A stretch of 64,000 nt of DNA, taken from assembly GCF_964340395.1 (NCBI RefSeq), contig NC_135563.1, positions 23,700,309 to 23,764,308 of the forward strand, written 5' to 3'. Positions 1-64,000 of this stretch are shown here, one piece after another. The notes below the pieces were generated by a model, which saw only the letters and a program-made list of their open reading frames with translations, was not told the DNA's origin and searched no databases. Both the position numbers and the translations under genes were made by a program. Source of the stretch: Glandiceps talaboti (taxonomy: Eukaryota > Hemichordata > Enteropneusta > Spengelidae). Numbering within the stretch: the first letter of the stretch is position 1; every line of letters starts with the position of its first letter.

Positions 1-390
1 TTAATCATATTGCCAAGAAAACTCAACAACGCCTTTATTTCCTTCGACGTCTAAAGGTTATATTAACAAAGTTATTTTAATGAAATTCTACCGGGCTATC
101 ATTGAGAGTGTCCTTACATTTTCCATTACAGTCTGGTATGATAGTACCATCCAAAGATCATAGGACAGCAGCTAAGATCATTGGCGATGAACTCCCATCC
201 TTAGAGTTTCTTTTTACAGTCCGCACTACTAGGAAGTCAAAGTCTATCATCAGTGACATTTATCACCTGGCTCACCTGTTGTTTGACATGTTACCATTCG
301 GTACACGTTATAGATCTTTGAAAACCAAAACCAATCGTTTCAAAAACAGTTTTTATCCAACAGATGTTCGTATTGTAAATGAGTCATAAT
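1..390 (+). pseudogene. Non-LTR retrotransposon reverse transcriptase C-terminus, decayed
   Basis: Three short segments in shifting frames read as the end of a jockey/CR1-style retrotransposon ORF2. One (from base 3) reads AKKTQQRLYFLRRLK, the next (from base 80) MKFYRAIIESVLTFSITVWY, and the last (from about 165) KDHRTAAKIIGDELPSLE, followed by a typical Arg/Lys-rich NRFKNSFYP tail and a stop at 387-389. These blocks are characteristic of the region after the RT thumb in animal LINEs. At least two frameshifts and an in-frame stop separate them, so this is a dead copy. It continues past the left edge of the window. Family-level assignment is inference. Confidence 0.75.
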
Positions 391-1166
<776 letters not shown>

Positions 1167-1171
1167 TTTAG

Positions 1172-10598
<9,427 letters not shown>

Positions 10599-12060
10599 AC
10601 AATACATTCCCGTGTAAACAAGAGATAAGTTTGTTTATTTCCAATTACCATTGACAATAAATGGTGCCTTACTGGTTTTTAATAGCCAAGAAGAGGAGCT
10701 GCTGCATTTTTCAATGTATCAGATGATGGCCCAGAGATCTGAAGTAGCGGGATGTTTCAGGCACATGTTTTGTCACTATAGTTCATATTTGCTTTAGTTA
10801 TATTTTATAACACATTACTGTTGCATACGCTTCAGTGATTGGTTTAGACCATGTCACACTGTATGAACCATAGTTTCTCATACAGTGGGCACCACCCATT
10901 TTGTATAGGGCACTAGTACTAGTACAGGAGCCCTGCGGATTGTTATTGTGAAATGGCCATGGCAAGTCTGGAGTCTGTCAAATGCGGTTCGAATGTGTCA
11001 CATGCCATGACAAGACTTTGAGGAAGAACTTCAATTACTTGTTGATGCCAAGGATATCAAAAAAGAAAAAAAGGGAAATTGATCGAAAAGAACAGATCTA
11101 AAAGAAATTTGTGGTTGAACTTTGTTCAGGGGGTCAATGATTAGTATGTGAGAGCTCGATGGAGGGACGGTTATTGAATTATATAAAATGCCTATGAATG
11201 TGATCAGTAATTAAAAAAAACAACCAACGACCCATTTACATGTATTCCCTACCCATATTCGGACACTATAAGATGTCATAATACCCTCACTGCTGTTATG
11301 TAGCATATAAGCTTATATTCCCACCCTTGGCTTTCAGAATTGGGAAATACTTGCTTCAGGACAGCCCTCGGGCTAATGTATGTCTCTTCCATTCTATAAA
11401 ATTGTATATGTGTTTTCAGTTCTTTGATTATTGGAATGTATAATTCCATCAGGCAATTTTCTCATTTTTTATGTTTTAAGGATTACAATCAATTGAAATA
11501 ACAGTGCATGTTGAGAAAAGACTGCTTAAAGTGGAAACCAATTATGCATTAGTTTAAATTCAATTACGAGAGTTTTTTTCAGCCATTTTCCGTCGACAAT
11601 TTCATGAACAATTTGCAACTTTTGTTTATTGATGGAATATTTCCTTAAGTTTTTAACATATTGCATTTATCTATCTAAGCTATAACTGCTTATAAACTTT
11701 TGTATATATGGCTACATAGCACCGTGAGTACTTCATTCTATTTACTTCTTTAATATATATACATTAGATACTTCTCTTCTATTCAAATAATATTACGTTT
11801 GCAGTGATACTTGCTATTCGTTCATAGTAATACCTTTCTTTCTTTTCTTTCTTTCACAGTTTATGGATTATTCTACGTTTGATTGTTGCGTAGTAATAAT
11901 TTTGAATTCCGAATTTATACTATAGAAAATGACAACTCTTTAAAAGTAGTTATTTTGTAGGAACGAATATGTATTTGAATAAATAGACATTGTGCAGCAC
12001 TAAGTAATTGCTAGTATTTCTTATTCACACTGGAGCTCTGATGGAACCAGACAATTGCAA
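10599..12060. other. 3' flank of receptor gene, no gene seen
   Basis: Contains a possible AATAAA poly(A) signal for the receptor gene at 10656-10661. The rest is unique AT-rich sequence with short runs such as TTTC near 11838. No exon was recognised. Confidence 0.5.
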
Positions 12061-12066
12061 TAGAGA

Positions 12067-12443
12067 TATACAGTCCGTTTCAAGTTACTGTTCACCAGCT
12101 CTGTTTGATACAACCACACAGAAACCGGTGCATGAGAAACTGCACATACTACACTTTAAGATAGCAAGATTGAATTAATACAGTTTCTTGAGACATTCTG
12201 TCTAACTTAAATGAACTATCTGCCACGGTGTAAGATTAGGCATCAAATGCAGATGTCAAAACAGTGGCACCTGCGTACCTTTGTCTAGTTGCAGTTCATT
12301 TAAATGGGTTATTTCATAAGAGACAAAATGTAGCAAAAAATTGCGATCTTGCTAACTTCCTGTCGAATATGCAGTTTCTTATTGGTTTCCGCGTATTTGG
12401 ATCAAACAGAGCCGGTGAACGGTAACCTGAAATGAGCTGTATA
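12067..12443. mobile_element. Mariner-type fold-back MITE
   Basis: A 377-bp element whose two halves are imperfect reverse complements. The left end reads TATACAGTCCGTTTCAAGTT and the right end, reverse complemented, TATACAGCTCATTTCAGGTT. Similarity continues inward for over 100 bases through CTGTTTGAT, GAAACTGCA and TAGCAAGAT. CAGT-like ends bounded by TA fit the Tc1/mariner superfamily. There is no transposase, so it is a non-autonomous copy. Confidence 0.8.
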
Positions 12444-13840
12444 ACATCAATCATTGTAAAAATACCAACTCTTTTACGGCACTTTCCAAGAGAGTTGCGT
12501 CAGCGGAAAACATGCCCTGGCTTGTGATAGCTCCTCCACTGACTGATGAAGGTACTCTGTATGTAACGACGTCGTACCATTTGAACATATTGTAAGTATA
12601 TGTAAAGGTGGACATTGGACACTAACTTGTACAATATCTAAATAACGATCACCTATGCAATATCAAAGCTAAACATACAGAAGCCAGGTAACCTGAAATA
12701 GAACTTGGTCCGACTAACAAAAATATTACTAACATTGCTATATTTTATCGTCTGGAGGGACAACTAGAACAATTTAAACCATAGACCCTTTCGTGTAGGA
12801 TCTATGTTTAAACACAGAAATTTTTACATTTTAATCATTTTCAGTGAACATGTATGTGTGCTTCATCTAAAGATTGCTCAGTCAAGGAAAATGTAGCTGC
12901 AACGTCTATAAGATTTTTGTTGTGAACACGATAAAATGCAGCTATGTATTGTAAGATTTTTGTTGTGCCAGACGATATGATGTAGCAAACTTTATAAGAT
13001 TTTTATCGAGCAAAACTATAAAATATAGCAATGGTAGTAAGACTTTTATGTAAAGCCGGACGACGTTTTGTTTTGAGGTCAACTGGTTTCGAGTGCAATA
13101 CGAAATTCATGTTCAATTTTAATTCCTTGGAAAACGGGCAGTTTAAAAGATGTCATTAAACTGTGTAGTGTTAGCTTATATTTTAATCTGAAATACGTTT
13201 AGGCATTTGACAACAAGTTATCACTAGACTGTAGATAGCAGTTAAACATTCCATAGATAATGACGTACTCATTTCTCACACTTATCACTTATACTCGTCT
13301 TTACACGATTTACACAAATCAAATATCCCCAAAGATAACTGTCGTACTTATACGCAGGTAGCCAATAGTTTAACTGGATATCCTGTTTTTAGGATGAGTC
13401 ACCTTTTACAGTCAATTAAATCGAAGGTTTGGCATGGCAGGTACTTTGACTGTACTTGAAAAGAAATTGTACAAAGTCAATGACGCGGTATAAAACCTTT
13501 ATTTTTATTCATTTGAGACATCACTGATCTGTTATTCCGGGTAAGTATATTCCCTCTGGGTATTCGCTGTAAAAGTGTTAATCTTTATGATTGCCCGCAC
13601 GTCATCAATCAGCCCCTTAAGACCCTTTGTGAATCAACAAACGGTCGTAACCATCGACTTGAATCGATCCGGAAACGTCTCGTCCAAAATAACTCTCAGT
13701 TTGTAAGTAATGTGCGTGTTTTCGTCTATTGGGGTCACCATCTATGTGGTGTTTTCCTGTGATCAGCTGTGATAATACATGCTTGTCAACGTCAACGTCA
13801 ACGTTAACGACGTATACTACGGTTATGCAAACACTGTGTA
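12444..13840. other. Intergenic, nothing recognised
   Basis: Unique AT-rich sequence between the mariner-type MITE and the TAGCTCTGG hairpin element. It contains repeated phrases ending TAAGATTTTT near 12910-13000. No coding exon could be supported. Confidence 0.4.
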
Positions 13841-13845
13841 CAAGT

Positions 13846-13945
13846 TAGCTCTGGATATATACGCTCCAAGAACTCCGACACATCTCCGTCCTGGAGGTGA
13901 AGAGAGACGTGTCGGAGTTTTTAAAGCACATATATCCCAGAGATA
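13846..13945. mobile_element. Short inverted-repeat element, TAGCTCTGG family (copy 1)
   Basis: Imperfect 38-bp arms: the left begins TAGCTCTGGATATATACGCT and contains CTCCGACAC; the right carries GTGTCGGAG and ATATATCCCAGAGA. The same design, with closely related sequence, recurs at 42749-42835, so this is a dispersed MITE-like family rather than a chance hairpin. Confidence 0.75.
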
Positions 13946-14188
13946 CATATACCAGTTCATTGTAGAGACGCTACATTTACCTTTCACTTGATTACTCAGC
14001 CCTTACCACGATTGTTATCCAATGTTACTTTCTCAGGAATTCACATTTAAAACACTTGATCTAAGTATCATACGTGTTCAATTATAGCTTATATATATAG
14101 TCTATTGCGATGCATTTTACAAGTAAACGAGCTTTCTTTTTCTTGTGAATAATTTATAGATCCCTCAATGGAAGTCATATTGACGTCG

Positions 14189-14326
14189 TTCGTTTAATCC
14201 TCTCTGAGTCCTATAATCAATTTTTAATGCATGATATTAACATCTGGTGTTGCATCTTCGTTTAATCCTCTCTGAGTCCTATAATCAATTTTTAATGCAT
14301 GATATTAACATCTGGTGTTGCATCTT
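14189..14326. repeat. 75-bp tandem duplication
   Basis: A segment beginning CGTTTAATCCTCTCTGAGTC and ending CATCTGGTGTTGCATCTT is present twice head to tail, almost identical. Confidence 0.93.
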
Positions 14327-14434
14327 CAATACACTTTAATCCGTTGACTGATATTATCTTGAGATACTAACGACTGGGAATTTACAATTCTTCGGAGATG
14401 CATCAGACATGCCATCCCTGAGGTTAGGAATTCA

Positions 14435-14920
14435 CAAGTTATTCTGATACTGAGTTCACTGGTTATTCTGATACTGAATTCACAAGTTACTCTGACACTG
14501 AATTCACAAGTTACTCTGATAATGAATTCAAAAGTTATTCCGATATTGAATTCACAAGTTATTCCGATACTGAATTCACTGGTTATTCTGATACTGAACT
14601 CACAAGTTATTCCGATACTGAATTCACAAGTTATTCTGATACTGAATTCATTGGTTATTCTGATACTGGATTCACTGGTTATTCTGATACTGTCAAGGGA
14701 ATTCACCAGTTATTCTGATACTGTCATGGGAATTCACCAGTTATTCTGATACTGTCATGGGAATTCACCAGTTATTCTGATACTGTCATGGGAATTCACT
14801 GGTTATTCTGATACTGTCAAGGGAATTCACCAGTTATTCTGATACTGTCAAGGGAATTCACCAGTTATTCTGATACTGTCAAGGGAATATAATTCACCAG
14901 TTATTCTGATACTGTGGGTA
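14435..14920. repeat. 24-bp then 31-bp minisatellite
   Basis: The first half is a 24-bp unit, TTATTCTGATACTGAATTCA plus CAAG or CTGG. From about 14685 the unit lengthens to about 31 bp by inclusion of GTCATGGGAATTCACCAG. The second array looks derived from the first. Short open frames on both strands are repeat artefacts. Confidence 0.95.
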
Positions 14921-15021
14921 GGCAGACTGATTAAAGATATATATATAACTAAGCTGGCTTTCAGCTTTAGGACTTTATGGTGCCTACATGACAGTAGATA
15001 AACACTCCTTAGTATTACGAG

Positions 15022-15770
15022 ATAGTAAAGTTTGAAGTCATGATGTAGGCAATAGTAAAGTTTGAAGTCATGATGTAGGCAATAGTAAAGTTTGAAGTCA
15101 TGATGTAGGCAATAGTAAAGTTTGAAGTCATGATGTAGGCAATAGTAAAGTTTGAAGTCATGATGTAGGAGATAGTAAAGTTTGAAGTCATGATGTAGAA
15201 GATAGTAAAGTTTGAAGTCATGATGTAGGAGATAGTAAAGTTTGAAGTCATGATGTAGGCAATAGTAAAGTTTGAAGTCATGGTGTAGGAGATAGTAAAG
15301 TTTGAAGTCATGATGTAGGAGATAGTAAAGTTTGAAGTCATGATGTAGGCGATAGTGAAGTTTGAAGTCATGGTGTAAAAGATAGTAAAGTTTGAAGTCA
15401 TGATGTAGGATATAGTAAAGTTTGAAGTCATGATGTAGGCAATAGTAAAGTTTGAAGTCATGATGTAGGAGATAGTAAAGTTTGAAGTCATGATGTAGGC
15501 AATAGTAAAGTTTGAAGTCATTGTGTAGGAGATAGTAAAGTTTGAAGTCATGATGTAGGCGATAGTAAAGTTTGAAGTCATGATGTAGGCGATAGTAAAG
15601 TTTGAAGTCGTGGTGTAGAAGATAGTAAAGTTTGAAGTCATGGTGTAGGAGATAGTAAAGTTTGAAGTCATGGTGTAGGAGATAGTAAAGTTTGAAGTCA
15701 TGATGTAGGAGATAGTAAAGTTTGAAGTCATGGTGTAGGAGATAGTAAAGTTTGAAGTCGTGGTGTAGGA
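15022..15770. repeat. 30-bp minisatellite, about 25 copies
   Basis: Highly regular 30-bp unit: GATAGTAAAGTTTGAAGTCA plus TGATGTAGGA. Variation is confined to a few positions. Because the unit is a multiple of three and lacks stops in two reverse frames, it gives reverse-strand repeats LHHDFKLYYL and MTSNFTISYI. These look like translations of satellite DNA, not a protein. Confidence 0.97.
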
Positions 15771-15780
15771 ACTGCTTCAA

Positions 15781-16418
15781 GGATGCGCCTTCTTGATTTT
15801 AACTGAGAATGGGTTTGTGTTGGAACAAAGTATAATAGCAAAGGTTTAAAATGTTTATTTTAAGGGTGTATATTACTAATGCTGGCTTAATACTAGTATC
15901 AATGTAACTCACTATTACGTCACTAGCTATATATTTATTATTCACAACTATCTCAACTTCTTTACCCTCTATGACTGTTGTTTCCTTTGCGGTATTAAGT
16001 TGAGTTGATTTCTCCACAACTATATACATATATCTTTGTCTTGGTAATAATACAATTGGTGACCTCAATTAACACGTCTATGAAAATACAATCCCCTGAG
16101 TATTTGTAAAGTGTGTCTTATTTATTTCTAAAAGTGAATAAATATGGTCTTCTTGAATCATAATGACAATGCAAATAAATCTGGTATCCCTACGAGAATC
16201 ACAAGATATTGTATATTGAGGTACGGATGCCAGCCTTGAGGCAAACAAATAAATCAAATATTCCTACGAGCATCTTATATTATCTCAAAATAATATGTTG
16301 TATCTCCATGTCAACATACAGAATGATGTGATCATCACATCCCTTCGGCAAAATTGAGGATATCATTTTTAGCACAACTGAACTGATAAGGTTCAGTATT
16401 GCTATAGGCATGACAAAG

Positions 16419-16471
<53 letters not shown>

Positions 16472-17050
16472 GGATGTGTGGATGTGTGTGTGGATGTGTG
16501 TAAACAACTTAAAGTCAAAAGCAGCTGGACCGATTGCCATATTTGGTGGGTGTATTACCTTTGGTGTGTAGTTGGGAAATGTTCTAATCAATATGGTCTT
16601 ACCACCGGTGTGTGATTTGGGTCAAATAATGTGATTTTTGGTCAATAAACTTTAACTCAAAAACTACAGGGCAGATCGGTCTGAAATTTGGTGGGAACAT
16701 TCTTTAGGGTGTTAAGATTAAGAATTGTTCACGACGTGTTGATCCCATTAGTGCTATGCAAATTAGGGCTAAAAATGTGTCTTTTTTGGAAAATTCCTCA
16801 ACACTCTCGTCTACTACTATTTCACTTCTTTTCTGTTTAAAGTAATATTCCTTTTTGTGCAATCAACTTTGATTTCAATCCTCTTTTCACACTTGCTACG
16901 TATTAATGAAATCAGAAAATTCTAGTATTTAGTATAGCGTACTAACACTAAAGCTTTTACAAACTAGTTTCACCTTGATCATTTGTCTCAACTGGCATTC
17001 TATTCTGTCTGTCAACAGTAGTATTTTCTATTGTCACCCAGTAGTACAAT
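15781..17050. other. Intergenic with a (CTGT)n microsatellite
   Basis: Unique AT-rich sequence containing about 14 CTGT units at 16420-16470 followed by short GGATGTGTG repeats. No gene recognised. Confidence 0.6.
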
Positions 17051-17054
17051 TTGT

Positions 17055-17585
17055 CTGTTAACCATCATATCAGTATATTCTACCTGTCAACCTGCAATAT
17101 ATCATGCCAGTCACCCAGTTGTATATTCTGTTAACCTGCTGCAGCATACAATTTGCCTCTCAACCAGGAGTATATTCTAAATGTCAACTCGCTGTATATT
17201 CTGCCTGTCAATCTGCTGTGTCTTCTGCCTGTCAACCAGTAGTATATCCTGTCTGTCAACCTGCAGTATGTCCTGCATGTCAACCCGCAATAAATTCTAC
17301 CTGTCAACATGTAGTAAATTTTGTCTATCAACAAGCTGTCTGTCAAACTGCTGTATGTGCATTCTGCCCGTCAACCCACTGTCAACCTGCAGTGCGTTCT
17401 GGCTGTCAACTCACTGTATATTCTGTCTGTCGATCCACTGTAGTACATTTTGCCTATCACCAAGTTATACATTTTGTCTGTTAAGAAACTGTATATTCTG
17501 TTTGTCAACCAGCCGTATATTCGACCTACCAAGCAGTACATAGTATATGTATCTGTCAATATAATTTACTGTCAACCAGTATTAT
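17055..17585. repeat. Irregular repeat of about 24 bp (CTGTCAACC...)
   Basis: Some twenty diverged copies of a unit like ATTCTGCCTGTCAACCTGCA plus GTAT, of varying length. It gives Cys-rich or Tyr-rich short open frames on both strands that are not supported as genes. Confidence 0.85.
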
Positions 17586-17589
17586 ATAC

Positions 17590-19060
17590 CATTTCTGTTT
17601 CTCAAACAACTGAGCATCATTTGGTTATACATGACATTATACATAAGAGTATTTTCTTCAAATTTTATGCATCATGCCTTCTTGTTACTGCGAACTTGAT
17701 TTTAATATTGATCAACAGCATATTTGTCGAGGATTGTACATTGTGACAGTCATACCTGTCAGCAATCTTTGTACAAAGCAATCCATGTTCTGTACCCGTC
17801 ACATGACAATCTGACATATTTATTACTATTTTTATCTGCAGCCATTGTCTGTTTAGGTATGTATTATGAAGAAAATCCTTCATCATTACTAGTATACTAC
17901 ACGGAATTATATGCACAAGCAATTGGCAAGGGATCCCCAGGCACAGTTTCCCTGTATGGATTGCGATTGCCTTTGAACTACCATAGAAAAAATTCTGAAT
18001 TCCTTAAAATAAATATCTCAGACTGAATTCTTGTCATTGCACAACGGATTTGTAAAGATAACATCACCCCATAAAGATTACAAACATGAATAAAAAATAA
18101 AGCTTTTATTTTTTAAAATCTTTTCGTGAACAGGGGCTCTCAAGAACCATTCTTTTCGACTCAATGGATTACTTTGTCATGCGGACAAAATCTGAATTCC
18201 TCCCACTTTACATTTAAGTCACATGACGGATTTGTATAACAGTTCACATCATCACATAAAGATATCTAACATGAATGAAAAATTAAAAGATTTTTTTTTT
18301 CAAAACCTCGTATGAGTGTTTTATATATTTACTTTTATTCTGACAACTCAGTTGTATAATTTAAAAGACACTTTCAAATATAATGGAATTAGTTGAGAAG
18401 CAACAAATTAAAATTGCTGTCTTAATCTACAAAATCGTTCTATCATTGTTAAACCTGCACTGGCTGCAACTAAGACAATCAATATAACCAAAGATATATT
18501 CACTAAAAATTGGTTAATTATTTATATTAAAAAGTAGAAGACATTTTGTATCTATTATTATCAACTGGTCAAAACCAAGGGGTATCCTAACTGATTTTTG
18601 GATATTTTTTTTTTAAATTTTCGCTCGTTCTTCCAAGTGTTGCCTTTGGTAATCTTATTCATTTCCTCTCAGCCAGGGAAAATATTAGTGTTCGGCATGG
18701 ACTATATTTAATGTCGCGCGGGTGGGCGATTGATGGTACTGATATGGCGGCAGCCGTGATGATGGATGCAGATGACATTGATCACAAATGAGTCTGGGAA
18801 ATGAGTATGCGCTATTCTCATTCAGGGTTGACTTTGAAGCATGCTAACTATGCATATATCACTATTATAGCACAGTTAGTGTGATGTCTAGACCAATCAG
18901 ATCTCGTGATTTGCACCATCAATATACTCACTTGCAAGCCAAGTTGCCTTGGCCAAAAAATATGGAATTGTATCCTCATCGTTCTAGATCACAATTTCTA
19001 CTTCATTGCATGGAAGTATCTCCCATGATACTTACATGATCACTGGTTGTCATGGAAGTA
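17590..19060. other. Intergenic, no gene supported
   Basis: A 100-aa forward open frame (17724-18026) has no recognisable domain. Near 18715-18790 a locally CpG-richer stretch contains a 15-codon frame starting MAAAVMMDADD and ending at a stop; no continuation was found. Confidence 0.4.
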
Positions 19061-19063
19061 TTA

Positions 19064-20009
19064 GGGAGCCTTCAGTGATTACAAGGGGAGGGGGAATCAA
19101 GTCGGTCCGTGGCATAAAATGTGACCCTTCCCCTTGTCTGTTGTGCTAAAAAGTGACCCTCCCTCAATTTCTTTCCTCTAAAACATGACCCTCCACTTGT
19201 TAAAATATGTCAATGAAATTTTTTTAGCACCGTCTCCCTGTGGCATGGTTGTTAGGGCAGTAAGATCCTACCACATTGATCATTTTTAAAGGCATTTGTT
19301 GTTTCCCACTATTACCACCACAGTGAGTTTGTGTTTGTATTAAATCAAAGCCTGTTTTTGGATCTAATTGGCTGAGCTGAAGGCCACAACTCCTAAAGGC
19401 TAGATTGAGTTTATAACTGACAACCTCAGGACCAAGGTCAACATCTCCACTCCACCATATTATCCCCAATATCTTGCCATGCCATGCTGCTACCCTTTTC
19501 TACTGTGAGACCTACTCCTGTCCTCACACCACAACTAACAGTTAATTCAAATCATTTCACTGATATGTTGTGATATTACTTTACAATGGTGGCAGCGATG
19601 GACAGGTATATGGTAGCAGTAGGGTTTGAAATGGTGGAAGTGATGGTATGTGGTAGCAGTAGGATTTGGAATGGTTGAAGTGATGGTATGTGGTAGCAGT
19701 AGGATTTGGAATGGTGGAAGTGATGGTATATGGTAGCAGTAGGATTTGGAATGGTGGATTAAGTGATGGTATGTGGTAGCAGTAGGAGTTGGAATGGTGG
19801 AAGTGATGGTATATGGTAGCAGTAGGAGTTGCAACGGTGGCAGAGGTGGGATCTTGTCAAATGCACAAAATAATTCATAGGTAGATAAAAAATGGATTCA
19901 AAGTAAAATGTGACCCTTCCCTAATTTCCATTTTCTACCTCCCCAAGTAAACAGTGGCCCACCCCCTAATTCCCCCCGGCCCTCCCCCTTGTAATTTCTG
20001 AAGGCTCCC
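19064..20009. mobile_element. Non-autonomous PIF/Harbinger-like element
   Basis: Terminal inverted repeats of about 30 bp: the left begins GGGAGCCTTCAGTGATTACA and the right ends with the complement CTTGTAATTTCTGAAGGCTCCC. A TTA triplet sits immediately outside each end (19061-19063 and 20010-20012). TTA/TAA target duplications are typical of the PIF/Harbinger superfamily. The interior repeats phrases such as AAATGTGACCCTTCC and carries its own minisatellite. No transposase was found. Confidence 0.7.
19590..19850. repeat. About 40-bp minisatellite inside the Harbinger-like element
   Basis: Six to seven copies of a unit like GTGGTAGCAGTAGGATTTGG plus AATGGTGGAAGTGATGGTAT. It is nested within 19064-20009, so it either travelled with the element or expanded after insertion. 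Confidence 0.93.
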
Positions 20010-21560
20010 TTATTTCCATGATTCTGTGGTGCTCAAAGCACAAGTCATTATATTTAAAATCGCCACAACTGTTTTTCATTGTGGGGCATAATTATATTAT
20101 TCCCAAACATTTTCATCGTTCAGCCGGAATATATTAGTAACCCAAGGCTTCTGTCATGAATACTTGTTTTTCAACTCTCTATGACAATGTCCCATAGGCC
20201 ACTCTTATTTGCAATGGCTGAATCAAGAAAAACATATCAGAATAACATCTAAATACATTTATATTAAAATGGTAATATGAATGAGAAATAGGTATTTATT
20301 TTGGATTTTGAATCAAAACATTTCATAACGTTTTCCAGAAGTGAATTCAGCAGAGTTGAATTGCTTCATACGTACAATAAAAAACTTTTTACAGATTTTT
20401 GCAACATGTTGCTATTATTTCCAAACAAAGACTTGGTCTCTATTGTTTCACACTGTTTATTATGAGTAAAAATATAGTACAAATACTAGTTTCCAAAATC
20501 AAACACAATATCCTATCCCATTAGGTGGTAAACACTATACTTTCAAATTACTACTATCTTAATATCGACACATACCTTCAATGGCATTTGAATTCTTCAT
20601 CTGGTGTGATTAACACAGTTCAAGGTGCAATACAGTTTCCTCTGAATGTTCATACAACGTATACTGAATTATGCCATCAAATGCTTTCTATATCATGCAG
20701 GTTTGAGTTCTACTAATATTACATGGTGATGAAGTATGTGTCACTTATTAAGGTAGAACATTTCGTTTTAACGTGCAGCAAAAACTACCGACAAATCTCC
20801 TGAGAAATAACAAAATAAAATAAAATGAAATGAAGAAATAAAATTACTGGAAAGATTCAACTCTATCACTCTTTTGTAACTCTCAGGGGTTTTGTCATAT
20901 AAACTGAATACCTAAATTGGAAGTCTAATTACCTGACTCCGAGAGAGAGGGAGAGAATTCTGACTTCCAAGCATACGATGGAGTTTTAGTATTCATATAC
21001 TGTAATACGTTTGAGTTCTGGTTTAAGGCTGTACAAAGAATTAAATACATGGTAAACCAAACAGAGCTTAAGGCATAATCCTCGCTATAAGTCAATGTCA
21101 TTCACTCAATTTTCAACCACTATCACTTTTCCTTTGAGGACAGTAACTCATGTAGTGTTTGGTTCTATGCTATGCAGAAGTCAGGACATCACCTTGTCCC
21201 TGTCAAGTACACAGGAAAGGTATATATGAGTCAAAGTAGATATGATTTTTATATAAAGTATGACATTTTTAAAAGATGTCTAGTATTACTCATTTCCTTC
21301 AATAAATACCACATCTAGGTCAATGTCCATGTATTGCACTAGTGTATTTCATTCACCTCATGGCATTTTGTGTTTCTGGACAGACAATGGTATTATTTTA
21401 CAAATATTTTTTATGAATCATTGAGTGGAATCTAACTGATTTGAAGTAATATGTCATGTTTTCCTCAAAAAAGAATGTCTTACTATTTGCACAGGAACAA
21501 ACGACTATACAATTGTGGGTAAATGAGAACAAACTGTCTCTTGTAGTCGAAAGGTAGGAG
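20010..21560. other. Intergenic, nothing recognised
   Basis: Unique AT-rich sequence between the Harbinger-like element and the 37-bp array. Short open frames only. Confidence 0.4.
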
Positions 21561-24500
21561 TTTGTACAGTAGTATAGGTTGTGAGGTATGAGTACAGGGT
21601 GTACAGTAATATACATGTAGGTTGTGAGGTATGAGTACAGGGTGTACAGTAATACAGGTTGTGAGGTATGAGTACAGGGTGTACAGTAATACAGGTTGTG
21701 AGGTATGAATACAGGGTGTACAGTAAAATAGGTTGTGAGGTATGAATACAGGGTGTACAGTAATACAGGCTGTGAGGTATGAATACAGGGTGTACAGTAA
21801 TACAGGTTGTGAGGTATGAATACAGGGTGTACAGTAATACAGGTTGTGAGGTATGAGTACAGGGTGTACAGTAATATACATGTTGTGAGGTATGAGTACA
21901 GGGTGTACAGTAATATAGGTTGTGAGGTATGAGTACAGGGTGTACAGTAAAATAGGTTGTGAGGTATGAATACAGGGTGTACAGTAATACAGGTTGTGAG
22001 GTATGAGTACAGGGTGTACAGTAATACAGGTTGTGAGGTGTACAGGGTGTACAGTAATATACAGGTTGTGAGGTATGAATACAGGGTGTACAGTAATATA
22101 GGTTGTGAGGTATGAATACAGGGTGTACAGTAATACAGGTTGTGAGGTATGAATACAGGGTGTACAGTAATACAGGTTGTGAGGTATGAGTACAGGGTGT
22201 ACAGTAAAATAGGTTGTGAGGTATGAGTACAGGGTGTACAGTAAAATAGGTTGTGAGGTATGAATACAGGGTGTACAGTAATATAGGTTGTGAGGTATGA
22301 GTACAGGGTGTACAGTAAAATAGGTTGTGAGGTATGAATACAGGGTGTACAGTAATACAGGTTGTGAGGTATGAGTACAGGGTGTACAGTAATACAGGTT
22401 GTGAGGTATGAATACAGGGTGTACAGTAATACAGGCTGTGAGGTATGAATACAGGGTGTACAGTAATATAGGTTGTGAGGTATGAGTACAGGGTGTACAG
22501 TAATACAGGTTGTGAGGTATGAATACAGGGTGTACAGTAATATACAGGTTGTGAGGTATGAATACAGGGTGTACAGTAATACAGGTTGTGAGGTATGAAT
22601 ACAGGGTTTACAGTAATATAGGTTGTGAGGTATGAATACAGGGTGTACAGTAATATAGGTTGTAAGGTATGAATACAGGGTGTACAGTAATATAGGTTGT
22701 GAGGTATGAATACAGGGTGTACAGTAATATAGGTTGTAAGGTATGAATACAGGGTTTACAGTAATATAGGTTGTGAGGTATGAATACAGGGTGTACAGTA
22801 ATATAGGTTGTAAGGTATGAATACAGGGTGTACAGTAATACAGGTTGTGAGGTATGAGTACAGGGTGTACAGTAATATAGGTTGTGAGGTATGAATACAG
22901 GGTGTACAGTAATATAGGTTGTGAGGTATGAATACAGGGTGTACAGTAATATAGGTTGTGAGGTATGAATACAGGGTGTACAGTAATATAGGTTGTGAGG
23001 TATGAATACAGGGTGTACAGTAATATAGGTTGTGAGGTATGAATACAGGGTGTACAGTAATATAGGCTGTGAGGTATGAATACAGGGTGTACAGTAATAT
23101 AGGTTGTGAGGTATGAATACAGGGTGTACAGTAATACAGGTTGTGAGGTATGAATACAGGGTGTACAGTAATACAGGTTGTGAGGTATGAATACAGGGTG
23201 TACAGTAATATAGGTTGTGAGGTATGAATACAGGGTGTACAGTAATACAGGTTGTGAGGTATGAATACAGGGTGTACAGTAATATAGGTTGTGAGGTATG
23301 AATACAGGGTGTACAGTAATATAGGTTGTGAGGTATGAATACAGGGTGTACAGTAATACAGGTTGTGAGGTATGAATACAGGGTGTACAGTAATATAGGT
23401 TGTGAGGTATGAATACAGGGTGTACAGTAATACAGGTTGTAAGGTATGAATACAGGGTGTACAGTAATATAGGTTGTGAGGTATGAATACAGGGTGTACA
23501 GTAATATAGGTTGTGAGGTATGAATACAGGGTGTACAGTAATACAGGTTGTGAGGTATGAATACAGGGTGTACAGTAATATAGGTTGTGAGGTATGAATA
23601 CAGGGTGTACAGTAATATATGTTGTGAGGTATGAATACAGGGTGTAGTGTAATACAGGTTGTGAGGTATGAATACAGGGTGTACAGTAATACAGTTTGTG
23701 AGGTATGAATACAGGGTGTACAGTAATATAGGCTGTGAGGTATGAATACAGGGTGTACAGTAATACAGGTTGTGAGGTATGAATACAGGGTGTACAGTAA
23801 TATAGGTTGTGAGGTATGAATACAGGGTGTACAGTAATATAGGCTGTGAGGTATGAATACAGGGTGTACAGTAATATACATGTTGTGAGGTATGAATACA
23901 GGGTGTACAGTAATATAGGTTGTGAGGTATGAGTACAGGGTGTACAGTAATACAGGTTGTGAGGTATGAGTACAGGGTGTACAGTAATATAGGTTGTGAG
24001 GTATGAATACAGGGTGTACAGTAATATAGGCTGTGAGGTATGAATACAGGGTGTACAGTAATATAGGTTGTGAGGTATGAGTACAGGGTGTACAGTAAAA
24101 TAGGTTGTGAGGTATGAATACAGGGTGTACAGTAATACAGGTTGTGAGGTATGAATACAGGGTGTACAGTAATACAGGTTGTGAGGTATGAGTACAGGGT
24201 GTACAGTAATATAGGTTGTGAGGTATGAGTACAGGGTGTACAGTAATACAGGCTGTGAGGTATGAATACAGGGTGTACAGTAATATAGGTTGTGAGGTAT
24301 GAATACAGGGTGTACAGTAATATAGGCTGTGAGGTATGAATACAGGGTGTACAGTAATACAGGTTGTGAGGTATGAGTACAGGGTGTACAGTAATATAGG
24401 TTGTGAGGTATGAATACAGGGTGTACAGTAATACAGGTTGTGAGGTATGAGTACAGGGTGTACAGTAATATACATGTTGTGAGGTATGAGTACAGGGTGT

Positions 24501-25145
24501 ACAGTAATATAGGTTGTGAGGTATGAGTACAGGGTGTACAGTAAAATAGGTTGTGAGGTATGAATACAGGGTGTACAGTAATATAGGTTGTGAGGTATGA
24601 GTACAGGGTGTACAGTAATATACATGTTGTGAGGTATGAGTACAGGGTGTACAGTAATATACATGTTGTGAGGTATGAGTACAGGGTGTACAGTAATATA
24701 GGTTGTGAGGTATGAATACAGGGTGTACAGTAATATAGGTTGTGAGGTATGAATACAGGGTGTACAGTAATACAGGTTGTGAGGTATGAATACAGGGTGT
24801 ACAGTAATATAGGTTGTGAGGTATGAATACAGGGTGTACAGTAATATAGGTTGTGAGGTATGAATACAGGGTGTACAGTAATATAGGTTGTGAGGTATGA
24901 GTACAGGGTGTACAGTAATATAGGTTGTGAGGTATGAATACAGGGTGTACAGTAATATAGGTTGTGAGGTATGAATACAGGGTGTACAGTAATACAGGGT
25001 GTAGAGTGATATAGGTTGTGAGGTATGAATACAGGGTGTACAGTAATATAGGCTGTGAGGTATGAATACAGGATGTACAGTAATACAGTTTGCAAGGTAT
25101 GAATACAGGGTGTACAGTAATATAGGTTGTGAGGTATGAATGTGA
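21560..25145. repeat. 37-bp minisatellite, about 96 copies (3.6 kb)
   Basis: Unit GGTTGTGAGGTATGAATACA plus GGGTGTACAGTAATATA. Variants recur at fixed positions (GAATAC/GAGTAC, AATATAGG/AATACAGG/AAAATAGG/AATATACATG), and longer blocks of the same variant order recur, for example near 21850-21950 and 24465-24550. The reverse strand of the unit contains no TAA, TAG or TGA, and 37 is not a multiple of three, so all three reverse frames stay open. The resulting 1284-aa frame is not considered a gene. Confidence 0.97.
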
Positions 25146-28100
25146 GGTGCACTGGTGTGTGAATGTAACAATCTAATAATAGAAATGTGGACACGTGTAC
25201 AGATGAGTTTTAGAGATTTTATTTCAAAAGTCAAACAGAACCATTCTTTCATGTAACAGAAAGAATTGACAGTTCAGAATTATAACCTGCTTGGAAATAC
25301 ATTAACATTAATAATAAAACAAGTACAAATTCATTTTTCTTTTAAAAAACCACAATATTCCATAGATAAGTTAATGTGGTGGGGTTATTGAATGAACATT
25401 TAACTCTTCAAGACCTGTTTTTCAGTCAAATTTGATTTTAAATGACATTTATACGACAGAGAAAGAGATATTAACTGCAAGAATTGATTTATGCATTTAT
25501 CGGCAATGTACGTAGATTATCAATCATTGTAAGATAAAAAATATACTACATTTAGCATTGATCAGTAGACATGACATCAATACTTTCACAACACTCAACT
25601 CAACTCAACTCAACTCAACGACAACTTAGTTAGTATGCATACTGTAAATTGATATAGTATTTCACATATCAATTGCACACTTGTGTAATTATAGAAACTT
25701 TATGTATATATAGGGATGACTCGGGTTAAGTCACAACTTATTTCTACACTGAACTTGCAGTTTTATGTTGCTGTCACTTACAAAAATGCAAAGACATGTC
25801 CATTTGGGGACATTTTCAAACGGTGTTCATTTATGCACAAACTGAAAACTTAAAGTATATTCGTACACAAAGTGAACATTTGTACACAATATCCAAAACT
25901 GTTAAGTTAAAACAAAAATTGAATTTAATTACACATATTCAAAAAAGTTTATTGTGCACAAATTCAAATGAGTTCTTTTGTGCACAATTTCACAAACTAA
26001 ACAAAAAATTCAAAAATGAGTAGTTTTGTACAAAATTTAAACAAAAATTAATTTATGCACAAATTCAAAATAGTTCATTGTATACAAATTCAAATTAGAT
26101 TTCTTTTGTGCATGACAAAAGCATCACTTAGTCCCATATGATTGTTTAGTATACATTCAAGCTGATGAAGAATTTCAAAACTGCATTTATTTGCCACATA
26201 TTGAAAACTTCATTCTTTGTCCGTGATCCCCTCAAAATTCTACCAGTCTAAATTTTTATGACAGAATTTTGCAAAAATGGCATCATCATTAAAAAGATGT
26301 AAAGCCAAACTAAACTTCCTCCTACAGATCAAAGCATAGAAAAAGTCACTGTACTAAAGTGTAGACCACTTTCAATGCTAATACTATAGTGGAAGACACT
26401 ATCAGTACAAATCCATGTGTTAATCATCAACTGTGCTCACACCCACTTTCATACTTACTGAGTAACAATAAGACTAACAATTATTTTATTGTTTACTGCA
26501 TGTTTATAGAACTAATCCTTTCAGCTGATGTACATTTTCTCTGAATTCTGGTAACATTGTCATTTATGATCACACTTTCAACATGTTACATTGTAACTGT
26601 GTACTACATTTAGAACATGTTAACTGTGTACCATTTATGTTAACTGTGTACCATTTATGTTAACTGTGTACCATTTCACAAAATGTTAACTGTGTACCAT
26701 TTCGAACAATTTAGTGTGTACCATTTCACTCATTTAGCAAATGGAATGTATTGTCGAAACACACTTAATTACAGACACAGTAATTCACACCTATAGTAAA
26801 TTGTTCCTGTCATTGATAAATGGTTGGCGGTTCAATATGGGGGTATTGAAACTTGCTACGCAGTTGATGAGATATGCATTTTTATTCTGAAATTCAATTT
26901 ACAAGTAACTATATTCCTTGGTCCAGGACAAAGTACATAAACCAGTGACATACAAAAACAAGCAGTATAGTTCTGACAAAACACACTGAAAAAGTATATT
27001 AATTATTTTTTAATGATTTCTACAAATGTTCATCTATCTATGAAATTAATAATTGTTATCATAATATAATCAAAATATAAAATAAGTAAATTATGTAAGA
27101 TTATTATCATTATTATATATAAAATTATTCAAAATTAAAAGTCAATGATACAGATGTATCTGACATTTGAGAGCTTGAAAGTCCCCAGAATGATCATATT
27201 GTAATCTGTGAACTACATACATCTCTACATAAATACTTAAAATACTCATAACATGCGCTTGAATAATTTCAACAAATGACACATAACAGTAAACAGACTT
27301 TAAGTTTATAGTTGTCACAAATATATAAAAACTGTTAATTTATGATATGAACTAAACGTCACACTCAAATACATTGGAATGTTTTCATTTTGAGGAATTT
27401 ACTTCATTAAACAGTTGACATTTTCACTTGGTTCATAAGAGATCCATGGAAATTTAACTTAAGTTTTATAGATTAGATGTACTTGATTATTTTCTCTTGT
27501 AAAAAGAACTTTCAGGCAATAAAAGTATACCTGCTATGGAATTGTCAAGTACATTAAGGTAATGTGTATGTTATACAAAATGTCCTGTACATTTAACTAC
27601 TTGTATTGGCAGGGGGATATTTTGTCCATCAGGGAAAATGTTCCTGTATTTCTTTTGCATAAACTTGTTACTGTATTCTTGTTCAGAAGCAGTGACATCA
27701 TGTGTTATCACGCTACTTATGTTCATTATGGAAGCACTAAGATTCAAACACAAGTTCTCTTCTTCCACTTTTGATTGACAAAACCAACATATTTGAATAA
27801 ATCACTTGTCCTCCTTTAGTGTCTAACTGGATCTGACAGAATAATCCAAATTTACTGGAGGTGTTGCATAACCAGAGGTGTGAAAAGGTTAGATTTAATA
27901 TATATAAATTCAGGTGTGAAAGTACTTGTCAGTTATGTACATCTAACTGTCCACCTTCTGTGATAATGTCACTGTCACCAGTCGACATTAACCTTACAAG
28001 TGATTTGTCCACATGTCTGTTTCCCAATCAGGAGTTAAAGATGACAACTTGTGTACGAATCAAGAGTTGTATTAAACCATCACATAGTTACTGGACTGAT

Positions 28101-28261
28101 AATTATTAATTTAGAATAAAATCACACTGACTGAACTTACAGTCACTTTAGACTCCATCTTGAATTATCAGGGATTTCAAAGTTTAGGTTATCTCAATTT
28201 AAAACCCTATAGTTTGAGACATAGAAGTGATTTTTGTGTATGCAGCTCCTTGCCTTTTTAC
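25146..28261. other. Intergenic 3' of the P450 gene
   Basis: AT-rich, with an AACTC run at 25593-25618 and short imperfect repeats (GCACAAATTCAAA near 25830-26100, GTTAACTGTGTACCATTT at 26600-26715). Candidate reverse-strand poly(A) signals for the P450 gene are a TTTAAT at about 27893 and TTTATT at about 26881. No exon recognised. Confidence 0.45.
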
Positions 28262-31200
28262 TCATGGATTATTTTCTTGTGGCTGTGATGATGATTGTTC
28301 TTCTTTCAATACAGGGTAATATGTAACCATGACTTGCTCCTTGGGTCTTGATACAGGTAGCCATTTATGTGTGAGGTCCTGGTCATCTGGTAGTTTCCAT
28401 GTATAGTGATCTAGGAGATACTGACACACAGTCTGGAAAAACAATCATTGAATCTTATCATTTTTACAGGATCAGGAGATCAGGATTAATATTTATGTGT
28501 GAAAAACAGTTGTCTGGATGAGCTACGAAAAGAAAACTTGGTACAGACAAAGACCCGGTTGGTGGAGGGTCTATGGTAATGAATAATGAGTGATCTGATG
28601 TAATCCTTATGGTACCCACTGATAGATAACACTAATGTGAGAACCTGGCATTGAAACCCAGGCCTTCAACTGATAAGACAACACTATTGCAAGCACCTGA
28701 GATTGAAACCCAGGCCTTTAATTGGTAAGATAACGCTAATTTGAGAACCTGGCATTGAAACCCAGGCCTTCAACTGATAAAATAACACTATTGCAAGCAC
28801 CTGAGATTGAAACCCAGGCCTTTAATTGGTAAGATAACGCTAATGTGAGAACCTGGCACTGAAACCCAGGCCTTCAACTGATAAGATAACACTATTGCAA
28901 GCACCTGAGTTTGAAACCCAAGCCTTTAACTGGTAAGATAACACTAATGTGAGAACCTGGGATTGAAACCCTGGCCTTTAACTGATAAGATAACACTAAT
29001 GTGAGAACCTGGGATTGAAACCCAGGCCTTCAACTGATAAAATAACATTATTGCAAGCACCTGAGATTGAAACCCAGGCCTTTTACTGATAGATAACGCT
29101 AATGTGAGAACCTGGCATTGAAACCCAGGCCTTTAAACTGAAAAGATAACACAAATGTGAGAACCTGAGATTGAAACCCTGGCCTTCAACTGATAAGATA
29201 ACACTAATGTGAGAACCTGGCATTTCAAAAAAAGATGAATTCTTATGTGCTTTAAATGAAAAATATTGGTAATGTCTTTGTGTAACGGTCTGGTCCATTC
29301 CAGAAAATTCAGTAGAAAGAGAGGCAATATGACCTGGAAGTTGAAGCTGACCTGGTTTGACCGATGATCTTCCCATGCATGCTTTCACGACAGCTTGCCA
29401 TTTGAATGTATGCCACGGTAATATGATCAATTCACAGACTACACCGAGTTTCCACAGCCACCTACTAGTATTCAATAATGCCATCCAAGTTGAAATTAAA
29501 TACAAATTTTCACGAACAGAGCTGTTATTTACATCGTAAACGATGTTTGAGGAAACAATTTTGACAGCGGCCATGTTGAAATTTGAATTTTACCCGAAAA
29601 AACCCACGCTAAAAATCAAATATATATCTGACTCCAATATTTTTCTGAGAGAATAATGAGTGACCCAGGGGGCCTTGTCACTACGAGTCAAAAGACAAGT
29701 AGTGACAAAACCCTTAGGTCATGATTATTTTCCGGCTGAATAAAGAAAAATACTGGGAGATGATATACTAATACAGAAGACAAAGTAAAGCCTATATTGG
29801 TAGCAACCTGTCTTACCTGTATCATTTTCTCCATCAGTACTTTTCCTACACAATCCCTAGGCCCTCCGCCATAACAGCTGAGTAGATTTTCCTGTCCAGC
29901 ATTACTACAATAAATAGAGTTATAAATGAGTGAAGTGGTGACATTTGGCAATGCACAAAGGCACTTAAGAAGCTGTCTATCTAATAAGGTGTGATCAAGT
30001 CTCTGGTGAAATCATTCATTTCAATTCAGGTTTCTATGACATTGGCAGTTAAGTAATTGATGTTGTGTTTGAGGAAAGAATCTTATTAAAGCCTTCAGTG
30101 TGATGACATAGGCAATCTTTTGAGCTCTCATTCTTCAAGTTCTTTACTAAAATTAGTGCCAATGGCATTGTAACACAACTGTATAGTTAATGTGATAATT
30201 CTTGACAAATGTTTATCCACATGCCAATCCATTCTTGTTGATACCCATGCAATATACATGTACACCATCATTTTACTGTTGCTATGTGCAGTATCATAGT
30301 TTCTGGGTGACTAAATCATGCAATGTTTTTGAATGATTATCTACGTCTAACTACCCTCTTATCGTTGCCATACACCATCAGTTGGTTGTTGCTATGGGTG
30401 TGGTCTTGTTGCTATGTGTGTTTGTTCCTTTCTTTTAATGTTTATCCACTTGCCCAACCATCCCTATTGCATTTACATACACCAGCATTTGGCTGTTGCT
30501 ATGGGCATGATCTTGCTGCTAAGCATACAAGTGATCATTCTTATATGTTTATCCACATGCCTACCGATCCCAGTTGTTATATTTCAACCTCAGTTCAGTT
30601 GTGTTAGCAAAGGATTCAAGTAGTGAAATGGACAGTATTAAACTAAGTGACTTCCTATGACTTCCAAACAATTTTAATTACTCTATAATATATATTCAAA
30701 GATGATATTTATGAGAGCAGAAGATTTTGAAATCATATTTAGGTAATAATAATAAATTCATCTTTAGTTTTAATGACTTTGATGTATGTGAACAGCTTAT
30801 ACACTTTAAATATGATATATGGACACATACATAGAAGAAAGACATTAAATCAAATTGACAAATGTAGTATACATTTCTGGTTTTAAGTTTAATAGATATA
30901 TTATATGTATTTGGATCAAAAGACAATACCATTATTAAGAAGTCATGACATTGACAATTAGAATTGTAGGCAGTCATGTATGCCAGTCTCTTAATAATCT
31001 CTCTACACTATTGTGTATCTCTGTCCATCTGTCTGTTTGTCTGCTGGTGTGCCACTACATCTCTCGATGTCTGTCTCTATCTTTCACTAAGTATCTCTGT
31101 CTTTGTCTTTGAGTGCGTCTCTCACCATCTCTTTCTATTACAATGTACCTTTCTCTCTGTCTCTCTTTAACCCCATATTTGCCTCCTGTCTCTCTTTTGA

Positions 31201-31575
31201 TCTCTCAAACTGAACTCTCTCTGTTGTGTTTTCAATGACATATATCACTTTCTGACATATATCACACATGACATATATCACTTTCTGACATACATCACAC
31301 AAGACAAGGTGTAATTGGATTCAAATCTGTCTTCAGCCCTTTATCACTTAAAAGGTCAGAATATAGATCAATGCCAATATTTATCACTTGTCATTCTTTA
31401 TATTTTAAACGAAGAACCAATAAAACATGTCTTGATGTCTCTTGTCTCTCTAAATCATTATGTACACGCTGTCTCCATCACTGTCTGTCTGTCGCCATCA
31501 CTGTCTGTCTGTCTGTCTCCATCACTGGCTGTCTGTCTCCATTAGTCTATCTATCTATCTATCTATCTATCTATA

Positions 31576-31627
<52 letters not shown>

Positions 31628-31650
31628 ATCTGTCTGTCTGTCTGCCTGCC

Positions 31651-31698
<48 letters not shown>

Positions 31699-34600
31699 AC
31701 TGTATTTCCCTTCTATCACTCTTATGATCTCCCAAACTCACTCTCATAATCATTTTCAGACAAATCTCTGCCAAGTCAATATTTTTTATTGGATTCAAAT
31801 CTGTTTTCAGCCTTTAGTCACATAACGATCAGTACATTGATTAACACCAATAGGTTGTGACATCTATCATAGTTTGACAGACAACAACAATCTACTTACT
31901 AAGTTTGCCATCTGTCAGGGTGAAATACCTCAGGCTCAGGAAATACTTTGGGGTCCCTGTGAGCTGCATATGTAATGTAAACTGCTGCGTAGTCCTTAGG
32001 TATCTTAATTCCATCTATTATACAGTCCTGATGCAAACAAAAATGAATGTTAACATTTTGTAATATTTGTATAATTTTACTGTGTATGTATTTGACAAGA
32101 GATCTGTACAGTAATTAAGGGGAATTGCAGAGTAGGAATAAAGCCTTTCTTTTTAATTACATGCAGTTAGTCCTGTTAGTGTTTAAACAATTTTCATTCA
32201 CTGTGTAGAGCTCTCAGCAACAGTTAATTTCATCAACCCATAGTGAAGTAAATATTACATACATCCAACATCACAATAATTGACAGCCAACCTCATCTGA
32301 AAATGAAGACATGGCCCAAAAATGGGGTCAGGACTTTATGCCCAAGGTGGAATGATTGATGTACCTACCAAACCTTCCCTATCACTACTGTGGGAGGAAA
32401 CCCCAGGGAATTGGTGTACCTACCAAACCTTCCCTATCATTACTGTGGGAGGAGACCCCAGGGAATTGGTTGCTGACATTTACACTACCTGGGGCTAGAG
32501 GTTGTGGCCCTCTTTTGGGTCAGGGCCTCTTTCCCAGATGACAATAGCTGTCAGTCATCAAAATATTGATGAAGATATTGGTTGACGGAATGAACTCTGA
32601 CTGAGTCCTGTCAGCCAGTTTTATTATTTGTTTCTTGGATGTCATGCATAATAATAATACAGTAACAAGAGTCCCACTTAAAGTTGTTAGATTTACTTGA
32701 GATATCACAGCATGCACTGTCACCTGGGAGTCACCTTTTGACCTTACAGAATTTCAGCAAAAGATCTGGGGAACTTACTGGGTGTTTTTAAAGAAAGTGG
32801 GAAAGTAATACAACAGTCACAGCAGCTTGTGAGCTATTCAGTCTGTCAAGACTGACTAGTAGATAAGATGACAGTATTCTGACGAACGAGGCACATCCAC
32901 TTAGATATTTAACGACAAATGAATTGACATAAGTAGTAGACTGATACTGTCTGCAATCTGTACAAAATCGCTATGCTAAAAATTAAATTCTTTAACTTGC
33001 TATTTGTTTCTTTTTGATATAAGTTGTAGTTTAGAAGAAGTGGCATATTTAATCCAGATGTCTTCTTAGTCCTCCCGAGGGGGAACTGTTACAGTGGGCT
33101 CCATCTGTCAGTGGTGCATGTGTGCATCCATTCATAAATCCGTTAAGGGGGGGGGGGGATTATTATAGTGGGCTCCATCTGTCAGTGGTGCATGTGTGCA
33201 TCCATTCATCAATCAATTAAGGGTGGGGGGAACTATTACAGTGGGCTCCATCTGTCAGTGGTGCATGTGTGCATCCAATCATCACTTCGGTAAGGGGGGA
33301 GGGAACTATTACAGTGGGCTCCATCTGTCAGTGGTGCATGTGTGCATCCATTCATCAATCTGCTAAGGGGTCTGTGTTTCCTATAAAGACTTAAACTTGT
33401 CTTTCAGTCTGAATACATCTTTTTATGAATACTTCCACTTCATTTTTTTGGCAATATATTGTGGGTTTTTTATATTCCTGTTTTTATTCTACAGGATACA
33501 TGTTAACAATCAACAGTAACTTAAATGGTCAATCTAACATCCAACAGTAACTTAAATGGTCAATCTAACATCCAACAGTAACTTAAAAATGGTCAATCTA
33601 ACATTCAAAAGGAACTGAAATTAGCAACTGAACATTCAATAGTAACTTGAGTTGTTAATTTAACATTCAACAGTAACTTAAATGGTCAATTTAACATTCA
33701 ACAGTAACTTAAATGGTCAATTTAACATTCAAAAGAAATGTAAATATATTGAGATGTCATATGCTGACAAATGGTACATTGTACTCTATGGTATTAACAA
33801 CCTAGTGGCTTAGGGGTATTGCACAAAAAGGCATTTAGATTTTACAAAATGAAGATCTCAAAATGGGTCTCATCAAATGGTGATAGTGTGATCAACAATG
33901 ACTTATGATCCAATATGTCAACTGATTGGTTTAGTGCTGTTACAAAATAGTAATCATCATTTATTAGCTTTCATAATGACAGCTCGCTTACTCAGATTTT
34001 AGTGTCACACTTCGTGTTAACGTGTGTGTATAAGGACACATAACACTGATGTCTAGTTAGACACTAAGGGGTGCATCTACATCTTGGTGGGTACAGACAT
34101 TGAATTACTAGTATATCACTGTGTTTGATACTCACTGCTATCTGAGAAGCCATGAATAGGTGCATTCTGTAGAATGTACATGGCGACATTGCATTCTGAA
34201 TATTATATTACGTGTTATAGGTTATAGTAATAAATAAAATAAAACATTCCAGGAGGGTTTTTTTTTGAAGAATACAACAAACTATAATCTGTGTCTGAAT
34301 ACAAACCTAGACAGTGTTTTTGTCAAGGGCGGTAAGCAGGTAAAATCTACCAGGGTTCCTAATCATTTTACCAAGGTTCCCAAACAAAATTATGGTAGAT
34401 TGTATGGGAAACTATGCAACTTTTACCTCTTTCCCCTTGCTGTTACCGGGGTTCCACAGCATTAGCAAAAACACTGCTACAAGTTTAATTAATTTACCTT
34501 TTTTTAAAAATTAAATTGATGCAATAACTGGCTAACTAGAAGAACTGCTTTGAGTTGGCTAAGTTATGTGCTCTACCAAATGACCCCTAGCTTTCAAAGT

Positions 34601-37600
34601 GTTTTGTCCTTTACCATAGTTTCAAGAACAAAACTTGGCTGCATCCATATAGCACTCCTAGAGGTCAAGATATATTATCTTTTGTTTTTTATAACTAGAA
34701 TATTGTGTCAAATGATGACAAACTCAACAGGTAGCATAGAGGCAACTAAACATTTTATCTGAATAGACATGAGTGTTGTATTGTCATCATAACAACTCAC
34801 AAATTCATAATGTGTGCTTCAGTAACCTATATATGATAAACTTTAACTCAATATATATCTAAAAAAATACTCCAAGTCCAAACTTAAAATCTGTCAGCTT
34901 GACATTCGACTACAAAAATAGATATGTTTGGCTCAAAATTGAAACGGCAAATTTCTAGTCTGTTGAGGCAGACTGCTGCTAAAAAAGGTTTGGCCTCTAG
35001 AGGACATACTTCAGAGATGAGAACTGTTTGTGAACGAACTCAAAATCAAACAGAACTTGGTTGGAATTTTTCACCTTATGAATAATCAATGTACATACCT
35101 GAGTTGCTAGACGTCTCCCTCCAAGAAAAGGTGGCCATAATCTTTGCACTTCAAGCAATACTTGGTGTAAATATCTTTGACTTTCACTAGCTTTCTGTTT
35201 ATGATGTTCCTGTTAAAGTGAAAAGCATTATGCATTAGATTGTAATTCATAACTGTGTCAGCACTCTTGAGAACCTAAAATTTATGTAGTTCAATATGAC
35301 ATGCTACTGTTAATCTAATAAACAAGTTGCATACTACCAAACCACAGTAACAACAGAATTTCAATTAGGCAGAACAATATTTTACGTCCCATACAAGGTA
35401 TTTTATACATACAAAATACAGACACTGATAGCACACAAGCATATAAATTGATTTATTTTATCTCACTAGTGTGACTACAAATCAACTTCACGGTCAGTCT
35501 GCAGTGTCAGATGAAACAAGGAAGATTCAAAGACAAAACTGATTTTTTGTGTTCACAGTGAGATAAAAAGTTACTTTTCATGAGCAGTGCACTATCAGTG
35601 CCTGTATTTCCTTGGTGTAATTTGTAACAAAAAATGTTGAGATGTAAAAATTTCATCAGAGCTCCTAATTGAAACTCTATACTCTCTCTGGTTTGGTAGG
35701 AAAAAGGTCAATTTAGTGCAATGTACATGTATTGTATTTGTGTCATCCTAATGCCAATGACAATACCTAGGTAGTCCCACAAATTTTGTTATCAAATTGC
35801 CAGTTTTGCCTGTAAATGTGATGCTAGAAATCTCACAGTTACTACTAGTGATGGTTTGCCAGTAAATGGAGTGATGCTAGAAATCTCACAGTTACTACTA
35901 GTGATAGTTTGCCTGTAAATGTGATGCTAGAAATCTCACAGTTACTACTAGTGATAGTTTGCCTGTAAATGGAGTGATGCTAGAAATGTGAGTAAAACAT
36001 GTCTCTTGAGTGAAACACCATGGCATCTTCATTTCTCCTCTAGATGGTTTAAAATATGATACTACAGACTTCACTGTTACAAGTGATAATTAATAGGTTC
36101 CATGATAATTACATTTTCTGGTTGCGCCATCAGAATAGTAAATGAAGTAAGAAGTGATGCTATCGCCTTGGGAACCAGTGCAGAGATGAAGAGTAGTGCA
36201 TGATGGGCTGCTTCTGCTGTGTCTTTGAAACCAGCTGTCCTTATTTGATGGAGAAATTCACCATCTTTTGATGCTGACAGTTTCTTGTAAATAATGTCAA
36301 ACAAAGCTTTCTGGGAAGACAAAAATACAAACAATATCTGAAATAAAATGTGTTTTGTTAAGATCATACACTCAATAGATTTGATTTATCTCAAGGTACA
36401 AATAAACACCCTAAAACCCTTTCAATTCCTTTTGATGATGGTCCAAAAATACACCATGTTCCAGTCTGATGAAACCCAAAAGGATGTACCGGTACATTTT
36501 GGACACTAGGAGTGCTATTTCAACAAGGAAGTGAGAGCAACAGTAAGTTCAGCAGTGTAGGCCTCATTTGAAAAATCTCTCCATTTCCCAGTGTTTCAAA
36601 GCTATTAAAGTCAATGGCATTGTCATTCAGTCTCAAATATTTCTGCTTATATTTTAAGGGGATGTAATGTTTTGGAACTCAGAGAGGTAGCTTTGGGTGT
36701 GTTATAGCCTGCTTCTTGTATCGCCATGTGGTTGGCAGTGTGCCTACTGGGTACTAACAAAAACACAATTTTCTGTTGCTGTGGGTCAAAATGATAAAAA
36801 CTGAGTTTTCTTATGAGCACCATATAACAAAGGATAGGGCAATGTCAAATTTTGTTGTCATAAGTGACTGCTTTGTGTCAGTGGAGTGTCAAATTGGTTT
36901 AGAAGGCATACTGGTGGTTGGGATCCATCATCCACACAGATTTACCCCTTATTTTCCTGAATCATGGATGCCCTCTTTCAGCACTTCTTTCAAAATGGCT
37001 AAATGACTAGTACACATGTGCGTCCTATATACTATGCGATGTTTTTGGGTGGTTTTACCCAAGCATGCATTGCAGCACAATGACTACGCATGTGCATTCT
37101 ATATACTATGTGCATTTTCCACATGGAGGGTGCTATCTACAATATCATCGTGAGGCAGCCGGTCACAAATTAATCAACCCGGCGCAAGCTTATGGGCTTT
37201 GCCTAGTTATGATATTAGCACTTGTGAAGTGCCATATATCCCAAAAGTTCATAGGCACTGAACACTATAGTGTATTGTAATATGATTCGGAAGGACAACC
37301 ATATTATACTTACTTTAGCACCAACTGCTTTTTTGTATCCTGATGACCAGTATGGCACTTTCATACTAAAAGGTACAGAGATAATACCTGGAAGGACAGA
37401 GATGAAAATCAAGGCTTTGAAATCTACTTTAGTTAGTAAGTGATCAATGTGGATCACCAGTTTTAGACTTTGGTGACCCAAAGCATGATGTTGTGTAGTC
37501 AATATTTTAGTCACTACAGTCTATTAATGTTAGACTCAATTTTATCTGTCATTTTGTCTCCATGTCTATTTATTTTATCTTGGAGAAATCTTAACATTTT

Positions 37601-40600
37601 CCAAAATATAAATCCTTGCAACTACTAGCTCTCTCAGTAAAATAGAACCTGATGAATCTCAGTAATATTAATATTCATACTCAAATACATTTTTGAACCA
37701 CTGCTTAATTTTGTGATCCACTTTTGGACCACTACAACTGCAAATTGTATTTGGTGATCCAAAATGAAAATCCAGTGGTCAGTGGCCTCAAAACAATTGC
37801 TAAATTCAAGTCACAAAATATACATAAAAATGGCTAAAATTGCTCTCTATATTTGTAGAAGTAGTGGTTATCCTATAACAGTGGAATGCTGGTTACCCAA
37901 CACCAATTAGTTGAATTTCAGATTTTCTGATCTCATTTCTATGGTCCCATTAATTTCTAGTGAATTGTTGTCATCATGTGCAAATGTTGTGTTGATAAAT
38001 TTCAGAACTCCCTGCCACTGAGGGCTCACTTTTGACTACATTCAGTGTAGACATACAAATACACAATAGTATCACACTGAAACTTATTAAGAAGGTACAA
38101 TGTATATGAAACAAAAATACACACATCAATGACCAGAAAGTTGCAGGTTGGGCTCTGGTTAATGTTTTTTATACAATGCAGTAGCACCTTATTTGGAAAT
38201 TGGAGAACAATTTGCTCAGTGATTGACACTATAACCATTAGTGCATGCTTTCATAACATTCACCTTGGACTATATATCACTATTTGGTACTAACTTACCA
38301 TGCCAATGAGTTGTAGTGAGTTGTATGATCTGATGAGTTAACTCAGTTGACTCTTCAACATCTAAACCCAGAAATATACTGAGTGACAATTCTGTTGCAA
38401 ACTGTTTGAAGACTTTGTACATGGGCAGGGCAGTACTGGAGCTGCAATATAAGAAAATGTTGAAAAATGTATGTTTTATGCATCCCACATTCTGCCTACA
38501 TTCCAAGGTAAATGTGTCATTTTTTCTAGCCAGACAGTACCATTGACTTTGTGCATTCACCTTTCAATCACCAGGCCTATAGTCATCCTCAAAATAATAT
38601 AACAGAACCCAATGAATATGAGAATATTGTATGTGTGGCATACTTGGGGAATTTACACATTCAAGTGTTTGTGATGTTCTCAGAAGTCATACTTTTATTA
38701 TAAGACACAAATACCCATTAAGTGTCCACATCAGCACTCAATATGTGGGCTCATGTGATTTTATGTACATGTATGTTAAATGCTTGTGTACTCATACATA
38801 TGTAAGTATGATTTAGGTACCACTCTGCAGTGTAAATACAAATAACATATGTATACACCAATGCCCGTAATCAATGGACAGGTTAGATTGAAAGATTGGT
38901 CACTGTGGGGGCACTCTTCTCATCCCTGATAAGGACATCCCCCAATGATGTATTTTACCATCTATGGACAGGTACATTATGTGATAATAGGTATCTTTTT
39001 AAAGAATAAACTATAAACTACGCTAACTGGTCAAAGCACACAGGAGTCCTATCATCTACTCCCGTATCTGAAGTTTCAATAAGAAATATGTATATCTGGC
39101 TAAGAATTATTTTGAGTGATGGGACATGCATTGTATGTATCGGCATGGTTGCAACCTTAGTCCACCAATGTTGGTGGAGGGTCTATGGTCCAATATGATA
39201 ACCTTTCTCATAGTTTAGATCAATGTATTTCAAAGATAGCCTTATATGGTAATGATAGCCTTATATGGTAATGATACATCTATTTCAGACACCATCTTTA
39301 GTCATATCATGTAAGACAGTGGTGAGTGCATTTCATTGTCTTCTACACAGTTCTCAATACATTTGAGATATCTAAGTATATTCATATGGTACATTGGTAA
39401 ACACACTTCACTATGGTTGGTGTATATCTGAAATAACCTGATATAATGTATTGAAATAGGGATACAAAGTTGGTCAACACAGATTTCAAAGACACCTAAT
39501 GGTAAGTTAGTAACCTTTTTTCAAAAATGACCTGCAACAGTGAGTATGTCACATAACCTTCTAGAGTTGTCTACACAAATCAGACATATAGTCGATTCAT
39601 ATGGTATATTGGCAACACTTTCCAGAGATACTAAGTGTATTTCAGAAATGACAGGAGATTGTACTTGAACTTCGAAGGTAATGGTCAACACATTTCAGAG
39701 ATAATTTCAGAAATGATCTAATATTGTGTATGGCCTTCTAAAGTACTTGTCAACAAACTGCATTAATACTTGTCAGATCATGTGAAGTGTATTTCAGAAA
39801 CAACCATCTACTACAGTAATAGACGTAATAGTTCAAACACATTGCTAACGTAGTACTAACAGAAATACATTGCATAAATAGAAGGAGAAAGTTGTTATAT
39901 TTGCATATTCACCTTGAACATAAGTGGTCAAAGTTTCTGTTAATTAACTTGCCAATCAGACCATCCCAGTTTTTCACAGCCTCACCACAAAACAAATTCT
40001 GTAAAACTTTCCGTATTCTATGTGCTTCCTCATGACCAGTAAATAACAAATTATCGCCATAGAGACTGTACATAAACACTCTATAACCCATGTCAAAGCA
40101 CTGACTTTTTTCTGAAATAAATTACAAATGTTTTTCAGTTAACAGCAGAAATTGGAACAATTATGACATGTGATATATATAAATATATGAATGACATGAT
40201 ATAATAATGTGATATATGATGCAATATGTCAATATGATGTAATGTGATATGATGCACATGACGTTGTATCATATCATATCATATGATGTGGTGTGGTGTG
40301 ATGATTTATGATATAATATATATGACACGACATGTGCCATTGTGATCTCATCAACAACAAACAAAAGTGTATAAAACATTTTTTTAAAAGGCTTTTTAAA
40401 TTTGGGCATCTTCAACATGTGTATAGAAGAAGAAACATATAAAATTACTGGGAGATAATTACGTGTAAGCTCAAATACTGGTAGAAGTTTAGACAAAATT
40501 TTGTGATGTTTTTATTGAATTTGTTTTCAATTGGGAAAATAGTGCATAATAGAAATATCTTCTATAAAAAAGAATGACTTACCATGCAGAAGTTGATGTA

Positions 40601-40772
40601 CACCTTGACATGAAGCAATAAAAACAGTGGGTGTATTGATAACACGGGACTGAAATATCCTCTCAGAGTAGTCATTAATTCTTCTATTAACAAATTCTAT
40701 TGGGTCCTTATAAAATTCAATTGATTTGTCTCCAACCACTGGATAGCCTATATGGCCTTTAGGTGCTGCCAT
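28262..40772 (-). CDS. Soluble cytochrome P450, CYP120/CYP26-like, 433 aa
   Basis: Haem-thiolate enzyme; substrate unknown. Coding exons in transcription order: 40772-40583, 40111-39913, 38441-38299, 37387-37314, 36310-36113, 35209-35099, 32027-31900, 29904-29817, 28432-28262. All have AG/GT borders, phases join, and the total is exactly 434 codons including TGA. It starts MAAPKGHIGYPVVGDKS, directly with the proline-rich P450 beginning, so there is no membrane anchor (animal microsomal P450s are about 500 aa). Visible landmarks are helix C (GHEEAHRIRKVL), K-helix EVQR in LLEVQRLWPPFLGGRR, the PEPEVFHPDRW block, and the haem loop YGGGPRDCVG (Tyr for the usual Phe). The C-terminal YTWKLPDDQDLT and RPKEQV resemble CYP120. 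The I-helix (HHALLFISALVPKAIASLL) lacks the usual acid-threonine pair. An in-frame 5' UTR acceptor lies at 40881. Family call is by eye. Confidence 0.9.
28615..29225. repeat. Alternating repeat of about 58 bp in P450 intron 8
   Basis: About ten units, each containing GAAACCCAGGCCTT and AACTG/AATTGATAAGATAAC. Two flavours alternate: CTAATGTGAGAACCTGG and CTATTGCAAGCACCTGAG. This makes a higher-order repeat of about 115 bp. Confidence 0.9.
29226..29816. other. P450 intron 8 remainder
   Basis: Unique intron sequence. A reverse open frame of 163 aa (29083-29574) overlaps the repeat array and is not supported. No mobile element could be bounded. Confidence 0.4.
29905..31899. other. P450 intron 7 with CTGT/TCTA microsatellites
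   Basis: Contains degenerate CTGT/TCTC sequence from 31000, then (TCTA)n at 31545-31572 and (CTGT)n at 31577-31698. A repeated phrase GACATATATCACTTTCTGACA lies near 31236-31300. Nothing coding was seen. Confidence 0.7.
32028..35098. other. P450 intron 6 with several minisatellites
   Basis: Holds a 60-bp near-duplication around 32358-32468 (TACCTACCAAACCTTCCCTA). Four copies of a unit of about 74 bp lie at 33080-33370 (CAGTGGGCTCCATCTGTCAG) with G-runs, and about seven copies of a 31-bp unit at 33500-33735 (CAACAGTAACTTAAATGGTC). No exon found between the flanking P450 exons. Confidence 0.8.
35815..35992. repeat. 55-60 bp tandem repeat in P450 intron 5
   Basis: Three to four copies of a unit containing GATGCTAGAAATCTCACAGT and TACTACTAGTGATAGTTTGC, about 120 bases from P450 exon 5. 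Confidence 0.9.
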
Positions 40773-40881
40773 TATATTTTGAAATTGTAACCAAGTCTAC
40801 AGAGCTTGGAATGATGTCTAGATCAATAAATTAGCACACAACTTCTGATGCTCCAGTCTCAAAATTGTCTCTTTGAAGCTC
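40583..40881 (-). other. First coding exon of P450 with 5' UTR part
   Basis: On the - strand the sequence CTTTTTCAG followed by GAGCTTC places an acceptor so that the exon starts at 40881. This gives a 109-nt 5' UTR segment before the ATG at 40772-40770. A plausible upstream non-coding exon ends at a TGATCAG/GTGCGT donor at 42994, in the CpG-richer divergent promoter region; a second candidate donor (CTCAG/GTAAGT) lies near 41956. Which one is used cannot be decided from sequence. Confidence 0.5.
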
Positions 40882-40900
40882 CTGAAAAAGATTTTTAGCT

Positions 40901-41400
40901 AATGGTGAGTTATTCAACTTACTGCCTGAAATTTTCACTAGATTTGAACACTTTTATGGTGAGTTACTCAACTTACTGCCTGCCTGAAATTTTCACTTGA
41001 TTTGAACACTTTTAATGGTGAGTTATTCAACTTACTGCCTGAAATTTTCACTTGATTTGAACACTTTTAATGGTGAGTTATTCAACTTACTGCCTGAAAT
41101 TTTCACTTGATTTGAACACTTTTAATGGTGAGTTACTCAACTTACTGCCTGAAATTTTCGCTAGATTTAAACACTTTTATGGTGAGTTACTCAACTTACT
41201 GCCTGAAATTTTCACTAGATTTGAACACTTTTAATGGTGAGTTCCTCTACTGCCTGAAATTTTCACTAGATTTGATTACTTTTATGGTGAGTTAGTACTC
41301 AACTTACTGCCTACCTGAAATTTTCACTAGATTTGAACACTTTTATAGTGAGTTACTGAACTTAATGCCTGAAATTTTCACTAGATTTGAACACTTTTAT
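40901..41400 (-). repeat. 55-bp minisatellite abutting the P450 5' acceptor
   Basis: About nine copies. On the P450 strand each unit includes TTTCAGGCAGTAAGTTG, an acceptor-like TTTCAG followed three bases later by a donor-like GTAAGT, then AATAACTCACCATTAAAAG. The last copy, nearest the exon, runs into the real acceptor CTTTTTCAG at 40882-40890. Confidence 0.93.
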
Positions 41401-41579
41401 AGCATAGTGTCCTTTCATATCGATCATTCAGTCAAACTTTCTACAAGTACAATGACAAATGGGGTGTTGAAACTAATTACTTTGTAACAGCGCCCTCTCT
41501 GGTAAGATCTTCACCATGTTATACTGTAAACATGGCAATTTTCACTATAGGTTTATTTTCTGCTAATTTCGCAGGAAAA

Positions 41580-41628
41580 CACTCCCCCCCCCCCCACCAC
41601 TACACACACACACACACACACACAATTT
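41580..41628. repeat. Poly-C and (CA)n
   Basis: A run of 13 C followed by ten or so CA units. Confidence 0.95.
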
Positions 41629-42600
41629 TAAGTACCGTAATTCAGTCATACACACTGCAAATAGAGAATTACATTACTAGAATTCTAGTTTAATTACTTT
41701 GCAAAATACACTGTATGTAGCAGGTGTTAAATTTACCATTCTCCTTTTTGTTTTTTTTGTTACCATTATTTTGTAATCATTTATACGCTTGGGTAAATAA
41801 ACCACTTATTAATATCACAAAAGAGTTGTGAGATCAATTAAAATGTCAATGGAAAACCATTAAACCCAGTTAATACATTTACTATTAGTGTCAATGCCAG
41901 CATAAATGATAAGAAGAATTTAGATAGACAATATATATCATACAATGAAACTTACCTGAGTGTGTAATATGAGTAATGTGTGAGAGTCAAAGGCAATTTA
42001 ATTAGGGCATTGAAAAAATGCAAAACTCATTGTAAGACACAATTTTTGTACATGCAACATTATTTGCTTTACAAAGGGCAGTGAGTTTTTCAAATAACTT
42101 CCCTGATATATGTACATTTTGCTTCTATTTGCAACTAATAAATTTATTGCATATCAGCACACAAAATTCAGAACACTAGTATTAAAAAATATACACTGAT
42201 AAATTGTTAATAATCTTATAGCAAATTTTAGGCCATCCCAATTATCACAGAAAGGAATAAGTATGAATATATTACATTATAATATCCACCAGTCAATTTC
42301 CACAGTTACCAATCTTGTAGTCCTGCTTGCATACGGAATAAGTTGTGTGAAATGCATGCACCGTCAGCAAGCAGGACTCAGTTTAATAGACTGTATTATG
42401 TATCATCAGTGCAAAAAAAAAACTGAATTGTAAAATGTTAATGAATAATGCTAACTACAAATCATTTATGTCATATTGTAATTATTAATATTATTATAAT
42501 GTCAGACGGATAGATAGATATGAAAGCATTATATGTACAAGTTCGATGAGTACCCAAGACATAAAATTGATACTGATTGAACTAGCCAAATTTTGACCAC

Positions 42601-42711
42601 AGGTACTCGAATCAATCTGTATGATTTAAAAAAAAAATATGTATGGTAAATAAATCTTATTTACCATACATATTTTTTTTTTAAAAATCATACAGATTGA
42701 TTCGAGGACCT
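42601..42711. repeat. 111-bp hairpin with A-run arms
   Basis: Left arm 42601-42652 contains CTCGAATCAATCTGTATGAT, an A-run and TATGTATGGTAAATA; the right arm 42658-42711 is its reverse complement with one mismatch and a small indel. It sits in the P450 upstream region, about 40 bases from the next inverted-repeat element. Confidence 0.88.
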
Positions 42712-42748
42712 GTGACTTTAATAGACAGTATAAAATGCATGTTGACCG

Positions 42749-42895
42749 TTAGCTCTGGATATATATGCTACGAAGTTCGACACGTCTTCCCTCTCCGACG
42801 TGTCGAACCTCGTAGCATATACATCCAGAGCTAGTTGACTCTTGGAGGGGAGAAGACTTGTCGAAACCTCGTAAGCGTACACATCCAGAACTAGT
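42749..42895. mobile_element. TAGCTCTGG-family inverted-repeat element (copy 2) plus half copy
   Basis: 42749-42835 is a near-perfect hairpin from TAGCTCTGGATATATATGCT to ACATCCAGAGCTAG, with inner arms TTCGACACGTC/GACGTGTCGAA. A further right-arm copy (TCGAAACCTCGTAAGCGTAC through ACATCCAGAACTAG) follows at 42858-42895. It is related to 13846-13945. Confidence 0.8.
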
Positions 42896-42993
42896 TCGTA
42901 GTTGCTTTGACCATAGACAGTCTATGGTTTGACGACTTGTTCACGTGCATGTATGTTCTGACAAAAATGAATTCATTTTGTAAGTGTACGCAC

Positions 42994-43497
42994 CTGATCA
43001 CTAAGGACAGCTCCGGTATCGTTGATTTCCTGTTGCAGTCGAACAGCTGAGCATGACTCGATATTATCCAGTATGGACTTTTTGTTGTGGGTAGGGCCGA
43101 GAGGTTGCCGAAATGAGGGCTAGGGGTCAGAGATGATTAATTACGCTTTCGCTTCCTGTTATTATGTTTTACTTGTCAAGACTTGACTTTGACACTCTGT
43201 GACTCCGTACGTGTTCATTTGATATCATTCATAAATGGCGCTAGGTGTCGGCATTTGGCATACATAATACACAATCTTCCTCTATATTTCCTAAATCTTG
43301 AGGGACAATTGTGAATTACTTTTACCGTTCAATTCAGCAATAAACCGATGGTACTCGAGCTCCCACACGGCTGCTGAATGAACGTCTTCGTCTCCCGTCC
43401 ATAGCAATAACTGAACGACAGTTTTGATTGGACAATGGCTCGATCAGTTTGTTAGAAGCAATTTGATTGGTAAAGATAGGAATCCCGCCAAATTTCC
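42994..43497. promoter_or_regulatory. Divergent promoter region of P450 and UNG with CCAAT and E2F-like sites
   Basis: Two inverted CCAAT boxes (GATTGG) at 43426-43431 and 43465-43470. TCCCGCCAAA at 43483-43492, the complement of the E2F consensus TTTGGCGGGA, lies only 6 bases before the first UNG ATG. The region is richer in CpG than its surroundings. E2F control of UNG is known in mammals. Transcription start sites are not visible, so if the first ATG is used the E2F site must lie at or within a very short 5' leader. Confidence 0.6.
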
Positions 43498-46400
43498 ATG
43501 CTTTCCCGTGTTGTCAATAGTATTGTCACCCGATCTGCTGCATTTCCGAGGGTGTTGTTAACAACACTGCCATCTCATCGGGTAGACAGATACACATCAC
43601 AGATCACAATGATTGGACAGAGCAAAATATCGGCATTCTTCAGTCCTAAAACTACACCGAAGAGGTCACTGTCTGATAAAAAGAGGGACGCAGACAACTC
43701 CGACGAACAGGTAGACCTTTACAGTAATACTACTAGTAGTAGTAGTACATAACAGGAAGTAATAGTGGCTAGTGGGAAATACTTACTCGATGTCACATTG
43801 AATGTGTACATGACGTGAATCAGATTGTGTACATAACATGCACAAACAATAATATGTAAATATCATATGCCTTTGATTCAATCAATGTGTCATTCATTCA
43901 TTCATTCAACTGTCATACTTGTTTCATGCTTTGACATATTCATAATCAAAATTTCATAAATTCAAAACAACCAGTTTTCATAAATATGGTGATACTGATA
44001 TGCATTTACGTTTTTGATATTGAAGACAGTTACCAATACATGTAGCTGATAGGTAGGCACACAGGGGCGTGTAATATTGCATAGATTGTTGTTTTCCAGG
44101 TCTACAGACTAAATATAACAACCTTTTGAATATATATTCCTACCTGTATAGGGAAAGAGAGAAGGGAAGACACGATTGTCGACCCTGTATGAACTCCTCT
44201 GTACGTCTAGCTATTTTGAATAACCCGCTCGTTGCCGATTGGCTGCTCGAACTACGCCTACGTAAAAAAGACCCCCTAGCTTACCTGAAGATTAGACGCA
44301 TAGCTACAGTAAGGAATGACTTCCGCGTTCGAAACAAAAAGGGATTGTTTCATCAAATTTACCGTATTTCGACCCAAAACGTATTCATGGTTTATACAAA
44401 TCTTTTTGGCGATTTATGGTGGACCGAGTCAGCCTAAATATATTTCTCTCTCTGGAAACGAAATGTCTACGGAAGCGTATTAGTGCCAAGTTGTAAGGAA
44501 AAAAATAAAATTTCAAGTAAAATCTCGTAATACGAGATTTCAATTCTCGTAATTACGACTTTTTTCTCGTAATTACGAGTTTTCAATTATCGTAATTACG
44601 AGTTTTCAATTCTCGTAATTACGACTTTTCGATTCTCGTAATTACGACTTTTTTCTCGTAATTACGATTCTCGTAATTACGACTTTTCTATTCTCGTATT
44701 TACGAGAATCGTATAGCGTAAAGACATTTTGATTCTCGTAATTACGAAGCAATTCTCCGGTAAGTTGATATCTAACTGGGAAAATCACACTGCCATTTTA
44801 AGTATATAAGCAACAGCTGAGTTCTCAACAACACCCGATCATCGGGTAGTAAGTACATTTAAGGTGAACTGAACACTCTAATATAAGTCCAGTGAAATTA
44901 CATAACACCTATAGGTTAAAAAAAGAAATGGCAATGAAATAACGTGTTCACATATGTACACACATATACTGGATGCAACAAGAAGTTAGTAGGTTCACTG
45001 CAATGTTTAAACAGGCAATCTGTCAATGAACTTAGCCAAATAATAAACACAAAACAAGAATTCCAGAAGAACAACAAGAATTCTTCATCAGCAAAGAATT
45101 TGTTCAAATAATGGAGTCCAATATTAAACATATAGATGTTCTTCTGAAATTCGGACACAACTCCAACTTATATCCAATGATGAAGATGTAGGGAAACTGT
45201 CCAATACAAGACAGGATTACGACTGATGAAGGACCTAACGGCCGGTCCGAAACGTCTTAAAAGAAGGATCAATAAAGTTTCTATCTGGGGAGTCTCGCCA
45301 ATGTCTTCCTACTAACACCCTGATATACCAGGGTCAATAACCTCGACAAACCGGTCACTTGGCTAACTGACCCTCATCCATACCAAATACATATATTCAA
45401 GTATTTATCAACCGTGGAAAAGGTCTCCACACATTTTCAAACTTGATCGAACGACCTACGGTGCCACGTTATTGAATTTTAAATTTCAAAACCGTATAAA
45501 TCTGATTTACCTTAATGAAGAAAATTCTAAACTAAAGTTGTGAATTTTACCAAATATCAGATGGTAAATACTATTTTCTTCAATTTCAAATCCATTATTG
45601 ATTCATTTTGCCGACATATAATGAAAGAATATTCTTCGCTGTTTTAATGCACTCGATTTTTTTTTAAAGAAACGAAAAACGCAATCAAATCATACAAACC
45701 GTTTACCGTGTCAAACACTCTATAGTGCATCTGCTTAGTACATCAAAATCATAAGATTCAAGGCGTGTCTGAACAATTCAAAAATTCAAAAATAACAAAC
45801 AATAAAAAATCATAATTTCATAATTACGACAATCAAAAAGTCGTAATTACGAGAATCGTAAAGTCGTAAATACGAGAATAGAAAAGTCGTAATTACGAGA
45901 ATCAAAAAGTCGTAATTACGAGAATCGAAAAGTCGTAATTACGAGAATCGAAAAGTCGTAATTACGAGAATCAAAAAGTCGTAATTACGAGAATCGAAAA
46001 GTCGTAATTACGAGAAAAAAGTGGTAATTACGAGAATTGAAAAGTCGTAATTACGAGAAAAAAGTCGTAATTACGAGAATTGAAATCTCGTAATTACGAG
46101 ATTTTAAATTTTATTTTTTTCCTTACAACTTGGCACTAATACGCTTCCATAAGTGTCAGATTCACAGTCACATGTGAGCTAATATTCCATTCCACCATTT
46201 CCAGGATGGTGATATTCTAGTCTAATATGGCTGTCGACAATAAGACCTTCAAATCCCCCGGAAGCATCACTACTTTATGGGCCACCAAAAATGAAATTAA
46301 TTTCAGTATACACAGATTCACAGTTTGACATAGTAAAAATGCATTTGTATTGGAAATCGTATAAGTATACTCAACAGGAAGCTGTCGTAAACTTTTCGAG

Positions 46401-49400
46401 ATCCATGGTTCCGGGTTTAGTGATGGCCGTGCTTCTAATTTTGAAATGTAGCGGTAATCTGACGTCATTAGTCAACGCCTCTTTCTTGGCCAATCAGCAG
46501 TGAACATTAGACGGCTATGTCATTTGACCTGCCTTTGACATACAGAGGACTTTATACAGCGCCCGCTCATTGTAAAAGGTCTATTTTTATCGTTACAAAA
46601 GCATTTTTGCCCCCCAGTGATAGTGTATAAGTTTACTTGGCACATATTCTTCATGCAGGTATGTTTTTGTTGCAAATGTGCATGTTTTATTCAAATTTGA
46701 AAGGTTACGAAGAAAGATGACCCGGAAGATGACCACCCTTCTCATATTTATAGTATACGTAGTACTATAGATCGATACATTTGTAGCAGCAAGATTCGTA
46801 TGATATTTTCCTAAGAAAACGGAAATCTAAGCAATAATACACGCCCCTGTGGGTAGGCACTACTCCATGTGGAATTTTAAAAGTGTTTTTTTTTTTTGTA
46901 TATAATTTTAATCAGTTACTGAGTTAGTTGCCCAGCGGCGGGTGCATAATATAATTTTTGACACTATTCACCCAGTCATCAATCAGCCAGTGAAACCACT
47001 GCTTGAAAAGTAAATGTTCCAGGACCAATCAAATACCATCTTTTATAAATAGACATGCAAGTTCAATTAATGAATGTGTTTACCATGTTTTTACATTGCA
47101 TCCATCACAGTGGTGTGACTGCTACAGCTGTTTACTCCATATATAAACGTGTCAATGTCACACTTGTGATTGGTCATTTAGGGGGAGGGGAAGGTTTTTT
47201 GGCCTAAACGAATGAAGTTCTTTTGAGCCTGTGTGACACTGATTGTCCCTAAGTTTATTGAAAACAAAGCGTAGGGTAATAATGACTTAAAAGTATAGTA
47301 ATCATCCTAAAACTGACCAATTCCATTTGTAGACAACACCAAGTAAGAAACTTAAAGCAGATGACATTGTCACAGTCACGCCAAGTAAAGCAGATGACAC
47401 AGCCAGTAGTTTGTCACCCGAACAGAAAAAGATGATAGAAGTGAAGAAACAAGAAGCACTAGTCAAACTACAAGCCAAGCAATTACCTAATACTCCAGAT
47501 CATATGGGAATAACATGGAAGAAGGCTTTGATGACAGAATTTTCAAAAGACTATTTTCAAAAGGTAAGACATATATTTTGCTTGGGAAAATGGAAATTAG
47601 ATAAATGAATAGCTCATATTAGAATAAAAAATGTTAATACATTGACTGTACTAATTTGACTGAACTAGTACAATTAATATAAAATATAATCCTCTTCAGG
47701 GCACTTCATAATTTCTTGCTTGAATTAATTAATTATTTCCCATGATAGCTGCAGCAGTTTGTTGAGAAAGAAAGGCGTTCCCAGACCATCTATCCACCAG
47801 CTCACCAAGTCTACTCATGGACAAACACTTGTGAAATACGAGAGGTAGGTTTACAAGTTGCTGCACTTAGTAGCACTCTGCTTATGAATAGTAAGTCTTT
47901 ATAGATGCAGCTAGATATATTGGGTTACTACCTAGGCTATACCAGCAATTGTTGATGGTCAGAGTGCTTCTTATGATAGCCAAATTATGATAAAAACTGG
48001 CATTTCTTGTGAGTCACCACATAGTAAGAGATAGGGGAACACCAAATTTTGGTGCTTCAATAGAAATTGTGTGTCAGTGGAGCATCAAATTGGCTTAGGG
48101 AGCACACTGTTGATTGTCGATCTCAGTATGCAGTCGTGTTGTCTACGTACACTGTACCTTCTTTGTGAGGAAGAAAACAAATTTTTCTTACTCTTACATT
48201 AGTACGTTTACTTGTATGTATTTTATTCAACAAAAAGTTGAAATCTAAATCTGATGTAAGCATAGCATTAACAAAGCAGAATTGTTAGTGTCATGAGGTC
48301 AAATCCCAGCAGAAACTAGCCCACTAGATAGGCTGAGCATCACATTTTCAGAAAAACTTGGCATCTCCTAATACAGTCAAGCCTAAAGAATGCAACAAGC
48401 CATGTAGACAGCTTTGTTTCTTTGCAAGGAATATTTGGTTTGACAAATGACCATAAACATCAACTTCAAGTTCATACACAGTGTAAAGATGCAACCCATA
48501 CTAACTAGGTACAAAGTATTAACAATGCAAGTCATATCAATCAAGTTATGAAACAGAGTGAAACATATTCTTTATTTGCGGCCCACGCCTTTGGAATGCC
48601 CTGCCACCATGTCTTCGTTCTTCACATACTTTGAACAGTTTTAAATCTGCATTGAAATATCATCTTTTTAGATCTCATTATTATTAATTTTTAACTTTTT
48701 TACATTTCTGTTTTTTAAATGTCATTCCGTGTCTTTGTATTTTTATCCTGTTTCATATTTTGTTTTTACTTGTGTATATGTACATTTTAAAATACTTTTA
48801 TACTTTTGTTCAGCGCATTGAGATTGTTTTTAATGTAATGCGCTTTATAAGAAATAAATATTATTATTATTATTATATACTTAGTCTTTTCATCAAATCT
48901 TTGTACCAACTTTGACATTTGCTATGTTCAATTCTTGGTCAGTGATATGCAAGAAATAGCTTGATTAAAACTTGGAGACCTACAATTTATAAGATTGAAG
49001 AATTTACACTTTTTCATGGAATAGTGAATTTATATTTTCATGTTTTAGGTAAAGGTGGTTATTCTTGGGCAAGATCCTTACCATGGAACAGGACAAGCAC
49101 ATGGTAAGTTAACTTTCCCCTACTACACCACACAGCACATGGTAAGTTAACTTACCCCTACTATACCACACATCTGAACGGATACTTACATAGTTATATG
49201 TAATATCATGTGTTACATGAGTCCTTGATGTAGTGTAAGTTTATCCTTAATGAGATGCAGAGACAAATATCATTGCATTGTAATTTGACATTGTGTAAAT
49301 CCTGCATATAGACTCACTGTTTGAAATTAAATTAAGTAATACTCTGAAGTGGAACTATAAAATGTTCATGATTACAGGACAGCTAACTATTTCTTCTTTT

Positions 49401-51899
49401 CTGTTTCATTGTCATTATAGGTCTGTGCTTCAGTGTTCAAAGAGGTATAAAACCTCCCCCAAGGTATGCAAAACTATTATTTGGTAATTGTGAACAGCAG
49501 CAAACTGAATCCTTCAAAATACAAAATCATTTAATCACATGGTCAAATGATGCTGGCTGATGGGTGTGGCATGACATGTCTTGTCTTACAGACTAAGCAA
49601 TGACTTGCCAGGGGGAATACAGCAGATATCTCATCTGTCATCTGTGATAATATCAATAAAGTACTACAAGTGGAGCAATGACTTGCCAGGGGTTAATAAG
49701 TAGATATATCATCTGTGATAATATTTTTAAAGTACTACAGTTTAGTTTTAGTTTAGTTTATTTCAGTAAAACAACAAGATTGACATTACAGATATACAAA
49801 TAAAAACTGGTACAAATTGTTGAATTACTTGGATAACCCACAAAGTCAAAGACTTGTTTCCAGTGGGGTGCATACAGTGATTCAAGAAAGTGTCGGGAAA
49901 AGCAAAGTTGTTTTAACTACATGAAATAGGAAAGAATAACAGAAGTAGGGAAAACGTGGAGGCAAACCAACTAATACCGAATAAACTCGCTGTTTTCTGT
50001 ATCTCTTATTGTACTGAACAGATACGATTTAGTTGAGTGCTTTTTTTTATAGGCATTTCTTTGTGATATCTGTTTTATTGATGCTGGTAGATTGTTCCAG
50101 TCCTTAATGGCGTTAGCATAAAATGTATTAGTCGCCTGACCTTTAACCGTTTGCTGATGAAAATTGTACCAACTAGTACCATAATTATGAACAGAAGACA
50201 CTTTGGTAAACTGATGAGATAAATACTCAGGGCTGGAGTTATTGTATATTTTGAAAGCATGGTTAAGCCGTAGCTGGCTCACTCTACCCTTGACATCCAG
50301 CATACCCAGGGCATCAAACTGATCAGCACCTATGTGTGATCTTGGCTCCATGGGAAGGATGAACTACAATTTTGATATCAATTTTGAAAGTACTACAAGT
50401 GGAGAAAGTGATCTCAATATATGCATTGATGGTTATCCATGTATGATTGCACATCACGCTATGGCTTTGAAATAACATAATGTACAATTTTTTACAGTTT
50501 GCAAAACATGTTTAAAGAACTTGGCACTGACATTGAAGGTTTCAAACATCCGGGACACGGCTATTTAGATGGCTGGGCTAAACAAGGTATGAAATTGTCA
50601 TGGAATTTTACAAATGAAAATAGGTAATGTTTTCCAAAGAATTTTATTTTTTTCTGAAAATTATGCATATAAAACGCTTGACTGATGCACTACTTACTTT
50701 TTCAACTAACTATATTACATTTTCGGACACCTGCAATGCAAATTACAATTTCTGCCACTGATAAATTAAAATAAGAATATGTCTGCTATTGACAAGGAGT
50801 GAGAAGTTAGTGAGTGATCCTATGAATGAGTGCCCCACTACTGGCATTTTTACATGAGAATCAGATTTAAAAGGTACAAACACTCATATTTTGGCAATAA
50901 CATTATTATCACACACATTGAGTGAAAGTTTATGTGTATGATGAATATTGAATATTGAAATTATGATTGTCATCTGGTACATAGATTATCAAAATATGAG
51001 AGTATTGTAGGAAAAGAACAATTTTGACAAGGTGATTCCTTTCTCTATAAATTGCTGATGGGCAATGTAAGTTGCAGTGGAAAGGCAAGTATCCTGAATG
51101 ATCCTATGTGAACCAATAGCAAGACAGTGTGTGTATACTGAGGCATGTAGTGAAATAGACAAAAGCAAAGACCCAGATAACTTTATATTTTACAAGTGAA
51201 CATGTTTTGTTGTAGGTGTGTTGTTGTTGAACGCTGTTCTGACAGTCAGAGCCAGTCAGGCTAACTCACACAAAGATAAAGGTTGGGAGAAGTTCACTGA
51301 TTCTGTTATCAGCTGGCTGAACAAGAACTTGCATGGAGTAGTCTTTCTATTATGGGGGTCATATGCACAGAAGAAGGGTGCCATTATTGATAAGGTGAGA
51401 CAAGTTGAATACTACTATGGAAATCAAGCTGTAGGCAAACTGACAAAGACTTGTAGTATGTTGATATCAGCTATCAATGGATGTTGATATAATTACACTC
51501 ACAATAGTGCGGTGTTTCTGAAAGCAAGTTTTCATCAAGAGCCCATACATTCAGCCTTATTCAAAGTGTTTACACTATCTTATTACAGGGTGATTATATC
51601 TACATAGCCAAGGCATGGTTATCACTTATTTGTCAAACTACTACAAAATACGTAGTCTTCACCCATAGTAGTGCTAGCCACATACAGATGTACATGGACA
51701 TACGGTATAACTCCACAACTTGTATTTTGTTTTTGTGTTTTTACAGAAGAAACACCACATCCTGAAAGCTGTACATCCCTCACCGTTATCAGCTCACAGG
51801 GGATTCTTTGGATGTAAACACTTTTCTAAGGCAAATGAACTCCTCAAGAAGGAAGGAAAGAAACCTATTGACTGGAAACATCTCCCACTGGATGACTAA
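43498..51899 (+). CDS. UNG: Uracil-DNA glycosylase (mitochondrial/nuclear), about 352 aa
   Basis: Removes uracil from DNA as the first step of base excision repair. Coding exons: 43498-43710, 47333-47563, 47749-47844, 49049-49103, 49421-49463, 50498-50586, 51216-51394, 51747-51899; borders AG/GT, phases join. Residues 1-37 are Arg/Ser/Leu-rich with a single acid, like a mitochondrial leader. Met38 begins [13 protein letters not shown], matching the nuclear-isoform start, with the PCNA box QSKISAFF at 41-48. A disordered Lys-rich linker follows, then the catalytic domain: water-activating GQDPYHG, uracil-pocket [36 protein letters not shown], and the minor-groove loop [14 protein letters not shown] with the catalytic His. 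The protein ends [11 protein letters not shown]. All catalytic residues are intact. Introns hold three mobile-element insertions. No obvious AATAAA precedes the 55-bp array downstream. Confidence 0.97.
44471..46148. mobile_element. Nested element with CGTAATTACG-array terminal inverted repeats
   Basis: Outer ends are GGAAGCGTATTAGTGCCAAG at 44471 and its complement ending at 46148, followed by TTGTAAGGAAAAAAATAAAA. Inside each end lies a cluster of the 10-bp palindrome CGTAATTACG spaced by 7-13 bases of A/T-rich linker. There are 8 exact copies at 44521-44756 and about 10 exact plus 3 variant copies at 45820-46105, mirrored. The core between them (44760-45815) contains a retroelement-like segment with a hammerhead-like motif. 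No transposase; superfamily not recognised. Confidence 0.78.
45223..45253 (+). ncRNA. Hammerhead-like motif (incomplete evidence)
   Basis: CTGATGA (45223-45229), one extra A, a 5-bp stem GGACC/GGTCC with an 8-base loop, then GAAAC (45249-45253). The layout matches stem II and the catalytic core of hammerhead ribozymes. However, the extra A after CTGATGA is atypical and no convincing stem III with a cleavage triplet was found. It may be a decayed Penelope-like retroelement tail. Function is not claimed. Confidence 0.35.
46860..47332. other. UNG intron 1, distal part
   Basis: Unique sequence between the hAT-like element and UNG exon 2. Nothing recognised. Confidence 0.5.
48570..48880 (+). mobile_element. 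5'-truncated L2/CR1-like LINE 3' end in UNG intron 3
   Basis: A short frame reads [11 protein letters not shown], then [13 protein letters not shown], ending in a stop near 48684; this is the typical C-terminus of ORF2 in L2/CR1 LINEs. It is followed by a 3' UTR ending GCGCTTTATAAGAAATAAAT and an (ATT)n tail at about 48856-48877, also characteristic. The upstream boundary is uncertain. It is a dead-on-arrival copy in sense orientation with UNG. Confidence 0.8.
49098..49175 (+). repeat. 38-bp tandem duplication including the UNG exon 4 donor
   Basis: The unit CACATGGTAAGTTAACTT, then CCCCTACTACACCACACA, occurs at 49098-49135 and again from 49136 with two substitutions. The first copy carries the true end of exon 4 (CATG at 49100-49103 then GTAAGT). 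The second copy reproduces the last exon bases and the donor exactly, preceded by an acceptor-like CACAG. Confidence 0.95.
49740..50386 (-). mobile_element. 5'-truncated LINE in UNG intron 5
   Basis: The reverse-strand frame 50351-49971 reads as a LINE ORF2 C-terminus: [17 protein letters not shown], then [15 protein letters not shown] and [19 protein letters not shown], ending in a Lys/Arg-rich tail. A 3' UTR and a TAAAC-rich tail follow at 49740-49760. The 11-bp repeat AAAGTACTACA flanks it (49729-49739 and 50387-50397), a clear target-site duplication. It is inserted antisense to UNG. Confidence 0.85.
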
Positions 51900-52245
51900 A
51901 CTGAAAATACTATGTGTCAAGTTCTAACAACAGTAGCTGTAACTGCGTCTATTTTTACTGTATTTTGTGTTGTACAAAAAACTCTTGTCCTGGATTACTG
52001 CTATCTTATCAGTGAAGTTGTAGGGATTCAGAAAAATCATGATTTTGTTCAGGATCAACGAATAACTCTGCCAGACAGTTGTTTTCACATCCATATTTTT
52101 ATTCACATCGACTATAATTCATATTGTTCTGTTTGATACACCAGGTAGTGGTTCATAGATTGACATTAACATACTGTATAAAATTGCAATTTGTGTTGGT
52201 GTACCTGAAAATCAAAATTGAAAACGAAGATGGTACAAAAGTGAA

Positions 52246-54616
52246 AATAGCACAGACATGTGTACACTGCTCTTTTGTCGCCATCTTCTGTACAGGATAG
52301 ATAGGCACAGACATGTGTACACTGCTCTTTTGTCGCCATCTTCTGTACAGGATAGATAGGCACAGACATGTGTACTCTGCTCTTTTGTCGCCATCCTCTG
52401 TACAGGATAGATAGGCACAGACATGTGTACACTGCTCTTTTGTCGCCATTCTCTGTACAGGGTAGATAGGCACAGACATGTGTACACTGCTCTTTTGTCG
52501 CCATCTTCTGTACAGGGTAGATAGGCACAGACATGTGTACACTGCTCTTTTGTCGCCATCCTCTGTACAAGGTAGATAGGCACAGACATGTGTACACTGC
52601 TCTTTTGTCACCATCTTCTGTACAGGATAGATAGGCACAGAGATGTGTACACTGCTCTTTTGTCGCCATCCTCTGTACAGGGTAGATAGGCACAGACATG
52701 TGTACACTGCTCTTTTGTCGCCATCTTCTGTACAGGATAGATAGGCACAGACATGTGTACACTGCTCTTTTGTCGCCATCTTCTGTACAGGGTAGATAGG
52801 CACAGACATGTGTACACTGCTCTTTTGTCGCCATCTTCTGTACAGGATAGATAGGCACAGACATGTGTACACTGCTCTTTTGTCGCCATCCTCTGTACAG
52901 GATAGATAGGCACAGACATGTGTACACTGCTCTTTTGTCGCCATCTTCTGTACAGGATAGATAGGCACAGACATGTGTACTCTGCTCTTTTGTCGCCATC
53001 TTCTGTACAGGATAGATAGGCACAGACATGTGTACTCTGCTCTTTTGTCGCCATCTTCTGTACAGGATAGATAGGCACAGACATGTGTACACTGCTCTTT
53101 TGTCGCCATCTTCTGTACAGGGTAGATAGGCACAGACATGTGTACACTGCTCTTTTGTCGCCATCTTCTGTACAGGATAGATAGGCACAGACATGTGTAC
53201 ACTGCTCTTTTGTCACCATCTTCTGTACAGGATAGATAGGCACAGACATGTGTACACTGCTCTTTTGTCAACATCTTCTGTACAGGGTAGATAGGCACAG
53301 ACATGTGTACTCTGCTCTTTTGTCGCCATCTTCTGTACAGGATAGATAGGCACAGACATGTGTACACTGCTCTTTTGTCGCCATCCTCTGTACAGGATAG
53401 ATAGGCACAGAGATGTGTACACTGCTCTTTTGTCGCCATCTTCTGTACAGGGTAGATAGGCACAGACATGTGTACACTGCTCTTTTGTCGCCATCTTCTA
53501 TACAGGATAGATAGGCACAGACATGTGTACACTGCTCTTTTGTCGCCATCTTCTGTACAGGGTAGATAGGCACAGACATGTGTACTCTGCTCTTTTGTCG
53601 CCATCTTCTGTACAGGGTAGATAGGCACAGAGATGTGTACACTGCTCTTTTGTCGCCATCTTCTGTACAGGGTAGATAGGCACAGACATGTGTACACTGC
53701 TCTTTTGTCGCCATCTTCTATACAGGATAGATAGGCACAGACATGTGTACACTGCTCTTTTGTCGCCATCTTCTGTACAGGATAGATAGGCACAGACATG
53801 TGTACACTGCTCTTTTGTCGCCATCTTCTGTACAGGGTAGATAGGCACAGACATGTGTACTCTGCTCTTTTGTCGCCATCTTCTGTACAGGGTAGATAGG
53901 CACAGAGATGTGTACACTGCTCTTTTGTCGCCATCTTCTGTACAGGGTAGATAGGCACAGACATGTGTACACTGCTCTTTTGTCGCCATCTTCTATACAG
54001 GATAGATAGGCACAGACATGTGTACACTGCTCTTTTGTCGCCATCTTCTGTACAGGGTAGATAGGCACAGACATGTGTACACTGCTCTTTTGTCGCCATC
54101 TTCTATACAGGATAGATAGGCACAGACATGTGTACACTGCTCTTTTGTCGCCATCTTCTGTACAGGATAGATAGGCACAGACATGTGTACACTGCTCTTT
54201 TGTCGCCATCTTCTATACAGGATAGATAGGCACAGACATGTGTACACTGCTCTTTTGTCGCCATCTTCTGTACAGGATAGATAGGCACAGACATGTGTAC
54301 TCTGCTCTTTTGTCGCCATCTTCTGTACAGGATAGATAGGCACAGACATGTGTACACTGCTCTTTTGTCGCCATCTTCTGTACAGGATAGATAGGCACAG
54401 ACATGTGTACTCTGCTCTTTTGTCACCATCTTCTGTACAGGATAGATAGGCACAGAGATGTGTACACTGCTCTTTTGTCGCCATCTTCTGTACAGGATAG
54501 ATAGGCACAGACATGTGTACACTGCTCTTTTGTCACCATCTTCTGTACAGGATAGATAGGCACAGACATGTGTACACTGCTCTTTTGTTGCCATCTTCTG
54601 TACAGGGTAGATAGGC
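52246..54616. repeat. 55-bp minisatellite, about 43 copies, downstream of UNG
   Basis: Unit GATAGATAGGCACAGACATG, TGTACACTGCTCTTTTGTCG, CCATCTTCTGTACAG. Variant positions are few (CAGACATG/CAGAGATG, TACACTGC/TACTCTGC, CTTC/CCTC, GTACAGGG/GTACAGGA/ATACAGGA). It begins about 350 bases after the UNG stop, so it may be transcribed in the 3' UTR. The reverse strand of the unit has no stop trinucleotide, so all three reverse frames are open; the 648-aa frame (52153-54099) is an artefact. Confidence 0.97.
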
Positions 54617-55285
54617 AATTAATATAAAAACACAGGGTAAAACAGTATACTCACTTCTGATTCTACCGAACTTTAATTTGACTTTCATTTCATTCAAAGC
54701 CTGACAACTGTGATATTAATGATTTATACAAGAGTACAAATTTTTTACTGACTGACTGAGTCATTTTTCCCATCTTATAGGTGCTATTGTAGACATATTT
54801 TTTTGATACTTTGTCCAATTTTGACAGGCATTCTTGTACGTTGAAATTAGTAAGTGATATTTGAAATATATACGTGATATTTTGATTGCTTTGACCTTTG
54901 GAATGGAGTGTTACATCTGACTTTGGGTGAGATGGGGCCAGGTGTTCAGTCTTATTTTGGGTGAGATAGATGAGGTGTCATATCTAATTTGGGGTGAGAT
55001 GGGGGTGGGGGTGCGAGATCTGACGCGGGATGGGATGGGGTGTCAGATTATTACTGACAAACTTCAAACACCAGATTTTGAGCTGCATGTACTAAATATC
55101 TAAATACAGAATCAAACAAGCATGAAGAGGATATTTTTTTTTAATGATATTGTGAAGTAGATACAATACTAATTTGACACTCCTTTTTTGTTTGTAGTTT
55201 ATCCTTTTCAACTCAACCAAATTTCCATTTAGAAGATTGTGACACACACACACACAACATTTGTAGATATAGTATACAGTTTGAG

Positions 55286-55696
55286 TTATTTGACATTATC
55301 TTTTACAGTTAATAATGAAGAACTCAAATACCAGTTTCTCTGATATTCAAAGAAGTTTGAATCACGCCAAACTTTGTCAGATGAAAGCTTGTTCCTGGCT
55401 TTTTTGAAATCATCAAAGAACTTTGGTTGTTTAATCATCTTGTTTTCAAATATGGAGTAAAGAGCTGTTAAATGGCCATTTCTAAGAATAACATGGCTAC
55501 ATTTTGTTATTATTTTGTTCTCCATTTTGAAAATGTTTGGTGATCTGTCATTTTTTTTCTCAATTTGAACCAAGAACGTATATTTCTTGAACAAAGTTAA
55601 CATCAAAAGTTTATGACTTATTTCAAAGAGGTATACCTCATGTTTTGAGAGACTTGTGCAATACGAGCTATTTTGATTTTTTGTGAACACTGCCAA
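55286..55696 (-). pseudogene. Coding-like fragment related to 10014-10220
   Basis: A 136-aa reverse frame with KFFDDFKKARNKLSSDKVW in its C-terminal part, followed by a stop at 55286-55288. Its first 90 residues have no recognisable motif. Similarity to 10014-10220 is strongest over FF--F---RNKLS-D--W. It could be an exon of an unrecognised gene or the coding part of a repeat; no splice partner was identified. Confidence 0.35.
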
Positions 55697-56674
55697 ACCA
55701 GCACATCACTGCCACTGTGTTGCTTTCCTTGGACTTTAAGTTTCATACTATCAGACCACCAAACCATTATTTAGTGGTCTGAGATACTATTTTTTATTGT
55801 TTAGTAGAATAGTATAAAGTATTAGTACATCACTGCCACTGTGTTGTATTCTTGAGACCATTGTACTCTTTTCTATTGTTTAATAGATTGTAGTCCGTAG
55901 TTATTTGAAAGACTTTATAAAATCATGTTGAGAAATAAATGTAAAGTAAATTTTCCAATATGTCTGTGCACTACTACATTCAAAATCTCACGTGATGACA
56001 TTTCGATAATTAAAAGTTAGAAAAAATAAATCCATCATATGCAGTGTTCCCGCTAAGTTTTTTTGAGACTGAGCAACTTAAGGAGAAGGATATAAAATGG
56101 AAAGGGTGACACGGCAGCTGCACTTGTGGGGCCGCATGGAATGGTTTGGAATGGGGTATCCCCCTTTCGGCCATAGGCCTGAAGCAAAACTATACTTATT
56201 TGCAATATGAAGTGAACACTTTTTACCTGCTCTTGGATACAGAATAGAGAGAAATAAAACTCTATGACAACATTTTGCTTAATCATAATCATACTTTATT
56301 TGTATATATTTTCTGTTTCATTCTTGATGCTTGGATATAAGGTTGCGCAAAACATGAAATTTGACTGCGAGAGCAGACAGAGACCTTGTGCAAATAAGCC
56401 TTAGCGAGAACACTGATCGTATGAATTAGTCACATAAATAAAGCAATGTGGGAGGGAGGGTTGTGTCTTCTATGAAGACTTGTTTAGTCATGGCCTTTGC
56501 AGGTGTAGCTAAATTAACAATCAGGGATGTAGAGCATAGTTGAGCAGTCACAGCTTCAACAAGTAAACCTACCATCTACATATTTGTTCACATGTGTATG
56601 ATTTACAGGCACTGACACAACAGTTGACACACATAACACAAACAAACCATTAACATTCTGTTTCAACTTTGCCC

Positions 56675-56680
56675 TTTATT
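56675..56680 (-). terminator. Probable poly(A) signal of Mic60
   Basis: TTTATT on the + strand, AATAAA on the Mic60 strand, 533 bases past the stop codon. It is the clearest such hexamer downstream of the gene. Confidence 0.5.
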
Positions 56681-57212
56681 ATACATTAAACCTGCATTTA
56701 ATACAGGCAAGAGTTTTGGATTTTTCAACATTCCAAATTTAGCATATAATTTTTTAACAAAGTTTTCATGTTTTAAGTCTTACAACTCTAGAATTAAGAA
56801 ATTTGTACATGGTTGTCATTTCATAACATTTTGCAGCATTTCAAATAAAACATGTATACTGATCTGAAAAGAAACAATCGCCAAAAAGAAGTACACATAA
56901 TTGTGATATGGCTGCACTTGTTTGCTTACATGAGAAAGTGAGCTGGGACCATTTAACTTAAGCTAAAATGTTAGAAATTGAAACTACAAATGATCATTGT
57001 CAAAGGTGAACAGGAAAAGTATCACAGAAACCAAAAACCTGTAAAACAACTCAACTGACAACAGAACGCCCTTTTCCCCTAAACAGATTGAAGAAAGTTG
57101 AAAGCAAATCCAAGTTTATATTTTTGAACAGTGTGTCCTCAAAGTCTTGAGTGGTTAGAATGACATTTGTTATTTCAGAGTCTTGGTCCTGAACTTTTGC
57201 AAAAATTCACAT

Positions 57213-60200
57213 CTAAATACATAGAGCACCAAGACCTGCAGCTGATGCTGTTGCTGAAAGCATATTGGCTACCTGGCTGGTTTCCAACAGCAACACAGCT
57301 TCCTTCAGCCAATCATCTGCTACCTTCCTTGGCATGCCTTGGAGTTGATTTACATACCGTACAGCCTGATCTAAATCTCCTTGCCTTATATGGTAATCTG
57401 CAAATGCTAGTAACTTAAATGTATCTAAACTTGATGGATCTATTTGTGCATCACTTGGTGGTGGTGTATCAATGATTAGAAAGGACTGGAAGTATGACAG
57501 AAAGTACTGAAATAAACTACTTCCTACTTCATCTACCATAGCAACCCTTTTACATAGTTTTTTGATGTGCTTCCATCTTGATGTAAGTATTTCTTCTGTT
57601 ACAACTCCCCTCTTTATGGCCTCTTCTGGCATAGCATCAATAAGTCCATTGATGACTGGGAAAGTCTCTCCGGCTTCTTTCACAGCACTAATTTCACTGG
57701 ATAGTGGTTTTAGTTTGTCTTCATCAAAATAAGCACCTTCATTGCCTGAAAATAGACACAATACTACTGGTATAATACAGTACACTGTATATGGTTGGTT
57801 GTGGTAGCATGGTTATTTAACTCCTCAGGTATGTGGACACAATTATTGTGAATTTAACATTTTATAAATCATAGTTTCATTTAGACGGGTAGAAAGTAAA
57901 AATATGAATTTTGAAAATTTCTTGCAAATACTACCCACAAGTTCTTTGCTTACCATATGCAATCGTCCTCTTCAGACTTTCACATGCCAACCACAATTCC
58001 TGTGCTTTCTGTGAGTGTTTCTCTAAGTCTGCTCTTTCTGTGAAATAAATAAAATTATTGCAACATTGCTATCAATTGTCCATTATAGACACTGAGATAC
58101 ATCCACAAACAGTTTTGTACAATTAGTACATCATTTGAAATGAAGTCATGGGTTTTGGTTACCATCACCAAGTAACTTCTATGATCTACCACAAACAATG
58201 TCAGCAAGTTTGACAAACCTAAAGTTTCATGATAACAGGTACAAAGAAAGTCTTCGCTGTACAATGAAATAAAATAGATGTGAAACCTGGAGATACAATA
58301 TCTTTGAATTTATAATGAAGTCTTTACACCACACACACAAACAATTGGAGTAATGGATTTTAAAAGCTTGTGAGTAGCCTGTTTTGATATTTTGAAAAGA
58401 TAGGATATATTCACTGCTCTCAGGGTATTTGCTAGACTGTCAACAGTCGTCTTGACTTTTTTGTAATTTCTCTTTAATACTATTGTTGGCCCTGAAATTA
58501 ATAGAATTAAACATGGTGTGCGCAGGACGTCTTTTGAAATGACTGTTATGAGTGAGATTAAACTCCATAAAGGAACTTGTATCTCATTAATTCAGGGTTA
58601 TCTGACATGACATGTCATGACATGTTCTTTGAAAATGATTCATGTGGATAACCTGGAATATGATGTATTATGCAATTACCGTAACGTATGTTTGATTTAA
58701 GCAAAAAAATAAGAATTTGTACTTACCCTCTATTGCTGATTCTATACCTCGTAGTTTAGCCAGTGAACCATGAAGTTCAACTCTAGATCTCTCTCTCTCA
58801 TAACGTACAATTTCGGCTTCTTTTCTTTCATTCTCTTTCTCTAGTTCTTCAGCCTGGACTCTCAACACATCTTGGAGGTGATCACTATGTGCTGCAGCTT
58901 GTCTTCGTAACTGATGTCTCATGTCTTGTTCATAGTCATTCTTTACATCTGCTACCTGCAGTCAAAAAACAAACAGACAATTCCTGTTTACTGGCTAGGC
59001 ACATCATCAAAATACTGCTACTGCTACCTGCAGTCAAAAAACAAACAGACAATTCCCCGTTTACAGGCTAGTCACATCATCAAAATACTGCTACTGCTAT
59101 CTGCAGTCAAAAAACAAACAGACAATTCCTGTTTACTGGCTAGGCACATCATCAAAATACTGCTACTGCTATATGCAGTCAAAAAACAAAGAGACAATTC
59201 CCTGTTACCTGAATTAGAACATTACCAGCTACACGTTCATTACTTTAGGCGTACCTAAGGAAAAGTCAATCTTGTTCTATTTTGACCTGCTAGCATAGGG
59301 TAAATGCTATTACAGGTACCAGGAACTGAATGATTAGTTTCTCTATACTATACAATGAACATATGGTAAGATTTATAACCCAACGAAAGAGATAAGTGGA
59401 AAGTAGGTAAAAAATTTACATAAGAAATTCTAAGCTTATTAATTTTATGATTTTATATTCATGAGCAACATGATGACATTGCTAGTCTAAGTATTACTAG
59501 GGAAAGATCACTTTTGACAAGATAGCAGTCAACTAAAACTATACCAGTAATTATGACATGTTGATAGTAATCTGAGACTACCACTACACTAGTACCAGTG
59601 GGCACTAATATACATTGTACTCATACCATGGTTTAGTCTCTGGGAAGACCAAGCAGGATTTTTATTTTTGTATCGGCAGGCTTTCCACTAACTTTTCACC
59701 CAGGTGCTGAATGCAAATAAGAATTCTAGCAGCCAAGACAAGTAGCTGGCGAATAAAAGAAACTGATTTTGGAAAAACTGACAACACATTTTTACTGTTA
59801 AAATGTACACATTGTTTGTAGTTTGTATGGAAATGGTGTCAGCAGAGGATGATTTTTAGGTCTCAAAATAATTTCTCTTACTGTGGAGTGCTCCTTATGA
59901 TTTAAAATAATGACAGCCATTCCAAGGCCACATACATCTTCTAATCTCTTTATTTTCCCCTACACCTAAATATCCTAAATCACTGTATTTAACCAAAGCC
60001 CAAAGTAACGGCTAATGCTAACTGTAAGTAGTGAAAACTTTTGTCCCCCCCCCCCCCCCCCCCACCTAAATATCCCACATCACTGTATTTAACCAAAGCC
60101 CAAAGTAATGGCTAATACTAACTGTAAGTAGTGAAAACTTTTGAGATTAGCTTCTTAAATACCTTATTGTTTTAATTTGCTAGAGGAAGCCCAGACAAGT

Positions 60201-63200
60201 GTACAGGGATGAGTCACTGCCAAAGTTTACACTGCCTTGATGATGAAATGATTACATCAACATCACCAAGGCATTCCTATCACCTGTTTATGTAACCAAC
60301 TTCATATCACAATATAATAATTTTAGTTTGTGTCTGTCTAGTCTAAGCTTGGTGAAACTAAGTGACAGCAGTCACATTCTCTATTTAAAAATGTTTATTG
60401 AAAAAAGAAACGAATATCAGCCCTATGCACTCTTTTTAACTTGACCTACCATTCTTTGTTGTTTGACTGAGAATTCTCTCGCCTGTCTCTGCAATTCCCG
60501 TGAAATTTTGGACTCAGCTTCCCGTCTATCGTCCTCTCTCTGTTTTTCTAATGAAACACTGATTCGTTTTTGTTCCAAAGCTTGTTGCTCAGCAAGTTGT
60601 TTTTGAAGTTGTTCTATTCTGCGGTGTGCATGTCCAATCAGTGAATTCAACTCATCCTCAGTTAGTTTCTTACCTGCATGTAACAAACACATTACATTTT
60701 AGAAGACATTGAAAACACATACTAAACATTGCTTGTTGACAACATTTACAATTACCATAATGAACAGTGTCACTGTCCTTTGGCAATACTACCAGAGAAA
60801 TGGGTCACCACCAGGAGGGAAGTTGATGTTTGATAAGTACCATGTTGAACAACGTACTTCGGCAATACTACTTGAGAAATCACTTGGACAAGTGGGATGG
60901 TGTTTTTAAGAGTTAAAACAAAATAGACACATACAGTATTTTCAAATCTTACCTCTTTTACCCAACTTAACTTCAGGCATAATACTTTCAAGTTCCTTCT
61001 TGAATTGTTGCTTTCCTTTCTCAACCAAGTCATGGTATTCTCTCATAATCTTGAATTCACCCATGGCTGACTGAACCTGTAAATATCAATCAATCAATAA
61101 TATAGTTTTCACACAACACACAGTTCCCTCCATTTACTTATCACACAACACACAGTTCCCTCCATTTACTTATCACACAACACACAGTTCCCTCCATTTA
61201 CTTATCACACAACACACAGTTCCCTACATGTACTTCACACAACACACAGTTCCCTACATTTACTTATCACACAACACACAGTTCCCTCCATTTACTTATC
61301 ACACAACACACAGTTCCCTACATGTACTTCACACAACACACAGTTCCCTACATTTACTTATCACACAACACACAGTTCCCTACATTTACTTATCACACAA
61401 CACACAGTTCCCTACATGTACTTTACACAACACAGTTCCCTACATTTACTTATCACACAACACACAGTTCCCTACATGTACTTTACACAACACACAGTTC
61501 CCTACATTTACTTATCACACAACACACAGTTCCCTACATTTACTTATCACATAACACACAGTTCCCTACATGTACTTCACATAACACAGTTCCCTACATT
61601 TACTTATCACACAACACACAGTTCCCTACATTTACTTATCACACAATACACAGTTCCCTACATGTACTTTACACAATACACAGTTCCCTACATTTACTTA
61701 TCACATAACACACAGTTCCCTACATGTACTTATCACACTACACACAGTTCCCTACATGTACTTTACACAACACACAGTTCCCTACATTTACTTATCACAC
61801 AACACACAGTTCCCTACATGTACTTCACACAACACAGTTCCCCCCATTTACTTATCACACAACACACAGTTCCCTACATGTACTTCACACAACACACAGT
61901 TCCCTACATGTACTTCACACAACACACAGTTCCCTACATTTACTTATCACACAACACACAGTTCCCTACATTTACTTATCACACAACACACAGTTCCCCC
62001 CTACATTTACTTATCACACAATACACAGTTCCCTACATTTACTTATCACATAACATACAGTTCCCTACATTTACTTATCACATAACACACAGTTCCCTAC
62101 ATTTACTTATCACACAACACACAGTTCCCTACATTTACTTATCACACAATACACAGTTCCCTACATTTACTTATCACATAACACACAGTTCCCTACATTT
62201 ACTTATCACATAACACACAGTTCCCTACATTTACTTATCACATAACACACAGTGTCCTCCATTTACTTATCACACAATACACAGTTCCCTACATTTACTT
62301 ATCACACAACACACAGTTCCCTACATTTACTTATCACATAACACACAGTGTCCTCCATTTACTTATCACATAACACACAGTTCCCTACATTTACTTATCA
62401 CACAACACACAGTTCCCTACATTTACTTATCACACAACACACAGTTCCCTACATTTACTTATCACACAACACACAGTTCCCTACATTTACTTATCACATA
62501 ACACACAGTTCCCTACATGTACTTCACATAACACACAGTGTCCTCCATTTACTTATCACACAATACACAGTTCCCTACATTTACTTATCACATAACACAC
62601 AGTGTCCTCCATTTACTTATCACACTACACACAGTTCCTTCCATCTTAATACTTATGCGACTAACTGATGAAATTGAATTTTGTGCGTGAAATTTTGACA
62701 AACAGACAGACACTGACAAGGCCCATTGTAGTAGTTTCTATTTGGGAACTACCGATAATTATTTTAAAGCACCCTACCAAAGTTATGAGGCACAAAAATA
62801 CACATTTGGATCCATACACTATATCACTACCTTTATATTGGTGTTTGCACATTATAATCTAATGGTAATCCACCCAATATTAGAAAGTAAGATGACATCC
62901 AAATCCAAAGTCACACACACACACTTGTATTGGTTATGCTATCATAAAAATTTTATTACATCACATGAAGTGAACATTTAGATGCTGGGAAATGTATGAC
63001 TTTTGTAATAATGATTTCCGTTCAGATAGATTGTTAATTACTACAGAATCTTGCAAAATCATAATTTCTGACAAGGTATTACTTTTTCTCTCATACTGCT
63101 TATAGGTAATGTAATATTGACCCATGTGGTATGATGTTCCTATCTGAAACATTGGCAATATTGCATGTCAATATTGAACGTTAACTAACCTCTGCTACAG

Positions 63201-63626
63201 CATTGTCTACATCATACTGCAATTTATTCAGTGTTTCCTCAGCACCAACTACAGTTGGGGAAGGGCCTTTACTAAACTTGGACTTGCATTTGGAAGCTAC
63301 TGCCTTGGCCTCGTCCAAAGTCTGCTTTAACTTCTGAAATTCTTCTCTGAAGGAAAAAGTGCAAACAGTGCAAAATTTATCATCATCATCATCATCATCA
63401 TCATTTACAGATGAAAACCTGAGTCATACTAAAAATAAAAGTTTGAAGTTACAGTCCACATATCTCAAAAAACTTAAGACATTAATACAAGAATGTCATC
63501 ATTATAGAGAAATCAAACTCACTTTGCTGTAACAAGATCCATCTCTGCTACTGCTGTTGCATCTTTCTTGGCATCTAAAGTACCAGACACTGATTCCCAT
63601 TGCTGTGGTTTGTCACTTGGACTTCC
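57213..63626 (-). CDS. IMMT: MICOS complex subunit Mic60 (mitofilin), C-terminal 484 aa
   Basis: Inner mitochondrial membrane protein that shapes cristae junctions as the core of the MICOS complex. Exons in transcription order: 63626-63523, 63346-63190, 61076-60953, 60673-60450, 58955-58727, 58037-57954, 57745-57213 (stop TAG); phases join without gaps. The visible part has a Lys/Glu-rich coiled coil, with family-typical blocks KGKQQFKKELESI, LNSLIGHAHRRIEQL and RRQAAAHSDHLQDVLRVQ. The C-terminal mitofilin domain follows: QELWLACESLK, INGLIDAMPEEAIKRGV, CKRVAMVDE, LFQYFLSYFQSFL, DTFKLLAFADYHIRQGDL, VNQLQGMPRKVADDWLKEA. The N-terminal presequence and transmembrane segment are outside the window. 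Two introns carry minisatellites next to acceptors. Confidence 0.96.
58950..59205 (-). repeat. 72-bp tandem repeat carrying the Mic60 acceptor
   Basis: About 3.5 copies at 72-73-bp spacing (starts at 58951, 59023, 59096, 59168). On the gene strand each contains TTTTTTGACTGCAG. The first copy is the true acceptor (TGCAG/GTAGC at 58955), the second is identical there, the third reads TGCAG/ATAGC, and the fourth has lost the AG (TGCAT). Confidence 0.95.
59206..60449. other. Mic60 intron with a C-run and local duplication
   Basis: Contains a run of 20 or so C at 60045-60063, flanked on both sides by the same segment of about 80 bp (CACTGTATTTAACCAAAGCC, at 59980-60042 and 60078-60142). No other feature seen. 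Confidence 0.7.
61100..62642. repeat. 32-bp minisatellite, about 48 copies, next to a Mic60 exon
   Basis: Unit TTCCCTACATTTACTTATCA plus CACAACACACAG, with length variants lacking the TTAT (TACATGTACTTCACAC). It starts about 25-35 bases upstream of the acceptor of the exon at 61076 on the gene strand. The + strand of the unit has no stop trinucleotide, which explains the overlapping 100-265-aa open frames. Confidence 0.97.
62643..63189. other. Mic60 intron, nothing recognised
   Basis: Unique AT-rich sequence between the 32-bp array and the exon at 63190-63346. Short open frames on both strands have no recognisable domain. Confidence 0.5.
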
Positions 63627-64000
63627 CTGATAAAGAAATTGAAATAGTGCTTTACATACACACAATACCTGTACAGGAACTCTACCCATATCAAATGCTA
63701 TTCTGCATTACATACACACTTATAGCTGTTTTATCATCTACATATGTAAAAACTAAAATCATGGAATGATTCTCCAGAATGCTCTCAAAGTTTATGAAAA
63801 TGTCTCTATTTCCTTTAGTGGTGTTCCTCATTAAAATGTAATCTTATCGGTTGAGCCATAAGATTAGGCCTAACAAATTTCTTTGGTTCCAGTGTTACCC
63901 GACCCCATCTAGTTTTTCACTGCCAACCCTAACTTTCTTTTTACCTATTCAAATATTCAAGAAGAAAAAATATTGTGCAATTTATGAAGTCTCAAAAGAA
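63627..64000. other. Mic60 intron to the window edge
   Basis: No further Mic60 exon is recognisable here. The remaining N-terminal exons should lie beyond base 64000. Confidence 0.5.

Follow-up and report, generated by a model that had tools for sequence, protein, structure and literature searches.

The UNG locus of Glandiceps talaboti raises the question of how one gene would supply both mitochondria and nucleus with uracil-DNA glycosylase when its first exon carries two in-frame start codons. In the window, by which we mean the whole 64,000-nucleotide stretch of DNA that was analyzed, UNG occupies positions 43498-51899 of the + strand as 8 exons with GT-AG at all introns and an intact frame of 352 codons. 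Exon 1 (43498..43710) ends in phase 0 at CAG/GTAGAC. Exon 2 (47333..47563) holds a stretch resembling the RPA-binding helix, recognized by alignment to what we take to be the human UNG2 sequence. These are followed by exon 3 (47749..47844), exon 4 (49049..49103) with the catalytic motif GQDPYHG, exon 5 (49421..49463), exon 6 (50498..50586), exon 7 (51216..51394), and exon 8 (51747..51899) with the HPSPLS motif and the stop codon. The assembled protein contains the UDG fold domain of family-1 uracil-DNA glycosylases (Pfam PF03167, 79 bits against a cut-off of 24.3), and both GQDPYHG and HPSPLS are intact; we take GQDPYH and HPSPLS to be the catalytic motifs of family 1. The interval 43498-51899 is the animal's UNG gene, and its exon 1 has two in-frame starts. 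A sequence search of the PDB with exon 1 and exon 2 as queries gave zero matches. In a 9-base donor match, the seven real donors of the gene score 6 to 8. A 38-bp tandem duplication at 49096-49172 copies the exon-4 donor (CACATG/GTAAGT) 38 bases downstream, and use of this second copy would shift the frame.

Exon 1 has the layout of an alternative-start gene, with a weak first AUG, an AUG-free gap, and a better second in-frame AUG. Its coordinates and letters were as the original prediction gave them, and 43498-43710 translates without a stop. The ATG at 43498 lies in a weak context, with T at -3 and C at +4, and the 36 codons that follow it are ATG-free in every frame. The second ATG, at 43609 (codon 38), has A at both -3 and +4. 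The part of the exon that follows the second ATG (43609..43710, + strand) encodes a UNG2-type N-terminus and a basic stretch. Directly after the start Met, at residue 4 of the short form, stands QSKISAFF, which fits Q..[ILMV]..[FYWH][FYW], presumably the pattern of a PCNA box. The residues from codon 38 align with the N-terminus of human UNG2, PCNA box included, as had been predicted, and for this reason the nuclear start is sound. For this alignment we took the human UNG2 start to be MIGQKTLYSFFSP and the longer stretch to be MIGQKTLYSFFSPSPARKR. RNA folding near the starts was ordinary (z of -1.06, -0.66 and 0.63), and an Rfam search of the window returned no match.

It is likely that the start is chosen within the single exon 1, and leaky scanning is probably the main means of choosing it. 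Initiation at the weak ATG 43498 would give a 352-aa protein with an Arg-rich leader that would take it to the mitochondria and be removed there. Ribosomes passing 43498 would initiate at ATG 43609; their product, a UNG2-type protein of 315 aa, would expose its PCNA box and be bound for the nucleus. A short 5' leader would add to the leakiness, perhaps together with transcripts beginning after the first ATG. We infer the leakiness, the use of both starts, and import into mitochondria and nucleus; the contexts of the starts, the ATG-free spacer, and the match of the second start to UNG2 with its PCNA box argue for leaky scanning, and the ordinary RNA structure near the starts counts against it. 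It is scarcely credible that the 352-aa form is the sole product, divided between mitochondria and nucleus by incomplete import. Mouse UNG1 does go to both places (PMC6651865), but such a scheme leaves unexplained a second ATG that stands exactly at the UNG2 start and in a better context.

The weak first ATG opens a 37-codon leader (43498..43608, + strand) with 5 Arg, 1 Asp, and no Lys, and its description as Arg-rich and mitochondrial-type holds for this composition (5 Arg, 1 acid, no Lys). A possible R-10 processing site, R18-VLLTTLPSH with a cut after residue 27, was found with a pattern that we take to represent this motif. We compared the leader with two nulls. The 108-nt spacer was dinucleotide-shuffled 20,000 times; 28.2% of the results were open, 4.2% were ATG-free, and 1.1% were both. 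With the no-ATG condition set aside, 1.3% of the shuffles were open with at least 5 Lys or Arg and at most 1 Asp or Glu, and 0.12% were open with the charge, helical moment, and late first acid of the leader, the moment and late-acid thresholds being the observed leader values and hence post hoc. The second null was a set of 355 further ATG-led frames that stay open over 37 codons or more, drawn from 2,944 ATGs on both strands of the window after low-complexity frames were dropped. The charge filter was passed by 24 of the 355, three of these 24 also had the R-10 pattern, and none of the 355 combined charge, moment, and late acid. The rarity of shuffles both open and ATG-free, together with this 0/355, supports leaky scanning. 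On their own, the helical moment and the R-10 motif were non-significant, being reached or present in 20.5% and 21.0%, respectively, of shuffles of the leader's own residues, and this counts against it. The signal of the leader thus lies in its composition, its openness, and the absence of ATG; the motif gives no proof, and a mitochondrial leader is plausible.

The same numbers bear on a rival reading, in which the gene makes the nuclear form only and the frame at 43498-43608, part of the promoter or the 5' untranslated region, is open by chance. Promoter elements adjoin 43498, and 28% of the spacer shuffles are open, which would suit such a reading. It nevertheless appears improbable: just 1.1% of the shuffles are both open and ATG-free, the composition is of mitochondrial type, and a mitochondrial UNG would have to come from a different gene or exon, and 42000-47330 contains no such candidate with a good donor.

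A separate first exon of the mammalian kind was sought in the same interval. An in-frame TAG (47330..47332, + strand) lies directly before exon 2 and bars it from a mammal-style upstream extension, so that exon 2 lacks the open upstream frame from which mammalian UNG1 enters it. The original prediction had named a separate alternative first exon as what would speak against it; a mammal-style exon 1B is excluded at exon 2 by the TAG. We then scanned 42000-47330 for ATG-led, single-exon leaders that join exon 2 in phase. The scan gave 22 candidates with a donor of at least 5/9, six of them at 6/9, and none in 42000-47330 with a donor of at least 7/9. Exon 1 itself accounts for 4 of the 22 and for 2 of the 6. 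Of the remaining four at 6/9, one lies in the intron-1 repeat and encodes a leader with 3 acids, and the other three are nested and have only 2 basic residues apiece. Leaky scanning gains support from the TAG before exon 2 and from the lack of a first exon with a donor of at least 7/9; the evidence against it includes a candidate MTS-like leader in the intron-1 repeat (45226-45276), whose donor is poor (5/9).

It is very unlikely that the mitochondrial form comes from a first exon of its own, or from splicing of the leader to exon 2 at a cryptic donor at 43581 with loss of the PCNA box. Mammals use a separate first exon (PMC6651865), and the cryptic phase-0 donor CGG/GTAGAC inside the leader (43579..43587, + strand) differs from the exon-1 donor CAG/GTAGAC by one of nine bases. 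Against a separate first exon stand the in-frame TAG and the acidic or basic-poor leaders of the other four candidates at 6/9. The cryptic donor is weak (5/9, compared with 6/9 for the exon-1 donor), and its use to splice the leader onto exon 2, dropping the PCNA box, is speculative.

The repeat in which some of these candidates lie (44052-46860, about 2.8 kb) makes up most of UNG intron 1. It has short inverted ends of 14 matching bases (44060-44073 with 46838-46851) and an apparent 9-bp target duplication, GGTAGGCAC, flanking it on both sides. A 23-bp unit, TCTCGTAATTACGACTTTTCAAT, is arrayed close to both ends, with the orientation reversed between them.

The sequence before exon 1 points to a second way of choosing between the same two starts. 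Two inverted CCAAT boxes (ATTGG) lie on the - strand at 43427..43431 and 43466..43470, 71 and 32 nt before the first ATG, and an E2F-type site, TCCCGCCAAA, lies on the + strand at 43483..43492, 6-15 nt before it. CCAAT or ATTGG occurs 109 times in the whole window, and each one alone is weak. The site at 43483-43492 is the sole match in 64 kb to each of three patterns that we take to describe E2F-type sites. CCAAT boxes usually stand some 60-100 nt before the transcription start. Given this usual spacing, the positions of the E2F-type site and the inverted CCAAT boxes suggest that transcription may start close to 43498, on either side of it. Human UNG has also been linked to E2F (PMC6651865).

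From these positions it is possible, and we hold it tentatively, that transcription picks the start, with one promoter whose 5' ends are staggered around 43498. Transcripts beginning before 43498 would then give the mitochondrial form, and those beginning after it the nuclear form only. The sole E2F-type site of the 64 kb at -15 to -6, the inverted CCAAT boxes at -71 and -32, and the example of yeast CCA1, the TRNT1 homologue, which works in this manner (PMC12718117), speak for such staggering. Promoter patterns are not mapped 5' ends, however, and the weak context of 43498 would be needless if transcription alone decided. For leaky scanning, the E2F and CCAAT positions count as evidence against, because they suggest that part or even the majority of the transcripts may begin no earlier than the first ATG. 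The original prediction was right in its anatomy and in its mammalian contrast, but it had left staggered transcription starts unconsidered although the E2F and CCAAT signs point there. An upstream ORF of 6 codons in a strong context (ACAATGG; 43435..43455, + strand) is relevant only to transcripts beginning before 43435. Transcripts with 5' ends after 43435 and before 43498 would have a leader shorter than about 65 nt without an upstream ATG, which would favor leakiness. The route may thus be leaky scanning, staggered transcription starts, or both; all other readings, taken together, are unlikely. By eye, an imperfect inverted repeat, formed by GCTCTGGATATATATGCTACGAAGTTCGACACGTC and its complement, was also noticed at 42720-42900, upstream of the UNG promoter.

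It is well known that alternative in-frame starts can give an enzyme both a nuclear and a mitochondrial form, and the UNG locus can be set beside several such enzymes. The exon 1/exon 2 junction falls at the human exon 1A/1B boundary in our alignment, in which some of the human letters and this boundary are as we presume them to be. In what we take to be the N-terminus of yeast Ung1, the order is alike, with a basic leader, an internal Met at 13, and a PCNA-box match, QTTIEDFF, at 21. The human and mouse UNG are the same enzyme, and their nuclear form likewise begins with MIGQ and a PCNA box. Mammalian UNG is unlike the present gene, with its one shared exon, in that transcription begins at two places and there are two first exons (PMC6651865 and PMC6511853). 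In human UNG the nuclear form uses exon 1, and UNG1 has its beginning within intron 1, from which it continues into exon 2 (PMC6651865); the exon names 1A and 1B are those of PMC6511853. The two transcription starts of human UNG bear out the mammalian contrast drawn in the original prediction (PMC6651865). UNG2 has 44 unique residues (PMC6651865), and mammalian UNG1 is described as without PCNA binding (PMC6511853).

The closest likeness in layout is to TRNT1, which has a mitochondrial leader, a weak first AUG, and a downstream in-frame AUG (Met30 in human) that gives the nuclear/cytosolic form (PMC12718117). There, the mechanism is leaky scanning in vertebrate TRNT1 and an alternative transcription start in yeast CCA1 (PMC12718117). 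By analogy, this equal layout and mechanism in vertebrates speak for leaky scanning at UNG; TRNT1 and CCA1 are different enzymes, and their mechanism was tested by experiment. DNA ligase III of mammals and DNA ligase 1 of yeast and plants are repair enzymes whose nuclear and mitochondrial forms come from alternative translation starts in one gene (PMC6728418). The nuclear start of Lig3 is Met88 (PMC3107202), so that this other enzyme has a wider start spacing, 88 compared with 38. The class of nucleus/mitochondria dual location with alternative in-frame starts also includes GARS1 (PMC12718117) and ELAC2 (PMC3084753). UNG would join these enzymes as a new member, its mammalian version having solved the problem otherwise. 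In the literature searched, with most subscription papers outside reach, we found no report of two in-frame starts for animal UNG.

The 71-aa protein of exon 1 was also compared with other genomes. Against viral contigs, it gave 30 pattern matches, none of which was confirmed. Against contigs of prokaryote genomes, one match (39% over residues 8-54, E 8e-7) came out of 461 pattern matches. We rejected it as a chance match: it lies in G+C-rich, bacterial-looking DNA of a Spirochaetaceae bin, the likeness centers on RSAAFPRVL with a stop right behind it in that frame, and there is no MIGQ start in the three + frames. A family search of the animal's own genome (590 Mb, 47 contigs) gave 0 matches and also missed the exon-split UNG of the window itself.

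Other genes are present in the window as well. Downstream of UNG, three frames at 57216-60698 on the - strand are exons of Mitofilin (MIC60; Pfam 156.7, 44.4 and 45.2 bits). A cytochrome P450 exon lies at 31902-32114 on the - strand (Pfam 45.6 bits), and frames at 35000-40796 on the same strand resemble further P450 exons and have no Pfam score when taken alone. Exons of a ligand-gated ion channel were also recognized by Pfam.

If both starts are used, several consequences would follow. The mitochondrial precursor contains the whole nuclear form and therefore includes the PCNA box, so that, unlike in mammals, the box would stay on the mitochondrial form if processing did not take it off; an R-10 cut after residue 27 would leave it on the mature enzyme. 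Precursor escaping import could also act in the nucleus. More tentatively still, one exon with two in-frame starts could be the old layout of UNG in animals, perhaps in opisthokonts, replaced later in mammals by a second promoter and exon 1B, with the mitochondrial form outside mammals carrying the PCNA box and the ratio of the forms placed under E2F cell-cycle control through the transcription start. Yeast Ung1, as described above, would share this layout. The idea is directly testable in public invertebrate genomes and transcriptomes. The balance between nuclear and mitochondrial uracil repair would be set at the choice of start, whether through translation, through the transcription start, or through both. 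The textbook example of two promoters that supply a nuclear and a mitochondrial form is UNG; should other animals rely on a pair of starts within one exon, the arrangement of mammals would be derived or one of several solutions.
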